Assembly (NCBI GenBank): GCA_030430575.1
Contig: JAUIKF010000028.1
Location: forward strand, 1 to 64,000
Length of the DNA: 64,000 nt
Direction: 5' to 3'
Source of the DNA: Bacteroidia bacterium
GTDB lineage: Bacteria > Bacteroidota > Bacteroidia > J057
A program made the position numbers and the translations under genes. Position 1 is the stretch's first letter, and every line of letters begins with the position of its first letter. The notes beneath the pieces are model-generated. The model had not been told where the DNA came from. It ran no database searches and saw only the letters and a list, made by a program, of their open reading frames with translations. Positions 1 to 64,000 of this stretch are shown one piece after another.

Positions 1-57
1 ATTGGCATCGGCAACCCTGAGTTGCTTCAAAAAGACTTCCGCTTGAGATTTGGACAT
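1..57 (-). CDS. start of an unidentified protein, cut by the window edge
   Basis: Only the first 19 codons are present, reading MSKSQAEVFLKQLRVADAN on the minus strand, open to the window edge. A TACTTTTG box (62-69, minus strand) fits the Bacteroidota -7 consensus TAnnTTTG and lies five bases ahead of the ATG, a spacing that would give a very short or absent leader. No function can be assigned from so short a piece. The reading frame and the promoter-like box are seen directly; that this is a real gene is inference. Confidence 0.45.
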   Translation of the reverse strand, partial: MSKSQAEVFLKQLRVADAN

Positions 58-100
58 CTCACAAAAGTAGGAAGTCTTTTTTTATTCTTTTGAACTCCCT

Positions 101-144
101 ACCTCGGAGGTTTTAGCCAGAATTGTTGATGAAACCTCCGAGGT
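101..144. repeat. inverted repeat of the AACCTCCGAGGT family
   Basis: Two 13-nt arms, ACCTCGGAGGTTT at 101-113 and its reverse complement at 132-144, enclose an 18-nt loop just ahead of the PqiA-like gene. The same core recurs at 40935-40967 and 50884-50932, so it is a dispersed palindrome and not a one-off operator. Its place upstream of the start at 165 could let it affect translation or act as a terminator for transcripts entering from the left; neither is shown. Confidence 0.6.
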
Positions 145-164
145 CTACAAGGTATAAGCCTCTC

Positions 165-1019
165 ATGAAAAAGTCCCTTTTCCTCCTCCTCTGCTTCATT
201 TTCCTTGTCCTCGCCAGCTACTTAGGCCATCAAGTCTTCACCCACACCTTGTCCTACAAGGGACTTAAACAAGATCAAGCCCAGGTCCTCACCTACAAAA
301 AACGCTTATTGAATATCAACGAATGGCTAGGCAAAGAGCGATGGGCAGGCAGTAGCGAGGCAGATCGCTTGGCAGGGGCTGCGCAGAAGCATTACGCAGT
401 CGCCAAGCGTAGCGGGTGGTTATTTGCAGGGCTGTTGGGGCTGTTTTTAGGAGGGATGTGGGTAATAGCCAAAGGGGATAAAAATATGCGAGGACTTGCG
501 GTCTTGCTGGCGGCAGTCTGCTGCTTGGTGGTGGGATTGCTGACGCCTATGTTGGAGATAGGCGCATTTGAAGAAGATCTGTCTATTCCGATAGAAGTAG
601 AAGGAAAACTGGGCTTTCTCTTCAACCTGGACTTCACGGCCCAGTTTGATGGAAAAATGTACTTTTACTACCAAAGCAAATCCATCGTCGAACTCATCCA
701 ACTGCTCTTTGAAGCAGGGAACTGGTTTGTGGGCATCAGCATCCTGCTATTCAGTATCGTGATTCCCCTCACCAAGATGGCCGCCTCTGGTTGGCTGATG
801 CTAAAGCCCGCAGCTTCTGCCACGGGCTTCATGAATACCTTGGTACACAAGATCGGCAAATGGTCCATGGCCGATGTCTTTGTGGCGGCCGTCTTTCTGG
901 CCTTCCTCGCCTTCAACAATATGCAGACCGGCATCCAGACAGAAAGTAAGACGCTGATTGGGCTGTATTTCTTTTTTGCCTATTGTGTCCTATCGATTGG
1001 GGGGAAAATTAATGATTAG
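165..1019 (+). CDS. PqiA-like (paraquat-inducible protein A family) membrane protein
   Basis: A 284-residue inner-membrane protein. The ATG at 165 is chosen over one 42 nt upstream because it opens directly on a hydrophobic segment (MKKSLFLLLCFIF) and the extra upstream codons come from the flanking inverted repeat. The C-terminal half carries the run of transmembrane helices and the GKWSMADVFVAAVFLAF segment typical of PqiA domains (GKWSM.DVF). In proteobacteria PqiA partners MCE-domain proteins in lipid transport across the envelope; no MCE gene is visible here, so the role is uncertain. About five membrane segments are apparent. The last codons (KIND, stop) fall within the AT-rich word array that follows. 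Confidence 0.7.
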   Translation: MKKSLFLLLCFIFLVLASYLGHQVFTHTLSYKGLKQDQAQVLTYKKRLLNINEWLGKERWAGSSEADRLAGAAQKHYAVAKRSGWLFAGLLGLFLGGMWVIAKGDKNMRGLAVLLAAVCCLVVGLLTPMLEIGAFEEDLSIPIEVEGKLGFLFNLDFTAQFDGKMYFYYQSKSIVELIQLLFEAGNWFVGISILLFSIVIPLTKMAASGWLMLKPAASATGFMNTLVHKIGKWSMADVFVAAVFLAFLAFNNMQTGIQTESKTLIGLYFFFAYCVLSIGGKIND

Positions 1020-1092
1020 TGATTGATTAATTATTGATTGAGAGAGCTAGCCAATTGAATCAATAATCACTCAATGAATAATCAATAATCTC
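1013..1092. repeat. AT-rich word array, inverted arms, between two convergent stop codons
   Basis: The left arm (1013-1042) is built of GATTGATTAATTATTGATTG-like words. The right arm (1057-1090) is built of the reverse complement (AATCAATAATCACTCAAT). The array fills the whole space between the stop of the PqiA-like gene (1017-1019) and the stop of the convergent lipoprotein gene (1097-1099), and includes the first of these stops. It could fold as a long imperfect hairpin in either transcript and so act as a bidirectional terminator (inference). Confidence 0.65.
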
Positions 1093-1096
1093 TTCA

Positions 1097-1918
1097 TTAC
1101 TCACAGCACGGCTCCATATTATACAGATCCGCCACCTTGAGCGGATCCAGGGCCACGTTTAAAATAAGGACATCATCCAGTCGCCCTGTGTAGCCTTTGC
1201 CCAAGAACAAATCCCCTATATCCTCCACAGTCACGGGCTGGGAAGCACATATTGCAGCCCCTACTGCTGTCATCTGCAGGGCCGCATTTCGATAAATCTT
1301 TATTTCATCACTGGCCTTGTCGAAGGTTGCTGTCATAAACTGCCAGTTCCCAGTCCGTAGGTTCACCTCCTCTTCACAGGTATGCCCTGCCCCAAAATCG
1401 CCTAGCGTTTTATCCCATACAGAACTCTGGTGCCCAAATACTCCTCTCCGGCAGTCGTAGAGTCCGACCGACCATTGGCCAGACTTGTCTGGGCATACTC
1501 CCTGATCGTCCCTTGCGACCAATGTCTCAAATACACCGTTATTCAGCGATGAATCCATCGGCTGGTACCACAGCGAGATGGTAAATCCATCGAGGCCATT
1601 TAAGAAGTCTGTATCGGTGGTCGTCAAGAACTCATCTTGAGTGAGTCTGCCATCAAATTCATAAGCGCAGCTAGCATTGCCATCGCGGTCAGCGGCAGGC
1701 GCAGCCGCCGTGGGATTGGTGAGGTCATGGCCGTGGCCTGAGAAGTCGGCAAGGCTTCCGTTAGTAAAGGGGTAAAAAGCAATGACATTGCTGTGCATGG
1801 TTGCTGGAACGCATGGAAGGTCATGGACATCAGGGAGGACGATGTCATCGTCCTCACAGGCCGAAAGAATGAAGAGGGCTGAAAAAAGCAAGGCGAGAAA
1901 AAGCTTTGTGTTCATCAT
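1097..1918 (-). CDS. LamG / concanavalin A-like domain lipoprotein
   Basis: A 273-residue secreted lipoprotein. The N-terminus MMNTKLFLALLFSALFILSAC is a type II signal peptide with lipobox LSAC, followed by an acidic stretch (EDDD) of the kind linked to surface export of lipoproteins in Bacteroidota. From about residue 45 there is a LamG/laminin-G-like jelly-roll pattern: AFYPFTNGSLADFSGHGHDL, then GFTISLWYQP, NWQFMTATFD and a terminal LDDVLILNVAL. Such domains bind carbohydrate or protein ligands. Two adjacent ATGs (1918 and 1915) are possible starts. The GH76 enzyme lies divergently next door, which is compatible with glycan binding but does not prove it. Confidence 0.75.
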   Translation of the reverse strand: MMNTKLFLALLFSALFILSACEDDDIVLPDVHDLPCVPATMHSNVIAFYPFTNGSLADFSGHGHDLTNPTAAAPAADRDGNASCAYEFDGRLTQDEFLTTTDTDFLNGLDGFTISLWYQPMDSSLNNGVFETLVARDDQGVCPDKSGQWSVGLYDCRRGVFGHQSSVWDKTLGDFGAGHTCEEEVNLRTGNWQFMTATFDKASDEIKIYRNAALQMTAVGAAICASQPVTVEDIGDLFLGKGYTGRLDDVLILNVALDPLKVADLYNMEPCCE

Positions 1919-1920
1919 GG

Positions 1921-1985
1921 CGGTTTTATGTTTTGGGTTTTGGGTTTTGGGTTTTGGGTTTTACGTTTTGAGTTTGGGGTTAAAT
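1921..1985. repeat. GGGTTTT word array, one arm only
   Basis: Five to six near-perfect copies of a 9-nt word (TTTTGGGTT) stand immediately upstream of the lipoprotein start, degenerating toward 1985. Unlike most other word arrays in the window no clear reverse-complement arm follows. A run of this kind can slip during replication, so its length may vary between strains. Confidence 0.6.
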
Positions 1986-2130
1986 TACCAGTTGCTATCG
2001 GGTTAGAATTAATCAATCAATAATCTATCAATTATTAATTCTTTCACCCTTAAGACGCCGCTCGATTCAGATACCCTGGGGTAAATATTTTTACCCTATC
2101 TTTCCGCAACCAACAGATAACCTACTCCGT

Positions 2131-3255
2131 ATGCGCCTGCTCCTTTTTTGCCTATTGCTCCTTACCACTTCTGCTCATGCATTCGAATCAGCAGCAAGTG
2201 GTAAACCCACTGATTCCCTCAACGAAGCGCGGCTTCACCGCGCCATTCACACCTTACAAGCCTGGTATGATACCACCACAGGCATATGGAATACCACCAG
2301 TTGGTGGAATGCGGCAAATGCTATCACGACGCTATCGCGCTATACACGACTGACAGGCGATACACGCTATTTGCCCATTATTGAACACACCTTCAAAAAA
2401 ACAAGACATTTCCCCGTACCCGCCAGCAAAGACAGGCCCGCCTGGGTTTGTCATCACTACCTCAACGACTACTTCGATGACGCTGGCTGGTGGGGCCTCG
2501 CCTGGCTGGATGTCTACGCCTATACCCACGACACCGCCTACCTCAACACTGCCCAGATCATCTTTGAAGACATGATCACAGGTTGGGACACGGTCTGTGG
2601 CGGCGGCACCTATTGGAAAAAGCCCAATATCAGCAAAGGCGCTATTTCCAATGGGCTATTGCTTAACCTTGCCCTAAAACTCTGGGAACATGCACCAGAA
2701 GGTAGTACCTATCCTCCCATTTATTATGCAGCCTGGAGCATGCAGATCTGGCGTTGGATAGCAGGAAGTGGCATGATCGGTCCCGATCATCTGGTCCTTA
2801 ACGGACTGGACTACCAAGGGGATTGTAAAGCAGGCGGCACCACATGGACTTACAATCAAGGCGTTATGATCGGCGCATTGGTGAAGTATTGGCACCTCAC
2901 AAAAGAGGATATCTATTTGGCACAGGCAGAAGCCATTGCAGATGCTGTCCTCACCACCTTGATCCACCCTAACGGCGTCTTGCGTGAACCCCACGAGGCC
3001 GAAAGCAATGGGGATCAGATTCAGTTTAAAGGCATCTTTATGCGCTATCTCTACGACCTCTATGCCGTGACAAACCATCAACGCTACGCCGACTTCATCC
3101 TTCACAATGCAGATGCCTTATGGCTTCACAGTCGCGATGAAGCAACGGACCAGATCGGGACCAGCTGGGCCTCGCCTTTTGATACGGGCAGCGCAGCGCG
3201 ACAGAGTTCTGGGATTGATGCCTTATTGGTGGCGGTGCTGGTGGGGCGGGAGTGA
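2131..3255 (+). CDS. glycoside hydrolase family 76 (alpha-1,6-mannanase-like)
   Basis: A 374-residue exported protein with signal peptide MRLLLFCLLLLTTSAHA. The body is the repeated helical-hairpin pattern of an (alpha/alpha)6 barrel, and FDDAGWWGLAWLD holds the adjacent aspartates (about residues 116-117) that are the catalytic pair of GH76. Further family signatures are NTTSWWNAANAITTL near the N-terminus and GGGTYWKKPNISKGAISNGL. GH76 enzymes cleave alpha-1,6-mannan and related polymers. No lipobox or T9SS tail is present, so the product is probably periplasmic. A GGGTAAA/TTTACCC inverted repeat near 2080-2096 and a TATCTTTC box precede the gene. The SusC/SusD pair of a full polysaccharide-utilisation locus is absent. 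Confidence 0.85.
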   Translation: MRLLLFCLLLLTTSAHAFESAASGKPTDSLNEARLHRAIHTLQAWYDTTTGIWNTTSWWNAANAITTLSRYTRLTGDTRYLPIIEHTFKKTRHFPVPASKDRPAWVCHHYLNDYFDDAGWWGLAWLDVYAYTHDTAYLNTAQIIFEDMITGWDTVCGGGTYWKKPNISKGAISNGLLLNLALKLWEHAPEGSTYPPIYYAAWSMQIWRWIAGSGMIGPDHLVLNGLDYQGDCKAGGTTWTYNQGVMIGALVKYWHLTKEDIYLAQAEAIADAVLTTLIHPNGVLREPHEAESNGDQIQFKGIFMRYLYDLYAVTNHQRYADFILHNADALWLHSRDEATDQIGTSWASPFDTGSAARQSSGIDALLVAVLVGRE

Positions 3256-3986
3256 AAGAAGTAAGGTTTTCTGGCAATTTCCGTAATAAGCTTTTAGCGT
3301 TCCTTTGAAACACCTCCGCGCGCGCTAGCCGCAACCTCCCTTCGACAGACTCAGGGCATGTCTCAAGGAGGTCTTCGCGCCTAGGTTCATTTAAGACATT
3401 AGTCCTAGGGAGTTACCGGTGTCTGAGCCTTCGGCGTGAGCTCAGTCGAACGCTTGTCGAAGGCGGCGGTAACTCTATGAAGTCCAAAGGATTCTCCTTT
3501 GGTGGCTGGGCTTCTCCGGCTTCTCCGGCTTCGACAAGCTCAGCCTACGAAGCCCTCGAAGCCTGTGAAGCCTGTGAAGCCTGTGAAGATATTTACTTGT
3601 TTCTAGCCCCTAAACACCCAACAGATTTTCTTCAATCTGTTGGGTGTTCGTGCTATGCGCCTTACTGTCCATGCGTATGGGGCGAAGGGTAAATCAGACT
3701 ACTGAAAACCACGCTGCCATTCCATACGCGTAGCTTGGAGACGTACCAGGTTGAGGAAAACCTGGTACGTCTCGTCAGGCTATCAGGTATAAATACCTGT
3801 TCTTCATATCGCGCAGAAATGCGCATGAAAAGGCTTTGCCCTTTCCCCACCTTTGTCAACATAGAACACAGAACCTAAAACTTAGAACTTTCTTCCCCCC
3901 TCCCCCCATCAAGATGTGGTCGGCTCGCCTGCATTTTGACAGTAAACTTGTAATAATAAATAATCACTCATCAATAATTACCCGTC
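3256..3986. other. 730-bp intergenic region rich in repeats, no gene seen
   Basis: No convincing coding sequence. From left to right it holds a GC-rich segment with TTCGACAGACTCAG-like words; an imperfect inverted repeat with GAGTTACCG and CGGTAACTC ends (about 3409-3474); tandem CTTCTCCGG and GAAGCCTGT words (3508-3585); a REPIN-like pair of hairpins (3613-3773, listed separately); and an ACATAGAACACAGAACCT word array (3859-3892) of the same family as 10366-10440. The last 60 bases ahead of the desaturase are AT-rich with ATTACTC/AATAATC words. Confidence 0.7.
3613..3773. mobile_element. REPIN-like pair of REP palindromes, remote copy
   Basis: Two 36-nt hairpins in opposite orientation. The first (3613-3648) has a perfect 15-bp stem, AACACCCAACAGATT, and loop ttcttc. 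The second (3738-3773) has a perfect 15-bp stem, GAGACGTACCAGGTT, and loop gaggaa. They are 89 bp apart, and ACGCGTAGCTTGGA precedes the second. The same layout, loops and preceding motif surround the transposase at 45105-45704, so this is a copy of that family about 41 kb away. Confidence 0.75.
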
Positions 3987-4925
3987 ATGAATACCTTCAC
4001 CGTAAAAGACCTCAACAAAGACCTAGATACCAAAGCACTTCGCGCCTTGTTCAAGATGGACACGGTACGTCATATCGCTGATATGCTGTTCAATTGGGTG
4101 GTGATCATTGGGACGATCGTCATCTGTACGAAGTTCTATTCGCCGGCGCTGTATGTATTTGCGGTGCTTGTGATCGGTGCGCGGATGCATGCCCTGGCGA
4201 TCTTGATGCACGATGCGACACATTTTCGTTTTTTGAAGAAAAAAAAACTGAATGACCTGGTCACCAATTTTGTGTCGATGTATCACCTCTTCTCTTCGAT
4301 CGAGCAGTATCGCCAGAACCATTTAAGGCACCACCAGCACCTCAACACCGAGGATGATCCAGACTGGTTTGTGAAATTGGGGCGGAGCGCGTTTACCTTT
4401 CCGAAGACCAAGATTGAGTTTTTGCTGCGGGTATTGTCTTACCTCACCCTTGTCCAGGGGATTCTCGACGCATTGTGGTTTTTGAAGCGCTTTGCAGGAC
4501 CTGCCAAAGAAGAGAAAACGAGCTTTAAAGACAAGCTCCCACGCCTGGGCTATTATGCAGTGCTAGTGACGGTCCTCACCGTGTTTGGCGGCTGGAAATT
4601 ATACCTCATGTACTGGATCGTGCCTTACCTCTCGACCTTTTTTATGTACCAATATATCCGCAGCGTGTCAGAGCATTTTGGTGAATTGGAATATGACCAT
4701 TTGCTCACTTCTACCCGCACCTTCAAGTTTAACCTTATCGAGCGCTTCTTCCTCGCCCCGCACAATGTAGGCTACCATTTGGAACACCACCTCTACCCAG
4801 GCGTCCCCTATTACAACCTGCCCAAATTGCATGCACTTCTTATGCAGACAGACACTTACAATTCCAAAGCCCATGTGACAGTAGGGTTTTGGAGCGGCTT
4901 GATGAATGAATTAGGGGGAAAATAA
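3987..4925 (+). CDS. fatty acid desaturase (membrane di-iron)
   Basis: A 312-residue integral membrane desaturase. All three histidine boxes are present: HDATH near residue 71, HLRHH near residue 111 and HNVGYHLEHH near residue 260. These ligate the two irons that activate oxygen for inserting a double bond into an acyl chain. Four membrane segments can be seen between the boxes, as in the family. The position of the new double bond and the form of the acyl carrier cannot be read from sequence. A strong hairpin (4932-4980) starts seven bases after the stop, so the gene is likely monocistronic. Its upstream neighbour region carries no recognisable regulator. Confidence 0.88.
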   Translation: MNTFTVKDLNKDLDTKALRALFKMDTVRHIADMLFNWVVIIGTIVICTKFYSPALYVFAVLVIGARMHALAILMHDATHFRFLKKKKLNDLVTNFVSMYHLFSSIEQYRQNHLRHHQHLNTEDDPDWFVKLGRSAFTFPKTKIEFLLRVLSYLTLVQGILDALWFLKRFAGPAKEEKTSFKDKLPRLGYYAVLVTVLTVFGGWKLYLMYWIVPYLSTFFMYQYIRSVSEHFGELEYDHLLTSTRTFKFNLIERFFLAPHNVGYHLEHHLYPGVPYYNLPKLHALLMQTDTYNSKAHVTVGFWSGLMNELGGK

Positions 4926-4931
4926 GGATAT

Positions 4932-4980
4932 AAAAATAACGGTAGAGGCGTTGGATTACAACGCCTCTACCGTTATTTTT
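4932..4980. terminator. perfect hairpin of the GTAGAGGCGTTG family, likely bidirectional terminator
   Basis: A 22-bp perfect stem (AAAAATAACGGTAGAGGCGTTG and its complement) with a five-base loop, gatta, ends in TTTTT. It lies just after the desaturase stop and before the signal-peptide ATG of the next gene. The A-run on one side and T-run on the other make it a Rho-independent terminator in both directions. The GTAGAGRCGTTGGATT core recurs at 30426, 30500 and 31250. Confidence 0.8.
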
Positions 4981-5057
4981 AAGCGATGATAAAGCGCATC
5001 GCTATTTGGGGCATCCTGTATACACTGAATTGGGCACTGATGGCCTAGGACATTACA

Positions 5058-5939
5058 TTGCCTCAAATATATGGTCACCCCTTTATCCAAAACTATTCTT
5101 CAGACGACTTTAACTCCACCAATCAAAACTTGGATGTCATCCAAGGCGACAACGGACTGATCTACGTCGCCAATTCTAGCGGCATATTGGAATTTGATGG
5201 GATTACGTGGCGGATCATTGCCATCCCTAATGGTCAATTTGTACGCAGTTTTGCCAAAGGAGTCGACGGTACTATCTATGTTGCGTGCCATGATCAGTTT
5301 GGGTTATTGGCTCCAGACTCGACAGGGACACTTGATTTTCACTCCTTGCTGTCCCATGTTCCTGAGGCTTATCTCGATTTCGAAGTCGTCTTGAAGGTCC
5401 ACGTCACCAGCCACGGAGTTTACTTCTGTGCAGACAAATACCTGTTTAGATGGGAGCCTGAAACCTCTACCCTCACGGTATTATGTCATGGGATCAATAC
5501 GAACCTAGCCTATGTCGTGTACGACGACCTCTACCTACGTCAATATGATGTAGGACTGGTCAAACTGGTTGGCGACAGCCTGGTCACCCTGCCCGGAGGA
5601 GAATTCTTTGCAAAAGATCGTATTCACCTGATGCTCCCTTTTGGTGGGAAACGGGGATTCAGCGAATCCGCCATCCTGATCGGACTGTCCACCAGGGGCT
5701 TGTATGTCTATGATCAAGGGGAAGTCATTCCTTTTGACATGCCGCCTGAGGATGCGGCCTATTTTCGGGAAAACGCGATTCTTGCAGGTCAGTTTCTCAG
5801 CAATGAAAGGCGGAGCTGTCATCATAGATACCCTTGGAAACATCAAAGAGACTGTGACGCGCTCTTCTGGCTTAATAGATGCCTTGGTGACCAATGTTTA
5901 CGAAGATCGCCAAGGGACGATCTGGATGAGTCTATATGA
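5058..5939 (+). CDS. N-terminal propeller fragment of the broken kinase
   Basis: An open frame from a TTG at 5058, ten bases after the TAG that cuts off the signal peptide. It encodes the first propeller blades (NGLIYVANSSGILEFDG, a typical two-component propeller repeat). After about 5800 the frame leaves the homologous sequence and becomes arginine/cysteine-rich nonsense up to 5939. Without the signal peptide it would not reach the periplasm. It is listed because a gene caller would report it; it is probably not functional. Confidence 0.35.
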   Translation: MPQIYGHPFIQNYSSDDFNSTNQNLDVIQGDNGLIYVANSSGILEFDGITWRIIAIPNGQFVRSFAKGVDGTIYVACHDQFGLLAPDSTGTLDFHSLLSHVPEAYLDFEVVLKVHVTSHGVYFCADKYLFRWEPETSTLTVLCHGINTNLAYVVYDDLYLRQYDVGLVKLVGDSLVTLPGGEFFAKDRIHLMLPFGGKRGFSESAILIGLSTRGLYVYDQGEVIPFDMPPEDAAYFRENAILAGQFLSNERRSCHHRYPWKHQRDCDALFWLNRCLGDQCLRRSPRDDLDESI

Positions 5940-6639
5940 TGGGCTTGCACGTGCGGAGATAGCTTCTCCTTTTCGGCTCTTTACAACTACCAATGGCCTT
6001 GAAGTGGACCTGAACAGTGTAGCCATTTATCGAGGAGAACTATATATTGGAGGCCCAGAAGGTGTGTTCCGACTTACCCCTAGTGGTACGCCGCTCGTCA
6101 AAGACGAATTCACTCCGGTGAAAGGCCTAAATCAACAATTGTTCGATATTGTGGAGGTAGAAGGTGACCTCCTTGCCGCCATGTTTACCGGTGTCTATCG
6201 CATATCAGGAGACCAAATAGAAGAGCTGGTCCCTCGGCAGACCCTTGCCTTGTATCCCTCCTCCTTTCATCCTGAAATATTATATGTGGGCCTTATCGGC
6301 GGTGTCATGGTGATGAAAAAGTTTCCTGTAGGATGGCGGAAATTGGGGACGATCCCTGGGACAAAAGGAGAAGTCCGAACCATTGTAGAGACGGCGGCAG
6401 GGGAACTCTGGGCGGGCTTTGAGGATGGTTTTAGTCATATTTACCTCGATACTGCAGCCTTATGGGAGATCACTTCGTCTCCGACCTCCCCCCAACTCCC
6501 TGCTCACGTCACTCATTATGAAGAGTCAGATGGGAAACAGCATGCAATGAGTTATGTCTTCTCCATCAATAAACAAGTGGTGCTTGATTCTCCTTTGGGC
6601 AAATTTGTATACGACTCCACCAAGAAGGATATCCTGTGA
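5704..6639 (+). CDS. middle propeller fragment of the broken kinase
   Basis: This frame takes over the propeller from about 5800 (MKGGAVIIDTLGNIKE, then VTNVYEDRQGTIWMSLYDG, a classic blade) and runs to the in-frame TGA at 6637. The first 35 codons from 5704 are out-of-frame shadow of the preceding blade. The same frame continues beyond the TGA directly into the 6715-8214 part, which shows that this stop is a nonsense lesion and not a gene boundary. Confidence 0.35.
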   Translation: MSMIKGKSFLLTCRLRMRPIFGKTRFLQVSFSAMKGGAVIIDTLGNIKETVTRSSGLIDALVTNVYEDRQGTIWMSLYDGLARAEIASPFRLFTTTNGLEVDLNSVAIYRGELYIGGPEGVFRLTPSGTPLVKDEFTPVKGLNQQLFDIVEVEGDLLAAMFTGVYRISGDQIEELVPRQTLALYPSSFHPEILYVGLIGGVMVMKKFPVGWRKLGTIPGTKGEVRTIVETAAGELWAGFEDGFSHIYLDTAALWEITSSPTSPQLPAHVTHYEESDGKQHAMSYVFSINKQVVLDSPLGKFVYDSTKKDIL

Positions 6640-6714
6640 GATACCCTTTTTGACAAAAAGTATCCCGCTTCTGACGCTGAACCTTTTTACCTTCATGAAG
6701 ATCCTCACGGGGAT

Positions 6715-8214
6715 GTGTGGATAGAATCTTTTATGGACAATGAAAAATTCATTGATTGGTTTTCCCTACAAAAAGATGGACGTTACAGTCGCCAATTTGC
6801 TCCTTTTTTTCATCTCTCAAGTATCGAAACCATCTACAAAATCTACGTGCATCCAGCGGAGCCTGCAACTGTCTGGTTTGCAGGGGATAATGGGCTTGTC
6901 CAATTTGACAAATCGCATACCTTTGATCCCAGCCCCAAGTTTCCGCCCTTGGTCAGGAAGGTATCGATCGCTCAAGGCGAGGTGATTTTTGGTGGAAGTC
7001 AGCAGGAGGGAAAATACCTGATTCCATATAAAGCCAATGAAATGACATTTGAATATGCCTTCCCAGCTTATGATGAGCACATAGCCAATGAATTTCAATA
7101 CCGCTTAGAAGGCTTTGAGGAACAATGGTCAAGCTGGTCTAAAGAAACGAAGAAGAGCTACACCAACCTGTCAGAAGGCACTTATCAATTTCGCGTAAGA
7201 GCAAAAAACATCTATAAAGAAACGGCAGAATCAGACGCTTTTACCTTCACGATTCTTCCCCCATGGTACAGGACCTGGTGGGCTTACCTGGGGTATATAG
7301 CGCTGCTGGTGGGAGGCGTGTATTTATTGGTTAAATGGCGTGTACGTCGGTTAAAGCAACAAAACCGTCAACTGGAACAAGTCGTGAAAGAACGCACATC
7401 GGAGGTTCTGGAAGCGCGGGAGCAATTGTTTATGCAGGAAAAAATGGCCTCGCTGGGCCAGATGACGGCAGGCGTAGCCCATGAGATCAAAAACCCCTTA
7501 AACTTTGTCAATAATTTCGCCCAAGGTTCCACTACCCTAGCTGCCGATCTGGAAGAAGAGCTTGCCCCTTTTTGGGAGAAATTGCCCAAGGAAGACGCCG
7601 AAATCATCCGCGAAATCCTTGAGGATATCAAGGAAAACGCCCAGTCCATCCACAAGCATGGATTAAGGGCCGATACCATCATCAATGGCATGATGGAGCA
7701 TGTCCAGCGCACCCCTGGTCAGCGCAGGCCCTATGACCTTAACCAATTGGTAGAGGACAATTTGCAATTTGCTTATCACGGAGGCAAACCAGGGCAAACT
7801 GAAGTTCGCATAGATATACGACGTCATTTAGATGCGTCTTTGCCGCCCGTCACAGTTATCCCCCAAGACATAGGGCGTGTATTCCTTAACCTATTTCAGA
7901 ATGCCCTGTATGCCTTGTACCAAAAGGCTCAGCAAGCTGACTCAGCCTATCAGCCCGTCCTGAAAGTAACCTCCTTGGCAACGGACATGCATGTCACCAT
8001 CAAGGTATGGGATAATGGAGTTGGCATTCCAGTTGATATTAAAGAAAGTATCTTTACCCCATTTTTTACCACAAAACCTACGGGAGAAGGAAACATTGGC
8101 TTAGGACTTTCTATTTGTTATGATATCATCGTATTGGGGCACAAAGGGACCTTGACAGTAGATAGCAAGGCGGGAGAGTTTACCGAATTTGTGGTTCAAT
8201 TGCCCTTGGGATAG
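6715..8214 (+). CDS. C-terminal part of the broken kinase: Y_Y_Y domain, membrane helix, HisKA, HATPase
   Basis: Up to 499 residues from a GTG at 6715, or from ATG 6733. It contains the end of the propeller, a Y_Y_Y domain (YRLEGFEEQWSSWSKETKKS, then LSEGTYQFRVRAKN), a single membrane helix, a coiled coil, H-box AHEIKNPLNF and the ATPase G-boxes. The kinase module itself looks intact. If translated from an internal start it would lack a signal peptide and most of the sensor, though the membrane helix could still insert. It ends 28 bp before the next regulator and would be its natural phosphodonor. Confidence 0.5.
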   Translation: MWIESFMDNEKFIDWFSLQKDGRYSRQFAPFFHLSSIETIYKIYVHPAEPATVWFAGDNGLVQFDKSHTFDPSPKFPPLVRKVSIAQGEVIFGGSQQEGKYLIPYKANEMTFEYAFPAYDEHIANEFQYRLEGFEEQWSSWSKETKKSYTNLSEGTYQFRVRAKNIYKETAESDAFTFTILPPWYRTWWAYLGYIALLVGGVYLLVKWRVRRLKQQNRQLEQVVKERTSEVLEAREQLFMQEKMASLGQMTAGVAHEIKNPLNFVNNFAQGSTTLAADLEEELAPFWEKLPKEDAEIIREILEDIKENAQSIHKHGLRADTIINGMMEHVQRTPGQRRPYDLNQLVEDNLQFAYHGGKPGQTEVRIDIRRHLDASLPPVTVIPQDIGRVFLNLFQNALYALYQKAQQADSAYQPVLKVTSLATDMHVTIKVWDNGVGIPVDIKESIFTPFFTTKPTGEGNIGLGLSICYDIIVLGHKGTLTVDSKAGEFTEFVVQLPLG

Positions 8215-8242
8215 AAGAATTATTGATTGATAAATTAATTGT

Positions 8243-10363
8243 ATGTCTACCAGGATTTTAATCGTAGATGATGAACCAGAAATGGAGCGCTTGATGCGCC
8301 AGCAATTTCGGCGAAAAATCCGGAAAGGGGAATACGAATGCCTTTATGCAAGCAATGGGGAGGAGGCATTAAAGGCCCTACATGTCCAGGAGGAAATAGA
8401 CATCATCCTGTGTGACATCAATATGCCGATCATGGATGGGCTTACCTTCATCTCTCGCCTGCGCGAGATGTCCATCTTCGCCAAGGCCATCATGGTCTCT
8501 GCTTATGGGAATATGGACAATATCCGCAAGGCGATGAACCAAGGAGCTTTTGACTTTGTCGTAAAACCCATTGACTTCATCGATCTGGAAACGACTATTC
8601 AGAAGGCGATGGTGGCAGTGAACCAGCATCGTGAGGCAGTAGAGACCACCCAGAAGCTGGCACATACCAAACAGGAATTGTCTGATGCAGAGGGACGAGA
8701 AGCGCATTTGCTGGAATTGGATAAATTAAAAAGTCGTTTTTTTACCCAAATTTCTCATGAATTCCGGACCCCGCTGACTGTCATCCTTGGAATGGCAGAT
8801 CAGATCAAACACAATCCCGACAAGTGGCATGCCCGCGGCCTTTCCCTGATACGCCACAACGGAAACACCTTACTCGACCTGGTCAATCAGCTCCTCGACC
8901 TTCGCAAGTTAGAGTCAGGCAATATGACTGCAAATTATATAAACGGGGACATTATCGTCTATTTGCGATACATTCTAGGGTCTTTCGAGACCTTAGCAGA
9001 GATAAAAGGGATTGACCTTTCCTTTGGTTCTGAGGTCCCCCAGGTTGACATGGATTATGACCCTGATAAGCTGCTGCGTATCGTTTCCAACTTATTGTCT
9101 AATGCGATCAAATTTACGCCAGAAGGCGGAAAGGTAAGGCTGATTGTCCGAAAGTCTGATAGTCTGACAGTAAAAAAAGAGAATCAACCTTCAGCCACTC
9201 AGACACTCAGACACTCAGACACTCAGACATTCAGACACTCAGACATTCAGACATTCGGACATTCATACCTCTTAATCGAGGTCTCCGATACCGGAATTGG
9301 AATTTCAGCCGATAAACTGCCTTATATTTTTGATTCATTTTATCAGGTAGATGACGCCGAGCCTCAACCGAGTGAAGGTACAGGCATTGGGCTTGCGTTG
9401 ACCTGGGAACTGGTCAGTCTGATGGAAGGCGGAATAGAGGTGACCAGTGATCTGGGAGAAGGGACTTCTTTTCAAGTATATTTGCCGATCAAGCAAGAGG
9501 CAAAGGCGCCAATAGGAGGGAATGATTGGGATGAAGCTCCCATAGACATGGCGGCTACTATCTCGAAAGTCACGACCAAAACCCTTCGTGCGTTAACAGA
9601 GGTGGCCGAAGAATTGCCCTCCCTGCTAATCATAGAAGATAATCCTGACGTGTCTCAATACCTCGTTGCGTGTCTGGAAGGACATTATACTTTATGGACC
9701 GCTGCAGATGGGCAGGAAGGTGTGGAAATGGCATTTGAGCATATACCCGACTTGATTGTAAGCGACGTGATGATGCCCAGGAAAAATGGAATTGAGGTGT
9801 GTGACATATTAAAAAGGGACGAACGGACCAGCCATATCCCTATCGTATTGCTCACGGCAAAGGCAGATCGTGATTCCAGAATCGAGGGCTTCACACATGG
9901 GGCAGATGCCTATCTGCCCAAACCCTTTGACCAGCAGGAACTGCTGGTGAGGCTGGATCAATTGCTGGCCATGAGGCAGCGCCTTCAGCAGCGGTACCTA
10001 ACCGCTGAGATTGAGGAAGCGCCAGGAGATGAGGGAACTCGCATGGAAGATGCTTTTATACAAAAAGTCCAATCCACCCTTGACCAACATCTACTGGATA
10101 CCTCATTCGGTATCCCCGAACTCTGTCGAGCCATCGGCATGAGCAGGAGTCAGCTCCACCAAAAGCTCAAGGCCCTTACTGGGCGCTCTACCTCCCACTA
10201 CATCCGCTTCCTGCGCCTCTCCAAGGCCCAGGATCTGCTCCTTCATTCAGACATGAATGTGTCAGAAGTAGCCTATACAGTCGGCTTCAGCGACCCCAAG
10301 TATTTTTCCAGAACCTATGCCCAAGAGTTCGGGGTTCCGCCTTCTCAGGTGAAGGCGGAATAA
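8243..10363 (+). CDS. hybrid regulator: REC - HisKA - HATPase - REC - AraC HTH
   Basis: A 706-residue soluble hybrid two-component protein. Domain order: receiver (residues about 4-125, phospho-acceptor Asp58 in CDINMP), coiled-coil linker, HisKA with His172 in SHEFRTPLTVILGM, HATPase with SDTGIGIS and GTGIGLAL, second receiver (Asp508 in SDVMMPRKNG) and AraC-type DNA-binding domain (about 600-706, EVAYTVGFSDPKYFSRTYAQ). There is no membrane segment, so signals must arrive through the first receiver, most simply from the kinase encoded 28 bp upstream, which is broken. Residues about 302-340 are a low-complexity insertion (HSDTQTFRHSDIQTFGHS) encoded by a word array inside the ATPase domain. 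The C-terminal modules resemble those of the next regulator, suggesting duplication. Confidence 0.88.
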   Translation: MSTRILIVDDEPEMERLMRQQFRRKIRKGEYECLYASNGEEALKALHVQEEIDIILCDINMPIMDGLTFISRLREMSIFAKAIMVSAYGNMDNIRKAMNQGAFDFVVKPIDFIDLETTIQKAMVAVNQHREAVETTQKLAHTKQELSDAEGREAHLLELDKLKSRFFTQISHEFRTPLTVILGMADQIKHNPDKWHARGLSLIRHNGNTLLDLVNQLLDLRKLESGNMTANYINGDIIVYLRYILGSFETLAEIKGIDLSFGSEVPQVDMDYDPDKLLRIVSNLLSNAIKFTPEGGKVRLIVRKSDSLTVKKENQPSATQTLRHSDTQTFRHSDIQTFGHSYLLIEVSDTGIGISADKLPYIFDSFYQVDDAEPQPSEGTGIGLALTWELVSLMEGGIEVTSDLGEGTSFQVYLPIKQEAKAPIGGNDWDEAPIDMAATISKVTTKTLRALTEVAEELPSLLIIEDNPDVSQYLVACLEGHYTLWTAADGQEGVEMAFEHIPDLIVSDVMMPRKNGIEVCDILKRDERTSHIPIVLLTAKADRDSRIEGFTHGADAYLPKPFDQQELLVRLDQLLAMRQRLQQRYLTAEIEEAPGDEGTRMEDAFIQKVQSTLDQHLLDTSFGIPELCRAIGMSRSQLHQKLKALTGRSTSHYIRFLRLSKAQDLLLHSDMNVSEVAYTVGFSDPKYFSRTYAQEFGVPPSQVKAE
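9146..9260. repeat. TCAGAC word array with inverted arms, inside a kinase gene
   Basis: The left arm (9146-9170) contains three GTCYGA words. The right arm (9196-9260) contains about nine copies of their reverse complement TCAGAC, spaced as CACTCAGAC or CATTCAGAC. The whole array is in frame and lies in the HATPase domain between GGKVRLIV and the G1 motif SDTGIGI. It codes for threonine, histidine, serine and glutamine-rich sequence with no counterpart in normal kinases. Confidence 0.8.
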
Positions 10364-10365
10364 GT

Positions 10366-10440
10366 TTTAGGTTCTAGGCGCTAGGTTCTAGGTTGCTTTT
10401 TGACATAGAACATAGAACATAGAACATAGAACCTAGAACC
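10366..10440. repeat. GGTTCTAGG / ATAGAACAT word array, inverted arms, after the first hybrid regulator
   Basis: The left arm (10366-10394) has three GGTTCTAGG-type words. The right arm (10403-10440) has ACATAGAAC repeated four times, ending CCTAGAACC. It starts three bases after the stop of the regulator gene. The same word family occurs at 3859-3892 and, in frame, at 12663-12731. It can fold into an imperfect hairpin and may terminate the upstream transcript (inference). Confidence 0.7.
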
Positions 10441-10486
10441 CTCTTCCTCTGGTTGTTTTTTATTAGAGCCCCCTCCGCATTATTGC

Positions 10487-10494
10487 TACCTTTG
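10487..10494 (+). promoter_or_regulatory. Bacteroidota -7 box TACCTTTG ahead of the TPR hybrid kinase
   Basis: TACCTTTG matches the TAnnTTTG consensus of the housekeeping sigma factor of Bacteroidota and lies 19 bases before the ATG at 10514. A clear TTG -33 element at the usual distance was not found. It suggests that the second hybrid regulator has its own promoter and is not simply read through from the first. Confidence 0.5.
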
Positions 10495-10513
10495 ATATAG
10501 AATAATCGTAGCA

Positions 10514-13500
10514 ATGCAGCCATTCCTTCTATTTATCCTACAAGGTCATAAGATCGCCTTTTTGCGGTGTGGATTGCTGGTATTAGCAGGACTTCTCTTG
10601 AGAATGCCTGTAAATGCCCAGCAGGCTGTCGTGGATAGTCTTCAAGGGATCTTGTCAGCTACCGAGGAAGATACTACACGGATACGGTTAATGGGCGAAA
10701 TAGCAATGGCCTATCGCAATCACGACAAGGAAAGCGCCCTCCAAGTCATTCAGGAAGGGTTAGCGATGGCAGAAGAGGCTCAATATGGATGGGGTAAATA
10801 TTTCCTATCTGTCATCAAGGGAAAAATTTTCGCCTATTATACTGAAGCCGATAGCCAAATGGTAGCGATTCAACAAGCGGTAGAAACAGCCCGAAAATTG
10901 GAGGATGCCACCACGCTCATCCAGGGATTGATTGATTTGGGTAAAGCCCAAAATACCATCAACCAAAAGCAAGCATCGATTGCTACCTTGAAGGAGGCAT
11001 ATACCCTTGCTGTGGTAGCGGAATTGACTGACCTCCAGTTTGATGCCCTCAACCAGATGGGCAATGTCTACTCCTACCTTACCTTCTACGATTCAGCTGA
11101 CCAGATTTTCAACCAAGCCTTTACCCTCCAACAAAAACTCGGAAATAAACGGAACCAAGCAGGCATATTGATGAATGCGGGCAATAACGCAGCACGCTCC
11201 GCTGACCTAGAAAAGGCCTTAGCCTATTATGACCAATCTCGAACCATTTTACACGAAATAGACGACCAACAGCTAGAAGCCACAGTCTTTCGCATGATGG
11301 CCTATAGTGCTGATGTGAGCGGCAATTATCCCCTTTCCTTGTCGTACTATCAGCAAGCTCTTGCCCTTTATCGCGCATTAGCCAATAAGGAATCAATTGC
11401 TATCTGTTTGGAGAGTATCGGAGAAGTCTATTTATCCTTAAAAAATTACCCCAAAGCCATTTCTTTTTTTGAAAAAGGATATGAAGAATGGAAATCGTTA
11501 GGGTCAGGCGTAAGGCAAACGGATTTATCCATAAAAAAAGGGAGTATTCATCTGCTAAAAGAAGAATTTGAAACGGCACTTACCTATTTCATCCCGATTT
11601 ATGCTCAGAGGAAAGCAGCTGGTCTGACTTTTCATGCGAGGAACCTACATTGGGAAATTGGGACCTGCTATGAGAAATTGGATCAGCTAGACTCTGCTGA
11701 AGTCTATCTACAAAACCAACTGACCTTTGCCACACAATCCAATAATTTTATTTCTAAATCAAAAGCCTTAAAAGGCCTGGGCCATGTCTACCATAAGCGA
11801 GGAGATGACCAAAAAGCTTTAGCCTATTATAGTCAAGCCAAAGAAGCGGCTGTTTTTGGGGGGATAAAGGACCTGGAAATGGAGACTGATGATGCTTTGT
11901 ATCAAGTCTACAAAGGTCAAAAAGATTATGAGAATGCCTTAACCTACCTCGAAGCACATCGCCAGCTCAGGGACAGCTTCCTGAATGAAAGAATCATCAG
12001 TCAGTTCACATGGCTAGAGGCCAATCAAGAATTTGATGAAGAGAAGCAGCGACTCGCCTTCGAGCAAGGGCAGGAGATCGAGCGCGAGCGGTCCGTCCAG
12101 CGGATTTTTATGATAGCCTTGGGCGTAACTGTGGTATTTCTCCTGATGATCGGCTGGTTTTATTATGGCAAAAGGAAGGATAACAAAGAGATTTTAGCAC
12201 AAAAAAAGGTCGTAGAAGCACAAAAAATAAAACTCGAAGCGCTAGACCGCGAGAAGTCGCGCTTTTTCACCAATATCTCCCACGAATTCCGAACGCCCCT
12301 GACTGTCATTTCAGGCATGGCCGACTCGATCACCGGCCATGAAAAGGCCAAAAAGCTCATCCAGCGCAACACCCACAACCTCCTCAATCTGATCAACCAG
12401 ATCTTAGACCTCCGCAAACTCGAATCTGGCAACCTCCAGACAGAACTCATCCAAGACGATATTGTCCGCTACCTTCGCTATATCCTCGAATCCTTTCACT
12501 CGCTGGCAGAAGGCAAAAACATCGAACTCCGCTTCTCTGCCGACCCAGAATCCATCCTCATGGACTACGACGTCGAGAAGATGCTCCGCATCATCTCGAA
12601 TCTCTTGTCTAATGCGATTAAATTCACCCCCAAAGGAGGGCAAGTGAAACTTGAAGTATTAGAAGTTCTAAGTTCTAGGTTCTATGTTCTAGGTCAACAA
12701 CTTAAAACTCAGAACCTAAAACCTAAAACCTTGTCTTTGGCCGTCTCCGATACCGGCCGTGGCATCCCTGCGGACCAGTTGCCGCAGATCTTTGATCAGT
12801 TCTATCAAGTGGACAGCTCGTCTACTAGAGAGGGGGAAGGCACGGGCATTGGCCTTTCGCTTACGCATGAGCTGGTGAAGCTGCTAGGCGGGGAGATTTC
12901 AGTGGAAAGTGAATTGGGCAAAGGAAGTACTTTTACCCTTCATCTACCGATCACGCAGGAAGCTCCCCTAATAGCGGCAGATATCAGCCTGCCTCGCCCA
13001 GAAATTCTTCTCACAGAAGAAGCCTCACCGGTAGCACTCACCGAGTTGAAGGAAGGGGATCTGCCGACCCTCCTCCTCATTGAAGACAACGCCGATGTCG
13101 TCGAATACCTGGTGACCTGCTTGCAGGGCAGCTATGACCTGCTGGTAGCGCGTGATGGGCAGGAAGGCATAGAGACGGCGCTGGAAGAGGTACCAGACCT
13201 CATCATCAGTGATGTGATGATGCCGCGCAAGGACGGGTTGGAGGTGTGTGACACCTTGAAACAGGACCAGCGGACCAGCCACATTCCCATCATTTTGCTC
13301 ACTGCCAAGGCAGATGCCGACTCACGCATCAGCGGGCTGGAACGCGGCGCTGACGCTTACCTCTCCAAACCATTCAATAAGGCTGAGCTGCTGGTCCGTA
13401 TCCGCAAGCTCATCGAGCTGCGGCGCATGCTCCAAAGCCGCTATGCTGCCGCAGGTCCCCTTCCGCCCAGCGAAGACATCGCTGTCCAGCAGGAAGACGC

Positions 13501-13810
13501 TTTTATCCTGAAACTCCAGGAAATCGTGGCCGCTCACCTTGACGATGAGACCTTCAAGGTACCTCAACTCTCAGAAGCCATGGGCCTGAGCCGGTCTCAG
13601 ATTCATAGAAAGGTAACGGCCCTGACAGGACGATCTCTCACCCGCTACGTCCGCCTCCTACGTCTCCAGAAAGCCCAAGAGTTCCTCAAAACCACGGACC
13701 TTAATATGTCGGAAGTGGCCTATTCAGTGGGCTTTAGCTCTTTGAGTTATTTCTCGCGTAGCTTTACCGAGGAATTTGGGGTCGCGCCGAGTGAGGCGAG
13801 GGGGAAATGA
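10514..13810 (+). CDS. TPR-containing hybrid sensor kinase: TPR - TM - HisKA - HATPase - REC - AraC HTH
   Basis: A 1098-residue one-piece sensor and regulator. The N-terminus carries a hydrophobic export segment, then a long run of tetratricopeptide repeats (about residues 50-490, for example AISFFEKGYEEWKSLG and ALTYLEAHRQLRDSF), a membrane helix near 533-553 (IALGVTVVFLLMIGWFYYG), HisKA with His590 in SHEFRTPLTVISGM, HATPase (SDTGRGIP, GTGIGLSL), a receiver with Asp900 in SDVMMPRKDG, and an AraC domain (EVAYSVGFSSLSYFSRSF). The TPRs presumably face the periplasm and the DNA-binding domain the cytoplasm, so the membrane-bound protein would sense and regulate directly. Residues about 713-740 are a word-array insertion at the same point of the ATPase domain as in the upstream regulator. 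Confidence 0.88.
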   Translation: MQPFLLFILQGHKIAFLRCGLLVLAGLLLRMPVNAQQAVVDSLQGILSATEEDTTRIRLMGEIAMAYRNHDKESALQVIQEGLAMAEEAQYGWGKYFLSVIKGKIFAYYTEADSQMVAIQQAVETARKLEDATTLIQGLIDLGKAQNTINQKQASIATLKEAYTLAVVAELTDLQFDALNQMGNVYSYLTFYDSADQIFNQAFTLQQKLGNKRNQAGILMNAGNNAARSADLEKALAYYDQSRTILHEIDDQQLEATVFRMMAYSADVSGNYPLSLSYYQQALALYRALANKESIAICLESIGEVYLSLKNYPKAISFFEKGYEEWKSLGSGVRQTDLSIKKGSIHLLKEEFETALTYFIPIYAQRKAAGLTFHARNLHWEIGTCYEKLDQLDSAEVYLQNQLTFATQSNNFISKSKALKGLGHVYHKRGDDQKALAYYSQAKEAAVFGGIKDLEMETDDALYQVYKGQKDYENALTYLEAHRQLRDSFLNERIISQFTWLEANQEFDEEKQRLAFEQGQEIERERSVQRIFMIALGVTVVFLLMIGWFYYGKRKDNKEILAQKKVVEAQKIKLEALDREKSRFFTNISHEFRTPLTVISGMADSITGHEKAKKLIQRNTHNLLNLINQILDLRKLESGNLQTELIQDDIVRYLRYILESFHSLAEGKNIELRFSADPESILMDYDVEKMLRIISNLLSNAIKFTPKGGQVKLEVLEVLSSRFYVLGQQLKTQNLKPKTLSLAVSDTGRGIPADQLPQIFDQFYQVDSSSTREGEGTGIGLSLTHELVKLLGGEISVESELGKGSTFTLHLPITQEAPLIAADISLPRPEILLTEEASPVALTELKEGDLPTLLLIEDNADVVEYLVTCLQGSYDLLVARDGQEGIETALEEVPDLIISDVMMPRKDGLEVCDTLKQDQRTSHIPIILLTAKADADSRISGLERGADAYLSKPFNKAELLVRIRKLIELRRMLQSRYAAAGPLPPSEDIAVQQEDAFILKLQEIVAAHLDDETFKVPQLSEAMGLSRSQIHRKVTALTGRSLTRYVRLLRLQKAQEFLKTTDLNMSEVAYSVGFSSLSYFSRSFTEEFGVAPSEARGK
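12663..12731. repeat. GTTCTAGGT / ACCTAAAAC word array with inverted arms, inside a kinase gene
   Basis: The left arm (12663-12695) has four TTCTAGGT-like words. The right arm (12708-12731) has AGAACCTAAAACCTAAAACC. It lies in frame between GGQVKLEV and the G1 motif SDTGRGI of the HATPase domain, exactly where the other hybrid kinase carries an array of a different word. The same word family stands outside genes at 10366-10440 and 3859-3892. Confidence 0.8.
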
Positions 13811-13890
13811 GAGAATGAGGGAATGATAGGATGATAGAATGGAATGAATAGATGAGTAGATGAGTAGATGAGTAGATGATTAAATGAGAA
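13801..13890. repeat. GATGAGTA / GAATGATAG word array, one arm
   Basis: A run of GAATGAGGGAATGATAGGAT-like words followed by four GATGAGTA units. The first word contains the TGA stop of the TPR hybrid kinase (13808-13810). No clear reverse arm follows before the GC-rich array that begins near 13938. The same words, with both arms, fill 26755-26884. Confidence 0.65.
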
Positions 13891-13937
13891 AATGAGGGTG
13901 AAGGTTTTTGGACTCGGAGCGAAGGCTTCCGGATTGG

Positions 13938-14144
13938 TAACATGCCCCATCACACAGGCCGCCTCCTTCCGCACAAGGGGGCTACCCGCAAAGCCAACTC
14001 TGATGAAGTCTCTTGTCTGGCAGCGAAGGCGAGTCTTCGAGCCAAGCGGTCTCGTAGTGAGGGCTGTCTTCAGCCCGAACGGTCTGACAGTGAGTGTCGA
14101 AGGCGCGAACGATCTGACAGCGAGCCCGCAGGGCGAGCGGTCTC
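13938..14144. repeat. GC-rich hairpin-spacer array A, half element
   Basis: It starts with a centre-like segment shared with array B (CCCATCACACAGG, then CTCTTGTCTGGCAGCGAAGG). Four units follow, in which a conserved word (CGGTCTGACAGTGAG type) alternates with spacers that are small palindromes: GGGCTGTCTTCAGCCC, CCCGCAGGG and others. It ends GAGCGGTCTC, with its last bases inside the TGA stop (complement TCA at 14143-14145) of the DUF2339 gene. Only the arm pointing toward that gene is present. The units are of the GACAG subtype, as in array C. Confidence 0.75.
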
Positions 14145-17100
14145 ACCCATCAAACCTATGCTTAAACCGCTTATAGACATAGTCCATTACGATCAGGATC
14201 ACCCCTACCCCAACGAGCGACAGGGCTCGTTCCAGCGTCCCTGCATGCTGCAGGTCAAAAAACGGTAAGCGAATCATGCACACGCCCACACATGCCATCG
14301 CTGTGTAGCGGAAAAAATGATCACGTAGCACAATACTCAGGCTGAAAATGGCGAAGCATTCTACCATCCACAGAAGCGTAAGCACTTGATGCTCAAAGGA
14401 GCAATAGAGGAATACCGCCGTGGCGATCAGCGTCGGGAAGAGCAGGATATAGTTGCGGTACTGATCGAGGGATTTGACAATGGGCATCAATTCATCTATC
14501 GGTTCAGGAAGGCGGACATTGGAGAGATTTCCTTCAACATAGAAGAGGTAGATAAATACAAATAGCATCACAATGCCTATCGCGAGGCCTAGTGAATCAC
14601 TGGAGATGAAAGGGGTTTCCACCCTGATGACCATCGCTGCATGGAACATGATGATCAAGGCTGTGCCTGCGCTGAGGAGCAAAGCATACGCCCTTAAGCG
14701 GCTGAATCTGTCAGGTTTTAGGTTCCCAATCGCCAGGCATAGACCAGCAATGACTACCCACACTGCAGGCAGCCATTCTACTTGCTTTACCTCTACAAAC
14801 AAGATGGTCAAACCCCATAGCAATAGCACTTCCACCAACAGCGGATGTGCCCATTTCCAGCTTCCATAGATGGGTTCTTTTGCAGGCTTTTTGACCAAAA
14901 TCCAGATCGCCAATACGCTCAAGCTCAAGGCCGCAGCCAGCCAGGGAACAGGGATGCCGATCATTTCTGTTTCTATAGAAAAATAGGCCACAGAATGAGC
15001 CACAATAGCCATTGCCATGAACATATAGCCTACATGAAGCAGGTAGCGATCGTGCATGCCTTTTTCCTCAATCTCATCTCTCCAGCGCATTCGTAGGAAC
15101 TGGGCAAGGCCAAGTGCCACGAGTGACAACGTCAGCCATGATACACCGACCAAAGTAGAATGAATCGGTTCTAGCAAGACAAAAGTGAGGAAGAATAAGA
15201 GTAGGCCTGTCATGTAAATCCCCAAGCGTGGGAAGACTTGATCAGTTGGACTTTGACGCGAAGATGTCGCAGCAAATAGGCCGATGAGTAAATAGGGAGC
15301 ACCACTCACAAGTGCATGTATTCCTTGGTAGGTTTCGATCAAATTAGGCAAATAAAGAATTCCTAATAGGATTGGGAGGGCAATGGCACCTGATCGTAGC
15401 TGTCGGTAGGCGGGTTTGGTTTGCAAATAGAGCATACCTAGCGCAGGCAAGAGGATCAGGTAATGGGAAAAAATCGACTGAGTACCTATCAAGAAGGTCA
15501 AGGCTAAAGAAGAAATGGTAATCCAGATACCAGCTAGTGGATAATTGGGCGAAGCGTCTGGATGCTTCGCAGGTAAAAACAGGTAGGCTGCCATCATGAC
15601 CCAAAAGGCTCCAACCGCAAGGATGAGTTCCCAAGTATCTGGCCTTCCCCCAAAATCGGAAGCCAACATGATCGTCCCAATGAAAACACCAAATACTAAT
15701 ACAAATGACAGGTGGGCCGCTAGGTCAAATGTTGGTGGAGAAAACCTTCTCCCCAGGTATATAAATGCCACCATCAAGGTGGTCACTGCTATTATTTCCA
15801 CATTTCCCTCGCCAAACCACGGAAGATAAACCATCGGAATCAAGAGGGCAAAAGCCAAAGCGGCAATAGATACCCCCTTTTTCTCCAATCTAAAAACCAT
15901 GGCAGCACCAAATACCAACACCAATGGAAGGTAATTAGCAAGGTGTCCCAAATAAGAATCGGAATCAGATGCTTCAGTTCCTACATAGACACCGAATGTG
16001 ACCAATCCAATCCCCATCGCTATCTGAAGGCCCAATCGTAAACTCGACGAAGGAAGTTTGGTGTAAACCATCATTACCCCAATCATCATTGCTCCAATTA
16101 CCCACATCCCCCACACATAAGGCATGAGCATAAACATCACCAATCCCAGCATCGCTGCGCCAAACCAGCCTGTCAAAGAATAGACAGCCTGATTTTCAAA
16201 GGGAGAAGTCCCAAAAACTTGGTCGGAATATTGGCCTTTGTATTCGGTAAAGAGGTGAAAGGCGATGGCGGCTAAAGCGGTGATCAAGACGATCACAGAT
16301 TCTCCAATAGTGGCCCTACCGTTAGCCCCCAAGGCAAGGATCGCAGCTATAGCTACGGTGAGCAAAGCCCCATGCAGCAAGATCGCGCCAATTCTGTACA
16401 GAAATTCTTCCTTTTCCCATTCCATCACCAGCATAAACACGATGGCCAGGCCAAATACCAAGGCTGCGATCGGCAGTAGGGTCCATTGCCAGGTGAATAG
16501 GGTGCCAATGGCCGCGGCACACATCACCACAGATACGACCGAATCCGTTCGGTAAAGCCATGGAATCCGCAGTTCCCGCGCTTTGCGCGCCAGCCAGAAG
16601 AGGCTGATGCCTCCGCAGAAGATCAGCAGCGTCTTCCACCGAGAGCCTGTCGTATGGGGCAAAAGGCTGGAGAGGATCAGCGCCCAGTTTAGGAGATGGG
16701 TGACAAAAGGGAGCAAGTCCAGTTTGGGCGTTTCGTACGCTTCTCTGTAGTGCGCCAGCACCGCAAAGATGCCTACCAAGATGATCGATCCCATCGCCAT
16801 GAGGTGCTGGAAGCGGGTCAGCTCTATCGTACCAAAGCCCGTGGCATTCACATACCAATTGACGTGGAAGAGGAAGAAGGCGAGGATGATCGCCAAGAGG
16901 TGATATTGCCATTTGTGGCGGAAGGTGAGTGCAATGCCAAAGACAGCGACTACCGCGCCCGTCCCAAAGATAAAGAGGTTGTCAGGCGCCGCATACATTT
17001 GCCCTACTCCCAATGCGACCAAACTCAACATCACATGTAAAGCCGCAAATACCTGCTTTTTACCTACATAGCCCAGGTAGAGATTCACCAAGATTCCTAC

Positions 17101-17832
17101 ACACAACAGGAAGTAGGCAAGCCATGCGTTTTGTATCCACTGAAGGCCCGGGATTCCTCCCGCGCCTAAGCACGCAAAGAGCAGAACCGCTCCGCTGCTG
17201 CTGCTCATATACGCCGAAATACTGGCGTATTTAGGTTTTTTGCCCATATACACACTCCCTCCCCACAATAATCCCGCTACGCCGATCAGCATGAAAAAGC
17301 GATGAATCGCCATCAAGTTCACGGCAGCATACACGCCGAGAAAGCCTATACCCAACACCAAGGCAATCGCGCCCAAGGTGCCAATCCAATTCTCGGCGAA
17401 TCGCTTTTCCACTACCCGCCAGAATTCTGGCGTGGTCTGACGTTTCTTCGGAGCGGTAGCTGTTTTGGCAATTGTCTTTTCCCTTCGGGGGGCAGTAGGC
17501 GCATTGATAACAGCAAGCGGCTTCTCCTTTTGGCGGGGCGGAGGATTAACGGGTGTCCGCTGCGGTACTGGTTTCGGCGGCGGCGGTTTGGATTCGATCG
17601 GCGGCCGAGAAGGAGTTTTTTCAGCGGCCTTTTCAGGCGCTTGTTTTGCAATCGACGGAGGGGCAGTGGCCTGAATAGGGCCTTGCCCTTGAAGCATGGC
17701 TTCTGCCCGTCGCAGGCGGGTCTGAAGCTTGTGGAGTTCAAGGGTCAGCTCCTTGATTTTTTGAGAATTTCCCGACTGCCTAGCGAATAAGGCAATGGTA
17801 GCGAGAATGAGGAGAACGGTTAGGACTTCCAT
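14143..17832 (-). CDS. DUF2339 multi-spanning membrane protein
   Basis: A 1229-residue protein. It opens with a membrane anchor (MEVLTVLLILATIALFARQ), then a coiled coil (about 25-50), a proline/lysine-rich linker (about 55-125) and the family's entry motif FAENWIGTLGAIALVLGIGF near residue 148. The rest is about thirty transmembrane helices in a row, as expected for DUF2339. The family's function is unknown; its size and topology suggest an envelope scaffold or transporter, but no active site is visible. Its stop codon overlaps array A and its start faces array B, so repeats enclose it on both sides. Confidence 0.8.
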   Translation of the reverse strand: MEVLTVLLILATIALFARQSGNSQKIKELTLELHKLQTRLRRAEAMLQGQGPIQATAPPSIAKQAPEKAAEKTPSRPPIESKPPPPKPVPQRTPVNPPPRQKEKPLAVINAPTAPRREKTIAKTATAPKKRQTTPEFWRVVEKRFAENWIGTLGAIALVLGIGFLGVYAAVNLMAIHRFFMLIGVAGLLWGGSVYMGKKPKYASISAYMSSSSGAVLLFACLGAGGIPGLQWIQNAWLAYFLLCVGILVNLYLGYVGKKQVFAALHVMLSLVALGVGQMYAAPDNLFIFGTGAVVAVFGIALTFRHKWQYHLLAIILAFFLFHVNWYVNATGFGTIELTRFQHLMAMGSIILVGIFAVLAHYREAYETPKLDLLPFVTHLLNWALILSSLLPHTTGSRWKTLLIFCGGISLFWLARKARELRIPWLYRTDSVVSVVMCAAAIGTLFTWQWTLLPIAALVFGLAIVFMLVMEWEKEEFLYRIGAILLHGALLTVAIAAILALGANGRATIGESVIVLITALAAIAFHLFTEYKGQYSDQVFGTSPFENQAVYSLTGWFGAAMLGLVMFMLMPYVWGMWVIGAMMIGVMMVYTKLPSSSLRLGLQIAMGIGLVTFGVYVGTEASDSDSYLGHLANYLPLVLVFGAAMVFRLEKKGVSIAALAFALLIPMVYLPWFGEGNVEIIAVTTLMVAFIYLGRRFSPPTFDLAAHLSFVLVFGVFIGTIMLASDFGGRPDTWELILAVGAFWVMMAAYLFLPAKHPDASPNYPLAGIWITISSLALTFLIGTQSIFSHYLILLPALGMLYLQTKPAYRQLRSGAIALPILLGILYLPNLIETYQGIHALVSGAPYLLIGLFAATSSRQSPTDQVFPRLGIYMTGLLLFFLTFVLLEPIHSTLVGVSWLTLSLVALGLAQFLRMRWRDEIEEKGMHDRYLLHVGYMFMAMAIVAHSVAYFSIETEMIGIPVPWLAAALSLSVLAIWILVKKPAKEPIYGSWKWAHPLLVEVLLLWGLTILFVEVKQVEWLPAVWVVIAGLCLAIGNLKPDRFSRLRAYALLLSAGTALIIMFHAAMVIRVETPFISSDSLGLAIGIVMLFVFIYLFYVEGNLSNVRLPEPIDELMPIVKSLDQYRNYILLFPTLIATAVFLYCSFEHQVLTLLWMVECFAIFSLSIVLRDHFFRYTAMACVGVCMIRLPFFDLQHAGTLERALSLVGVGVILIVMDYVYKRFKHRFDG

Positions 17833-17868
17833 GGGGCTTGGTACGGGAGGAAGGGAGAAAGAGTTTTT

Positions 17869-18153
17869 GAGACCGCTCGCCCTTCGGGCTCGCTGCGGGA
17901 GGCGAGACCGTTCGGCCTTGCGGCCTCACTGCGAGATCGCTCGAAGACTCGCTGAGAGACTAAAGGCAGGGTATTGTTCTTATCTCACAGCATAGAGACA
18001 TCTCCCATCGCACACGGGGATTCCCCACCTAGCCGACTTCGAAGAGGTCTCTTGTCTCGTAGCGAAGGCGAGTCTTCGAGCCGAGCGGTCTCGCAGTGAG
18101 GAGCTTTGCGACGAACGATCTCGCCTCTCGCAGCGAGCGAAGCGAGCGGTCTC
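17869..18153. repeat. GC-rich hairpin-spacer array B, two arms pointing outward
   Basis: The left end GAGACCGCTC is at 17869-17878 and the right end GAGCGGTCTC is about 18143-18153. Units on the left are reverse complement to units on the right. Spacers include GCCCTTCGGGC and GGCCTTGCGGCC, both perfect small hairpins. The centre (about 17960-18060) contains both centre types seen elsewhere, TGCCTTTAGTCTC (reversed here) and CTCTTGTCTCGTAGCG. The right end abuts the TAG stop of the M1 peptidase gene (complement CTA at 18154-18156). The left end lies 37 bp upstream of the DUF2339 start. Confidence 0.8.
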
Positions 18154-20469
18154 CTACCGAGGGCCGTCTTTCTCCTTATCTGCGCGCTTTTTGCGCTGCA
18201 TGGGATTCTCCTTCTGCTTTTGCTTAAAGAGCTGAAAGCGAGTCGGTTGGGGACGTGGGGGCCAATAATTATTGCCCGTATCGACATCAGCTGTCTCGCG
18301 ATAAGGGTCCAAGACAATGCTCTCCAGCTCTTTTTCGAGGATGAACACCTTGCTCACGCTATCGGCATTGTGTTTCCAGATTTCAGCAGGGATACGGACT
18401 TCCTCCTTTGTCCCATCGGTATAGGTGAATTCGAGGATGACCGGCATGACCAGTTTGCCCTTATTTTTGAACCGCAATTCATAATAATTTACGTCCATTT
18501 GCAGGACTTTTTGCTCATCTGCGGTTAGGGAATCCAGGTAACTCTTGTATTCCTGCTGATCGAGGATAGATACCCCATGAGGATCGTATTCATTGTAAAA
18601 ATCCTTCATTTCAGGGTCGCGCTCCGTCACAGTCTCTTTGACACTTTCGCGGTTGCGAATATCGCCGATAAAGGGGCGCGTTTCCGCTTCTTCTTTCCGG
18701 GAAATGGCATTTTCAACATCAGGGTCACGCGTATCCATGCGGAACCATTTGACCTCATCGAGGGCGATGTCCACATGGTCGGTGGTATAAAACCAGCCCC
18801 GCCAGAACCAGTCCAGGTCCACGCCAGAAGCGTCTTCCATCGTGCGGAAGAGGTCCGCAGGCGTAGGGTGTTTAAACGCCCAGCGGCGGCAGTATTCCTT
18901 GAAAGCGTAGTCAAATAACTCACGACCCATCACCGTCTCACGGAGGATGTTCAGCGCCGTCGCAGGCTTGGCATAGGCATTATTACCAAACTGATGAATG
19001 GACTCCGAATTGGTCATGATGGGCGAGATGAAATTCTTGTCGCCGCCCATATAATCGGTGATTTTGTAGGCTGGGCCACGACGTGAGGGATAGTCACGCT
19101 CCCATTCTACCTCCGTAAGGTACTGGACAAAGGTATTGAGGCCTTCGTCCATCCAGGTCCACTGGCGTTCATCGGAATTGATGATCATGGGAAAAAAGTT
19201 GTGGCCCACCTCGTGGATGATCACGCCGATCATGCCGTACTTGGTGCGTTCGGAGTAGGTGCCATCATCTTCTGGCCTTCCGCCATTGAAGCAGATCATG
19301 GGATATTCCATGCCGATGCGGTCCGTATGGACTGAGATAGCGACGGGATAGGGATAGTCTACGGTATATTTAGAATAAACCTCCAAGGTATGTGCGACGA
19401 CGCGGGTGGAGTACTTTTCCCAAAGCGGATTGCCTTCTTTGGGATAATAGGACATCGCCAAAACCGTCCGGTCGCCAAACTTCACGCCTACAGCGTCCCA
19501 GATAAACTTCCGCGAGGAAGCAAAGGCGAAGTCCCGGACATTCTCTGCATAATAAGTCCACGTCTTCTGCTCCGTCGTCACCGATTTTTCGTTTTCCAAG
19601 GCCTCCTCAGGCGTCACAATCATGACAGGCGTATCGGATGCCTTGGCCTTCTCCAAGCGCTTGCGCTGGGTAGGGGTCAGCACTTGTTTAGGGTATTGCC
19701 AAAGGCCGGTAGAAGCCACGACGTGATCCGCAGGCACTGTGATCGCTACCTTATAATCGCCAAAGGGAAGGGTAAATTCGCCGCGGCCCAAGAACTGCTT
19801 ATTTTGCCAGCCATCGACTTCATTATAGACACACATCCGAGGGAAAAACTGGGCAATGGTGTAGAGATAGTTCCCTTCTTCCGGGAAATATTCATAGCCT
19901 GAGCGACCGCCGATCTCCATACGGTTATTGATATTATACCACCATTTGACGCGGAAGCTATAGCTAGCACCTGCGGCTAAGGGCGATGGTAAGTCCACCC
20001 GCATCATCGTGTAATTGATGACATGGTGAAGGTCCTTGCCTTCGGTGTCTTTGACTTCTTCGATTTTGAAACCTCCATCAAACTTGGCGAGGTCATGCAT
20101 ACGCTTGATATTGGTGACATCCATCCGCTGCTGGATATTGCCACTGCTGACCAGTTTGGTCTGGGAATCCTTGGCGCGCATGTTCTGGTCTAGTTGTAGC
20201 CAGAGGTAGCGCAATTCGTCTGGAGAATTGTTGTGATAGGTAATGGTTTCAGTCCCGTAAATGCGCTGATTGACGTCATCCAGGGTGATTTCCATCTCAT
20301 AGTCAGCCTTCTGCTGCCAATATTCGTGGCCTGCATCGCCAGCCGCATTGCGATAGCCATTAGGGGTAGGTAGCTCCTGATCGAGTTGCTGAAAGGGGTG
20401 GGGGGTGATTTGAGCCGTTGCAAACAAGGTCAAACCAAGGAAAAGGGAGAGGAAAGTAGTAGTTCTCAT
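18154..20469 (-). CDS. M1 family zinc metallopeptidase
   Basis: A 771-residue exported aminopeptidase-like protein. The start at 20469 gives signal peptide MRTTTFLSLFLGLTLFATAQ. The zinc site HEVGHNFFP lies near residue 420, and the third ligand glutamate is in WTWMDEGLNTF 18 residues later, the HEXXH-(X18)-E pattern of clan MA/M1. In place of the GxMEN exopeptidase motif there is IGMEYP, as in the Bacteroidota branch of the family, so substrate preference is unclear. The C-terminal tail is strongly basic (KQKQKENPMQRKKRADKEK). The gene follows the HupE-like gene by 8 bp on the same strand and forms an operon with it; a DUF6702 gene is divergent. Confidence 0.85.
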   Translation of the reverse strand: MRTTTFLSLFLGLTLFATAQITPHPFQQLDQELPTPNGYRNAAGDAGHEYWQQKADYEMEITLDDVNQRIYGTETITYHNNSPDELRYLWLQLDQNMRAKDSQTKLVSSGNIQQRMDVTNIKRMHDLAKFDGGFKIEEVKDTEGKDLHHVINYTMMRVDLPSPLAAGASYSFRVKWWYNINNRMEIGGRSGYEYFPEEGNYLYTIAQFFPRMCVYNEVDGWQNKQFLGRGEFTLPFGDYKVAITVPADHVVASTGLWQYPKQVLTPTQRKRLEKAKASDTPVMIVTPEEALENEKSVTTEQKTWTYYAENVRDFAFASSRKFIWDAVGVKFGDRTVLAMSYYPKEGNPLWEKYSTRVVAHTLEVYSKYTVDYPYPVAISVHTDRIGMEYPMICFNGGRPEDDGTYSERTKYGMIGVIIHEVGHNFFPMIINSDERQWTWMDEGLNTFVQYLTEVEWERDYPSRRGPAYKITDYMGGDKNFISPIMTNSESIHQFGNNAYAKPATALNILRETVMGRELFDYAFKEYCRRWAFKHPTPADLFRTMEDASGVDLDWFWRGWFYTTDHVDIALDEVKWFRMDTRDPDVENAISRKEEAETRPFIGDIRNRESVKETVTERDPEMKDFYNEYDPHGVSILDQQEYKSYLDSLTADEQKVLQMDVNYYELRFKNKGKLVMPVILEFTYTDGTKEEVRIPAEIWKHNADSVSKVFILEKELESIVLDPYRETADVDTGNNYWPPRPQPTRFQLFKQKQKENPMQRKKRADKEKDGPR

Positions 20470-20477
20470 AATTGTAT

Positions 20478-21086
20478 TTACCAAAAGGATCTTTCTATCA
20501 TGTAATATATGGCAAAGCCCGCAGCGATAATTGAGGAGCTAAATACCCAAGTCCGTTGCTTCATCCCTAGACGACTCAGCCCATAGGCCAGCCCAAGGAT
20601 GATGGCAACAATGAGCAGTTGCCCCACTTCCACCCCAATATTAAATCCCAATAAGGGTTCTAATAGGCTTTCGTCCATGCCCAACATCGCTTTCAATTTC
20701 TCCGAAAATCCTAACCCGTGAATCATCCCAAAAAAGAGGGCAATGCCGTAATTGATGCTTTGGCGTAAGTCAAACAGTGCGGAAGGTTTTTGCTCAAAAA
20801 ATCCGGGTTTTCTGCCCTGCCATATATTATTGAAGGCAGTCAGTAGAATCGTCACAGCAATAAAAAACTCTACAATATTACTGGGAATCGAGACGAGATT
20901 TAAGGTCGAAAGAATCAAGGTCAGGGAATGGCCTATGGTAAAAGCTGTGACCAGCACAGTGATTCTTTTCCATTCTTTCAACTGATACAAGGCACAGAGA
21001 GCCACAAGGAATAGGATATGGTCGAATGCACCAATATCTACAATGTGTTTGAAACCTAGGCGGAAATACAGTTCAAAGGTGGACAT
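20478..21086 (-). CDS. HupE/UreJ-like membrane protein
   Basis: A 202-residue protein with six or seven membrane helices. The ATG at 21086 (MSTFELYFRLGFKHIVD) is chosen because the open frame upstream of it is repeat-derived. Characteristic segments are HIVDIGAFDHILFLVALCAL, TAFTIGHSLTL and FGMIHGLGF; the conserved histidines and aspartate resemble those of HupE/UreJ metal permeases and rhomboid-like relatives. A role in metal transport is possible but this Bacteroidota version has no hydrogenase or urease nearby. It is eight bases upstream of the M1 peptidase gene and divergent from the DUF6702 gene, a grouping I recall from other Bacteroidota. Confidence 0.75.
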   Translation of the reverse strand: MSTFELYFRLGFKHIVDIGAFDHILFLVALCALYQLKEWKRITVLVTAFTIGHSLTLILSTLNLVSIPSNIVEFFIAVTILLTAFNNIWQGRKPGFFEQKPSALFDLRQSINYGIALFFGMIHGLGFSEKLKAMLGMDESLLEPLLGFNIGVEVGQLLIVAIILGLAYGLSRLGMKQRTWVFSSSIIAAGFAIYYMIERSFW

Positions 21087-21230
21087 AGGAGTAAATTCTG
21101 AATGATAAAATGAATAGATGAATAAATGATAAAATATTATCCCCTCTTTCACCATTTATCTAGCAACTCATAATCTTCTGATCACTTCCCAAAGTAATTG
21201 ATTAATTTAGGGAAGTAAAAATAATCCCCT

Positions 21231-21725
21231 ATGTCGTTGTTGATAATTTGCTTACAACTTCTCCTATTTGTGCCAAATACACCGGCACATGATTTCTATT
21301 ATGGACATTGCACCATAGACTATTATACTGATAGTCAGAGCATTGGGGTCAGCCTCAATTTGGATATAGAAAACCTCGAAGAGGTTTTGGAAGCGCAAGG
21401 CACCGGAAGGCTTTTCTTGGGAGAGAAAAATGAAGCGCCCCTCGTCGAGGAATACCTCAACCGCTATTTACATGACCATTTCAACCTGGAAGTAAATGGG
21501 AAGCCTGCTGCGTTTGAATACCTGGGGAAGGATCCCAAGATAGATGTTCTTTGGTGCTTTCTAGAGGTGACGGATGTCCCATCACTCTCTTCTCTCAAAG
21601 TGGAGAACACGCTGTTATTTGATCGATTTGATATTCAAACCCATATTTTGAAGGTGCGGGCACACGGAAAGGAGTTCAACGTGATGTTGAACCGAGACAA
21701 GCCTTCAGAGCGTTTTGAGTTTTAA
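21231..21725 (+). CDS. DUF6702 family exported protein
   Basis: A 164-residue protein with signal peptide MSLLIICLQLLLFVPNTPAHD. The mature part is beta-rich, with DFYYGHCTIDYYTDSQSIGV, an N-terminal pattern like the small Bacteroidota family DUF6702, and later LYLNRYLHDHFNLEVNGK-like and WCFLEV segments. Function unknown. It is transcribed away from the HupE/M1 pair across a 144-bp shared upstream region. Its TAA stop overlaps the stop of the convergent TPR gene by three bases, leaving no room for a terminator between them. Confidence 0.65.
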   Translation: MSLLIICLQLLLFVPNTPAHDFYYGHCTIDYYTDSQSIGVSLNLDIENLEEVLEAQGTGRLFLGEKNEAPLVEEYLNRYLHDHFNLEVNGKPAAFEYLGKDPKIDVLWCFLEVTDVPSLSSLKVENTLLFDRFDIQTHILKVRAHGKEFNVMLNRDKPSERFEF

Positions 21726-22474
21726 TTACAATACTGCCGAATCATCCCATAGGCATTGGTATCGCCTAGTTCGCCCGCTTTGCTCCAGTCAAGGCAGGCG
21801 CCGTTGATGTCACCGCCCTGGTATTTGATGTGGGCACGGGCGTTGTAAGCCGTGAAGTCATTGGGGTTCAGAGACACCAGGATATCGAGGTCCTTCACCG
21901 CTCCTTCAAAGTCCTTGATGTTGAGGCGGGCCTCAGCGCGATCCAGGAGGTACTGGGTCTCTTTCGGATTTAAGCGCAAAGCTGTAGTGTAATCGGTGAC
22001 GGCACCACGATAGTCTTGAAGGCCACATTTGGCCTGCGCGCGAAACTTGTAAAACAGCGGATTCTTGGGATTGCCGCGTATAGCAAAATTGAGGTCAGAC
22101 ATGGCCCCGAGGAAGTCTTCCAGCATCAGTCGCGCTACGCCGCGATGAAAATAAGCCTCCACATTTGACGGATCGAGTTCCAGCGCATGCGTGAAGTCCT
22201 GGACGGCACCAGGATACTTTTCAAGCATTTTGCGGGCAAATCCACGATTGAAGTAGGCAAACTTATTGGTCTCATTGAGTTGGAGCACCATACCGAAATC
22301 TATTTCTGCTCCCTCAAAATTTTGGCTTTCCAGGCGTTCGAATCCGCGCTTCATCAGGGCTTTTTCGGTCTGAGCGATGGCGGGGTAACTAGTAAGTAGC
22401 ACAAAGACTATGCAGACTATTTGCTTACCTATAACCCTCCAAAAATCATCTTTTTTTCTATTATTTAATTTCAT
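21722..22474 (-). CDS. tetratricopeptide repeat protein, exported
   Basis: A 250-residue protein with an N-terminal hydrophobic signal (IVCIVFVLLTSYPAIAQ). Six TPR-like units follow, for example FAYFNRGFARKMLEKYPGAV, VEAYFHRGVARLMLEDFLGA and FTAYNARAHIKYQGGDINGA, ending with ACLDWSKAGELGDTNAYGMI. These fold into a protein-binding superhelix in the periplasm or at the outer membrane. No partner is identifiable. Its start codon lies inside a direct repeat (CGAAGTATGAAA on the coding strand) also found 146 bp upstream. Confidence 0.75.
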   Translation of the reverse strand: MKLNNRKKDDFWRVIGKQIVCIVFVLLTSYPAIAQTEKALMKRGFERLESQNFEGAEIDFGMVLQLNETNKFAYFNRGFARKMLEKYPGAVQDFTHALELDPSNVEAYFHRGVARLMLEDFLGAMSDLNFAIRGNPKNPLFYKFRAQAKCGLQDYRGAVTDYTTALRLNPKETQYLLDRAEARLNIKDFEGAVKDLDILVSLNPNDFTAYNARAHIKYQGGDINGACLDWSKAGELGDTNAYGMIRQYCN

Positions 22475-22650
22475 ACTTCGACTGGCTCAGCACAAGTTTC
22501 TATTTTGATTCATTCTTCGAACAGAATGTATCGGCAAAGATAGCCATTCCGCTCAACTGTTTCAAACGGGAAAAAGAGGCAAAACGTATGGGCTTGTACT
22601 GAACTTGCATGCTTGATTTTCATACTTCGACTCCGCTCCGTACAAGTTTT
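22471..22650. repeat. direct repeat TCATACTTCGACT...ACAAGTTT, two copies
   Basis: Copies at 22471-22500 and 22620-22649 share CATACTTCGACT, a short variable CGCTC-like part and ACAAGTTT. The first overlaps the start codon of the TPR gene. The second is followed by TTTTAATTTTCATTTT words up to the promoter of the methyltransferase gene. It looks like a duplicated 5' region or a small dispersed repeat. Confidence 0.55.
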
Positions 22651-22685
22651 AATTTTCATTTTGATTTTAATTTTCATTTATCTAC

Positions 22686-22693
22686 TACCTTTG
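22686..22693 (+). promoter_or_regulatory. Bacteroidota -7 box TACCTTTG ahead of the FkbM methyltransferase
   Basis: An exact match to TAnnTTTG, seven bases before the ATG at 22701. At this spacing transcription would begin at or very near the start codon, giving a leaderless or nearly leaderless mRNA. A TTG lies about 22 bases upstream of the box as a possible -33 element. Confidence 0.6.
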
Positions 22694-22700
22694 CCCCCAA

Positions 22701-23441
22701 ATGAAAAAACTCCTGCAATCCATCCTACAGCGGCTGTTGGGCTTTGAACGGTATCTCTTTGTGTTTTCGCGGTTCAAGATTGCGACCTTGAAGTGGGACC
22801 AAAAGGAAGGCGACTTCAACTATTTCATGAGCATGCTTGCAGACGATGCGGTGGTGTTAGATATAGGTGCCAATATCGGCATCATGACGGGTCTGCTCGC
22901 CCGCAACTGCCCCAAAGGCCATATTCATGCCTTCGAACCTATTCCCGAAAATTTTCGGGCGATGGAGCGCGTCGTGCGTTCGCTAAGAGCAAAGCATGTG
23001 TCCACTTATCAGATGGCCCTGGGCGCAGATATACGAGAAGTAGAGATGCTCATGCCTGTTATGCAAGGCGTGCGCATGCAAGGCTTAAGCCACGTGCAGC
23101 ACGAGACGATTGAGGGGTTTGAGGTGGAGCAATGTCGCTATGTGGTCCAGCAAAAACCCTTGGATGCTTTTGATTTTTGGCAAAAAGGGCCTGTACATGC
23201 CATCAAGATGGATGTCGAAAACTACGAGCAGTTTGTGCTTCAAGGAGCGAAACAATTGCTCACTACCCACCATCCGATCATCTACACGGAGCTTTGGGAC
23301 AATGCTAACCGAGAGAACTGCTTTGCCCTATTGCAGTCACTAGGATATGAGATTTGTGTATTGGTGAATGAACAATTAGAGGTGTTTCAACCTGCGATTC
23401 ACGATCATCAGAATTTCTTTTTTGTAGCGCCAGAAGAATAG
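22701..23441 (+). CDS. FkbM family methyltransferase
   Basis: A 246-residue SAM-dependent methyltransferase. Motif I is VLDIGANIGIMTGLLAR (about residues 53-69), followed by the FkbM-type HAFEPIPENF; the late segment HAIKMDVENYEQFVLQGA, with the acidic residues that follow motif III, is also typical. Such enzymes O-methylate sugars, often in surface polysaccharide or natural-product pathways, but no glycan cluster surrounds this gene and the acceptor is unknown. No signal peptide, so cytoplasmic. It stands alone between a convergent-free upstream promoter and the purB promoter. Confidence 0.8.
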   Translation: MKKLLQSILQRLLGFERYLFVFSRFKIATLKWDQKEGDFNYFMSMLADDAVVLDIGANIGIMTGLLARNCPKGHIHAFEPIPENFRAMERVVRSLRAKHVSTYQMALGADIREVEMLMPVMQGVRMQGLSHVQHETIEGFEVEQCRYVVQQKPLDAFDFWQKGPVHAIKMDVENYEQFVLQGAKQLLTTHHPIIYTELWDNANRENCFALLQSLGYEICVLVNEQLEVFQPAIHDHQNFFFVAPEE

Positions 23442-23613
23442 GCCACGGATTACACAGATTTTCACGGATTATTTATACTTGAGCTTGAGTTTGAACATGA
23501 ACTTGAATTTGAACTTATCTTCTTACCTTTGCGCTTTCTCGAATGAATTAATGATTGCATTTCGCAATGAATAATCAGTCAATCAATAATTAATAATTCT
23601 TCTCCAAGTGTTT
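23442..23613 (+). promoter_or_regulatory. purB upstream region with word arrays and a -7 box
   Basis: It begins with CACGGATT words (23445-23470), then a TTGAACTTGAATTTGAAC array (23478-23518). TACCTTTG at 23524-23531 with a TTG 18 bases upstream is a good Bacteroidota promoter. The leader to the purB start at 23614 is about 75 bases, ending in AATAATTAATAATTC words. No purine riboswitch or other recognised structure was seen. Confidence 0.5.
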
Positions 23614-24969
23614 ATGGAACTTAATCCCCTAACAGCGCTCAGCCCACTCGATGGGCGTTACCAAAAGAAAGTGGCTGCACTAGCACCTTTTTTATCAGAA
23701 TATGCCTTGATCCGCTACCGACTTTGGGTGGAAATTGAGTACTTCATTGCCATGCATGAACTGGAATTGCCCGAATTGCCGGCGCTTACCCCAGAGAAGC
23801 AAGCAGAGCTTCGCAAGCTTTATCAAGACTTTGATATGACCGACGCGCAACGCGTCAAGGAGATCGAAAGCATCACCAACCACGATGTCAAGGCGGTAGA
23901 ATATTTACTCAAAGAAAAGCTACCAGAAGACCTCCAAGACAAAGGAGAATTCATTCACTTTGGTCTTACCTCTCAAGACATCAACAACACGGCCATCCCG
24001 ATGACCTTGCGCGATGCTTTACAGGAATCCTATCTGCCCATGCTTTCAGGGGTCATCGATCAGCTTGGGGAGTATGCAAAAACCTGGAAAGACATCCCTT
24101 TGCTAGCACGTACCCATGGCCAACCCGCTTCGCCTACAACGCTAGGCAAAGAATTTGCCGTCTTTGAGGTGCGGCTCCAGCAGCAATATGACATCCTGCA
24201 AAGCCTTCCCATCCCCGCCAAATTTGGCGGTGCGACGGGCAACCTGAATGCGCATTACTCGGCCTATCCAAACGTGGATTGGAATGCTTTTGCGGATCGG
24301 TTTGTTTCGGAAAAATTAGGCCTTTCCCGTTCCAATCCCACGACACAGATCGACCACTATGACGGCCTGAGTCGCATTTTTGATTGCCTGAAGCGGATCA
24401 ACAGCATCATGACTGACCTTGCCCAAGACGTGTGGCTTTACATCAGTACAGATTATTTTAAGCAAAAAATCAAGGCAGGAGAAGTTGGTTCTTCTACGAT
24501 GCCGCACAAGGTCAATCCGATTGACTTTGAAAATGCCGAAGGCAATTGCGGGCTGTCTACCGCCTTGCTCGAATTTCTGAGTCGCAAGCTCCCCGTCTCA
24601 CGCTTGCAGCGCGACCTGACCGACTCTACTGTCCTCCGAAATATCGGCCCAGCCCTTGGCTATAGCGCCTTGGCGTTGACCTCGCTGAAGCGAGGCCTCG
24701 GCAAGCTCCTCGTCAATCCAGACCGCATCGCCCGCGACCTCGGCAACAACTGGGCCGTGCTTGCCGAACCTATTCAGACCATCCTGCGTCGCATAGGCTA
24801 CCCAGCTCCTTATGAGGCACTCAAAGCCCTTACGCGGGTAAATGCGCACATCGATCAAGCCTCGCTGAAGGTCTTCATCGAGGGACTCGACGTGGCTGAT
24901 TCGGTGAAAGAAGAATTGCTTACCTTACGGCCTGAAACGTATGTGGGGAATGCGCGGAGCGTTCGATAG
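23614..24969 (+). CDS. purB: adenylosuccinate lyase
   Basis: A 451-residue enzyme of purine synthesis. It removes fumarate from SAICAR and from adenylosuccinate in the cytoplasm. The family signature GSSTMPHKVNPIDFENAEG (about residues 294-312) contains the flexible catalytic loop serine. Other fixed parts are NPLTALSPLDGRYQKK at the N-terminus, THGQPASPTTLGKE with the catalytic histidine, and FIHFGLTSQDINNT. The length fits the E. coli-like PurB group. ATG 23614 is preferred to a GTG two codons upstream. No other pur gene is adjacent. Confidence 0.95.
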   Translation: MELNPLTALSPLDGRYQKKVAALAPFLSEYALIRYRLWVEIEYFIAMHELELPELPALTPEKQAELRKLYQDFDMTDAQRVKEIESITNHDVKAVEYLLKEKLPEDLQDKGEFIHFGLTSQDINNTAIPMTLRDALQESYLPMLSGVIDQLGEYAKTWKDIPLLARTHGQPASPTTLGKEFAVFEVRLQQQYDILQSLPIPAKFGGATGNLNAHYSAYPNVDWNAFADRFVSEKLGLSRSNPTTQIDHYDGLSRIFDCLKRINSIMTDLAQDVWLYISTDYFKQKIKAGEVGSSTMPHKVNPIDFENAEGNCGLSTALLEFLSRKLPVSRLQRDLTDSTVLRNIGPALGYSALALTSLKRGLGKLLVNPDRIARDLGNNWAVLAEPIQTILRRIGYPAPYEALKALTRVNAHIDQASLKVFIEGLDVADSVKEELLTLRPETYVGNARSVR

Positions 24970-25151
24970 TTCGAGTGTTCGATAGTTCGAGCGTTTTGTA
25001 TTTGAACCATATAAGAAATATAAGGGCATATAAGAGAAAAGCGTTCACAAATCGCTGATAATCAGCCTAAAAATTGAGTTTGAACTTGTATTTGAATTTG
25101 AACTTTTCCTAATTAACCTTCAATGAACTTATATGCCTTATATGGTTCAAA
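24967..25151. repeat. word arrays GTTCGATA and CATATAAG with inverted arms after purB
   Basis: Four GTTCGA words (24968-24997) begin inside the purB stop codon. Next, TTGAACCATATAAG and further ATATAAG words (about 25002-25036) are matched in reverse by CTTATATGCCTTATATGGTT (about 25127-25148), enclosing a segment that includes TTTGAATTTGAAC words. The right arm overlaps the region just before the start of the DUF819 gene, so the hairpin would span the whole intergenic gap. Confidence 0.65.
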
Positions 25152-25170
25152 AAATTACCATAATCTCATC

Positions 25171-26754
25171 ATGAAAAAGTTCCTCCTCTTCCTTCTCTGC
25201 TCCATTGCCCTAATTCTCCATGCAGAAACCATCCCCAAGGGCAATTTCACCTTCACAGCTACGCCAGCCGAGGGGCAATATCCAACTCCACTGAAAGTGC
25301 AATTTCAGGCTGATGTGCCTGACGCAGTAGCCTATGAATGGGTCTTGAGCACCAAAACGAGTTTGACAGGAGCTACCGCTTCCTTCACCTATGAAAGTGC
25401 CAAGCAGATAGGCGCACATGGCATAACCCTGGTCGTGACGTATGCAGATGGCAGAAAGGAAAAGGTAGAGAAAGAGGCATTTGTCCAATACAAACCTATC
25501 ATCACCAACAATGCCATTGTATTTGGACTCTTGGCGGTCTTGCTGGGGCTGGTTTTCTATACCGCTGCGAGTGATAAGCCCATTTTCAAGAAATTCTATA
25601 CCGTGGTGCCGGTATTGCTGATGTGCTACTTGCTACCCGCTTTGCTGAGCTGGCCGCTAGGACTGACATCTGGAGATGATACCTTTAACGTCCTATATAA
25701 GCCGATGGCATCGCGCTACTTGCTGCCAGCGAGTTTGGTCTTGCTGTGTATCAGCATCGATTTCAAAGGCTTACTCAACCTCGGGCCCAAGGCCATCATC
25801 ATGTTCCTTGCAGGAACGGTGGGAATTGTGATAGGCGGGCCTATTGCCATTTTACTCGTATCCCTCGTCGCGCCTGAGATCACTGGTGGCACAGAAGAAC
25901 TCTGGCGTGGACTTTCTACCATCGCTGGTAGCTGGATCGGCGGTGGCGCCAACATGACCGCCATGAAGGAAATCTACGAAGTAGGCGATTCGCTCTTCTC
26001 TTCCATGGTGGTCATAGACGTTGTCGTGGCCAATATCTGGATGGCGTTTTTGCTCTATGGGGTGAGTATTTCGAAGAAAATAGACAAATGGTTCAAGGCA
26101 GATGCATCTGCCATCGATGACCTCAAGCAACGCGTAGAGAACTACGAAGCGACCGTCAATCGCAATCCTTCCACCAATGATTATTTTTATCTATTGGCCG
26201 TCGGTTTTGGGGCGACTGCCCTGGCACATTTTGGGGCAGATATCCTTGGACCAGCTATTTCTGGATACAACGATGCGAATAACGGTGTGCTTGATAGCAT
26301 GGGATTAAGTTCCCTAAAATCCTCTTTCTTCTGGCTCATTGTGATTGCCACCACCATTGGATTGGGACTTTCTTTCACCAAATTACGATCTCTAGGCGGC
26401 GCTGGAGCCTCCAAGATAGGCTCTGTTTTTATCTACATTCTCGTCGCCACCATCGGCCTCAAAATGAACATCGGCAAGGTATTCGACAACCTCGATGCCT
26501 TCGCTATCGGAATGGTCTGGATGATGGTGCATGTGATCGTCTTATTGTCTGTAGGCAAATTGATCAAAGCGCCGTTCTTCTTCACTGCCGTCGGCAGCCA
26601 GGCCAATGTGGGCGGCGCTGCCTCTGCCCCTGTCGTTGCAGCAGCCTTCAGTCCTGCCCTGGCGCCTGTAGGCGCCTTGATGGCGGTCTTGGGCTATGCC
26701 CTAGGGACGTATGGTGCGATTCTCTGTGCGATCTTGATGCAGGCAGCGTCATAA
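25171..26754 (+). CDS. DUF819 membrane protein with an N-terminal PKD-like domain
   Basis: A 527-residue protein. The ATG at 25171 gives signal peptide MKKFLLFLLCSIALILHAE. Residues about 20-110 form a PKD-like beta sandwich (FTATPAEGQYPTPLKVQFQA, then YEWVLSTKTS and VTYADGRKEKVEKEAFVQY). From about residue 118 there are about eleven membrane helices with the DUF819 signatures GSWIGGGANMTAMKE and GSQANVGGAASAPVVAAAFS; glycine-rich re-entrant loops of this kind resemble gluconate/arsenite-type carriers. DUF819 proteins (YjcL-like) are of unknown substrate. The extra periplasmic domain is unusual and may bind or gate the substrate (inference). Confidence 0.8.
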   Translation: MKKFLLFLLCSIALILHAETIPKGNFTFTATPAEGQYPTPLKVQFQADVPDAVAYEWVLSTKTSLTGATASFTYESAKQIGAHGITLVVTYADGRKEKVEKEAFVQYKPIITNNAIVFGLLAVLLGLVFYTAASDKPIFKKFYTVVPVLLMCYLLPALLSWPLGLTSGDDTFNVLYKPMASRYLLPASLVLLCISIDFKGLLNLGPKAIIMFLAGTVGIVIGGPIAILLVSLVAPEITGGTEELWRGLSTIAGSWIGGGANMTAMKEIYEVGDSLFSSMVVIDVVVANIWMAFLLYGVSISKKIDKWFKADASAIDDLKQRVENYEATVNRNPSTNDYFYLLAVGFGATALAHFGADILGPAISGYNDANNGVLDSMGLSSLKSSFFWLIVIATTIGLGLSFTKLRSLGGAGASKIGSVFIYILVATIGLKMNIGKVFDNLDAFAIGMVWMMVHVIVLLSVGKLIKAPFFFTAVGSQANVGGAASAPVVAAAFSPALAPVGALMAVLGYALGTYGAILCAILMQAAS

Positions 26755-26884
26755 GAAAATGAGAGAATGAATGGATGATAGAATGAGTGAATAATCGTGA
26801 CCGAGGGTCGATATATTTTATCATTTTTTCCCGAAATACAATCTATTATTCCCTCATTCTATCCTACTATCATTCACTCATCTC
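26755..26884. repeat. GAATGATAG word array, inverted arms, stop to stop
   Basis: The left arm (26757-26796) is AATGAGAGAATGAATGGATG-type sequence. The right arm (26845-26882) is ATTCCCTCATTCTATCCTAC-type sequence, its reverse complement. It fills the space between the stop of the DUF819 gene (26752-26754) and the stop of the convergent outer-membrane protein gene (26885-26887). The same words occur as a single arm at 13801-13890. Confidence 0.7.
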
Positions 26885-29800
26885 CTAAAACAGCGCCCGC
26901 ACCTGTACCCGCCCCGTGTGAATGACGGGTATCTCAGGCGAGGACCGTCCGTCATAGGTCAGGCTGAGTTCGACATTTTGCAGGATATAGTAGGTTAAAA
27001 ATACTTGCCAAATGGCGTTGAAGCCAGGCCGCAGGCTTTCTGTCAGCTCATAGTCGGCGGCAAAGCTGGTTTCGCCCTGCTGCTGCACATTGACCAATTC
27101 TACCTTCGCAAAAATATTATTACCTCCCTTGAGGTTCCATTTGGTATCGATGAGGGCCTTGTGCATGAACACACGCGCATCCACGCGCAAACTGTCATTG
27201 GTATTATTTTTCGCCTTATACTCATAGCCCGTACTGAAGCGAAATTTACGGCTAAACTGGAAGCTGATACGGGGGCGCGTTTCAAAAAAATCAATGGCGT
27301 AATTGCGGGTACTGAATGCCTCGGCACGGCTAGACTTGTGGCCGAGCCTGCTCTCCACCTCGATCGTCTTCGACGCATCTAGGCTTAGGCGCTGGTTCGC
27401 GCCCCAATAGCGGAATCCGCGAAACTCGTCGCCTGTCGCAAGAAAAAGCTTGCCTTGGTTGTTTTGGTAGGTGAATCGCAGATCGCCCGTTTTGCTATTT
27501 TGAAAAAAACTGAGGTCTTGACGCACGTTAAAACTGGCGTCGAGCAAGGCCGAGTCCGCAAAAGGATTGGTGATATTGACCAAATAGGACGAGAAGGTAG
27601 AGCCCCGCTCTTTGCTCTGAGAGATACGGAAATTGCTGATCGCGCGCACATTGCGAATCGTCTCCTTCCAAGGATTTTTGCTTCGCTCAAAAAGCTGTTT
27701 TAAGTCCCAACGCACATTGCCTGTAAAGCTGACTCTGGTGGTGGGAAACAGTTCTTGGGTAGGGAAAAGGACCCGAATGAAGTTCGCTACCAGGGGATTG
27801 GGAGAAAGTTGAAACTCATCGATTTGCTGAATGCCGTCGTCGTTAAACAAAGAATCCAGCCAGACATATTCGCCTTGGCCAGGATTCACTTCTAGAAAGC
27901 GCACCTCCTTACGGGCCACGCGTTCTGAGCTGACTTCATAGAGGAAATTGGCATAGAGCAATCGATTTTTGGCGGAATAGGTGGACTGCACATTGGCGTT
28001 GAGGACGCGTGTGTCCGTCAAACCCGTCACCGCAAAAGCGGAGTCCTGTAGGTCAAACACGCGCAGCGACGTCGTCGCTTGCAGGTCGAGGCGGCTACTT
28101 GGGCGGTATTGGGTGCGGGCAAAATAGGTCACCGCCTCAAATTTGTCGCGCTCCGCGCCGTCAAAGAACTGCCGCTCTTTGCGGTAGTTGAGAGAGAGGT
28201 CGTAGGACCATTTTTTCTTACCTGCGGACCGCAGGTAGGGCGTCAGGTCCACAAAGCTAAACGAGCCACTCGCCAAGGAATCATGGCGCATCTCCTCCCG
28301 ATCTTCGATCCAGATCTCTACGCCAGGGCGAACGTGTTTATTTATCATATAAAAAATGTCTCCCTCATGGCGTATCCAGCGCGTTAGCCGGCGCAGGCTA
28401 TCATCTTCCGTGGTGATATGGGTCAAGGTATAATCACCTTTGAGGAATTTGGGAAGCTGGCTATTGAGGTGGTAAACCTGGCGGAATGCCTTGCGACCAG
28501 GGCCTGCCAGGCGGATGCCCGTCTCTGTGTCCATGCTCAACCGACGCTTGTAATCAAGCTTAGTTTTGGCACTGATGATCTGCTCTTGGGTGCGCTCTGT
28601 CGCCGTTGCCAGGTCCCAGACCCGGTTGTATTCAGCCTTATAGACCCGATCCAGGTTTTGATAGCGAATGCCCACCCATTGGTGACTTACGTCAACGCCT
28701 AGTCGAATAGAATCCGAAAGCTTCACATCCTTCACGGCCAAGCCTGTGCGATTGGCGAAGCCCGTATTGTCATCATCATTCAGGGGAGAAAGGCGGTTGC
28801 GGTCTTCACTGCTGATGGCTGTTTCAGAATAAACCCGCAATTTGTCATTTATCTGATATTGCACATTCGCATCCGCCACCTGCAATAAGCGCGGCAAAGC
28901 CCACTGCCGCACGGGTGCATAATCGCCTCGCATTTGACCTGTGATCGTATCTCTCCCCACCCATACATAGACATTGGCATTGCTCCCTGACTGATCGCGG
29001 ATGTATTCTCCATTCCCCGCTCCCACAAAGCTAAAAAACACCTGATAGATCGCTTGTTCAGGATCGCGCGACAAGACAAATCGTTGATAAACTTGTCCGC
29101 CCAGCAGCGTATCTCGACGCGCATAGCGCGTCTCATCAGGGTCATAGCCCACCTTCACCGCTCCACTCGTCACGGCCAAGCCTGTGTCGTCTCCCGCCCC
29201 AGCCAAGCTGTCGCGGACTTGGTTATAGGCCACCTCGTTTTCGAGGGGGGCATTGGCATTGTCGGCATCGCGGCCGTAGGAAGCGCGAATGGTGAGGCGG
29301 TCGTCGAGCAGCTTCTGCTCTACCTGTCCAAAGATCAGCGATCGATTGAAATTGAAGTCAGCATATTCGAAGTCGATGACGATACGGGTGGCAGCAGTGA
29401 TGACGTGCTTAGCGGTAAAAAAGACCTCGGCGGTGTTGTAATTGATGATGTAATCGGCGTTTTCGCCACGCTGGAGGGGTTTCCCGTTGAGGTAGACCTT
29501 TTCACTTCCCGCCAAGACGGTGAAGAAGCGTTCGTTGTTTTGGCCGGAGAGTCGGTAGGGCCCTGAGACCCCCTCGATCCCATCGAGGCTATTGGTATGG
29601 AATCTGCCTTTGGCGACAGCACCGCTCACGCTGGCTTTGGTCTGCTCGGTGTCCATGGCGAACTTCATGCCTTGGACGTTTCGGTAGAAATTGGCGAAAT
29701 AGGTGCCCTTATGTTCTACTTCGTAGTCGCCGACGGTGATGCTGTAAGCGTCTTTGGAGAGTTGGATAAAGATTTTGTCAAAATCGGAGATTTGTTGGGT

Positions 29801-30352
29801 CGTGCCGTCGGGCTGTATCGGGAGGTTCTCATCGGTGATTGCGCCCACGATCTTGATGCCGTCACCGAGGTCGCCTTCGAGCTGAAGGCGCAGGCCACTG
29901 GTCACAGCTAGCCCTTGGCGATTGCCCAGTGTAAGGCCGCGGGAGAGGCTTCCGCTCTTGCGGATACGGCTCTCTTCCCAAAGGGTAAAACCCTCATCTG
30001 TTTCTGGCTGAATAAAGACATCGACATAGTCCTGGTTCGCCGTGTCCTGCACGATTCGGAACTTGCGGATAGCCACTTCCTCCTTGGGTGGATTCGAAAA
30101 AAAACGATAAGTCACCTCTACCCTACCGTCGCCCCATTTATCATCCAACACCAATATACCCGACTGATAATCAAGGATATATTCACCCGAATTGACCGCT
30201 TGCCCATTCCATTCTATTGCCTCAGAAAAGGGGGCGATAAATCTTTGGCTCAGTTGTAAGGTATCCCCTTGTACATAGGCTAGCGTATCGCGCTGCTGGG
30301 CCAGCAGGCTGAGGGGAAATAGCAGCAAAATGATCGCTAGGGAGTGGCGCAT
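26885..30352 (-). CDS. very large outer-membrane beta-barrel protein of unknown function
   Basis: A 1155-residue protein with signal peptide MRHSLAIILLLFPLSLLAQQ. The N-terminal third has short sandwich-like domains (GEYILDYQSGILVLD, YIINYNTAEVFFTAKH). A conserved block follows, GSLSRGLTLGNRQGLAVTSG, then IVGAITDENLPIQPDGTTQQ, which I recall from uncharacterised Bacteroidota outer-membrane proteins. From about residue 480 alternating hydrophobic and polar strands continue to the end, which closes with aromatic/basic strand VIHTGRVQVRALF, as barrels do. The YxxGxVxF-like repeats are reminiscent of the gliding protein SprA, but length and order differ and I do not equate them. Monocistronic by context. 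Confidence 0.65.
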   Translation of the reverse strand: MRHSLAIILLLFPLSLLAQQRDTLAYVQGDTLQLSQRFIAPFSEAIEWNGQAVNSGEYILDYQSGILVLDDKWGDGRVEVTYRFFSNPPKEEVAIRKFRIVQDTANQDYVDVFIQPETDEGFTLWEESRIRKSGSLSRGLTLGNRQGLAVTSGLRLQLEGDLGDGIKIVGAITDENLPIQPDGTTQQISDFDKIFIQLSKDAYSITVGDYEVEHKGTYFANFYRNVQGMKFAMDTEQTKASVSGAVAKGRFHTNSLDGIEGVSGPYRLSGQNNERFFTVLAGSEKVYLNGKPLQRGENADYIINYNTAEVFFTAKHVITAATRIVIDFEYADFNFNRSLIFGQVEQKLLDDRLTIRASYGRDADNANAPLENEVAYNQVRDSLAGAGDDTGLAVTSGAVKVGYDPDETRYARRDTLLGGQVYQRFVLSRDPEQAIYQVFFSFVGAGNGEYIRDQSGSNANVYVWVGRDTITGQMRGDYAPVRQWALPRLLQVADANVQYQINDKLRVYSETAISSEDRNRLSPLNDDDNTGFANRTGLAVKDVKLSDSIRLGVDVSHQWVGIRYQNLDRVYKAEYNRVWDLATATERTQEQIISAKTKLDYKRRLSMDTETGIRLAGPGRKAFRQVYHLNSQLPKFLKGDYTLTHITTEDDSLRRLTRWIRHEGDIFYMINKHVRPGVEIWIEDREEMRHDSLASGSFSFVDLTPYLRSAGKKKWSYDLSLNYRKERQFFDGAERDKFEAVTYFARTQYRPSSRLDLQATTSLRVFDLQDSAFAVTGLTDTRVLNANVQSTYSAKNRLLYANFLYEVSSERVARKEVRFLEVNPGQGEYVWLDSLFNDDGIQQIDEFQLSPNPLVANFIRVLFPTQELFPTTRVSFTGNVRWDLKQLFERSKNPWKETIRNVRAISNFRISQSKERGSTFSSYLVNITNPFADSALLDASFNVRQDLSFFQNSKTGDLRFTYQNNQGKLFLATGDEFRGFRYWGANQRLSLDASKTIEVESRLGHKSSRAEAFSTRNYAIDFFETRPRISFQFSRKFRFSTGYEYKAKNNTNDSLRVDARVFMHKALIDTKWNLKGGNNIFAKVELVNVQQQGETSFAADYELTESLRPGFNAIWQVFLTYYILQNVELSLTYDGRSSPEIPVIHTGRVQVRALF

Positions 30353-30425
30353 TAATCAATAATCAATCAATTATTAATTCCCGAAGGTACAAAGGATGTG
30401 CCTAATACTAGGGGTAAAAGACGAT

Positions 30426-30527
30426 CCCCACCGTAGAGACGTTGGATTCCAACGTCTCTACGGTGGGGTATTCAGACACATCGCTATGTGTCTATGATCG
30501 TAGAGACGCGATAAATCGCGTCTCTAC
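30426..30527. repeat. cluster of GTAGAGACG palindromes
   Basis: Three consecutive hairpins in a 210-bp gap. 30426-30468 is a perfect palindrome with stem CCCCACCGTAGAGACGTTGG. 30474-30493 has stem AGACACA. 30500-30527 has stem GTAGAGACGCGAT. The first and third belong to the same family as 4932-4980 and 31250-31300. They lie between the starts and ends of two minus-strand genes, downstream of the gene for the outer-membrane protein's promoter side and just beyond the cyclophilin stop at 30566. Confidence 0.75.
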
Positions 30528-30565
30528 GTCTCATGCCATTTCATGGCAGATGATTTATGAAAATC

Positions 30566-31123
30566 TTATCCCTGCGCAAATACAGCCGCCGCATCAAAAG
30601 CGGTGGCACTTGCTCCTTTTCTCAGGATTTCAATTTTTTGCATGGCATCTCCGCCACGAATCGCATCCACCACTTCTTGACCTGAAACGACTTTTCCAAA
30701 GACCGTGTGCTTACCGTCAAGCCAAGGGGTAGGTACATGGGTAATGAAGAACTGGCTGCCGTTGGTACCAGGACCTGCATTGGCCATGGACAGGATGCCA
30801 GGGGTGTCGTGGCGAAGTGAGGCATCAAATTCATCTCGGAATCTGTAGCCTGGGCCGCCTCTTCCGGTACCTGTAGGGTCGCCTCCTTGTACCATGAAGT
30901 CGGGGATCACTCGGTGGAAGGATAGGTCATTGTAATAAGGTGTCCCTAAGGGGGTAACGTCATTTTCAAGGACGCCTTCGGCCAGTCCTGCAAAATTGGC
31001 TACGGTGAGGGGGGTTTTTTCGTGGTAAAGCTCCGCCAATATTTCCCCTCTGGTGGTGGTAATATGCGCGTATAGGCCATCTGGCAGATCATTCAGTGCT
31101 GGATGTTCTTCTCCTGGATTCAT
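30566..31123 (-). CDS. cyclophilin-type peptidyl-prolyl isomerase
   Basis: A 185-residue cytoplasmic cyclophilin that speeds cis-trans isomerisation of proline bonds. Core motifs are present: [39 protein letters not shown] with the active-site arginine, glutamine and phenylalanine positions, and [19 protein letters not shown]. The short N-terminal extension ([16 protein letters not shown]) has no signal peptide, so unlike many homologues it is not exported. The C-terminus ends [11 protein letters not shown]. It lies between two clusters of palindromes and has no obvious operon partner. Confidence 0.9.
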
Positions 31124-31249
31124 AAGTGAATGGTATAAAAATGATATAAAAAATAAGGTTTTAGCAAAAGGGCTTCTTTTCGAGGCCCGAAAATACGCAT
31201 TTTTTTATTCTGCAAATTTTGCCCTTCCCCGTAGAGGCGTAGGAATCCG

Positions 31250-31300
31250 AATTTTGCCCTGTAGAGATGTTGGAATCCAACGTCTCTACAGGGCAAAATT
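31250..31300. repeat. 51-nt palindrome of the GTAGAGACGTTGG family
   Basis: AATTTTGCCCTGTAGAGATG and its complement form a 24-bp stem around GGAATCC, with one G-T mismatch. A partial copy (GTAGAGGCGTAGGAATCC) lies just upstream at 31231-31248. It stands between the divergent cyclophilin and C25-like genes, so it is not a terminator for either; it may be an operator or simply a dispersed repeat. Confidence 0.7.
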
Positions 31301-31374
31301 TTGGGATGGAATGACATCCCCTTTTTGGGGAAATTTGGAAACCGACATTTTATCCACCCTCAATTCCCCAAGCA

Positions 31375-33921
31375 ATGAAACCCATCATGACTTTCTTGGC
31401 AGTTACCTGCCTGTTTTCTTTTCTAAGTGCGCAAGCACCTTATTTCAACGAATGGTATGTACAAAACCCCCATCGCCCCTTCGTGAAGGTTCAGGTATTT
31501 GAAGACGGCATGTATGCCCTCCTCTCATCGGATTTATTGGCGGCGGGTCATGACCTCAGCCAGGCGCACCCCGATTCAATACAGATGTATTATCGAGGAG
31601 AGGAGGTGCCACTTGTGGTGGATACCAATGGCCAAGGGCAATTGGCTTCGGTGACTTTCTATGGCCGTCGGAACGACGGCGCGGTGGAAACACAGATGTA
31701 TCGGAATCCAATCACGGCCTTTCCCGACCCTTCGGGCCAGCCCAATCCAAACTTTAGCCTATATTCAGATACTGCTGCCTACTTCCTGACTTGGGGCAGC
31801 GAAGCGGGCCTGCGCTACCAGACGGTTTTAGACACCAATTATGCCCAATATATCCCCGAAACTGCATTCCCTACGGAAGTTGTATGGGAGCCACACCCCG
31901 ATTCTGGGGGCGTTCATCAAGCCGTTGCTGTGATTGGCGGCGGCGGAGCGTATGACAGCTTCCATTCCCTGAATAGCGATTTTGTGACAGGTGAAGGATA
32001 TGTGAGCCAATCCTCTTTTAAGCTGGGAACTCCCTTCACAACGTCTTTTCTCCAAACACCCTTTCCAGTTGCAAGCCCCCAAGACGTTCGCTTTCAGTTT
32101 CGCATATTTCATCGTTCCAATACTACCCATCACCTCCGTGTCAACTTAGCCAATGCTGCTTTGACAAATGTTATTGACACCTCCATTACCTTTTCTTATA
32201 TCAATGTAAAAACCTATGAAAGGACCCTTTCCATTGCCCTCACAGCTCAGACAGACTTGACCTTTGAAGCGCTGCAAAGCCCTCAAGATGACAACCATTT
32301 GACCTTCATCCGCATTCGCTATCAACGTCTACCTGACCTCCTTGGCAAAGCGACAGCACGCATCAGCGAACTGACAGGGAATTTCGCCCGCTATTTCCGC
32401 TTCACAAATGCCCAAGGCCAAAACAGCGTTTGGGTCTACGATCCAGAAAACCAGGTTCGCTATCAAGGCATCATGAATCAGGGAAATGCGCAGGTGATTT
32501 TGAATGGTCGGTTTTATGGCAAATCGCTGGAGGTCGTGACCGACCAAGGGTTGAAAACGCCTATCGTTGCGCCAGCAGCCAAGCTTCGCAACCTCTGTAG
32601 CGTTGCTTCAGAGACCGAATTTCTGATCATTGCTCACCGTAACTTGGCCGCTTCAGCAGAAGCTTATGCGTCCTATCGCGATACGACAACGGCAGGATTT
32701 GAACCGCTGACAGCGAAGGTCATTTACATAGACGAAATCTACCATGAATTTGGCTATGGCGCGCCTACCCCACAGGCGATCCAGCAATTTGTGAATTGCG
32801 CCCTAGACAATTGGAATACGCAGTTGAAGTATGTGTTTTTGTGGGGCAAGGGGAAAGTGTTTAATCGAGGAGATGCCACCTCTCCTACCATATTGAGCTA
32901 TGGCTACCCTGCCAATGACGTGCGCTTCACGACCCCTTGGGGAGAAGACTTGACAGCACAAGTGCCCATCGGGAGGTTGAATATCTTCAATGATCAGGAA
33001 GGCTTGGCCTATTTGGATAAGGTGATGGAATTTGAGCAATTAGGTGCAGAAGCCTGGCGGAAAAAGGCCTTGTTTTTGGGAGGAGGGGCTAATGCTGGGG
33101 GACAAAACGCCATTACGAATGGGATTGGTAAGTACATTGCATGTTTTGAGGATTCAACTGCCATAAATGGGAGGGCGTATTATTTTCAAAAAGGAAGAGA
33201 TACTTTAACTTCCCAAAATTATTCCGATACCATTAATGCAGGCATCGGCCTTTTATTTATTTTTGCGGAGCCTTCTTCTAACCTTATTGATACAGATATT
33301 GGAGAAGCATTTGAATATCAAAATATAGGCAAATACCCTCTTTTTATAAATTTTGGGGGTTATGGCGGCGACTTTACGGGGCGTGAAAGTTTTGGTGAAC
33401 GCTGGGTAAAGGAACCCCAAAAAGGTGCCATTGCCTACTTGTCGAACAGCAGTGCTGCTTATATCAACCCCCTCCGTGACTACGGCAATATTTTATTCTG
33501 CCAAAACCTGATTAAATACTACAATCAGCCCATCGGCAAGACGGTCATGAAGACCTATCAGCAGATGCTCGATTCCCTGCCTGGCATTCAATATCGAAAC
33601 CATGCGCGCCAGATGAACCTACAAGGCGATCCGTCCTTGGTGATTTTCCCTTTTGGGCCTGTGCTTTCTATCCCGCCAGATTTGGCCACAGATATTACCA
33701 TTTATCCTAATCCTGCTACTTCGCAGCTCACGATCTCCTCCCCTACTGCCCTGATAGAAGCTGTTAGGTTGTTTAATCTGCATGGACAGGAAGTGCTTCG
33801 GAGGGAAAATATTTACAGCCAAAAGGTACAATTAATGCTCCAAGACTTGCGAGCGGGCCAATACATCGTGTGGTATCGCACGCAGAATGGCGTTGGGGCG
33901 AAGCAGGTGATTTTGGAATAA
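31375..33921 (+). CDS. C25 (gingipain-like) family protein with T9SS sorting domain, catalytic dyad apparently lost
   Basis: An 848-residue secreted protein with signal peptide MKPIMTFLAVTCLFSFLSAQ. Order: N-terminal beta-rich domain as in PorU-like proteins (about 25-330), C25 peptidase-like domain (about 400-765), and a C-terminal T9SS sorting domain (DITIYPNPATSQLTI to GVGAKQVILE). In active C25 enzymes a GHG/GHSS histidine and an N-G-C-x-x-G-D cysteine form the dyad. Here the aligned places read IFAEPSSN (Glu632) and FGGYGGDF (Gly662), so neither residue is present although the following GERWV...PQKGAIAYLSNSS is well kept. It may be a binding or structural protein. The alignment is from memory of the family. 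Confidence 0.75.
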   Translation: MKPIMTFLAVTCLFSFLSAQAPYFNEWYVQNPHRPFVKVQVFEDGMYALLSSDLLAAGHDLSQAHPDSIQMYYRGEEVPLVVDTNGQGQLASVTFYGRRNDGAVETQMYRNPITAFPDPSGQPNPNFSLYSDTAAYFLTWGSEAGLRYQTVLDTNYAQYIPETAFPTEVVWEPHPDSGGVHQAVAVIGGGGAYDSFHSLNSDFVTGEGYVSQSSFKLGTPFTTSFLQTPFPVASPQDVRFQFRIFHRSNTTHHLRVNLANAALTNVIDTSITFSYINVKTYERTLSIALTAQTDLTFEALQSPQDDNHLTFIRIRYQRLPDLLGKATARISELTGNFARYFRFTNAQGQNSVWVYDPENQVRYQGIMNQGNAQVILNGRFYGKSLEVVTDQGLKTPIVAPAAKLRNLCSVASETEFLIIAHRNLAASAEAYASYRDTTTAGFEPLTAKVIYIDEIYHEFGYGAPTPQAIQQFVNCALDNWNTQLKYVFLWGKGKVFNRGDATSPTILSYGYPANDVRFTTPWGEDLTAQVPIGRLNIFNDQEGLAYLDKVMEFEQLGAEAWRKKALFLGGGANAGGQNAITNGIGKYIACFEDSTAINGRAYYFQKGRDTLTSQNYSDTINAGIGLLFIFAEPSSNLIDTDIGEAFEYQNIGKYPLFINFGGYGGDFTGRESFGERWVKEPQKGAIAYLSNSSAAYINPLRDYGNILFCQNLIKYYNQPIGKTVMKTYQQMLDSLPGIQYRNHARQMNLQGDPSLVIFPFGPVLSIPPDLATDITIYPNPATSQLTISSPTALIEAVRLFNLHGQEVLRRENIYSQKVQLMLQDLRAGQYIVWYRTQNGVGAKQVILE

Positions 33922-33936
33922 ATACCATTGATGACA

Positions 33937-33984
33937 GGATAATAAGGTAGGGTCACGACATGTCGTGACCCTACCTTATTATCC
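33937..33984. terminator. 48-nt perfect palindrome after the C25-like gene
   Basis: A perfect 24-bp inverted repeat with no loop (GGATAATAAGGTAGGGTCAC and onward, centre GACATGTC) begins 16 bases after the stop codon. AT-rich ends and a GC-rich middle could form a terminator stem, though no long T-run follows. TTTTCATTTT words fill the rest of the gap to ettA. Confidence 0.6.
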
Positions 33985-34099
33985 CATATATTTAATTTTC
34001 CATTTTTCATTCTCCATTATTCAATTTTCATTCTTAGTTTTGGCCCACAAAAAATAGCCCTAATAATGAATCAATCAATAATCAATAATTTCTTTCCGC

Positions 34100-35770
34100 G
34101 TGGCTGACAATAAAATCATCTTTTCAATGCAAGGGGTAAGCAAGACTTATCCGCCTCAGAAGCAAGTCCTCAAGAATATCTGGCTTTCCTTTTTTTATGG
34201 AGCGAAGATTGGTGTGTTGGGGCTAAATGGTTCGGGTAAGTCAAGCCTACTCAAGATCATTGCAGGGCTGGATGAGGACTATGAAGGGCTCATCACGTTT
34301 GACAAAGAATACAAAATCGGCTACCTCGCGCAGGAACCTGAGTTGGACGAAAGCAAAACGGTGAAGGAGATCGTCCAAGAGGGCGTCCAGCATATCGTAG
34401 ATGTGGTAGAGGCTTATGAGGCCATTTCGGCCAAATTTGCTGAACCGCTGAGCGATGACGAGATGATGAAGGTCATCGAAGAGCAGGGCGAATTGCAGGA
34501 GAAAATGGATTTCCTCAACGCCTGGGACCTCGACCATACGCTTGAAGTGGCGATGGAAGCCCTGCGCTGCCCCCCCAACGACGCTTCGGTCGCTGTCCTC
34601 TCCGGCGGCGAACGCCGCCGAGTCGCACTTTGCCGCCTCCTGCTCAGCAAGCCCGACATCCTCCTCCTCGATGAGCCTACCAACCACCTCGATGCAGAGA
34701 GTGTGCATTGGCTGGAGCAGTTTCTCGCTTCCTTCCCAGGCACCGTCATCGCCGTGACCCACGACCGCTACTTCCTCGACAATGTTGCTGGCTGGATCCT
34801 AGAGCTGGACCGCGGGGAAGGCATCCCGTGGGAAGGCAATTACAGCTCCTGGCTGGACCAGAAATCCAAACGCCTCGCCAACGAGGAGAAGAAGGAATCA
34901 AAACGCCAGAAGATCCTCAAGCGCGAGCTGGAGTGGTCACGTATGGCGCCCAAAGCACGCCATGCCAAGGGCAAAGCCCGTCTGAATGCCTATGACGAGA
35001 TGAACAATGCGGAGGTCAAAGAGAAAGAAGCGAAACTAGAGCTATTTATCCCGCCAGGGCCACGCCTCGGCAATACAGTCATAGAGATTGAGAATCTCAC
35101 CAAGTCCTATGACAAGCGCGTACTGATCGATAACCTGAACCTGAGCATTCCGCGAAATGCCATCGTAGGCATTATCGGTCCGAATGGGGTCGGAAAATCA
35201 ACCCTCTTCCGCATGCTCATGGGCGAAGAGCAGCCTGATAGCGGAAGTATTGAACTGGGAAAAACCGTACAACTCGCCTATGTAGACCAGTCTCACAAGT
35301 CTTTGGTCCCCGAAAAAACCATTTACGAAGTGATCAGTGATGGCGTAGAGTTCCTCAAAGTGGGCAATAGCACCATCAACGCTCGTGCTTACCTCAGTCG
35401 CTTCAATTTTGCAGGATCGGACCAGCAAAAGAAAATCGGCGTCCTTTCGGGCGGAGAGCGCAACCGCCTCCACCTGGCCATCACCCTCAAAGAGGGCGGC
35501 AACGTCCTCCTCCTCGATGAGCCTACCAACGACATCGATGTCAATACGCTCCGTGCATTGGAGGAAGCCATCGAAAACTTCGCGGGCTGTGTGCTCGTGA
35601 TCTCTCACGACCGCTGGTTTATCGACCGCCTCGCGACCCACATCCTCTCCTATGAGGACGACGGCAATTGGTACTACTTCGAAGGGAACTTCAGTGATTA
35701 CGAGAAGAATAAAAAGCAGCGCTTGGGCGATATCACGCCTAAAAGGCCGCGGTTTAAGAGCTTGCTTTGA
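34100..35770 (+). CDS. ettA: ABC-F translational throttle protein EttA
   Basis: A 556-residue soluble protein with two ABC ATPase domains and no membrane part. Walker A motifs are GLNGSGKSS and GPNGVGKST; signature motifs are LSGGERRR and LSGGERNR; Walker B segments are LLLDEPTNHLD and LLLDEPTNDID. Between them is the EttA-type arm and the basic P-site tRNA-interaction motif (KRELEWSRMAPKARHAKGKA). It binds the ribosomal E site and tunes the first peptide bond to the cell's energy state. The start is GTG at 34100; the frame upstream is closed by an AT-rich repeat. The length matches the family. Confidence 0.93.
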   Translation: MADNKIIFSMQGVSKTYPPQKQVLKNIWLSFFYGAKIGVLGLNGSGKSSLLKIIAGLDEDYEGLITFDKEYKIGYLAQEPELDESKTVKEIVQEGVQHIVDVVEAYEAISAKFAEPLSDDEMMKVIEEQGELQEKMDFLNAWDLDHTLEVAMEALRCPPNDASVAVLSGGERRRVALCRLLLSKPDILLLDEPTNHLDAESVHWLEQFLASFPGTVIAVTHDRYFLDNVAGWILELDRGEGIPWEGNYSSWLDQKSKRLANEEKKESKRQKILKRELEWSRMAPKARHAKGKARLNAYDEMNNAEVKEKEAKLELFIPPGPRLGNTVIEIENLTKSYDKRVLIDNLNLSIPRNAIVGIIGPNGVGKSTLFRMLMGEEQPDSGSIELGKTVQLAYVDQSHKSLVPEKTIYEVISDGVEFLKVGNSTINARAYLSRFNFAGSDQQKKIGVLSGGERNRLHLAITLKEGGNVLLLDEPTNDIDVNTLRALEEAIENFAGCVLVISHDRWFIDRLATHILSYEDDGNWYYFEGNFSDYEKNKKQRLGDITPKRPRFKSLL

Positions 35771-35775
35771 GACCG

Positions 35776-35872
35776 AAAAAAGTAAAAACAAGGAACAAGA
35801 AATTGCTAAGTCAAAAGGCTATTAGAAATTCTTCCCTTTTAACTTCCTTGTTCTGTTTATTATTTTTACTTA
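35776..35872. repeat. AAAAAGTAAAAACAAGGAAC inverted word array after ettA
   Basis: The left arm (35776-35806, with AACAAGGAACAAGAAATT) is matched by the right arm (35838-35872, with TTCCTTGTTC and ATTTTTACTT). It starts six bases after the ettA stop and can form a long AT-rich hairpin ending in T-rich sequence, so it is a plausible terminator. Confidence 0.6.
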
Positions 35873-35888
35873 ATTCTCAAAACAAAAA

Positions 35889-35914
35889 GCGCATGCTGGT
35901 CTCCCAACATGCGC
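35889..35914 (-). terminator. Rho-independent terminator of the tandem-repeat/serine-hydrolase gene
   Basis: On the minus strand GCGCATG and CATGCGC enclose a 12-base loop and are followed directly by CTTTTTGTTTTG. It lies 24 bases beyond the TAA stop at 35938-35940. Hairpin plus T-run in the right orientation make this one of the clearest single terminators in the window. Confidence 0.85.
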
Positions 35915-35937
35915 CCTAACAAGCTAATTCACCTAAT

Positions 35938-38847
35938 TTATTTAGCTAATACTATTCGTTTGGTCTGTAGTAAGCCTTCGCCGCGAAGGACGACCATATA
36001 CACGCCGGCGGCGAGGTCGCGGCCATCAAAGGTCGCTTGATAAGCGCCTGCAGGGCGGTACGCCTGTTCCATCAGCACAGTGACACGTGCGCCATTGACA
36101 TCAAATACTTCCAGACTCACGTCTTTATCTTCTGTGAGGGAGAATTCGACAGTAGCGGTTTGGGAAAAGGGATTTGGAAAGGCGTTGAAGGTGCTCAAGG
36201 TGGCTTCGCCCATTTTAGCGCCTGTAGCACTTCCCGTCGGCAATGCCTGCGGATTTCCGCAGCTTCCACCGGTGAAGTCCATGCCGGAACCGCAACTCCC
36301 AAGCACCCAATTACCTGAAGCTAGTTTGGCAGCTACATCTGCTTCTGGAACACACCGCGTCCATCCTAGTCCCGTTGCCGACTGGTAGCACATCTGTACG
36401 CCTATATTTCCTTTTCTGTCAGTACAACTGATGTCCACGACATGTACCGTGTGGACGGCGGTGGCTTTACAGCCATTGGCATCTGTCACCGTCACGGTAT
36501 AGTCCATCCCAATTTCGGGGGCTACCCAGCGGACTTTCTCCATTACTTGTTCCAATTCCCCTCCGTCCCATTGATAGGTATAAGGTGCCATTCCTCCTGA
36601 TGCGGATGCTGTGATCTGGGCGACACTGCGGCCTTTGTAGTTGGAGGTGATATACTGGTCTGGACAAGTTGTAGCTATGAAGGTAGGCGGACAGATAGGC
36701 TCCAGCGCAATGCGGTGACCTTTCATTACATACCCAGCATCTACCGTGAAAGTATCAGAATAAGCAGGGCTGAAGCCCGCGGCTGTTGCCTTGACACGGT
36801 AGGTACCGCTGGCAAGGATGTCCCATTCAAATCTGCCATTTCTATCGGTTTGCATGGGATTCATCAAAGGCATCAAGATGGGATCACTAGAGGGATTGAT
36901 AGGCGCAAATATGCCTCTTCCCATGTCCTTTTCCAGCGTGATGGTCGCTTTGTCCAGTGGATTTCCATTGCCTCCATTGTACACCTGGTTAGGCGAATGG
37001 CAAGCCTGAAGCCCTTTGCGAATCTCGTCGCGCAGGAGCTGAGCGATGACTTTGCCTGGGGTGATTTCCTCTCCCGTATTTTGCTTATCGAGATCAGATG
37101 CCTTGTCCCAAAAACTACCAAAAACAAATTCTTTGGGGCTTCCACAATTATAGGGTATGCGAATCCAGCCTGCGATGGACTTATAACCACTGCCTATATT
37201 TCCGCCCTTATAGGCGTACTCAATGCCATTCATAAAAACCATTTTGTCAAGGAAATGGATATTGAGTTTAGCAGCTTCCTCGTCGATGACTGGCTTCAGG
37301 CGATCTAGCAGACCATTGGTGTTTTGGTCATTGAGCATATTGTTCACAAAGGCGGTTCTAGTGGCAGGAAGCAAGACATTATTATCCGAAAATACTTTTT
37401 CATATAAGGTCGTGATGTCCTTCATGGTCATCGTATTGGGTTCGGGGCTATCCACATTATCACACCCCAATTTGTGCTTGATGGCCGTACTTGTGCTCAG
37501 GCCCACCACATTATAAAGTGCCTGGTTGACATTGTTTCTTCCATTTACAGGGACACCATTTCCAAAAAAATCTTGGAAAGAATTGGTCGCACGGTTGCTC
37601 GAATTGCGCATCATGCTTCTGTCAGCTGCATTCAAGGTGACAGAGCTGTCACAGTCATTCCACCAATCATTGATGTTATTGGTGCAATTGGCAGAACCCT
37701 TTCTGCACATATTGAGCGATGTATTATTGAGGTCCACGCCTTGCTCCTCATAATACTTCATCAGATACCAGTGTTCCAAAACTTTCATGGTGCTGGCAGG
37801 GTAAAATTTTCGATTCCATTGGAGGGACGCTTTTACGGGTCCATTCACTTCTTTGAGGCGGAACCCCACGGTATGGCCTCGCTCGTCGGGATCGTCGTTA
37901 TAAGGCTTGATGGTTCCCCCAATATTATCGCGCATATAGTCTCCTACAGTTGTTGTCAATGCATTGGAATTGTTGAGGATGATATAGATAAAGCGATCTT
38001 CCTCCCCATTATAAAGATAATGTTCAAAATCGACGATTCTCGCACCATAATGACGGGTGACTTCACTGATCCTATCTGTGCTTGTAACCACAAACAGCTG
38101 GGACTTCCCTTGATATTCAGGATGGGCACTTTCCTCTAAGATGGCAGTCAAAACACCACCATTGCCCTTCTCTGCATCTACGATGCGCATGCCCGTTTCG
38201 TCCATTTTATCCTTGATAAAGGCCAGCGTTTCCCCCACATACATGCGCCAATCTTTATAGTTTTTGCCTGTATTCTTGACCATCACAGCGCTGTAATAAT
38301 GATTGCCATCGACCTTATAATAGTCTAGGTCTGTAATGCGGTAGGCCGTTTGGTCAGCTTCAGTTTTTAGGAAATTGGCTGTGCGATCCGTAAGCACTCG
38401 CCAATTGGTGTGCTGGTCGCCTGAGTTTTCGGCAAATACTACCGCAGCATACTTTGAATTATTGAGGTAAAAGACCTCAATATCTATCGGGCGAAGGTGG
38501 TATTTAAAAGCAGTGTCTTCTATTTGCTGAATTGTCAGCCCAACATACCATGCCCACTCTTTCTGGTGATCACCGGTATTTTTGACCATGGTACCACTAA
38601 AGAGCGCATGGTTAATGCTTTCTATCTCTATGTCTATCAGGCGATAGCCTTGATTGACGTAGCCGTTGATTTGAGCAATCGTCTTATTATAAAACCATCG
38701 ATTACCTTGACCAGGCGTGGTTTGAGATCGTTCATTGTCCACTGATTGGGCCGCAGCGGTAGTAGGAATCCCACAGGCAAGGGCGAGGGAAAAAGCCAAT
38801 ACAAGCAAGGCTTTGAGGAGTTGGGATTGTTGGGTAAATGCTTTCAT
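35938..38847 (-). CDS. secreted serine beta-lactamase-like hydrolase with tandem-repeat, SprB-like and T9SS domains
   Basis: A 969-residue T9SS cargo protein; ATG 38847 gives the signal peptide (KALLVLAFSLALACGIPTTAAAQ). Residues about 35-310 are tandem beta repeats of the polyglycine-hydrolase type (GYRLIDIEIESINHALFSGT, then VKNTGDHQKEWAWYVGLT). Next is a penicillin-binding/beta-lactamase-like domain with Ser352-x-x-Lys355 in PASTMKVLEHW and a second motif SSNRATNSF, so a serine nucleophile is retained. Then a carboxypeptidase-regulatory-like domain (FEWDILASGTYRVKATAAGF), a SprB-type repeat (SASGGMAPYTYQWDGG...VTDANGC) and the sorting domain (FNAFPNPFSQTATVEF to TKRIVLAK). Probably anchored on the cell surface. 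Substrate unknown; the repeat-hydrolase pairing resembles fungal polyglycine hydrolases. Confidence 0.8.
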   Translation of the reverse strand: MKAFTQQSQLLKALLVLAFSLALACGIPTTAAAQSVDNERSQTTPGQGNRWFYNKTIAQINGYVNQGYRLIDIEIESINHALFSGTMVKNTGDHQKEWAWYVGLTIQQIEDTAFKYHLRPIDIEVFYLNNSKYAAVVFAENSGDQHTNWRVLTDRTANFLKTEADQTAYRITDLDYYKVDGNHYYSAVMVKNTGKNYKDWRMYVGETLAFIKDKMDETGMRIVDAEKGNGGVLTAILEESAHPEYQGKSQLFVVTSTDRISEVTRHYGARIVDFEHYLYNGEEDRFIYIILNNSNALTTTVGDYMRDNIGGTIKPYNDDPDERGHTVGFRLKEVNGPVKASLQWNRKFYPASTMKVLEHWYLMKYYEEQGVDLNNTSLNMCRKGSANCTNNINDWWNDCDSSVTLNAADRSMMRNSSNRATNSFQDFFGNGVPVNGRNNVNQALYNVVGLSTSTAIKHKLGCDNVDSPEPNTMTMKDITTLYEKVFSDNNVLLPATRTAFVNNMLNDQNTNGLLDRLKPVIDEEAAKLNIHFLDKMVFMNGIEYAYKGGNIGSGYKSIAGWIRIPYNCGSPKEFVFGSFWDKASDLDKQNTGEEITPGKVIAQLLRDEIRKGLQACHSPNQVYNGGNGNPLDKATITLEKDMGRGIFAPINPSSDPILMPLMNPMQTDRNGRFEWDILASGTYRVKATAAGFSPAYSDTFTVDAGYVMKGHRIALEPICPPTFIATTCPDQYITSNYKGRSVAQITASASGGMAPYTYQWDGGELEQVMEKVRWVAPEIGMDYTVTVTDANGCKATAVHTVHVVDISCTDRKGNIGVQMCYQSATGLGWTRCVPEADVAAKLASGNWVLGSCGSGMDFTGGSCGNPQALPTGSATGAKMGEATLSTFNAFPNPFSQTATVEFSLTEDKDVSLEVFDVNGARVTVLMEQAYRPAGAYQATFDGRDLAAGVYMVVLRGEGLLQTKRIVLAK

Positions 38848-39155
38848 GACGTTGATTAGTGAATGGTGATTATAGGTAAAAATTGAAGCGAGCAATACCA
38901 GCATCGCCAAAGGGCGAATCAATTAAAAACAGCCTTAAAATGGATTTGAGCAGGTGTTTTTGTCGAAATCACCTATACAGTCGTAGGGGTTTATGGGCCA
39001 TCACCCTGATAAATATTAAAAAGTATTAAAATAGGGGCTCCTGTATTTGGATGCCCCTGATAACCTTGGTGACAGGCTTTTTATAAAAAATGTCCAGGGG
39101 TTGATCGTTCTCTAGCGAACGATCTGCCCTGAACTATGAAACAATCCATTTACAA
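38848..39155. other. 308-bp gap between two T9SS cargo genes
   Basis: No gene seen. It holds the upstream region of the serine-hydrolase gene on its left, an AGGGGC/GCCCCT hairpin (39033-39058), and the terminator of the FG-GAP gene (39077-39131). AT-rich stretches near 39011-39032 could hold a promoter for the leftward gene, but no TAnnTTTG box was found at a convincing distance. Confidence 0.55.
39077..39131 (-). terminator. terminator hairpin of the FG-GAP/ASPIC gene
   Basis: On the minus strand a nested stem (CAGGG outside, GATCGTTC/GAACGATC inside, 39095-39131) is followed by ACATTTTTTATAAAAAG. It lies about 25 bases after the gene's stop. The inner GAACGATC recalls the GAACGATC half-words of the GC-rich arrays, perhaps by chance. 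Confidence 0.65.
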
Positions 39156-40910
39156 CTACAATTTTATGATTTTGCCTGTCGCCCATATTTCCCCTGCCGA
39201 AAGCCGATAGAAATACATCCCACGTTCTAACCCAGCGTTGCAAAAATTCGCCTTTACTTCTTGCTTGCCGGGACCTTGGTTCCCTTCAAAAAGCTGGCAG
39301 ACGTGCCGTCCGCCTAGGTCAAAGAGGTCGATCTTTACCGTGGCAGACGCGGTGAGGGTGTAGGCAAAATGTAATGGTCCATCGGTAGGATTAGGCGTTA
39401 GTTTTATGTAAAAAGCAGCCTGAAGGCTCGGGTCAATACTCGTCGATTGGCCTTCGACAAAGGTGTAAAAGGAGTCTGCGGCTAGTTGAAGGTAGACTTC
39501 CACCAGTCCCGAAGGCCATTCGATTTGCACAGAATCGGCTGTCGTAGTAGTGCCCAGCCCAAAGTGTGGGCGTAAGCTATTCTGGCCATTGTAGCCCGTC
39601 TGGCCTGAGATTTCTCGGAGCTGCCAGACGGCTTGACCATTGATCATAGCGCGGACGCGTACTTTGGTGCCGATCGCGGAGCGATTGGACTGCGTACCGA
39701 CACATCGGATATTGAGCCAGTGATTGCCAGTGGTCTCATTGCGAAAGATATTGCTCTTTTTTCCACTGAAATTTGCCACAAACAAATCTTGATCCCCGTC
39801 ATTGTCATAGTCGCCCCAACAAGCCCCAGCGGTACAGTTGCTAGGCGCAGTGGTTTCGTTGAAGATTTTGGTAAACGTGCCGTCGCCGTTGTTTTCGTAG
39901 AAATAATCCTGCTGCTGGCCTGCGCCGCCATTTCCCACAAACAAGTCCAGGTCCCCATCATTGTCAAAGTCCGCCCATGCACTGGCCTCGGCATTGCCAT
40001 TGCTATTTTGCACGACGGGTCCTGTCATGACACGGGTGAAGCTGCCATCGCCATCATTTTTATACAAAAAGTCATTTTGCCCCCAATTCCCCACAAACAG
40101 GTCCATATACCCATCATTATTATAATCCCCCCAACTACACGCAATAGAACTCCCCCCATCCGCGACGATCGAGCCCACACTGCTCGCGAAGGTGGTCGTA
40201 AAACTGCCATTGCCATTGTTTCGCTGGAGGAAATTGCTGCCGCTATTGTGACAGACAAATAGGTCCACGTCGCCGTCGTTGTCATAGTCGCTCCAGGCGA
40301 CGCCGAAGCAGCGCGCAGCGGTATTGGCAAGGGCACCTGTTGTGACTTTGGTGAAGGTACCGTCCCCATCATTATGGTAAATCAGGTCTTTGCCAGGCAC
40401 GGAGGTGTTGTTGGCTGGGGTCAAATTGGCACAATAGAGGTCGAGAAAGCCATCGTTGTCGTAATCAGCCCAGCTTGTAGAGGTGGAGTAGCTCGGCTCA
40501 CTCGGCATCGCAAATGCCGTTACTTCATTGAAATTGCCGTTGCCTTCATTCCGATACAGCGAATTCATGCGTGGCAGGTCAAAGCCTCCGTCTCCCACAA
40601 AGAGGTCCAAGTCCCCATCATTGTCATAATCTCCCCAGGTTCCGCTCTCAGACATCACCCCGTCTGTCACCAAGATGCCAAATACTTGTTTGGTGAAGGT
40701 GCCGTCACCATTGTTTTCATACATGGAGTTGACCGTAGGGGAGCGTGGATTGTTCGGGATAAATAGGTCCAAATCCCCATCGTCGTCATAGTCGATCCAG
40801 TTGCCGCCTTCGGACCAGAGGTTATCGTCGTTGAGGGTAATTTGGGTAAAGGTCTGGGCTGGGAGTAAATGCCCTAGAAATACGAGGAAGAATGTCAAAG
40901 ATAAGCGCAT
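39156..40910 (-). CDS. FG-GAP/VCBS repeat protein with ASPIC/UnbV domain and T9SS tail
   Basis: A 584-residue secreted protein. The start at 40910 gives signal peptide MRLSLTFFLVFLGHLLPAQ; the longer open frame upstream is GC-rich repeat. About eight FG-GAP/VCBS units follow (such as WADYDNDGFLDLYCAN and WGDYDNDGDQDLFVANF), each with a DxDxDGxxD calcium loop, forming a seven- or eight-bladed propeller. Residues about 400-480 are an ASPIC/UnbV domain (NHWLNIRCVGTQSNRSAIGT, then GLGTTTTADSVQIEWPSG). The T9SS sorting domain closes it (KLTPNPTDGPLHFAYTL to ATGKIIKL). This domain set is usual for surface adhesion or matrix proteins of Bacteroidota; the ligand is unknown. Confidence 0.85.
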   Translation of the reverse strand: MRLSLTFFLVFLGHLLPAQTFTQITLNDDNLWSEGGNWIDYDDDGDLDLFIPNNPRSPTVNSMYENNGDGTFTKQVFGILVTDGVMSESGTWGDYDNDGDLDLFVGDGGFDLPRMNSLYRNEGNGNFNEVTAFAMPSEPSYSTSTSWADYDNDGFLDLYCANLTPANNTSVPGKDLIYHNDGDGTFTKVTTGALANTAARCFGVAWSDYDNDGDVDLFVCHNSGSNFLQRNNGNGSFTTTFASSVGSIVADGGSSIACSWGDYNNDGYMDLFVGNWGQNDFLYKNDGDGSFTRVMTGPVVQNSNGNAEASAWADFDNDGDLDLFVGNGGAGQQQDYFYENNGDGTFTKIFNETTAPSNCTAGACWGDYDNDGDQDLFVANFSGKKSNIFRNETTGNHWLNIRCVGTQSNRSAIGTKVRVRAMINGQAVWQLREISGQTGYNGQNSLRPHFGLGTTTTADSVQIEWPSGLVEVYLQLAADSFYTFVEGQSTSIDPSLQAAFYIKLTPNPTDGPLHFAYTLTASATVKIDLFDLGGRHVCQLFEGNQGPGKQEVKANFCNAGLERGMYFYRLSAGEIWATGKIIKL

Positions 40911-41216
40911 AAGCAGAGGGTTTAAGGGTAGCTGAGACCTCGGAGGTTTTTGAAACCTCCGAGGTCTTTTTGGAAAAATTGTTGCTTCAAAGTCCGAGCG
41001 CAAGCGCATAGCTCCGCGACGAGCACACACCGACGCCCGAACTTTAAACCTACCTAAAGGTAAGGTGTCCGAGGGTTATGATGCTATCACATAAAAAGGG
41101 GGAAATGGATGGGCTGATTGCAGAATATCGATTGCTTGCCCTGAGCATGTCGAAGGGCAGAACAAGGATTGAGGAAGTAAGTGAGACTTTACTACACCCA
41201 AATCCTCCTTGTAATA
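40911..41216. other. 306-bp gap with a CCTCCGAGGT palindrome
   Basis: No gene seen. The main structure is the hairpin at 40935-40967. To its right are GC-rich words (GCGCAAGCGCATAGCTCCGC) and CTGAGCATGTCGAAGGGCAG, a REP-like word common in the phylum (inference). A second-strand promoter for the FG-GAP gene is not evident. Confidence 0.5.
40935..40967. repeat. perfect hairpin AGACCTCGGAGGTTT
   Basis: A 15-bp perfect stem with a three-base loop (TTG), followed on the plus strand by TTTTTGG. The same palindrome with a longer loop is at 101-144 and a variant is at 50884-50932. On the plus strand it looks like a terminator but no plus-strand gene precedes it, so it is better described as a dispersed palindromic repeat. 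Confidence 0.7.
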
Positions 41217-41645
41217 TTATTCCGCTGGATACTTTTCCTTCAAGGCCGCGACACCTGCGCGTATGAGTTCTGCTAGCACTTCCAAATCTACATCCGTTAG
41301 CTTATTGATATACAAACACCCTCTGCCTGTTTTGTGCTTGCCTAATCTGGAAAGGATCTCTTCTCGACTGCTTGCGCTAGCGCTGCCCATCATATATATG
41401 GTCAGGCTTTTCTTCCGAGGGGAAAATCCTGTCAGGAACCAATCGCCCTCGCGGCCGCTGTCATACTTGTAATGGTAATTGCCAAACCCGATAATAGAAG
41501 TGCCCCACATTTGAGGCGCCTCCCCTGTGATGTCTTTCATCATTTGTAATACCACAAAAGAATCCTCTCGGCGCGTATCATGTTCAACGGCATTGAGGAA
41601 GTCTTCTACATTGAGGTTGTTGGGGGTTGTTTTTAGTTTGGCCAT
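41217..41645 (-). CDS. DUF1801 domain protein
   Basis: A 142-residue cytoplasmic protein. Hallmarks of the YdhG/DUF1801 fold are MKDITGEAPQMWGTSIIGFG, YHYKYDSGREGDWFLTGFSP, and LYINKLTDVDLEVLAELI, covering nearly the full length. The family resembles iron-binding CyaY/frataxin in fold but its function is not established. The start is an ATG at 41645. No operon partner; it is separated from uvrB by a 410-bp gap holding a palindrome and a possible small RNA. Confidence 0.85.
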   Translation of the reverse strand: MAKLKTTPNNLNVEDFLNAVEHDTRREDSFVVLQMMKDITGEAPQMWGTSIIGFGNYHYKYDSGREGDWFLTGFSPRKKSLTIYMMGSASASSREEILSRLGKHKTGRGCLYINKLTDVDLEVLAELIRAGVAALKEKYPAE

Positions 41646-41799
41646 GAGGGGGGAAGGTTTTAAGTTTTAGGTTTTGATTGGATTTGTTTCAGGAGGAAGA
41701 TGTTAGGAAATTTTTATTAAAAGGTATGCATTAATGATAAATAAAGCAATAATCGCCACTTTTATGTAGATACAGAAGCAATAATACTCGTTCTATTCG

Positions 41800-41838
41800 T
41801 CCATGAACGGTTCGGAACGGTTCCGAACCGTTCATGGA
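41800..41838. repeat. 39-nt perfect palindrome built of GGTTCGGAAC words
   Basis: TCCATGAACGGTTCGGAAC, a central G, and the exact reverse complement. It also contains internal repeats (CGGTTCGGAACGGTTCCG). It lies 25-60 bases upstream of the promoter-like elements of the possible small RNA. It could be a dimeric regulator's operator or, if transcribed, a stable hairpin. Confidence 0.7.
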
Positions 41839-41896
41839 CTTTTACATCCCAAAATTCCCATTGTCTTCCCCACAGTTTTTCCGTATCTTTCGACGT

Positions 41897-41970
41897 AAAT
41901 CAGCCGCGTAAAAACGGCACACATACATGAGCAACATGTAAAAGCCCGTCTTCGGATGGGCTTTCATTTT
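41897..41970 (+). ncRNA. possible small structured RNA with a four-codon ORF and terminator
   Basis: TTG at 41861-41863 and TATCTTTC at 41884-41891, 20 bases apart, form a near-consensus Bacteroidota promoter. The predicted transcript of about 75 nt has three consecutive stem-loops: GCCG/CGGC (41903-41918), ACATG/CATGT (41925-41939) and AAAGCCC...GGGCTTT with a TTCG-type loop (41941-41964), followed by CATTTT. The second hairpin contains ATGAGCAACATGTAA, which would encode Met-Ser-Asn-Met. It could be a free small RNA or an attenuator-like leader ahead of uvrB, 85 bp further on. No known RNA family was recognised. Confidence 0.4.
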
Positions 41971-42055
41971 CCATACAATAAAAAATTATTCATTGACTGG
42001 TTGGGGAAAAGGGGGATGACCATCAATGAATCAATAATATTAATCCATAATCAAC

Positions 42056-44080
42056 TTGTCAGACCACAAATTTCAGCTCAAATCCGATTTTAAGCCTTCT
42101 GGCGATCAGCCCGAAGCTATTCGTCAACTCGTCGAAGGCATCAAAGAAGGCGAGGAGCACCAAGTCCTTCTTGGTGTGACTGGCTCTGGCAAGACCTTCA
42201 CAGTCGCCAATGTCATTCAAGAACTCCAGCGCCCGACGCTCATCATGAGCCATAACAAAACCCTCGCAGCACAACTCTATGGGGAATTCAAGGAGTTTTT
42301 TCCCGACAATATGGTGGAGTATTTCATCTCCTACTACGATTATTATCAGCCTGAGGCATTTGTCCCTAGCACCAATACCTATATCGAAAAGGACCTTTCG
42401 GTCAATTCTGACATCGAGAAGCTGCGCCTTCGTGCGACCACCGCACTGACGATGGGACGAAGAGATGTCATCGTGGTCGCATCCGTATCATGCATCTATG
42501 GCATCGGCCGACCCGATGATTTCAAGGCGAATGTCTTTCCCGCCTATGTGGGCATGAGCATTACGCTCAACATGTTCCTTGATCGCCTCATCCAGCTTTT
42601 TTACAGTCGTACACGGGCGATGCTGGAAAGAGGGAATTTTCGGGTAAATGGGGATACCGTAGACATTTTTCCCGCCTATGACGACCTGGGGGTTCGGTTT
42701 ATCTTTTTTGGCGATGAAATCGAAGCCATTCACCGCATCGATCCTGAAACGGGAAAGCGCCTGGAGACCATTCGCGACTTTACCCTATATCCCGCCAATC
42801 TCTACGTCACCCGCCGAGAAACCCTCAATAAATCCATTGCTCAAATCGAAATAGAACTCGGCCAACAAGTGAAATACTTCGAAGCCCAAGGCATGTTCCT
42901 AGAGGCCAATCGCATCAAAGAACGCACTGAATTTGACTTGGAGATGATGCGCGAATTGGGCTACTGTTCGGGGATCGAGAACTACTCTCGCTACCTCGCA
43001 GAGCGAGAAGCAGGCAGCAGGCCTTATTGCCTGATCGACTATTTCCCAGATGACTTTCTGATGGTTTTGGACGAAAGTCACGTCACCCTGCCGCAAGTTC
43101 GGGGCATGTTTGAAGGCGATCGTTCGCGGAAATTCACCCTCGTAGAAAACGGCTTTCGCTTACCATCTGCCCTGGACAATCGTCCGCAACGCTATGAAGA
43201 ATTCGAATCCTTGCAAAATCAGGTGATTTATATGAGCGCAACGCCAGGCGATGTCGAATTGGAGAAAAGTGCTGGCGTCATCGTGGAGCAAATTGTGCGG
43301 CCTACAGGTTTGCTCGATCCGCCTGTCGAGGTGCGGCCTTGTATCAATCAGGTAGATGATTTGCTGGATGAGGTAGATGAAGAGGTAAAAATAGGACGCC
43401 GTGTCCTAGTAACAACACTTACCAAGCGCATGGCAGAAGAATTTTCCCGCTACCTCGGCGACCTCAATATTCGCAGCCGCTATATCCACTCAGACATCAC
43501 GGCCCTCGATCGTGTGGACATCTTGCGTGACTTGCGCAACGGCCGTTTTGACGTCCTGGTAGGTGTTAACCTGCTGCGGGAAGGACTCGATCTGCCAGAA
43601 GTCGGGCTAGTCGCGATCATGGATGGGGACAAGGAAGGCTTCCTGCGCACTGACCGTTCGCTGATCCAAACGGCGGGCCGCGCCGCCCGAAACGCCGAGG
43701 GGCGTGTCATCGTCTACGCCGACAAGATCACCAAAGCCATCCAAAAGCTGCTCGACGAAACCAACTACCGCCGCACCAAGCAGATCGCTTATAATGAAGA
43801 ACATGGCATCGTTCCCAAAACCATTGTCAAATCGAACCGCGACATCTTCCAGGATGCCATCGGCACGCGCAAGCCCGACTATGAGATGGACGAACCCACC
43901 CTCAGTCGCGCTGCCGAAGAGCAAGCCGAATACATGGACCGAGAGCAGCTTGAAAAGCGCATCCGCGCCGTCCGCAAGCAGATGGAAGCTGCTTCGAAGG
44001 AGCTAGACTTCATCGAGGCGGCACGGCTACGGGATGAGATGTTTGCGTTTCAGGCGTTGCTGAAGGAGAAGTATCGGTAG
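42056..44080 (+). CDS. uvrB: UvrABC excision nuclease subunit B
   Basis: A 674-residue helicase-like subunit that verifies DNA damage handed over by UvrA and recruits UvrC in nucleotide excision repair. Seen: Walker A LGVTGSGKTFTVANV near residue 40, the beta-hairpin region YYDYYQPEAFVPSTNTYIEK, DESH at about residue 341, helicase motif V/VI region (VGVNLLREGLDLPEVGLV, QTAGRAARNAEGRVIVYAD), and a C-terminal UVR motif (LEKRIRAVRKQMEAASKELD) that binds UvrC. The start is TTG at 42056, directly after an in-frame TAA; the first residues SDHKFQLKSDFKPSGDQPEA match the family's N-terminus. No uvrA or uvrC lies in the window. Confidence 0.97.
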   Translation: MSDHKFQLKSDFKPSGDQPEAIRQLVEGIKEGEEHQVLLGVTGSGKTFTVANVIQELQRPTLIMSHNKTLAAQLYGEFKEFFPDNMVEYFISYYDYYQPEAFVPSTNTYIEKDLSVNSDIEKLRLRATTALTMGRRDVIVVASVSCIYGIGRPDDFKANVFPAYVGMSITLNMFLDRLIQLFYSRTRAMLERGNFRVNGDTVDIFPAYDDLGVRFIFFGDEIEAIHRIDPETGKRLETIRDFTLYPANLYVTRRETLNKSIAQIEIELGQQVKYFEAQGMFLEANRIKERTEFDLEMMRELGYCSGIENYSRYLAEREAGSRPYCLIDYFPDDFLMVLDESHVTLPQVRGMFEGDRSRKFTLVENGFRLPSALDNRPQRYEEFESLQNQVIYMSATPGDVELEKSAGVIVEQIVRPTGLLDPPVEVRPCINQVDDLLDEVDEEVKIGRRVLVTTLTKRMAEEFSRYLGDLNIRSRYIHSDITALDRVDILRDLRNGRFDVLVGVNLLREGLDLPEVGLVAIMDGDKEGFLRTDRSLIQTAGRAARNAEGRVIVYADKITKAIQKLLDETNYRRTKQIAYNEEHGIVPKTIVKSNRDIFQDAIGTRKPDYEMDEPTLSRAAEEQAEYMDREQLEKRIRAVRKQMEAASKELDFIEAARLRDEMFAFQALLKEKYR

Positions 44081-44144
44081 GGGATTGGGGGAAACTCAAG
44101 TTCAAATTCAAGCGCAAATTCAATTTATCAATGCCTAAGGCCTT

Positions 44145-44771
44145 ATGTGGAAATTCAAATATGCTTGGCCAGTTTATGTTTCCTTTATTTTGTCAGGGGC
44201 AAATTGGGTATTACTTTTTCTTTACGAATACAAACCTGATCCTTACCGTGATTTCATTGAAAATCTGCAAGCCCTTTTTGGATTTGGGACTGTTATTTGG
44301 CTACCTATTCTGACCACTATTTTATTTTACAACAATCGATTTAAAGGGGGAATGTTCTGGGGATTTATGGTGGTAATTATCTTTGGAATGTTCATTTTAG
44401 CATCATTCATCTTTGGCATTATGAGTGGGTTTCAACAAACCCTTGGTGTATACTTAGGTATTATTTCCCTCAATACACTTTATACAATCCGGCATTTTCG
44501 AAAACCTTCCCGATTACTTTCTGAATGGGGAAAATGGGGGATCTTATTATTGATAGCAGGTTTATTCCCTGGGGCCTGGTTTTATTGGATGAATATGGGT
44601 TCTCCGCCTCAATTTTTCTTTAATGAGACTATTGGTTATTTAGTATTAGCTATCTGGAATCTTCTTGCTATTACCGCCCTTCTCCTCAACCTTCACGATC
44701 TCCATCGCCGCGACCAGCAGAAGCAACAGGCTGGCTATGAGCAGCTTGTGGAAGAAGTAGGGGCCCAATAA
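44145..44771 (+). CDS. six-helix membrane protein of unknown family, paralogue of 50240-50908
   Basis: A 208-residue protein with six predicted membrane helices. Its start (MWKFKYAWPVYVSFILS) and its end (LLNLHDLHRRDQQKQQAGYE) closely match the protein at 50240-50908, which is otherwise divergent in the middle. The conserved basic C-terminal tail after the last helix (LHRRD.QKQ..YEQLV) probably lies in the cytoplasm. I recognise no known family and propose no function. The gene is more AT-rich than its neighbours, and its stop is followed at once by a REPIN of the RAYT family, suggesting a region open to insertion. Confidence 0.65.
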   Translation: MWKFKYAWPVYVSFILSGANWVLLFLYEYKPDPYRDFIENLQALFGFGTVIWLPILTTILFYNNRFKGGMFWGFMVVIIFGMFILASFIFGIMSGFQQTLGVYLGIISLNTLYTIRHFRKPSRLLSEWGKWGILLLIAGLFPGAWFYWMNMGSPPQFFFNETIGYLVLAIWNLLAITALLLNLHDLHRRDQQKQQAGYEQLVEEVGAQ

Positions 44772-44931
44772 GACGCAACAGACTTTCTTCAATCTGTTGC
44801 GTCTTCAGCTCCCACAAAGCTGATAAGAACCCCCTATTTCACCTCAATAATCAAGTATGCGTTTCTAGGTAGTTTGGAATAGGACGCGTAGCTTGGACAC
44901 GTAACAGGTTGAAGAAAACCTGTTACGTGTC
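44770..44931. mobile_element. REPIN: pair of inverted REP hairpins left of the transposase
   Basis: Hairpin 1 (44770-44805) has stem AAGACGCAACAGACT (one mismatch) and loop ttcttc. Hairpin 2 (44896-44931) has perfect stem GACACGTAACAGGTT and loop gaagaa, the reverse complement of the first loop. The spacer is 90 bp. ACGCGTAGCTTGGA stands before hairpin 2. The first stem overlaps the last bases of the membrane protein gene, so it may also act as its terminator. Confidence 0.8.
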
Positions 44932-44940
44932 GGAGGCTCC

Positions 44941-45085
44941 AAGACGCAACAGATTTTCTTCAATCCGTCGCATTCTCGACTCCCACAATGCTGACAAAAT
45001 CGCCTCATAAAGCATCCATCACGAGATAATTTTCAGGAACACCTTTGACTTCGACGCGTAACAGGGTAAAGAAAAACTACTCAAG
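44941..45085. mobile_element. degenerate REPIN immediately upstream of the transposase
   Basis: The hairpin 1 remnant (44941-44976) begins AAGACGCAACAGATTTTCTT but its right arm has decayed (AATCCGTCGCATTCT). The hairpin 2 remnant (45047-45085) keeps GACGCGTAACAGG and the GAAAAAC part only. GACTCCCACAATGCTGAC after hairpin 1 matches the flank of the other two local copies. The open frame of the transposase extends back into hairpin 2, which shows that this extension is not coding. Confidence 0.7.
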
Positions 45086-45104
45086 CCCTAAAATCATTTC
45101 TTCC

Positions 45105-45704
45105 ATGGATCTCCAAACCAAGCGCGCCAAATTATCTCCAGGAAAATTTTATCATGTTTTCACCAGAGGGAACAACAAAGAAACCATTTTCAAAGAATCG
45201 AAAAACTATCCCTACTTCCTCTCTCGCTGGAAACAATACATTACCCCCATAGCTGATATATATAGCTATTGTCTACTTCCCAACCACTTCCATTTTTGCC
45301 TAAAAATAAAGGCGATTGATGATCTTCCTCAAGCATATCAAACAGGTAGGAAACACCTTTCTCACCCTTTTGCTATTTGCTTGAGTGCCTATGCCAAAGC
45401 GATCAATAAAGCTCATGGAAGGACAGGAAGTCTATTTGAAGAGACCTATAACCGTGTCGAGATTACTACCGAAACTTATTTTATCCGATTAATTGCTTAT
45501 ATCCACGCAAATCCGCAACATCATGGGATTTGCACAGATTTTAGGGATTATCCTTATTCCTCTTATCATGCCTTCCTATCTGATAAGCAAACATCTTTAA
45601 TGCGGGAAGCCGTTTGGGCGTATTTTGGAGGGAAAGAAGGGTTTATAGATTATCATAATGATCATCAAAATTGGAGGCGTTTGTACAGAAGTAATCTTGA
45701 GTAG
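45105..45704 (+). CDS. REP-associated tyrosine transposase (RAYT, TnpA_REP)
   Basis: A 199-residue Y1 HUH nuclease of the IS200-like superfamily that cuts and rejoins single-stranded DNA at REP hairpins. The HUH pair is His61-Phe-His63 in YCLLPNHFHF. The candidate nucleophile is the tyrosine in LSAYAKAINKAHGRTGSLFE. VFTRGNNKETIF and AYIHANPQHHGI are further family signatures. ATG 45105 is preferred over TTG 45045 because the extra codons are the remains of a palindrome. REP hairpins lie on both sides. Such genes are usually single-copy, vertically kept residents and not spreading insertion sequences. The gene is AT-rich relative to uvrB. Confidence 0.9.
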   Translation: MDLQTKRAKLSPGKFYHVFTRGNNKETIFKESKNYPYFLSRWKQYITPIADIYSYCLLPNHFHFCLKIKAIDDLPQAYQTGRKHLSHPFAICLSAYAKAINKAHGRTGSLFEETYNRVEITTETYFIRLIAYIHANPQHHGICTDFRDYPYSSYHAFLSDKQTSLMREAVWAYFGGKEGFIDYHNDHQNWRRLYRSNLE

Positions 45705-45714
45705 CTGGGCCTCC

Positions 45715-45865
45715 AAGACGCAACAGACTTTCTTCAATCTGTTGCGTCTTCGACTCTCACGTAGCTGATAAGTGGCGCTGTTTTTACTTGGGTGAAAGGA
45801 GGGGGGGGTTCAGGTGGACGCGTAGCATCGACACGCAACAGGTTGAAGAAAACCTGTTGCGTGTC
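45715..45865. mobile_element. REPIN right of the transposase; second hairpin also serves the DUF547 gene
   Basis: Hairpin 1 (45715-45750) is the same as 44770-44805 to the base in its stem and loop. Hairpin 2 (45830-45865) has perfect stem GACACGCAACAGGTT and loop gaagaa. The spacer is 79 bp and includes GACTCTCACGTAGCTGATAAG-like flank (shared with the left copies) and GACGCGTAGCATCGACACG. Hairpin 2 ends one base from the complement of the TAA stop of the DUF547 gene and is probably its terminator. Confidence 0.8.
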
Positions 45866-45866
45866 T

Positions 45867-46940
45867 TTACTCATTCAACGCCCAATCATATTCCAGAAAG
45901 CTCACCTGGGCATCTGCTTTGATCTGGACCCTGGCGAAACGATTCAGAAACTCGATAAGGGTACCTGTTTTTGTAAAGTCTTCTCCGTACCAATCGAAGA
46001 TTTTGGAGAGGGCGACCTTTTTTTCGCTGAGCTGATTGGCGGCGGGGTTGTTGACAAAGGCGCGGGTCATGCGGTCGAGTTGCACATTTAACTGGGCAGG
46101 GAGATAAGCTGCGTTGAGCAGGCGGGGGCATGATTTGGCGGCGCAGTTGACAGCAAAGTGGATGCGCGGCTCATTGGGATAACGCTTCCGAATGATCTCG
46201 TTTTCGATTTGGTTTAAGGTGTAGGCTTTGCCTGCCAGTTTGATAAAGGGTTTATCCCAGGGTTTGCCAAGATCCGTGATGCTTTTTAGGGGATGATTGT
46301 CTACGATCAGCTTGATCGTAAACGCATTATACGCATTGATCCAATAACACAGTTCTTCCGTGGGGGCCCAGTCTGACTCAGGAACCCCTTTTGCCAATAT
46401 ATCCAAATAGGCCTGCAAACTAGCTTTATCCGCTTTGAATCCTTTATAATTCACCTTTCCCGTGCTACTCACATATTTTTTGAGCAAGGCATCCCATTCC
46501 TTATGGGTCGGTTTGTTGTTGGGAGGCGGGGAAGGATTTTCTTCTTCTTCCGCTTTCTCTTCTGGCGTAAGTTCTTTGATGATCACCTTAGGCGTAGGTA
46601 TCGCTTGCTCAATTGGACGTATGTCCGATTGGGTAGTAATCACCTTCGCAGGCTTTTCGATGATTTCGGGTGCAGGCTGCTTGACAGGTGTTGGAAGTTC
46701 TGATGAAGGTTCTTCCGAAGGTTTCTCGGAGGTAGATGTTTCGGGAATAGTTTCTTCAGGGGTAATTTCCTCAAGGGTAATTTCTTCCACCGTATCCATC
46801 TCCACGGCGGGGACCACCACTGGCTGCGCATCTACCACGGCTGCTAGCGTATCTACTTCAGCAGAATGAGTTGTTTGAGGTTGTTGGTCACAGGCCCACA
46901 TCATGGCAAGGCTCATGAGAAAAATAGCTAATCGGGTCAT
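45867..46940 (-). CDS. DUF547 domain lipoprotein
   Basis: A 357-residue exported protein. The N-terminus MTRLAIFLMSLAMMWACDQQP looks like a type II signal, with Cys17 as the lipidation site, though the lipobox (MWAC) is not ideal. Residues about 25-145 are a Pro/Glu/Thr/Val-rich low-complexity linker with tandem EEITLEEITPEE-like units. The rest is a DUF547 domain: ELCYWINAYNAFTIKLIVDN, then RIHFAVNCAAKSCPRL with its conserved cysteines, and WYGEDF. The function of DUF547 is unknown; plant members are fused to glutaredoxin or MIP1-type domains. The 3' end meets a REP hairpin. Confidence 0.85.
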   Translation of the reverse strand: MTRLAIFLMSLAMMWACDQQPQTTHSAEVDTLAAVVDAQPVVVPAVEMDTVEEITLEEITPEETIPETSTSEKPSEEPSSELPTPVKQPAPEIIEKPAKVITTQSDIRPIEQAIPTPKVIIKELTPEEKAEEEENPSPPPNNKPTHKEWDALLKKYVSSTGKVNYKGFKADKASLQAYLDILAKGVPESDWAPTEELCYWINAYNAFTIKLIVDNHPLKSITDLGKPWDKPFIKLAGKAYTLNQIENEIIRKRYPNEPRIHFAVNCAAKSCPRLLNAAYLPAQLNVQLDRMTRAFVNNPAANQLSEKKVALSKIFDWYGEDFTKTGTLIEFLNRFARVQIKADAQVSFLEYDWALNE

Positions 46941-47107
46941 TTTTGAATGAATTTTGGCTTAAAAAAGGACTAAAGCTCAGTATACGACGGAAGTTTAGTG
47001 TTGAATGAATGAATAACAAATTTTGAATCATTTGTTATAATTCTGCAACAAGTAACTCATTGCCCCCTTGTCATGTTGTCGGAAACCTGACCCCGCCATT
47101 TATTTTG

Positions 47108-48184
47108 TCAATAAAATAGCCCCGGATTCCATTCCCCTTTCGCAAAAAAACGAGGCTTTCTGATCTTTTGTCCTGGATGAAATAAGTAAGGATTCCCTTC
47201 TGTGTCCAGCATCGGCACATGGCGATTTTGAAACCTGCGCCAGGATTTGGGAAGAATGATCGCGTCATGGATAAAACGGTTTTGCATGGCATGACGAATC
47301 TGCTCTGCATCGAGTCCTATGCCAAATCGTACGATCTGGCCCAACTGCTGGTCAGGCCAGGTATAGAACCTTCGCTGCACTTGTAGGGCCAAAATACCAT
47401 GAGAGAAACGGCCGTAATCGGCGTTTGAAAGGTCTACACAGCCATATCGCGCTGGATAATTGTCATCGATGATATTTCTCCGTCCTTTCGAGGCGGGGTC
47501 ACCTGTCCAGAGCATGCTATTCAGCGCAATACGCGTATCGCCATCTTCATAAGCCAGCATAAATGTCCCCGTCCGAAATCGATCCAAAATGGGATCAGCA
47601 AATGCGTCATTCTCCGCGATGAAAGAAAATTGTCCTACTTCAATCGCAATCGTCGCTGTCCGCTGAGAAGTGCCAATATCATCTAGGTAGAAATTATACG
47701 CATAGGCAAAACTATGCGCACGCCCTGTCTGATTGCTCACAGGCGAAAGGAAAGGCGACAAATTGGCCTCAGCTGGACCAAATCCAACGAGCGCTCCCAA
47801 GGTCAATTGAATTTCGTTCCGACTCAGTTTGGGACCATAACCAGACATACTTTGGTAAAAGCGCAAACTGCTTGAGAGCTGCAGCTCGTTATCCACGACG
47901 GTATACGTCTCCACAAATAAGCCCATGCGATTGACGTGTGTGCCCACAGCGAAGCTCACCCCAAAATTGAGTCCTGTATGGGTACTGAGGGGGATTTGGG
48001 CGAAAAGGCCCTGGAAGCAGAAGAAAAAGCCGAAGAGGACCGTTCGAACCTTCGAGCGTTCGAGCCTACCTATTCCAAAAATTCCTTTTAAGGAATTTGC
48101 CTCCTTGCGACGGGTTGAAACCCAGTCGCAATAGTAGAAAATGACAGACAAAGGACTATTGCGACGCGACGCTCGACTGAGCAT
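47108..48184 (-). CDS. exported protein with polymorphic-toxin-type-23-like domain; start uncertain
   Basis: The clear protein begins with the hydrophobic segment VRTVLFGFFFCFQGLFAQIP, a normal Bacteroidota signal peptide lacking its methionine. It continues with barrel-like strands (LNFGVSFAVGTHVNRMG, LTLGALVGFGPAEANLSP) and ends in a segment I associate with the Bacterial toxin 23 family: EQIRHAMQNRFIHDAIILP, then HVPMLDTEGNPYLFHPGQ and WNPGLFY. No ATG, GTG or TTG stands directly before the signal. The nearest in-frame ATG is 48184 (358 residues) and another is at 48328, but the codons between are palindromic repeat. A real effector role is doubtful, since no immunity gene or T9SS tail is seen; it may be an outer-membrane protein. 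Confidence 0.6.
   Translation of the reverse strand: MLSRASRRNSPLSVIFYYCDWVSTRRKEANSLKGIFGIGRLERSKVRTVLFGFFFCFQGLFAQIPLSTHTGLNFGVSFAVGTHVNRMGLFVETYTVVDNELQLSSSLRFYQSMSGYGPKLSRNEIQLTLGALVGFGPAEANLSPFLSPVSNQTGRAHSFAYAYNFYLDDIGTSQRTATIAIEVGQFSFIAENDAFADPILDRFRTGTFMLAYEDGDTRIALNSMLWTGDPASKGRRNIIDDNYPARYGCVDLSNADYGRFSHGILALQVQRRFYTWPDQQLGQIVRFGIGLDAEQIRHAMQNRFIHDAIILPKSWRRFQNRHVPMLDTEGNPYLFHPGQKIRKPRFFAKGEWNPGLFY
48079..48131. repeat. two palindromes and a TTCGA word array at the 5' end of the type-23 gene
   Basis: AAATTCCTT/AAGGAATTT (48079-48099) and TTGCGACGGGTT/AACCCAGTCGCAA (48105-48131) are consecutive inverted repeats. Just downstream in the gene's direction lies GTTCGAACCTTCGAGCG (about 48042-48063), of the same word type as 24968-24997. 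Together they occupy the place where the start codon should be. Confidence 0.6.
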
Positions 48185-48330
48185 CGCCGAAGTCTTTAGT
48201 CCGTCGCAAAAAGAGAAAAAGTCAAAATTGACTTTCCGAGCGGAGAAGAAGTTCAACAGTTCAATTCTTGACCGCAAATTAATGAGCCGCCGTTCTTCAT
48301 TTTCAACTCTCCATTTTTCATTTTTCATTA

Positions 48331-49080
48331 TTAATTCTCCCTATGGACCATGACAGAACTGGCCTGGGCCGTCGGCATCAGGACAATGTCGTTGACATTG
48401 ACGTGGGCTGGCAGCGACGCGATGAAAACGATGATATTGGCAATATCGTCTCCTACCAACGGCTGGAAGCCATTATATACCTGATCAGCACGGTCTTGGT
48501 CTCCATCAAAACGCACAATAGAAAACTCCGTTTCCACCAAGCCAGGGGCGATATGTGTTACCTTAATCCCCTTGGAAAGCAAGTCCATGCGCATGCCCTG
48601 TGAAAGGGCAAAAGCCGCATGCTTACTCGCACAATAGACATTGCCATTGGGATAGACTTCCTTGCCAGCAATGGAGCCGATGTTGAAGATATGCCCTTGC
48701 TTCCGTGCCGCCATCAGCGGCGCGATCTCCCGCGTGACATATAATAAACCCTTGACATTGGTATCGATCATCCGCTCCCAATCATCGATATTTCCACTTT
48801 GTATCGGATCAAATCCCGCCGCAAGGCCGGCATTATTGATCAGTAGATCGATATTGCGCCAGTCTTCTGGAAGCGCGCCAAAAGCAGATTGCACCGCTTC
48901 CTTTTCCCTAACATCAAAACACAGGGTCAGGACCTCTGTGTCGAGGCTGTCTTTGAGGGCCTGAAGGCGCGCTTCGCGCCTTCCTGTCAAGATGAGGCGA
49001 TGCCTCTGCGCAGCAAACTGGCGGGCACATGCCTCGCCTATGCCTGCCGTAGCGCCTGTAATGAGTATTGTTTTTTGCAT
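48331..49080 (-). CDS. short-chain dehydrogenase/reductase
   Basis: A 249-residue classical SDR. The cofactor loop is TGATAGIGEACARQ (residues about 8-21), followed by arginines that favour NADP (LTGRREARL). NNAGLA and the catalytic serine (NIGSIAGK) with Tyr-x3-Lys in VYCASKHA (near residue 150) are present. The pattern resembles YdfG-type 3-hydroxy acid or serine dehydrogenases, but substrate cannot be set from sequence. Upstream, array C separates it from surE on the same strand, so the two may or may not be co-transcribed. An AT-rich TTTTCATTTT array follows its stop. Confidence 0.88.
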   Translation of the reverse strand: MQKTILITGATAGIGEACARQFAAQRHRLILTGRREARLQALKDSLDTEVLTLCFDVREKEAVQSAFGALPEDWRNIDLLINNAGLAAGFDPIQSGNIDDWERMIDTNVKGLLYVTREIAPLMAARKQGHIFNIGSIAGKEVYPNGNVYCASKHAAFALSQGMRMDLLSKGIKVTHIAPGLVETEFSIVRFDGDQDRADQVYNGFQPLVGDDIANIIVFIASLPAHVNVNDIVLMPTAQASSVMVHREN

Positions 49081-49094
49081 AGTATGAAGAAGTT

Positions 49095-49355
49095 AGATCG
49101 CTCGGGCCGAAGACGTCCCTCGCTGTCAGAGGTCAGACCGTTCGGCTCGAAGACTCGCCTCACTGTCAGATCGCTCAGCTCGAAGACTCGCCTCGCTGTC
49201 AGACAAGATTTTTTCATTCTCACCATGCCTTTCGTCTGATAGCGAGGGCCTTCTTAGGCCCGAGCGGTCTGACAGTGAGTGCCGAAGGCGCGAACGATCT
49301 GACAGTGAGGAGCGTAGCGACGAACGGTCTCGCAGCGAGCGAAGCGAGCGGTCTC
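49095..49355. repeat. GC-rich hairpin-spacer array C, complete with inverted arms
   Basis: The left arm (49095-49202) carries reversed units (GATCGCTC, CTCGCTGTCAGA). The centre (about 49203-49240) contains ATGCCTTTCGTCTGATAGCGAG, related to the TGCCTTTAGTCTC centre of arrays D and E. The right arm runs to GAGCGGTCTC at 49355. Spacers GGCCTTCTTAGGCC, GGGCCGAAGACGTCCC and GCGAAGCG differ but are each palindromic. Most units carry the GTCTGACAG subtype. The right end overlaps the TGA stop of surE (complement TCA at 49354-49356). The left end is 15 bp from the SDR start. Confidence 0.8.
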
Positions 49356-50124
49356 ACAATCCCAGGTCCCATTGATTCATGATTGGCAATTTGCTATGGT
49401 CAGTGAGGTCGTGTTGCATGGGCGTAATGGATACAAATCCGTTTCTCAGCGCGTATTCATCCGTATCCTGGCCTTCATCCTCCAATTGGAACTTGCCTGT
49501 CAGCCAATAGTAAGGCTGTCCAAAAGGATCAACCCGCTGGTCAAATTCCTCCACCCACTGGCCCATGGCCTGGCGTGTGATACGCATCCCCTGAAGTTCA
49601 TCCAGGGTGAGGTAAGGTATATTGACATTGAGGCATTGACCTGGACCGAGCGGCTGACTGATCGCCTGGGAGATGAGGTGGCGCACCACAGCTTTGGCTG
49701 TCGTCAAATCCGCCTCATGGCTGAATTTGGTGAGGGAAAAGCCGATGGCTGGAAAGCCTTGAATCGCGCCTTCTCGCGCTGCAGAAAGGGTCCCAGAGTA
49801 GATCGTGCTGACAGAAGAATTGCTGCCATGGTTGATGCCAGAAAGGATGAGGTCTGGCTTTTCATCCATGATCATGCCTGTGGCTAGCTTGACACAGTCT
49901 GCAGGCGTCCCGCTACAAGCGTAGCCTACAATGCCATCAAAGAGTTCCTCGCGCTCGACACGCAAGGTTTTTCCTATGCTGATGGCATGGCCCATCGCGC
50001 TTTGTGGACTGTCTGGCGCCACCACCGTCACTTGGCCAAATTCTTTGGCCACGGAAGTAAGCGCTAGAATGCCTGGTGCATGGATGCCGTCGTCGTTGCT
50101 GATAAGGATATGGGGGTTTTTCAT
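49354..50124 (-). CDS. surE: 5'/3'-nucleotidase SurE
   Basis: A 256-residue cytoplasmic metal-dependent nucleotidase that removes phosphate from nucleoside 5'- and 3'-monophosphates, part of stationary-phase survival. The N-terminal metal site ILISNDDGIHAPGI carries the adjacent aspartates. VVAPDSPQSAMGHAIS, CSGTPADCVKLA and DLILSGINHGSNSS with the conserved asparagine are all present. The length is as expected. Its stop codon is formed in part by the terminal bases of array C. Confidence 0.95.
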   Translation of the reverse strand: MKNPHILISNDDGIHAPGILALTSVAKEFGQVTVVAPDSPQSAMGHAISIGKTLRVEREELFDGIVGYACSGTPADCVKLATGMIMDEKPDLILSGINHGSNSSVSTIYSGTLSAAREGAIQGFPAIGFSLTKFSHEADLTTAKAVVRHLISQAISQPLGPGQCLNVNIPYLTLDELQGMRITRQAMGQWVEEFDQRVDPFGQPYYWLTGKFQLEDEGQDTDEYALRNGFVSITPMQHDLTDHSKLPIMNQWDLGL

Positions 50125-50239
50125 GAAAAACTGTTTGGTTGGTTGCGGTAAGCGGCTGAAATTACTAAGGAATTGTTGATTTGTAAAAGGGGCAGAAAGA
50201 TGTAATATATTTTCTTCAACTGGTCACTATCTTTACCCT

Positions 50240-50908
50240 ATGTGGAAATTCAAATATGCGTGGCCAGTCTATATCTCTTTGATCCTATTTGTGAGCATTT
50301 GGATTGGAGGCATGATACAAATACAGCAAACATTAGAAGGGCAAATCGAAAATTTATGGATTGTAAGCCTTATTGGCTTCTTACTTTTAATTTGGCACCC
50401 CTTTGTATATGTCTTCTATTTGCAGAAAAATAGAATGAAAAATGGGCTATTTGGTGGGTTTATCGCATTCTTGATTTTGAGCATTGGGTTCCTAATTTGG
50501 ATTGTCATTATTTCTATAGAAATTCAATCGACAGGGGTAGTCCCTAGCTATTTATTTAGCCTATTTGTACTGTTCATTGTAGTTTTTAATGCTTTGCTTT
50601 TGGTACGCCATCTCAATAAAACTACCCGTACCGTCACAGAATGGATAAAGTGGGGGGGCAGTCACTTAGTCTTTGGAGGAATGCCGTTTTTTTGGGTGTA
50701 TGTGGTTTTTAAACAAAAGGGTACTTCACTCTTAGCAACAGATTTTGCCAAAATCACCTTTCTCATGGTATGGAACATCCTTTTCTTCGCCATCTTTTTC
50801 CTCAACTTATACGACCTCCATCGCCGAGACAAACAAAAACAAGCAGCTGATTATGAGCAGCTTGTATCGGAAATGGGTACAGAAGACCTCGGAGGATTTA
50901 GCGAGTAG
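50240..50908 (+). CDS. six-helix membrane protein of unknown family, paralogue of 44145-44771
   Basis: A 222-residue membrane protein. It begins MWKFKYAWPVYISLILF and ends FFLNLYDLHRRDKQKQAADY plus a short acidic tail, both nearly the same as in the protein at 44145-44771. The middle helices differ in sequence but not in spacing, so the two are paralogues about 6 kb apart. TATCTTTA at 50230 is a near -7 box immediately before the start. The last eight codons (EDLGGFSE) are encoded by the left arm of the 50884-50932 palindrome. No known family was recognised. Confidence 0.65.
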   Translation: MWKFKYAWPVYISLILFVSIWIGGMIQIQQTLEGQIENLWIVSLIGFLLLIWHPFVYVFYLQKNRMKNGLFGGFIAFLILSIGFLIWIVIISIEIQSTGVVPSYLFSLFVLFIVVFNALLLVRHLNKTTRTVTEWIKWGGSHLVFGGMPFFWVYVVFKQKGTSLLATDFAKITFLMVWNILFFAIFFLNLYDLHRRDKQKQAADYEQLVSEMGTEDLGGFSE

Positions 50909-50932
50909 TGTTGGTTAAATCCTCCGAGGTCT
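50884..50932. repeat. palindrome of the CCTCCGAGGT family overlapping a gene end
   Basis: AGACCTCGGAGGATTTA (50884-50900) and its exact reverse complement (50916-50932) form a 17-bp stem around a 15-base loop. The left arm and the start of the loop lie inside the coding sequence of the membrane protein gene, including its TAG stop (50906-50908). Related copies are at 101-144 and 40935-40967. Confidence 0.75.
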
Positions 50933-50948
50933 CACCGTGCTCAAACGC

Positions 50949-50988
50949 AAAAAACCGCCAACCCACAAATTGGACTGGCGGTTTTTTA
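50949..50988. terminator. bidirectional terminator between convergent genes
   Basis: AAAACCGCCA and TGGCGGTTTT form the stem, with A-run and T-run (TTTTTT) on the two sides. It lies 40 bases after the membrane protein stop and 16 bases beyond the stop of the convergent bacilliredoxin gene, serving both strands. Confidence 0.85.
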
Positions 50989-51004
50989 ATCTGCTAAGAT
51001 GGTC

Positions 51005-51421
51005 TTAGCAAAACTCGTCAAAGGCACCTTTGAGGTTGGCGGAGATCAAGGCAGCAGGGCGGCCTTCAATATGGTGACGCTCGATCATATGCACCAAATT
51101 GCCATCTTTGAACAGCGCAATAGCTGGAGAAGAAGGAGGATATGGCAACATGTGCTGACGCGCACGCTGTGTGGCTTCCATAGCAACTCCTGCAAATACG
51201 GTGTAGAGATTGTCAGGCTTCTTTTCATTTTGGAGGGCGTGGATGACGCCTGGACGGGCAGCACCTGCGGCACAGCCACAAACGGAGTTTACCACCATGA
51301 GGGTCGTGCCCTCTTTCTGGATAGCGACGTCTACGTCAGCCGCAGAAGTGAGGTCAGTTACCCCTGCATTGACTAGCTCGTCACGCATTGGCGTAGTTAG
51401 GTATTCAGGATATTGTGACAT
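51005..51421 (-). CDS. BrxA/BrxB family bacilliredoxin
   Basis: A 138-residue thioredoxin-like protein. Its active site is Cys48-Gly-Cys50 in NSVCGCAAGAARPG, the CGC form typical of bacilliredoxins (YphP/YqiW), which remove bacillithiol or similar adducts from oxidised proteins. Supporting segments are PMRDELVNAGVTDL at the N-terminus, MLPYPPSSPAIALFKDG and MIERHHIEGR. In Bacteroidota the thiol partner is presumably bacillithiol (established for some members). A good bidirectional terminator follows. No bshA, bshB or bshC gene is in view. Confidence 0.9.
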   Translation of the reverse strand: MSQYPEYLTTPMRDELVNAGVTDLTSAADVDVAIQKEGTTLMVVNSVCGCAAGAARPGVIHALQNEKKPDNLYTVFAGVAMEATQRARQHMLPYPPSSPAIALFKDGNLVHMIERHHIEGRPAALISANLKGAFDEFC

Positions 51422-51607
51422 AAGAGTTTATTGATTAATGAGATTGGGGACAAAATTAGCTAAAATTACCTAAGGAAACCCGAATGCGAGGAAAAGGTTT
51501 CTCAAATACGAACGCAAATTCAAGTTCAAACACAAACTCAAATTCAAGTTCAACCCCAAGTTTCCATATTTTAACTCCGCCCAATCTTCCCAAAACACAT
51601 CCCCTAT

Positions 51608-51639
51608 AAAAATTTGTGAGGCTTTGCGAACAAATTTTT
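51608..51639. repeat. AAATTTGT inverted repeat in the ruvB promoter region
   Basis: AAAAATTTGT and ACAAATTTTT enclose GAGGCTTTGCGA. The same sequence, in reverse orientation and with one base changed, is at 57310-57337. It lies just upstream of a TAACTTTA near -7 box (51642-51649) ahead of the ruvB start at 51670. Confidence 0.6.
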
Positions 51640-51669
51640 GCTAACTTTATTACCAAAATTACTAACTAG

Positions 51670-52686
51670 ATGCGAAACGAGATCCTCGATCCCCATGGAA
51701 CGGCCCCAGACCTAGAGCGCCAATTGCGCCCTCAGCATTTTGAGGAGTTCACCGGTCAGCTGAAATTGACCCAAAACCTCAAAGTATTTGTGAAGGCAGC
51801 CTTAGGACGGGGTGAGGCACTGGACCATGTGCTCCTTCATGGCCCGCCAGGCCTGGGCAAGACGACGCTCTCTTTTATCATCGCCAATGAATTGAATACC
51901 AACATTACCACAACTTCCGGACCTGTCCTGGAGAAGCCTGGGGACCTCGCAGGCCTCTTGACCAACCTGGAAGAAGGCGATGTCCTCTTCATCGATGAGA
52001 TTCATCGCTTGTCGCCCGTGATAGAAGAATACCTCTATTCCGCCATGGAGGACTTCAAGATTGACATCATGGTGGAGACGGGGCCCAATGCGCGGAGTAT
52101 AGAAATTGGGTTGAACCCATTTACGCTGATCGGGGCTACGACCCGTGCGGGTCTATTGACCTCGCCTATGTTGGCGCGATTTGGCATCAATGCCCGCCTC
52201 GAATACTACGACGCAGAGACCTTGCAACGGATTGTCCAACGCTCGGCGCGCGTCCTCGAAGTGCCTATCACTGCGAAAGCTGCCCTCGAAATTGCTCGCC
52301 GCAGTCGCGGCACACCGCGTATCGCCAATCGCCTCCTGCGCCGTACGCGGGACTTTGCCCAGGTAAAGGGAGACGGCAAGATCGACATCGACATTGCAAA
52401 AACTACCCTCGAAGCACTCGAAGTAGACGAAGCAGGCCTTGACGATATGGACAATAAAATCTTATTGACGATCATCGACAAATTCAAAGGAGGGCCAGTA
52501 GGCCTTAATTCCATCGCCGCCTCGGCAGGCGAAGAGTCGGAGACCATAGAAGAGGTCTATGAGCCATATCTGATCATGGAAGGATTCATCAAGCGCACCG
52601 CGCGGGGGCGCGTAGCGACGGAACGAGCCTATGAGCACTTTGGGCGGGTGAAGGGCCAGACGGGCGAAGCGCCGACGCTATTTTGA
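51670..52686 (+). CDS. ruvB: Holliday junction branch migration helicase RuvB
   Basis: A 338-residue AAA+ motor that drives Holliday junction migration with RuvA. Walker [10 protein letters not shown] (near residue 60), Walker [11 protein letters not shown], sensor 1 [13 protein letters not shown], arginine finger region [15 protein letters not shown], and C-terminal winged helix ([20 protein letters not shown]) are all present. N-terminal [12 protein letters not shown] is typical. The length matches E. coli RuvB. Its TGA stop is immediately next to the TAA stop of the convergent PLP enzyme, so no terminator separates them. ruvA and ruvC are not in the window. Confidence 0.97.
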
Positions 52687-53787
52687 TTAGCCATTTCGTC
52701 CGCGCATCCGAATCACTTCTCCATCCAGCGTCAGGTATTCTTGCATCAAATCTGCCGTCAGGCAGCTATGAATGGGCAGAATACCCAACAGGTCACCAGG
52801 CTTCACCTCCTGAAGGCTATCGCCTTCCCAGGTGATCGTACCGTGCTCTTGGGAGATGGCCTTTACATAGGCACCTGCCACAGGCGTGCCCCATTTGCCA
52901 TCTATGAATCGAACGATCCATCCAAATATGCGATGGCCATTTTCATCGATGATGGCGTCTTTGGAAAGGTGGACGGCCCCTCCATGGACAATGATTTCGT
53001 GACGGGAGGGATGAGTCTCTACGACGGGCACTGCCAGAGCTACTGCGATATCATCAACCTCACAGCTGCCGATTTGCACTTGCATGACATCGTAAAAAAT
53101 GAAATTGCCTGGCGTAATATGGGAGATGTCTGAAAAGTCATCTTGCGTGCTGCAAGAGGGGGTATCGCCAAGTCGGAGTTGGACATCATGCCCTTTAGCT
53201 GCGAAATGCGCTTTTACCTGCTGAAGTTTCGCTAATGTATCACGATAGATTGAGGAAATCTCAGCTACCCCACGTGCCGCATAGGTATGTCCTGGATGGG
53301 TGTAAAACCCCAATAGATTGAGGTTAGGAGCGTCAGATATGATCTGAACCAATGCTTCCAATGTTTCAGTATCAGATGCCAAAACACCTGTCCGTCCATA
53401 CCCTGTATCGACTTCTATCAAGCAATTGACAGGATATCTCATCCCTTTTCCTAAGGCTTTTGCCACCTCCACATCATTCACAAATACATTCAGCGATACC
53501 TTCCGTGCCAATTCATTTAATTGAAAAAACGCCAGGATATTCACAGGAAAGGCAATCGTGATGGATTCCCAGCCCATCGATACAAAATGGTACGCCATTT
53601 CAATCGACGAAACCGTGATTTCCCGAACACCGCGGGTTTTACCCCATTTCGCTATCTCAAGCGCCTGGTGCGTCTTGAAATGAGGCGCCAGCGTGACACT
53701 ATGACGAGCCGCCCGATCCACCATGCGGTCGAGGTTGCGCAAACAGCGTGCTTTATCGAGCAAGAGGGTTGGGGAGAAGAGGTTCAA
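52687..53787 (-). CDS. D-threonine aldolase / D-serine dehydratase-like PLP enzyme
   Basis: A 366-residue fold-type III PLP enzyme. The N-terminal alanine racemase-like barrel has the cofactor lysine in TLAPHFKTHQALEIA (near residue 40). The C-terminal DSD domain has the metal-binding His and Cys in GILPIHSCLTADLMQ and HEIIVHGGAVHLSKD. It probably cleaves or dehydrates D-3-hydroxyamino acids; which reaction is not decided by sequence. The start is taken as TTG 53787 (NLFSPTLLLDKARCLRNLDR); no ATG is near. The stop abuts the ruvB stop. Confidence 0.83.
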   Translation of the reverse strand: MNLFSPTLLLDKARCLRNLDRMVDRAARHSVTLAPHFKTHQALEIAKWGKTRGVREITVSSIEMAYHFVSMGWESITIAFPVNILAFFQLNELARKVSLNVFVNDVEVAKALGKGMRYPVNCLIEVDTGYGRTGVLASDTETLEALVQIISDAPNLNLLGFYTHPGHTYAARGVAEISSIYRDTLAKLQQVKAHFAAKGHDVQLRLGDTPSCSTQDDFSDISHITPGNFIFYDVMQVQIGSCEVDDIAVALAVPVVETHPSRHEIIVHGGAVHLSKDAIIDENGHRIFGWIVRFIDGKWGTPVAGAYVKAISQEHGTITWEGDSLQEVKPGDLLGILPIHSCLTADLMQEYLTLDGEVIRMRGRNG

Positions 53788-54006
53788 TGGTGAGGGGGGT
53801 TATTCAAAAATGGTAGAAGCAGTATCTTGAGCTTTAGGAGAGATTGACGAATATCGAACAAGGATTAATGATTTTAGAAGTAAAGATTAGAAGTAAAGAA
53901 AGAGGTTTTGATTAACCAAAAATCCAACTAGTTGACCTAACAGCCTAAACCGCTTTAACCTTCCCTCCTAAACTTAAAACCCAAAACCTAAAACCCCAAA
54001 CTTCCC
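53788..54006. other. 219-bp gap with AGAAGTAAA and CCTAAAACCC word arrays
   Basis: No gene seen. GATTTTAGAAGTAAAGATTAG-like words (about 53868-53902) are followed by AACC words (CTAACAGCCTAAACCGCT) and an array of AAACCCAAAACCTAAAACCC (53968-54003) that runs up to the stop of lipA. The last word is the complement of the GGGTTTT array at 1921-1985. Confidence 0.5.
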
Positions 54007-54897
54007 CTAAAGGCACCGCTCCGAATGATAACTCGAACGCACAAGCGGTCCACTTTCTACATACTTATACCCTAGCTCGTAAGCGTAGGCTTTGTAGTGG
54101 GCAAAAAGGTCTGGATGGATAAATTCATGCACGGGCAGGTGCATTTTCGTGGGTTGAAGGTATTGACCGATGGAGATCACATCACAATCGTGATCGCGCA
54201 GGTCTTGCAATAATTCATACACTTCCTCGGGGGTTTCACCCAAGCCTACCATAAAGCCCGACTTGGTACGAATGCCAGCGGCTTTGGTACGACGAATTTG
54301 TTCCAAACTACGGTCGTACTTGGCCTGAGGGCGTACGCGGCGATAGAGTCGTTTGATGGTCTCCATGTTATGAGAGATGATCTCAGGTGCCTCATCTGTG
54401 ATGAGTTTGAGGGCATCCCAGCGCGATTTCATGTCTGGAATCAGCGTTTCTAAAGTGGTAGTAGGACTGAGTTTCCGTACTTGGCTGATAGTCTCCGCCC
54501 ATATTTGCGCCCCACTATCTTTAAGTTCATCGCGGTTCACAGAAGTGATTACTGCGTGCTTCACGCCCATGAGTTTGATCGCTTCAGCGACACGCTGAGG
54601 TTCATCCGTATCGAGGCCCTTAGCACGTCCTGTGGCTACTGCACAGAAGGAGCAAGACCGCGTACAGGTATTGCCCAAAATCATGAAAGTAGCCGTTCCT
54701 GCCCCCCAACATTCTCCCATATTGGGGCATCGGGCACTTTCGCAGACAGTGTGCAGATTGTGCTCATCAATGAGCTTGCGCACATTGGTAAAGGTATCCC
54801 CATAGGGAAGTTTCACCCGCAGCCAAGCGGGACGAGGCCCATTTCCGGGCAAATTTTGACTCGTAAGATTCCCTATATCGATTGTCGTAATGGCCAT
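54007..54897 (-). CDS. lipA: lipoyl synthase
   Basis: A 296-residue radical SAM enzyme that inserts two sulfurs into protein-bound octanoyl groups to make lipoate. Both iron-sulfur clusters are readable: [12 protein letters not shown] for the auxiliary, sacrificial cluster and [10 protein letters not shown] for the SAM cluster. The C-terminal RSSYHSE serine, which also ligates the auxiliary cluster, is present. [20 protein letters not shown] and [18 protein letters not shown] are family landmarks. lipB is not adjacent. The upstream region is a GTTCAA word array and no promoter box was identified with confidence. Confidence 0.97.
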
Positions 54898-55218
54898 AAG
54901 AGAAGTTCAATTGTTCAACTAAGGAAAGTTCAAGCGTGCAACTAAGATAGGTTCAACTCGTTCAAGCGTTCAACTCGTTCAATTGTTTTAAGAGAAAGCA
55001 ATAAGGCTTGAACCTTTGAACCTAATTGAACCTTTGAACCTTTGAACCTTTTTGCGCCTGCAAATATAGCATTTTCTTTATTGGCTCGTTACTCCTAAGT
55101 TTGTACCTGTAAGGAATTTTTACTGGATAAATTGATTGATTTTTTTGTAAGAAAACCTATTTACTATGGACTATCAATCAAAGTTGTTTCCTAGAACACC
55201 CTAAAACCAACAAATCTT
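54898..55218. other. 321-bp divergent gap between lipA and a lipoprotein gene
   Basis: The left half is the GTTCAA/TTGAAC inverted word array (54904-55050). On the right, TAAGTTTG at 55096-55103 matches the TAnnTTTG box on the plus strand and may be the promoter of the lipoprotein gene, giving a leader of about 110 bases. TTGATTGATT words and a short AT-rich stretch follow. No gene seen. Confidence 0.55.
54904..55050. repeat. GTTCAA / TTGAAC word array with inverted arms
   Basis: The left arm (54904-54985) has nine GTTCAA words in phrases such as CGTTCAAGCGTTCAACTCG. The right arm (55007-55050) has TTGAACC repeated five times (CTTTGAACCTTTGAACC). The 20-base centre is AGAGAAAGCAATAAGG-like. 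It begins just upstream of the lipA start, so unlike most arrays here it sits at a 5' end. Confidence 0.7.
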
Positions 55219-55905
55219 ATGCAAAAAATTATTTGGATCTTCACCGCCCTAATCGCAGTCAGTCTGACGAGTTGTATCACCATTGAGGAGCGGTATACGA
55301 TCAAGAAAAATGGCTCGGGCCATATGGAGTATATCATTGATATGAGCGAAATGGCCTCCCTATTAGAAATGCTTCCCAAAGACGAAGACGATGAAGAAGC
55401 GGGAGACAACCCCTTGAGCGGACTATCTGAAGGGCTAGGCGGAGCAGATATGGGAGATATCGCTGCAAAATTAGAAGGGATGGAGGGAATCAGCAAAGTC
55501 ACTCAAATCACTGGAGACAACGAATTGTATATGGGAATCGGCTTTGACTTCAAAAGCGTAGAAGCATTGAACAATGCTGTAAGTTCCTTCAATGAAGGCG
55601 GAGGCATGACGCCCATTACCTTTGACGGGAAGAAATTTGTCCGCGAGCAAGAACTAGCTGGCGAACTTAATATGGAAGAATTGCTAGGTGATTCTGAAGA
55701 GGTAGATGCTGCCCAGATGAATATGTTTTTCACTCAGATGAAATACAAAGTTAGCGTCACATTCAAGAAGCCTATCAACGCCATCTACACCAGTGGCGAC
55801 GCCAAGTTCACGGACAAAAAGCATAAGTCTATGGAGGTCGAAACCTCTTTCAAAGAACTCTTTGAAGGAGAAAATCCCCTGAATTTTTCAGTGATCACGA
55901 AGTAG
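55219..55905 (+). CDS. lipoprotein of unknown function
   Basis: A 228-residue lipoprotein. MQKIIWIFTALIAVSLTSC is a type II signal with lipobox LTSC, followed by ITIEERYTIKKNGSGHMEYI, a beta-rich start seen in small Bacteroidota lipoproteins. Residues about 55-75 are acidic (KDEDDEEAGDN). The rest alternates short strands and helices without a recognised motif. It lacks the run of acidic residues next to the cysteine that marks surface export, so it may stay in the periplasm. The TAG stop is directly followed by the first base of array D. Confidence 0.7.
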   Translation: MQKIIWIFTALIAVSLTSCITIEERYTIKKNGSGHMEYIIDMSEMASLLEMLPKDEDDEEAGDNPLSGLSEGLGGADMGDIAAKLEGMEGISKVTQITGDNELYMGIGFDFKSVEALNNAVSSFNEGGGMTPITFDGKKFVREQELAGELNMEELLGDSEEVDAAQMNMFFTQMKYKVSVTFKKPINAIYTSGDAKFTDKKHKSMEVETSFKELFEGENPLNFSVITK

Positions 55906-56149
55906 GAGACCGCTCCCTGCGGTCGCTGCGAGAGGCGAGACCGTTCGGGCTGCGCCCTCACTGCGAGACCGCTCGCCTTTCAGGCTCGCTACGAGACAAG
56001 AGACAATAAGACCTGCCTTTGTCTCATAGTGAGGCGAGTCTTCGAGCCGAGCGGTCTCGCAGTGAGCGCTAGCGAACGATCTCGCAGGGAGCCCTTCAGG
56101 GCGACCGATCCCGCAGCGAGGGCTGAGTCTGCGAAGCCCGAGCGGTCTC
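55906..56149. repeat. GC-rich hairpin-spacer array D, complete, stop to stop
   Basis: Ends are GAGACCGCTC (55906-55915) and GAGCGGTCTC (56140-56149), exact inverted repeats. Left units are reversed and right units forward. The centre (about 55990-56030) reads GAGACAAGAGACAATAAGAC then TGCCTTTGTCTCATAGTGAG. Spacers include CCCTTCAGGG, CGCTAGCG and GGGCTGCGCCC, all palindromic and all different. It touches the TAG of the lipoprotein gene on the left and shares one base with the TAG of the small gene on the right (complement CTA at 56149-56151), so the element is the whole intergenic region. Confidence 0.85.
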
Positions 56150-56484
56150 TACCCCTTGATCCCCTTAAAAAAGTCTTCGACTCGGCTCAGCAGGCTGGCT
56201 TCCCAAGAACCGCTGTATTCTTGCCAATTCTCTTTCAAGGGTAGAATCGATGTGATATGCTGGGGATTGAGGATGATTTTGTCAGGATGTGGCTCCCATT
56301 CGTCGGAGTATTTCTTGGTCTCTCCCCCCATACTGACATGGGTCAAATCATCCAATAATATCCCTTCCCGCCGGGCCAAGGCCTCGGCAATCTCCGTAGG
56401 AGAATGAAGTGAAGTACCAATATATTGGGTTGAATTGCGGTCTACGAGCTCTGTCGTGCGGATGACGTACCAATATTTTGTCAT
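56149..56484 (-). CDS. small cytoplasmic protein of unknown function
   Basis: A 111-residue protein starting MTKYWYVIRTTELVDRNSTQ, with no signal peptide or membrane segment. The middle part (EIAEALARREGILLDDLTHV) suggests a helix, and IILNPQHITSILPLKENWQE a beta strand followed by polar tail. The pattern of a short, compact strand-helix-strand domain is clear but no family is recognised. It is convergent with the lipoprotein gene across array D and divergent from the secreted-protein gene to its right. Confidence 0.6.
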   Translation of the reverse strand: MTKYWYVIRTTELVDRNSTQYIGTSLHSPTEIAEALARREGILLDDLTHVSMGGETKKYSDEWEPHPDKIILNPQHITSILPLKENWQEYSGSWEASLLSRVEDFFKGIKG

Positions 56485-56605
56485 AAATAGGGGATTAATC
56501 GTATTTTTGTCATAACAACCCTCAATATGGGTCGTGGTTTTGAAAATAACTCTTAATTTTAACTTTAATTTTCATTTCGATTTTCATTCAGACTTACCCC
56601 CTAGC

Positions 56606-57172
56606 ATGCTAACCCCAAACTTTTCGCTTAAATCACTTGCTTGCTTCTTCCTTTTTGTCCTCTCTTTCTCTTTTATTTACGCCCAAAATCCTGGCATCAC
56701 CTTTGAAATTCGCAATGCCGAAGTCAAAGATGGCTACTACGAATTTGATGTGTACATGCATGCAGATGACGATGCTAGCCTACACATCCTGGGCATGCTT
56801 TACCTTCAATGCGATTCCTTGACCTTTGGGTCCATTTCCCCCAAAAACGACCTCAAACTCATCCACCTGGACTTGATGAAAGAGAAAGTCGAAGCCATCA
56901 ACAGCTATAAATACCGCACTTCGAATGTGATTTACAACAAAGGCATGCTCGTCATTTCCTGGGAAACGAGCTTTTTTGGGCAGGCAGGCGACATGCGCAA
57001 GCACACGGAAGTGCCCACTACCCCCACGCCGCTTTACCATGTAGCGATCAAAATCAAAAACCCCAATGCTACACCCCAGGTGACTTTCAATACGAAACTC
57101 ATGTCTGGGCAGCAGTTTTTCCTCCTCAACCAAAGCAATAAACCTACGCCGTATCGAGATTTGACGAAGTAG
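56606..57172 (+). CDS. secreted protein with a cohesin-like beta domain, unknown function
   Basis: A 188-residue protein. The ATG at 56606 gives signal peptide (LKSLACFFLFVLSFSFIYAQ); an upstream GTG frame would only translate AT-rich words into NFNFNFHFDFH. The mature part, ITFEIRNAEVKDGYYEFDVY then SLHILGMLYLQCDSLTFGS, resembles the cohesin-like or adhesin beta-sandwich at the N-terminus of some T9SS cargo proteins, and ends MSGQQFFLLNQSNKPTPYRD. No sorting domain follows, so the gene may be a truncated relative of a longer cargo protein (inference). Confidence 0.6.
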   Translation: MLTPNFSLKSLACFFLFVLSFSFIYAQNPGITFEIRNAEVKDGYYEFDVYMHADDDASLHILGMLYLQCDSLTFGSISPKNDLKLIHLDLMKEKVEAINSYKYRTSNVIYNKGMLVISWETSFFGQAGDMRKHTEVPTTPTPLYHVAIKIKNPNATPQVTFNTKLMSGQQFFLLNQSNKPTPYRDLTK

Positions 57173-57301
57173 CTTCCCCTAGGATTTTTTGAAGCGCTCA
57201 ACCCAACGCCTTGGCGTCACCCCGGAATTTTCCGACGCTTTGGGAGGGAAATATCCGGGGCCTCCATGACAAAAGTGTAGAAAACACTTTTTGGCGGGAG
57301 T

Positions 57302-57343
57302 TTCCGGATAAATTTGTTCGCAGAGCCTCACAAATTTTCCGGA
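57302..57343. repeat. second copy of the AAATTTGT element with TTCCGG ends
   Basis: TTCCGGATAAATTTGT and ACAAATTTTCCGGAA flank TCGCAGAGCCTC. The inner 28 bases are the reverse complement of the element at 51608-51639 apart from one base. It is within a 218-bp gap between convergent genes, in which no gene was seen; other CCGG-containing inverted words (57225-57300) suggest a decayed larger repeat. Confidence 0.55.
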
Positions 57344-57390
57344 ATGACGGAGGGCTAAAGTGAAAATCGTCATAAATGATTATTAATCAG

Positions 57391-57783
57391 TCAATTAACA
57401 ATATTCTTCAACACAGGCACCTTCTCCCTTTCTTGCCAAACCAAGATCGCACAGCAAACCAGGGTGATCACAGCCAGGGCAAATAAAGTGCCTCCATCCC
57501 CTTGCACCACAATCCCCAGTTGGGTGAGGTGTGACATAATGGCTCCGCCCATAAGTCCTAGGCCCAATACTGCGCCTATCCAGGTAGTCCTTGGAACCAG
57601 GATCAGAATAGCAGTAATCAATTCAGCGATGCCGATGCCTATTCGTCCTACGGGTTCTAGACCGAGCGTCTCAAAAATGTAGACAGATTCAGGCGCAGCA
57701 GAAAATTTAAAAAACAGGGTTTGGAGTAAGATGATAGCAGGAATGAGCCTTAATGCCCATTTAATGATGGATTGAGTGTTCAT
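57391..57783 (-). CDS. DoxX family membrane protein
   Basis: A 130-residue protein with four membrane helices. LRLIPAIILLQTLFFKFSAAPE, then GRIGIGIAELITAILILVPRT and GGAIMSHLTQLG are typical of the DoxX/DoxD-like family. Members are linked to quinone or thiosulfate metabolism or thiol stress in a few bacteria, but most, like this one, have no assigned substrate. The start at 57783 is ATG. It is divergent from the adenine deaminase gene with about 100 bp between them. Confidence 0.82.
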   Translation of the reverse strand: MNTQSIIKWALRLIPAIILLQTLFFKFSAAPESVYIFETLGLEPVGRIGIGIAELITAILILVPRTTWIGAVLGLGLMGGAIMSHLTQLGIVVQGDGGTLFALAVITLVCCAILVWQEREKVPVLKNIVN

Positions 57784-57884
57784 GGTTGATAATTATATGT
57801 GTATGCTAAGAATTCTCTGCAAGGATATTTATTAATCTTCACAAGAGTATCTCAAAAGCCTAAAAATCTTTTATTTTTACTTCC

Positions 57885-59504
57885 ATGAAAATCCAAGGCC
57901 AGATTGTATCAATTGCAGAACGCAGCATTTTTCCAGGAGAAATCACCGTGGAAAATGGGCATATTACCTCCATAGAAAAGAAACCCACCAATGAGAAAGG
58001 CTACCTGATGCCAGGCTTTGTAGATGCTCATGTACATATCGAAAGCTCGATGTTGGTTCCGTCCGAATTTGCGCGACTGGCTGTGATTCACGGTACAGTC
58101 GCGACGGTCTCCGATCCCCACGAGATTGGCAATGTGCTAGGCGTAGCTGGGGTTCAGTTTATGGTGGACAATGGGAATCAAGTCCCTTTCAAATTCAACT
58201 TTGGGGCACCGTCTTGCGTGCCAGCAACTAGTTTCGAAACGGCGGGCGCAGAAATCGGCCCCCAGGAAATCCGCAAACTGCTCGAAGATCCTCAAATACG
58301 CTACCTCGCGGAAATGATGAATTATCCGGGCGTCATATACGACGACCCTGTCGTCCATGAAAAAATCGCCATTGCCCACGAGCTAGGTAAGCCTGTAGAT
58401 GGCCATGCGCCAGGCCTGCGCGGTGAAGGCCTGCAAAAATACTTGGCCGCTGGCATCAGTACCGATCACGAATGCTTTACCCATGAAGAAGCCCTCGAAA
58501 AGCTAAACCTTGGGATGAAAATCCTTATTCGGGAAGGTAGCGCCGCCAAGAACTTCGAAGCCCTGATCGGCCTACTGCCCGATCATTATGCGCACATGAT
58601 GTTTTGTTCTGACGACAAACATCCCGACGACCTCATCGAAGGCCATATCAACCAACTGGCAGCACGTGCCATTGCCAAGGGAATGGACCTGTATAAGGTA
58701 CTTCAAGTAGCCTGTCTCAACCCTGTGGCGCATTATGGATTGGACGTAGGGCAAATGCGTGTAGGAGATCCAGCCGATTTTATCAGGGTAAATGATTTGG
58801 AGAATTTTCAGGTAAAGGATTGCTGGATCAATGGAGAATGGGTCTCAAAAGCGGGTCAATCTCAGATTCAACCGGTCCCCGTCGAGACCCTCAATCACTT
58901 CAACACCAGCCCCAAACAGCCTGCTGACTTTCAGATAATGGGAAAAGCAAGCGATATCCGAGTCATTGAGGCCCTTGACGGAGAACTCATCACCCGGCCA
59001 TTAACGATGGCCGCGTTATCGAAAGGCGATCTGCTGATCTCCGACCCCTCAAGGGACCTCCTCAAAATAGCCGTTGTCAACCGCTACCAAGACGCGCCGC
59101 CAGCCGTCGCCTTTATCAAAGGCTTTGGCCTTAAAAATGGTGCCCTCGCCTCCTGCGTCGGTCACGACTCCCACAACATCATCGCCGTCGGAACAGACGA
59201 TGAGCAGCTTTGCCAGGCCGTCAACCTCATCATCCAACATAAAGGAGGCATCTCCGCCGTCTCAGGGGACCAGTCACAAGTCCTCCCCTTGCCCATTGCG
59301 GGCATCATGTCAGGAGACGACGGGGTGAAAGTAGGCCAGGCCTATGCCCAGATCGATGCCTTTGCCAAGGCCATCGGCAGCACGCTCCAGGCCCCCTTTA
59401 TGACCTTGTCATTCATGGCCCTGCTGGTCATCCCATCGCTCAAGCTGAGCGACAAGGGGCTATTTGATGGAGATAAGTTTGAGTTTGTAGGGCTGGAGGC
59501 TTGA
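57885..59504 (+). CDS. ade: adenine deaminase
   Basis: A 539-residue amidohydrolase that converts adenine to hypoxanthine and ammonia for purine salvage. The metal-binding N-terminal motif is [61 protein letters not shown] and [10 protein letters not shown] follow in the order expected for the AdeC/Ade family. The C-terminal domain includes [20 protein letters not shown] and [17 protein letters not shown]. It complements purB in adenine nucleotide metabolism but is 33 kb away. Its TGA stop is formed with the first bases of array E. Confidence 0.95.
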
Positions 59505-59779
59505 GACCGCTCAGCCCGAAGACGGGCTTCGCTGCAAGACCGTTCGTCACTGCGTTCCTCACTGCGAGACCGCTCGGGCTGAAGACAACCCTCGCTGCGA
59601 GATCGCTCGAAGACTCGCTACGAGACAAGAAAAGAAAGTGCCTTTAGTCTCATAGTGAGGCGAGTCTTCGAGCCGAGCGGTCTCGCAGTGAGTGCCGCAG
59701 GCGCGAACGATCTCGCAGTGAGCCCGGAGGGCGAACGGTCCCGCAGCGAGGGCTGAGTCTTCGAAGCCCGAGCGGTCTC
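59503..59779. repeat. GC-rich hairpin-spacer array E, complete, stop to stop
   Basis: Ends are GAGACCGCTC (59503-59512) and GAGCGGTCTC (59770-59779). The right arm reads as four units of the consensus word GARCGRTCYCGCAGYGAG, separated by GGCGAGTCTTCGAGCC, GCCGCAGGC, GCCCGGAGGGC and GGCTGAGTCTTCGAAGCC. The left arm is the same scheme reversed. The centre (about 59617-59657) is GAGACAAGAAAAGAAAG then TGCCTTTAGTCTCATAGTGAG-like sequence, as in array D. Its first two bases are the last two of the ade stop TGA. Its right end is three bases from the amidase stop. This copy is the best type specimen. Confidence 0.85.
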
Positions 59780-59782
59780 CCC

Positions 59783-60562
59783 TCACCGAAACTCATAATT
59801 ATACGCCTTGATGCCGCGCAGAATCCCTGACGCGATAAACACCTGCCCCGTCTCCGTAGCAAGAAATTTCTCCTCTTCACTGTTCGTGATAAACCCTGTT
59901 TCACAGAGAACAGCTGGCATAGCAGAACTCCATAAGACGATAAACGGTCCTTGCTTCACGCCGCGATTTTTGCGCTGGACGGCCTGCTCTAGCTGGCCTT
60001 GGATCTTGTCAGCGAGGTGGAGACTCTCCTGCCGGAAGACATTTTTCATCAAGCTAAACATGATATAGCTTTCAGGCGATTTGGGGTCAAATCCGTCATA
60101 CATCGACCGATAGTTATCCTCCATCATCACCGTCTGGTTTTCGCGGATATATGAGCGGTAGCGCTCCTGGCCACGGTTGATGCCGAGGACATAAGTGGAG
60201 GATCCAAATGCAGCGCGGTTGGTGCTGGCATTGCAGTGAATGCTCACAAAGAAATCGCCTTTATAGGCTTGAGCGATCCTGCCACGCTCATGTAGTTCAA
60301 TGAAATTGTCATTGGCGCGGGTGAGGACGACGCGCATATGGGGGAGGTAGGTATGGATCAGGTCGCGCAAATGGATGGCTATTCCGAGGGCAATATTCTT
60401 TTCTTGAAAAGTGCGCCCTACCGCGCCAGGGTCTTTCCCCCCATGCCCTGCATCAATGATAATGGTCCGTATGGGACCGTCTGTAGCATCTGGCACAGGA
60501 GGGTGAAAAGAGGAAGTCAACCAAAATGCGCAAAAAAGAAGGATACCAAGGACAATTCGCAT
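59783..60562 (-). CDS. N-acetylmuramoyl-L-alanine amidase (Amidase_3)
   Basis: A 259-residue exported zinc amidase that cuts the bond between muramic acid and the peptide stem of peptidoglycan. Signal region MRIVLGILLFCAFWLTSSF. Zinc ligands and catalytic glutamates fit the AmiC-like fold: IIIDAGHGGKDPGAVG (His), FQEKNIALGIAIHL (Glu), FFVSIHCNAS (His) and PAVLCETGFITNSEEE (Glu). A helical insert (about residues 125-185) before the last motif may gate the active site, as the regulatory helix does in AmiB/AmiC. It is divergent from lptD, both genes being envelope functions. Confidence 0.9.
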   Translation of the reverse strand: MRIVLGILLFCAFWLTSSFHPPVPDATDGPIRTIIIDAGHGGKDPGAVGRTFQEKNIALGIAIHLRDLIHTYLPHMRVVLTRANDNFIELHERGRIAQAYKGDFFVSIHCNASTNRAAFGSSTYVLGINRGQERYRSYIRENQTVMMEDNYRSMYDGFDPKSPESYIMFSLMKNVFRQESLHLADKIQGQLEQAVQRKNRGVKQGPFIVLWSSAMPAVLCETGFITNSEEEKFLATETGQVFIASGILRGIKAYNYEFR

Positions 60563-60727
60563 AGGATTTAGGATAAACTTACAGTCAGAAAAACGAGAAA
60601 AAGTGTTAATTTAGCGCAAAATCAACCGGGCATAAAATTAGATAAATTATAGCGAATATTCATCTGCTATTAAAGGGGACACATTTTGGCATTGTCAAAA
60701 CATCTGCATTGGATTAATTTGCCCAGT

Positions 60728-63463
60728 ATGAAAACGATTTTAGCCCTACTCATCGGCCTACTTCCCTTTTATACTTGGGCGCAAATAGATACCCTCAGTG
60801 GGACTTCTTCTGATAGCCTTTCTTCCCTGGTCATCCCACTTGATAGCTTATCCCCTACCCTTTCCCCTGCTGATAGCCTTTCCCCTTCAGACACCACCCA
60901 AGTCGATCCCGTGGCTGAAGCGCGCAGCAAACGTCAGGAAGAGCTGAAAGCGCAGAGTGATTTTAAATCAAAAGTCAACTATACCGCCAGAGATTCCAGT
61001 GTGCTCGATGCTGTGAACCAGATTCTCTACCTCTATGGCGCTGTCAATGTGAAATACGAGGACGTAGACCTCACGGCTGAAGAAGTCTCGATCGACTTCA
61101 CCACACAGACCCTATTCGCAAAAGGCGTCGAGGATAGCGCGGGGAACCTCATAGGGGCGCCTATCTTCAAGCAAGGGGAGCAGCAGTTTGACGCGCGGGA
61201 AATGAGCTATAATTTCAATACAGAAAAAGGCGTCATCAAAGGGGCACGCACCAATCAAGGCGAGGGTGATGTCCTCGCCGATGTAGCGAAGCGCCAGCCC
61301 GATGGGTCCATCCACATCAAAGGAGGGAAGTACACTACTTGTGACCTCGATCACCCGCATTATTATATCGAATCTCGCAAGCTTAAACTGATCCCTGGCA
61401 AGCAGGTAATCTCTGGCCCCCTCAACCTCGTCATTGAGGATTTCCCCATCCCCATCGTCATCCCCTTTGGCTTTTTCCCTACCAACACCAACAAACGCCA
61501 ACGGAATGGCATCGTCCTACCTCAATATGGCGAGCAAAACGATCGCGGCTTCTTCCTGCGCGGATTGGGCTATTATCGGGCGATCAATGACTATATGGAC
61601 ATGCTGGTGGATGGAGACATTTATACAAAAGGGGGCTGGGCCCTTCGGTTGGCATCGAAATATAATGTGCGATATAAATACAATGGAGGCTTCTCGGCGG
61701 AATATAGCATTCAGCAGTTTGGGGAAAAAACGGAAGAATTTACTGATCCCGATTTTCAGCGAATTCAAGGGTGGCGCCTTACCTGGAGACATAGTCAGCC
61801 CATCAATCCCACTACTCGCTTTAGTGCCAATGTAAATCTCAGCAATAGCAAATACCTGGAGCGCCTCAGTGGCAACCCCAACGATGTACTCACCAATACC
61901 CTTAACTCCTCGGTGAGTTTTTCTAAAAGCTTTGCGCCTTTTACCCTCAGCGTGAGTCTCAACCACAGCCAGGATGTGAAGAACAATACGGTCAACCTGA
62001 CCCTGCCCAGTGCCAACCTCCAGATGAGTCGACAGACGCCGTTTAAGCGCGTAAAAGGCAAGGGCCTTGAATGGCTCAGCCAGTTGGGGATCACCTATGG
62101 TCTACAAGCCACCAACCAGCTCAGCAATATCCAGGATTCCATCTTTTTCCCTATCCTCATCAATCCAGGAGGTACTACCGATATTTATAATCCGACAGAC
62201 TCCATCGTCGAGACATTTGACAATAGCAGCTTTTACCGCAGAGGCATACAGCACCGTTCGGCAGCTACGACCAATATCAAATTACTGAAGTACATCACGG
62301 TGCCGTTGAATTTCAACTTCCGTGAATACTGGTATTTTGAGCAAGAGAAACAGGTCTATAACCGGACAGAGGATGAAATAGAGACGATCAGGGTACCTGG
62401 CTTCTCAACAGCGCGAGATTTCAATTTTTCGGTAAATGCCAATACGACCTTGTTCTCTTTTTACCAATTCACCAAATCCAAGAAGGGAATAGTCATTCGT
62501 CACCAGTTCATCCCCAATATAGGCTACTCCCTCAACCCCGATTTCTCGGCAGAGAAATACGGCTTTTACGGCACTGTCCAGACGGACCGTGAAGGCAATA
62601 CAAGACGGTACAATCGCTTTCAAAATGGCGTGTATGGCAGCCCCTCAGCGGGAGAATCCCAGAGCCTTAATTTTGGGATTTCCAATGTCTTTGAGATGAA
62701 GTACAAAAAGCGCGAGAGTTTTGAGGAAGATTGGGACGAGACTCAGGACCCTTACGAGCGCGTCCGCCTGCTCGACAACCTGAGCATCAATAGCGGCTAT
62801 AACTTCGCCGCAGACAGTTTCCAACTGTCTCCCTTTAGCCTCTCTGCGCGTACTACCCTCTTTAATCGAAAACTCAATATCAACGCCAGCGGTGCCATTG
62901 ACCCGTATGCATTGGGGTTCACTGACGCAGAGGATACAGTAGGTCGTCGGGTCAATCGATTTGAGTGGGATGAAACAGGTCGGATCGGCCGCCTGACACG
63001 TGCCCAGATCAGCTTCAACACCGGGTTCAGTTCCAAAAAAACGAAGAAAAAGCAACGCTCTCAAGGCTTCGATGAGATCGAGTATCAAGCAGTCCGAGAC
63101 AACCTCAACGAGTACGTAGACTTTGACGTGCCGTGGTCTGCCCGCATCAACTACAACCTCCAATACACCAAAACTAACGCCCTCGCACCCACCATCACCC
63201 AGACCCTGCGTCTCAATGGAGATTTTAGCCTGACGCCCAAATGGAAGATCACCTATAGCTCGGGATATGATTTCACCCAAAAGGAAGTCACCTTGACGCG
63301 GTTCTCCATCATCCGCGATCTGCACTGCTGGGAGATGTCCTTCCAGGTCACGCCCTTTGGATCTCAGCAAAGCTATATGTTTGCCATCAACGTCCGCAGT
63401 TCTACCTTGAAGGACTTGCGCCTCACCAAGCAGAGCAGGTGGCAGGATCGGGCGCCGTTTTAG
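60728..63463 (+). CDS. LPS assembly outer-membrane protein LptD-like
   Basis: A 911-residue outer-membrane protein. The ATG at 60728 yields signal peptide MKTILALLIGLLPFYTWAQ. Residues about 20-60 are a Ser/Asp/Leu-rich linker with DSLSPTLSPADSLSPSD repeats. An OstA/LptA-like periplasmic beta-jellyroll follows (about 80-220, with FTTQTLFAKGVEDSAGNLIG and GKYTTCDLDHPHYYIESRKL), then a long barrel of amphipathic strands to the C-terminus. LVIEDFPIPIVIPFGFFPTN is a landmark of Bacteroidota LptD, which inserts lipopolysaccharide into the outer leaflet with LptE. Its stop runs into the word array at 63463. lptE was not found. Confidence 0.85.
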   Translation: MKTILALLIGLLPFYTWAQIDTLSGTSSDSLSSLVIPLDSLSPTLSPADSLSPSDTTQVDPVAEARSKRQEELKAQSDFKSKVNYTARDSSVLDAVNQILYLYGAVNVKYEDVDLTAEEVSIDFTTQTLFAKGVEDSAGNLIGAPIFKQGEQQFDAREMSYNFNTEKGVIKGARTNQGEGDVLADVAKRQPDGSIHIKGGKYTTCDLDHPHYYIESRKLKLIPGKQVISGPLNLVIEDFPIPIVIPFGFFPTNTNKRQRNGIVLPQYGEQNDRGFFLRGLGYYRAINDYMDMLVDGDIYTKGGWALRLASKYNVRYKYNGGFSAEYSIQQFGEKTEEFTDPDFQRIQGWRLTWRHSQPINPTTRFSANVNLSNSKYLERLSGNPNDVLTNTLNSSVSFSKSFAPFTLSVSLNHSQDVKNNTVNLTLPSANLQMSRQTPFKRVKGKGLEWLSQLGITYGLQATNQLSNIQDSIFFPILINPGGTTDIYNPTDSIVETFDNSSFYRRGIQHRSAATTNIKLLKYITVPLNFNFREYWYFEQEKQVYNRTEDEIETIRVPGFSTARDFNFSVNANTTLFSFYQFTKSKKGIVIRHQFIPNIGYSLNPDFSAEKYGFYGTVQTDREGNTRRYNRFQNGVYGSPSAGESQSLNFGISNVFEMKYKKRESFEEDWDETQDPYERVRLLDNLSINSGYNFAADSFQLSPFSLSARTTLFNRKLNINASGAIDPYALGFTDAEDTVGRRVNRFEWDETGRIGRLTRAQISFNTGFSSKKTKKKQRSQGFDEIEYQAVRDNLNEYVDFDVPWSARINYNLQYTKTNALAPTITQTLRLNGDFSLTPKWKITYSSGYDFTQKEVTLTRFSIIRDLHCWEMSFQVTPFGSQQSYMFAINVRSSTLKDLRLTKQSRWQDRAPF

Positions 63464-63641
63464 ATTGCAGATTGATGATTGATGAACAAGGATTTTTGAA
63501 GGGGGAAGATTGCAGATTGATGATTGATGAACAAGGATTGTTGAAGGAAAAAAATCTTCACTTCAGCAATCATCAATCCTTGTTCGATATTCTGCAATCT
63601 CTTCTTCTCAATCAATCCTTGTTCGACATTCTGCAATCTCC
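63463..63641. repeat. word array with two long direct repeats on each inverted arm, after lptD
   Basis: The left arm has two 33-nt copies (63463-63495 and 63508-63540) of GATTGCAGATTGATGATTGA followed by TGAACAAGGATT. The right arm has two reverse-complement copies (63570-63601 and 63611-63641) with AATCCTTGTTCGATATTCTG and CAATC. Period about 43 bases. It starts with the last base of the lptD stop codon and lies ahead of the thiolase promoter, so it can act as a terminator for lptD. Confidence 0.8.
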
Positions 63642-63685
63642 TCCCCTCTTTTCTCTTCTCAAAAAAATCCCTCATCTTTGCCTTC

Positions 63686-64000
63686 ATGAAAAAAGTAGTA
63701 CTCATCGACGGCTGCCGCACCCCTTTTCTCCGCTCCGGAACCCAATACATGGACCTCATGTCCTATCAGCTCGGCCAATACGCCATTAAAGGCCTCTTGA
63801 CCAAGACGGGTATCGATCCTACGGCCGTGGATAAGGTCATTATGGGCACGGTCATTTCCAATGTCCAGACCAGCAATGTCGCCCGTGAGTCTGCCCTGAC
63901 TGCAGGCATTCCGTCCACTACGCCGTGCCACACGGTGACGCAGGCCTGCATCTCCGCTAACCGCGCCATCGCCGATGGCTGCCTCGAAATCATGGCCGGC
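63686..64000 (+). CDS. acetyl-CoA C-acyltransferase (thiolase), N-terminal part
   Basis: The first 105 codons of a thiolase, still open at the window edge. It starts MKKVVLIDGCRTPFLRSGTQ and has the nucleophilic cysteine in TVTQACISANRAIADG, near residue 91. The sequence is nearest to the FadI/trifunctional-beta group, which splits 3-ketoacyl-CoA in fatty acid oxidation. CATCTTTG, one base off the TAnnTTTG box, stands nine bases before the ATG. The rest of the gene and any fadJ partner lie beyond the window. Confidence 0.88.
   Translation, partial: MKKVVLIDGCRTPFLRSGTQYMDLMSYQLGQYAIKGLLTKTGIDPTAVDKVIMGTVISNVQTSNVARESALTAGIPSTTPCHTVTQACISANRAIADGCLEIMAG

Follow-up and report, generated by a model that had tools for sequence, protein, structure and literature searches.

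Palindromic word repeats recur in frame at one turn of the ATPase domain in hybrid histidine kinases of a Bacteroidia bacterium

Results

Two neighbouring hybrid kinases with different word hairpins

Genes for two hybrid histidine kinases lie side by side in a contig of a Bacteroidia bacterium (GenBank assembly GCA_030430575.1, contig JAUIKF010000028.1), whose first 64,000 nucleotides were analysed as a whole and are called the window here. Each gene carries an in-frame hairpin composed of short repeated words, and another word hairpin stands between the two genes:

8243..10363, + strand: hybrid histidine kinase 1, 706 aa, with two Response_reg domains, HisKA, HATPase_c and HTH_18 (ORF, Pfam matches)
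9141..9265, + strand: in-frame word hairpin GTCTGA...TCAGAC(AC) of kinase 1, at the turn equivalent to the kinase 2 site, with a long right arm of 8-mers (inverted repeat, open frame, RNA fold)
10364..10439, no strand assigned: intergenic GTTCTAG hairpin, starting directly after the stop codon of kinase 1 (inverted repeat, RNA fold)
10514..13810, + strand: hybrid histidine kinase 2, 1098 aa, with TPR repeats, HisKA, HATPase_c, Response_reg and HTH_18 (ORF, Pfam matches)
12599..12766, + strand: span of kinase 2 from the N box (NLLSNAIKFTP) to the D box (VSDTGRGI), containing the insert (motif search)
12665..12729, + strand: in-frame word hairpin GTTCTARG...CYTARAAC in the HATPase_c turn of kinase 2 (inverted repeat, open frame, RNA fold)

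Both kinases exceed the Pfam cut-offs for HisKA, HATPase_c, Response_reg and HTH_18 in a single chain; the second receiver of kinase 1 would be positioned between HATPase_c and HTH_18. We take the two proteins to be HTCS-like, i.e. hybrid two-component sensors with AraC-type output. Upstream of kinase 1, a gene for a Y_Y_Y-type sensor kinase (5058-8214) looks broken: a single 1155-aa ORF in another genome of the same genus is matched by no fewer than two ORFs here, 5680-6636 and 6640-8211, and a third ORF precedes both.

The arms of the kinase 2 hairpin (12665-12694 and 12700-12729) are 30 nt long, 77% complementary and separated by a 5 nt spacer, and the hairpin is placed immediately ahead of SDTGRGI. 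Its words are degenerate, with about four tandem heptamers in the left arm and a more mutated right arm, and the array is thus imperfect. The predicted RNA fold of 12660-12735 has an energy of -18.5 kcal/mol (z -3.35), equalled by one of 200 shuffles. The hairpin of kinase 1 reaches a z of -3.45 and the intergenic one -5.60. An earlier note on this DNA had described a word array ahead of SDTGRGI in kinase 2 and a different array at the equivalent site of kinase 1, and both are confirmed here as hairpins.

The insert of kinase 2 lies in a segment which, in HATPase_c structures, forms the turn of a beta hairpin. About 18 residues are missing at the insert point in solved histidine kinases, as judged from the two best PDB alignments among those listed. 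In an AlphaFold2 model built from three sequences, which was poor (mean pLDDT 48.5) and consulted for strand order only, strands 134-138 and 165-169 flank the insert. The N and D box motifs are 41 aa apart in kinase 2. In the spans read from the window's genome the distance is 22-33 residues without insert and 36-57 with insert, one 109-aa span (L048) being left aside as an artefact of the regular expression and spans lacking a nearby H box or G2 box being excluded.

Inserts at the same turn in other kinases

The survey covered the window's genome (G000, 8.16 Mb) and one other genome of the genus, from a sister species (G001). G000 has 92 HATPase_c matches, 79 of which were read. A clear hairpin at the turn between N and D boxes, defined by an inverted-repeat score of at least 13 together with words, is present in 8 of the 79. 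In three further kinases (C9:110799, C62:75968 and C46:26207) the words are eroded or the repeat is a different dispersed one, which brings the carriers to 11 of 79. The remaining 68 domains have no clear hairpin and at most two matches of any one of the three word classes counted. The inverted-repeat score alone cannot separate carriers, because a score of 12 was also seen in one wordless kinase. Words and span length together do separate them, except for five non-carrier spans that are 360-447 nt long for other reasons; C70:20816 and C45:51323, both of them long, were classed as non-carriers from their inverted-repeat score and the three word classes alone.

The carriers of G000 are divided among several words: GTTCTAG in four kinases, GTCTGAAC in three, GTTCAGG in one clear and one doubtful case, and two others. 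The turn of one kinase (L054, C46:26207-26602) contains a TTCGACTCCGCTCAGGACAAG stretch, presumably a dispersed repeat of another kind. In G001, where 14 spans were read from 87 HATPase hits (three long ones, at C11:101294, C60:76521 and C14:86598, lie outside this reading), four spans hold arrays, namely three GCAGTTG hairpins and a one-armed AAACCCA array. Eight genomes at greater distance contributed another 28 spans, which brings the spans from other genomes to 42. The five longest or near-longest of these 28, kinase loops from two other genera, have no words at the DNA level.

The frame is open in all 15 carriers of the two genomes. Seven of them lie on contig C9, two in the window and three on contig C37 of G001, and the close relatives C28 and G001:C19 have short loops. 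The proposal that different words occupy one protein site, and that this site is preferred, is supported by 11 of 79 HATPase domains in G000 and 4 of 14 spans in G001. The survey of hybrid kinases that the earlier note had called for finds inserts in both the genome and its congener, all 15 in open frames, contrary to the alternative raised there that no other hybrid kinase of the clade would have them and that these two would be assembly errors.

Word families across the genomes

Runs of three GTTYTA words number 498 in G000 and runs of three GTCYGA words 121, both being absent from G001, G003 and G005. Conversely, 316 three-word GCAGT runs occur in G001 and none in G000, G003 and G005. Overlapping matches were counted separately in these figures, and controls with backwards patterns gave 0, 1 and 3. 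Each of the three tested words is thus restricted to one of the two species. AAAACCC arrays, whose word is that of one G001 kinase, are found in both genomes, three in each in the stretches read. Tandem word arrays number 59 in 1.22 Mb of real sequence versus none in 0.62 Mb shuffled in 300-base blocks.

A list of 130 word hairpins was compiled from 1.74 Mb of distinct G000 sequence (21% of the genome), two of them being too close to an edge for testing. The sequence consisted of 60 stretches picked around or between HATPase hits and 40 picked around word arrays, and densities are accordingly not those of random sequence. The arms are 18-55 nt long (the filter required at least 16), the median element length is 86 (n=130), and GTTYTA stands in the first arm of every one of the 31 GTTCTAG hairpins counted. 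Further arrays or hairpins with other words are seen outside the kinases of the window, at 1008-1089, 1922-1981, 13844-13896, 26754-26886 and 55008-55051. Palindromes of a different kind, GTAGAGACG...CGTCTCTAC and its variants, are likewise dispersed and occur at 31250-31301 of the window and at C2:94102 and C30:4998-5045 of the same genome; the last of these is read in frame within the sensor region of a kinase of 1085 aa.

With genes approximated by the longest ORFs, the elements in gaps lie close to stop codons. A stop codon is found within 30 nt of 73 of 93 gap elements, whereas 500 random placements gave 56 on average and never more than 70; the corresponding figure on the start side is 35 of 79 versus a mean of 41. 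Divergent gaps hold only 8 of 101 elements although they account for about 23% of gap bases, and 29 of the 130 elements lie in no gap of at least 80 nt. A T run behind the hairpin is not enriched (8 of 73 have TTTT no more than 12 nt away, against a background of 9.3%), on which ground intrinsic terminators were rejected as an account of the intergenic copies. Being near stops and avoiding divergent gaps, yet without a T run, the word hairpins are unlike ordinary intrinsic terminators.

Reading frames open for 150 nt on both sides are rare among the listed hairpins (9 of 130), and seven of these nine are in the kinase turn. The other two are the linker of a FolC-like fusion (C63:39529) and part of a doubtful 147-aa ORF; a search by word added one more, located ahead of what is probably a start codon. 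In the fusion (L215, C63:39529-39663) the hairpin is made of GTCTGA words and links what appear, as named by eye, to be two FolC-like domains joined end to end in a protein of 918 aa. A rough binomial calculation for seven of eight open-frame hairpins in the turn, which assumes a coding share of 0.88 and a loop length of 66 and ignores common ancestry, gives 4e-17, a value that overstates the case because the sample was chosen partly around kinases. Some open frame exists in 12 of 43 GTTCTAG, 10 of 10 GTCTGAAC and 5 of 9 GTTCAGG elements. Open frames thus carry little weight for the latter two families, most elements of which are open, and are a strong filter for GTTCTAG only.

Relatives of the kinase 2 insert

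The intergenic copy between the two kinases belongs to the GTTCTAG family like the kinase 2 insert, yet it is not the nearest relative of that insert. Among the 43 GTTCTAG elements of the stretches read, a list that covers 1.74 of 8.16 Mb and part of the kinase tracts, the closest to the insert (itself apart) is C38:107927 with a score of 53.4. The local copy (10364-10440) scores 38.8 and is the seventh closest of the 42 others, and the tract of kinase C9:42396 scores above it, at 46.1. A whole-genome search, which scored 40 of its 267 candidates, likewise had C38:107927 as the top match once three kinases are set aside, and the matches it listed did not include the local copy. The local copy was therefore rejected as donor, C38:107927 and the C9:42396 tract being closer, and the suggestion that the word had been copied locally from 10366-10440 is not supported in the 21% of the genome read: the genome holds 498 three-word GTTYTA runs, and the local copy ranks seventh among the elements compared.

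Words and the kinase tree

A quick tree was built from 72 kinase cores with the loop omitted (limited to spans of up to 100 aa in which both boxes were present; SH-aLRT support only). On it, the four GTTCTAG kinases need four changes, the three GTCTGAAC kinases three and the three GCAGTTG kinases three, all of them forced by starred branches. The words do not follow the kinase tree. The bearing of any insert needs seven changes, at least four of which are forced. Carriers are nevertheless clustered, since shuffled labels need 13.8 changes on average and none of 500 shuffles was as low as seven; an occupied or receptive loop may thus be partly inherited.

Kinase 1 of the window is sister to G001:C37:13971 in separate trees of the halves before and after the insert (support 100/99 and 95/93). 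The genes upstream of the two kinases are best matches, with 57.6% identity over 524 residues. These syntenic orthologues have unlike words in the turn. Unlike words are also seen in the paralogue pairs C9:47310/C9:55598 and C9:78648/C9:110799, two of these sequences being cut short in the downstream half. Unlike words in an orthologous pair fit the earlier idea that the word was exchanged after duplication, and fit separate arrivals equally well.

Tracts that share a word were compared with their flanks. Identity is 0.90-0.94 in the tract versus 0.67-0.77 in the flanks for three GCAGTTG kinase pairs, 0.84-0.89 versus 0.68-0.75 for three GTCTGAAC pairs, and 0.74-0.83 versus 0.66-0.77 for six GTTCTAG pairs, in one of which (C9:47310 with C9:101359) the tract is no more alike than the flanks. 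These gapped tract identities are inflated, as pairs with unlike words span 0.55-0.81. The GCAGTTG tracts look younger than the kinase duplications because they are more alike than their flanks.

Discussion

A proposed tolerant loop for palindromic repeats

We favour, with some reserve, the explanation that non-autonomous palindromic repeats, behaving much like REP elements or Rickettsia palindromic elements (RPEs), have been inserted or replaced repeatedly in one tolerant loop of these kinases. The kinase 2 insert would be one copy of a short repeat family whose arms consist of tandem words, mostly 7-mers or 8-mers, and which would normally settle in non-coding gaps close to stop codons. In this group of hybrid kinases, two beta strands connect the N box with the D box, and the turn between these strands may tolerate an in-frame insert because the insert merely lengthens an exposed turn, so that repeat copies would have survived there many times. 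Copies in the loop would also be replaced or re-acquired over time, so that paralogues and orthologues would come to carry the word family abundant in their own genome. Mobility of the repeats, tolerance of the loop and turnover of the words are the parts of this explanation that we infer. Y1_Tnp genes, which might encode a RAYT mobiliser, are few, with three matches in G000 and three in G001, one of them containing a stop. Several observations speak against the favoured explanation. The clustering of carriers may in part reflect an occupied loop passed on by descent, AAAACCC is shared by both genomes, so not every word is species-specific, and open frames carry little weight for two of the families. 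One of the six GTTCTAG pairs is no more alike in the tract than in the flanks, and neither filled and empty alleles within a species nor a target-site duplication was seen. Tolerance alone also leaves the scarcity of such inserts in other genes unexplained.

Perhaps the repeats insert everywhere and are seen only where they are harmless, with no replacement or copying between kinases, a possibility that we consider less likely. The 31 of 43 GTTCTAG elements without an open frame agree with it. So do the five long wordless loops in kinases of two other genera, which indicate that the loop tolerates length by itself. Against it stand the tracts of three distant G001 paralogues, which are 0.90-0.94 alike and have the linker in common, and the near absence of hairpins from other sampled genes although every GTCTGAAC element has an open frame.

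The insert could instead be kept as useful, the hairpin acting as mRNA structure or the longer peptide turn tuning the kinase, for example by translation pausing or by insulation between paralogues. The concentration of seven of nine open-frame hairpins in one loop of one gene group, with the rough binomial value given above, would suit such a selected function, as would the presence of inserts in two species and the fold z of about -3.4 for both window inserts. We consider it unlikely in view of the 68 of 79 HATPase domains without clear hairpin and of the short loops of the close relatives C28 and G001:C19. Some inserts are moreover eroded or one-armed, which implies that the hairpin is not kept.

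A bolder reading, to which we give still less credence, makes the turn a docking site where successive word families overwrite each other, pass between paralogues and either diversify the kinases or insulate them, protein evolution then being driven by tandem-word palindromes.

Very unlikely is the use of the insert as a recombination site for domain shuffling between kinases. The upstream half of kinase 2 does group with C28 and G001:C19 (94/91, below the level of a star) and its downstream half with C46 (99/97), but sliding identity reveals no sharp change at the insert, and shuffling at this point was rejected.

Slightly less credible again is a single ancestral insert, inherited through kinase duplication with its word diverging by mutation. 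Many carriers adjoin each other on C9, in the window and on C37 of G001, and they cluster on the tree, as inheritance would predict. Word length differs (7 or 8), however, the words match dispersed families of their own genome, and word changes are forced on starred branches. Inheritance with drifting words was accordingly rejected on the tree and on the one-species dispersed families, AAAACCC, present in both species, being the exception. Repeats can mislead assembly, but open frames in 15 of 15 carriers, with varied linkers and words and in two genomes, leave an assembly artefact practically without credit.

In-frame palindromic repeats are known from Rickettsia and from REPs, mostly scattered in unrelated genes. 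In the present case one loop of one domain gathers inserts in many paralogues, in two species and mostly with the words of each. The kinase loop inserts offer a natural test, open to counting, of the way in which repeat DNA turns into protein sequence and of whether one word repeat replaces another, and they draw attention to word hairpins as a class of element close to gene ends in this bacterial group.

Comparison with known systems

Literature searches brought up no publication that deals with such inserts in histidine kinases or with the word hairpins of this bacterial group. RPEs are about 150 bp long, encode a conserved peptide and lie in unrelated genes. The seven kinase inserts among the listed hairpins are like them in being palindromic repeats in open frames. 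They are unlike them in their length of 65-125 bp, in their differing words and in the concentration of the in-gene copies in one loop, in the 21% of the genome read. A review describes RPEs as palindromic repeats in frame within protein genes (PMC10969869).

REP elements are described as high-copy palindromes located mostly between tandem or convergent genes near stop codons, with some inside ORFs, with short stems of 5-13 bp, and with different REPs at about the same recB site in two Xanthomonas species (PMC3733652). Word hairpins resemble them in being high-copy, intergenic, near stop codons and rare between divergent genes. They differ in their arms of 18-55 nt made of tandem words, in the several word families per genome and in the recurrence in one loop of many paralogues. 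Nor does the GTTCTAG family have a constant tag, GTAG or GTGG being at an end in 4 of 31 hairpins and CGTC in none of 31. The elements were filed neither as REPs nor as RPEs, because the REP tags (in the GTTCTAG family) and the short stem do not apply to them, nor, in the part of the genome read, does the spread over unrelated genes.

The TAACTGA heptamer arrays, found also in some Bacteroidetes, are likewise tandem 7-mers in intergenic DNA with few copies inside ORFs; they are direct repeats, and in the genome chiefly examined most are described as lying immediately ahead of start codons (PMC4679880). Word hairpins share with them the dispersed tandem words in intergenic DNA and the few copies inside ORFs, but are arranged as inverted pairs of arrays close to stop codons and comprise several words in each genome. 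PARCEL elements are coding repeats with dyad symmetry that are thought to be mobile and encode a 25-residue amphipathic motif, often in membrane-targeted proteins (PMC2996958). Compared by description, coding repeats with dyad symmetry are common to PARCEL and the kinase inserts, and a hairpin in the kinase loop is not part of PARCEL. The kinases themselves are like HTCS-like sensors in combining HisKA, HATPase_c, Response_reg and HTH_18 in one protein, and differ from them in the repeat hairpin of the ATPase turn and, in the case of kinase 1, in beginning with a receiver domain.
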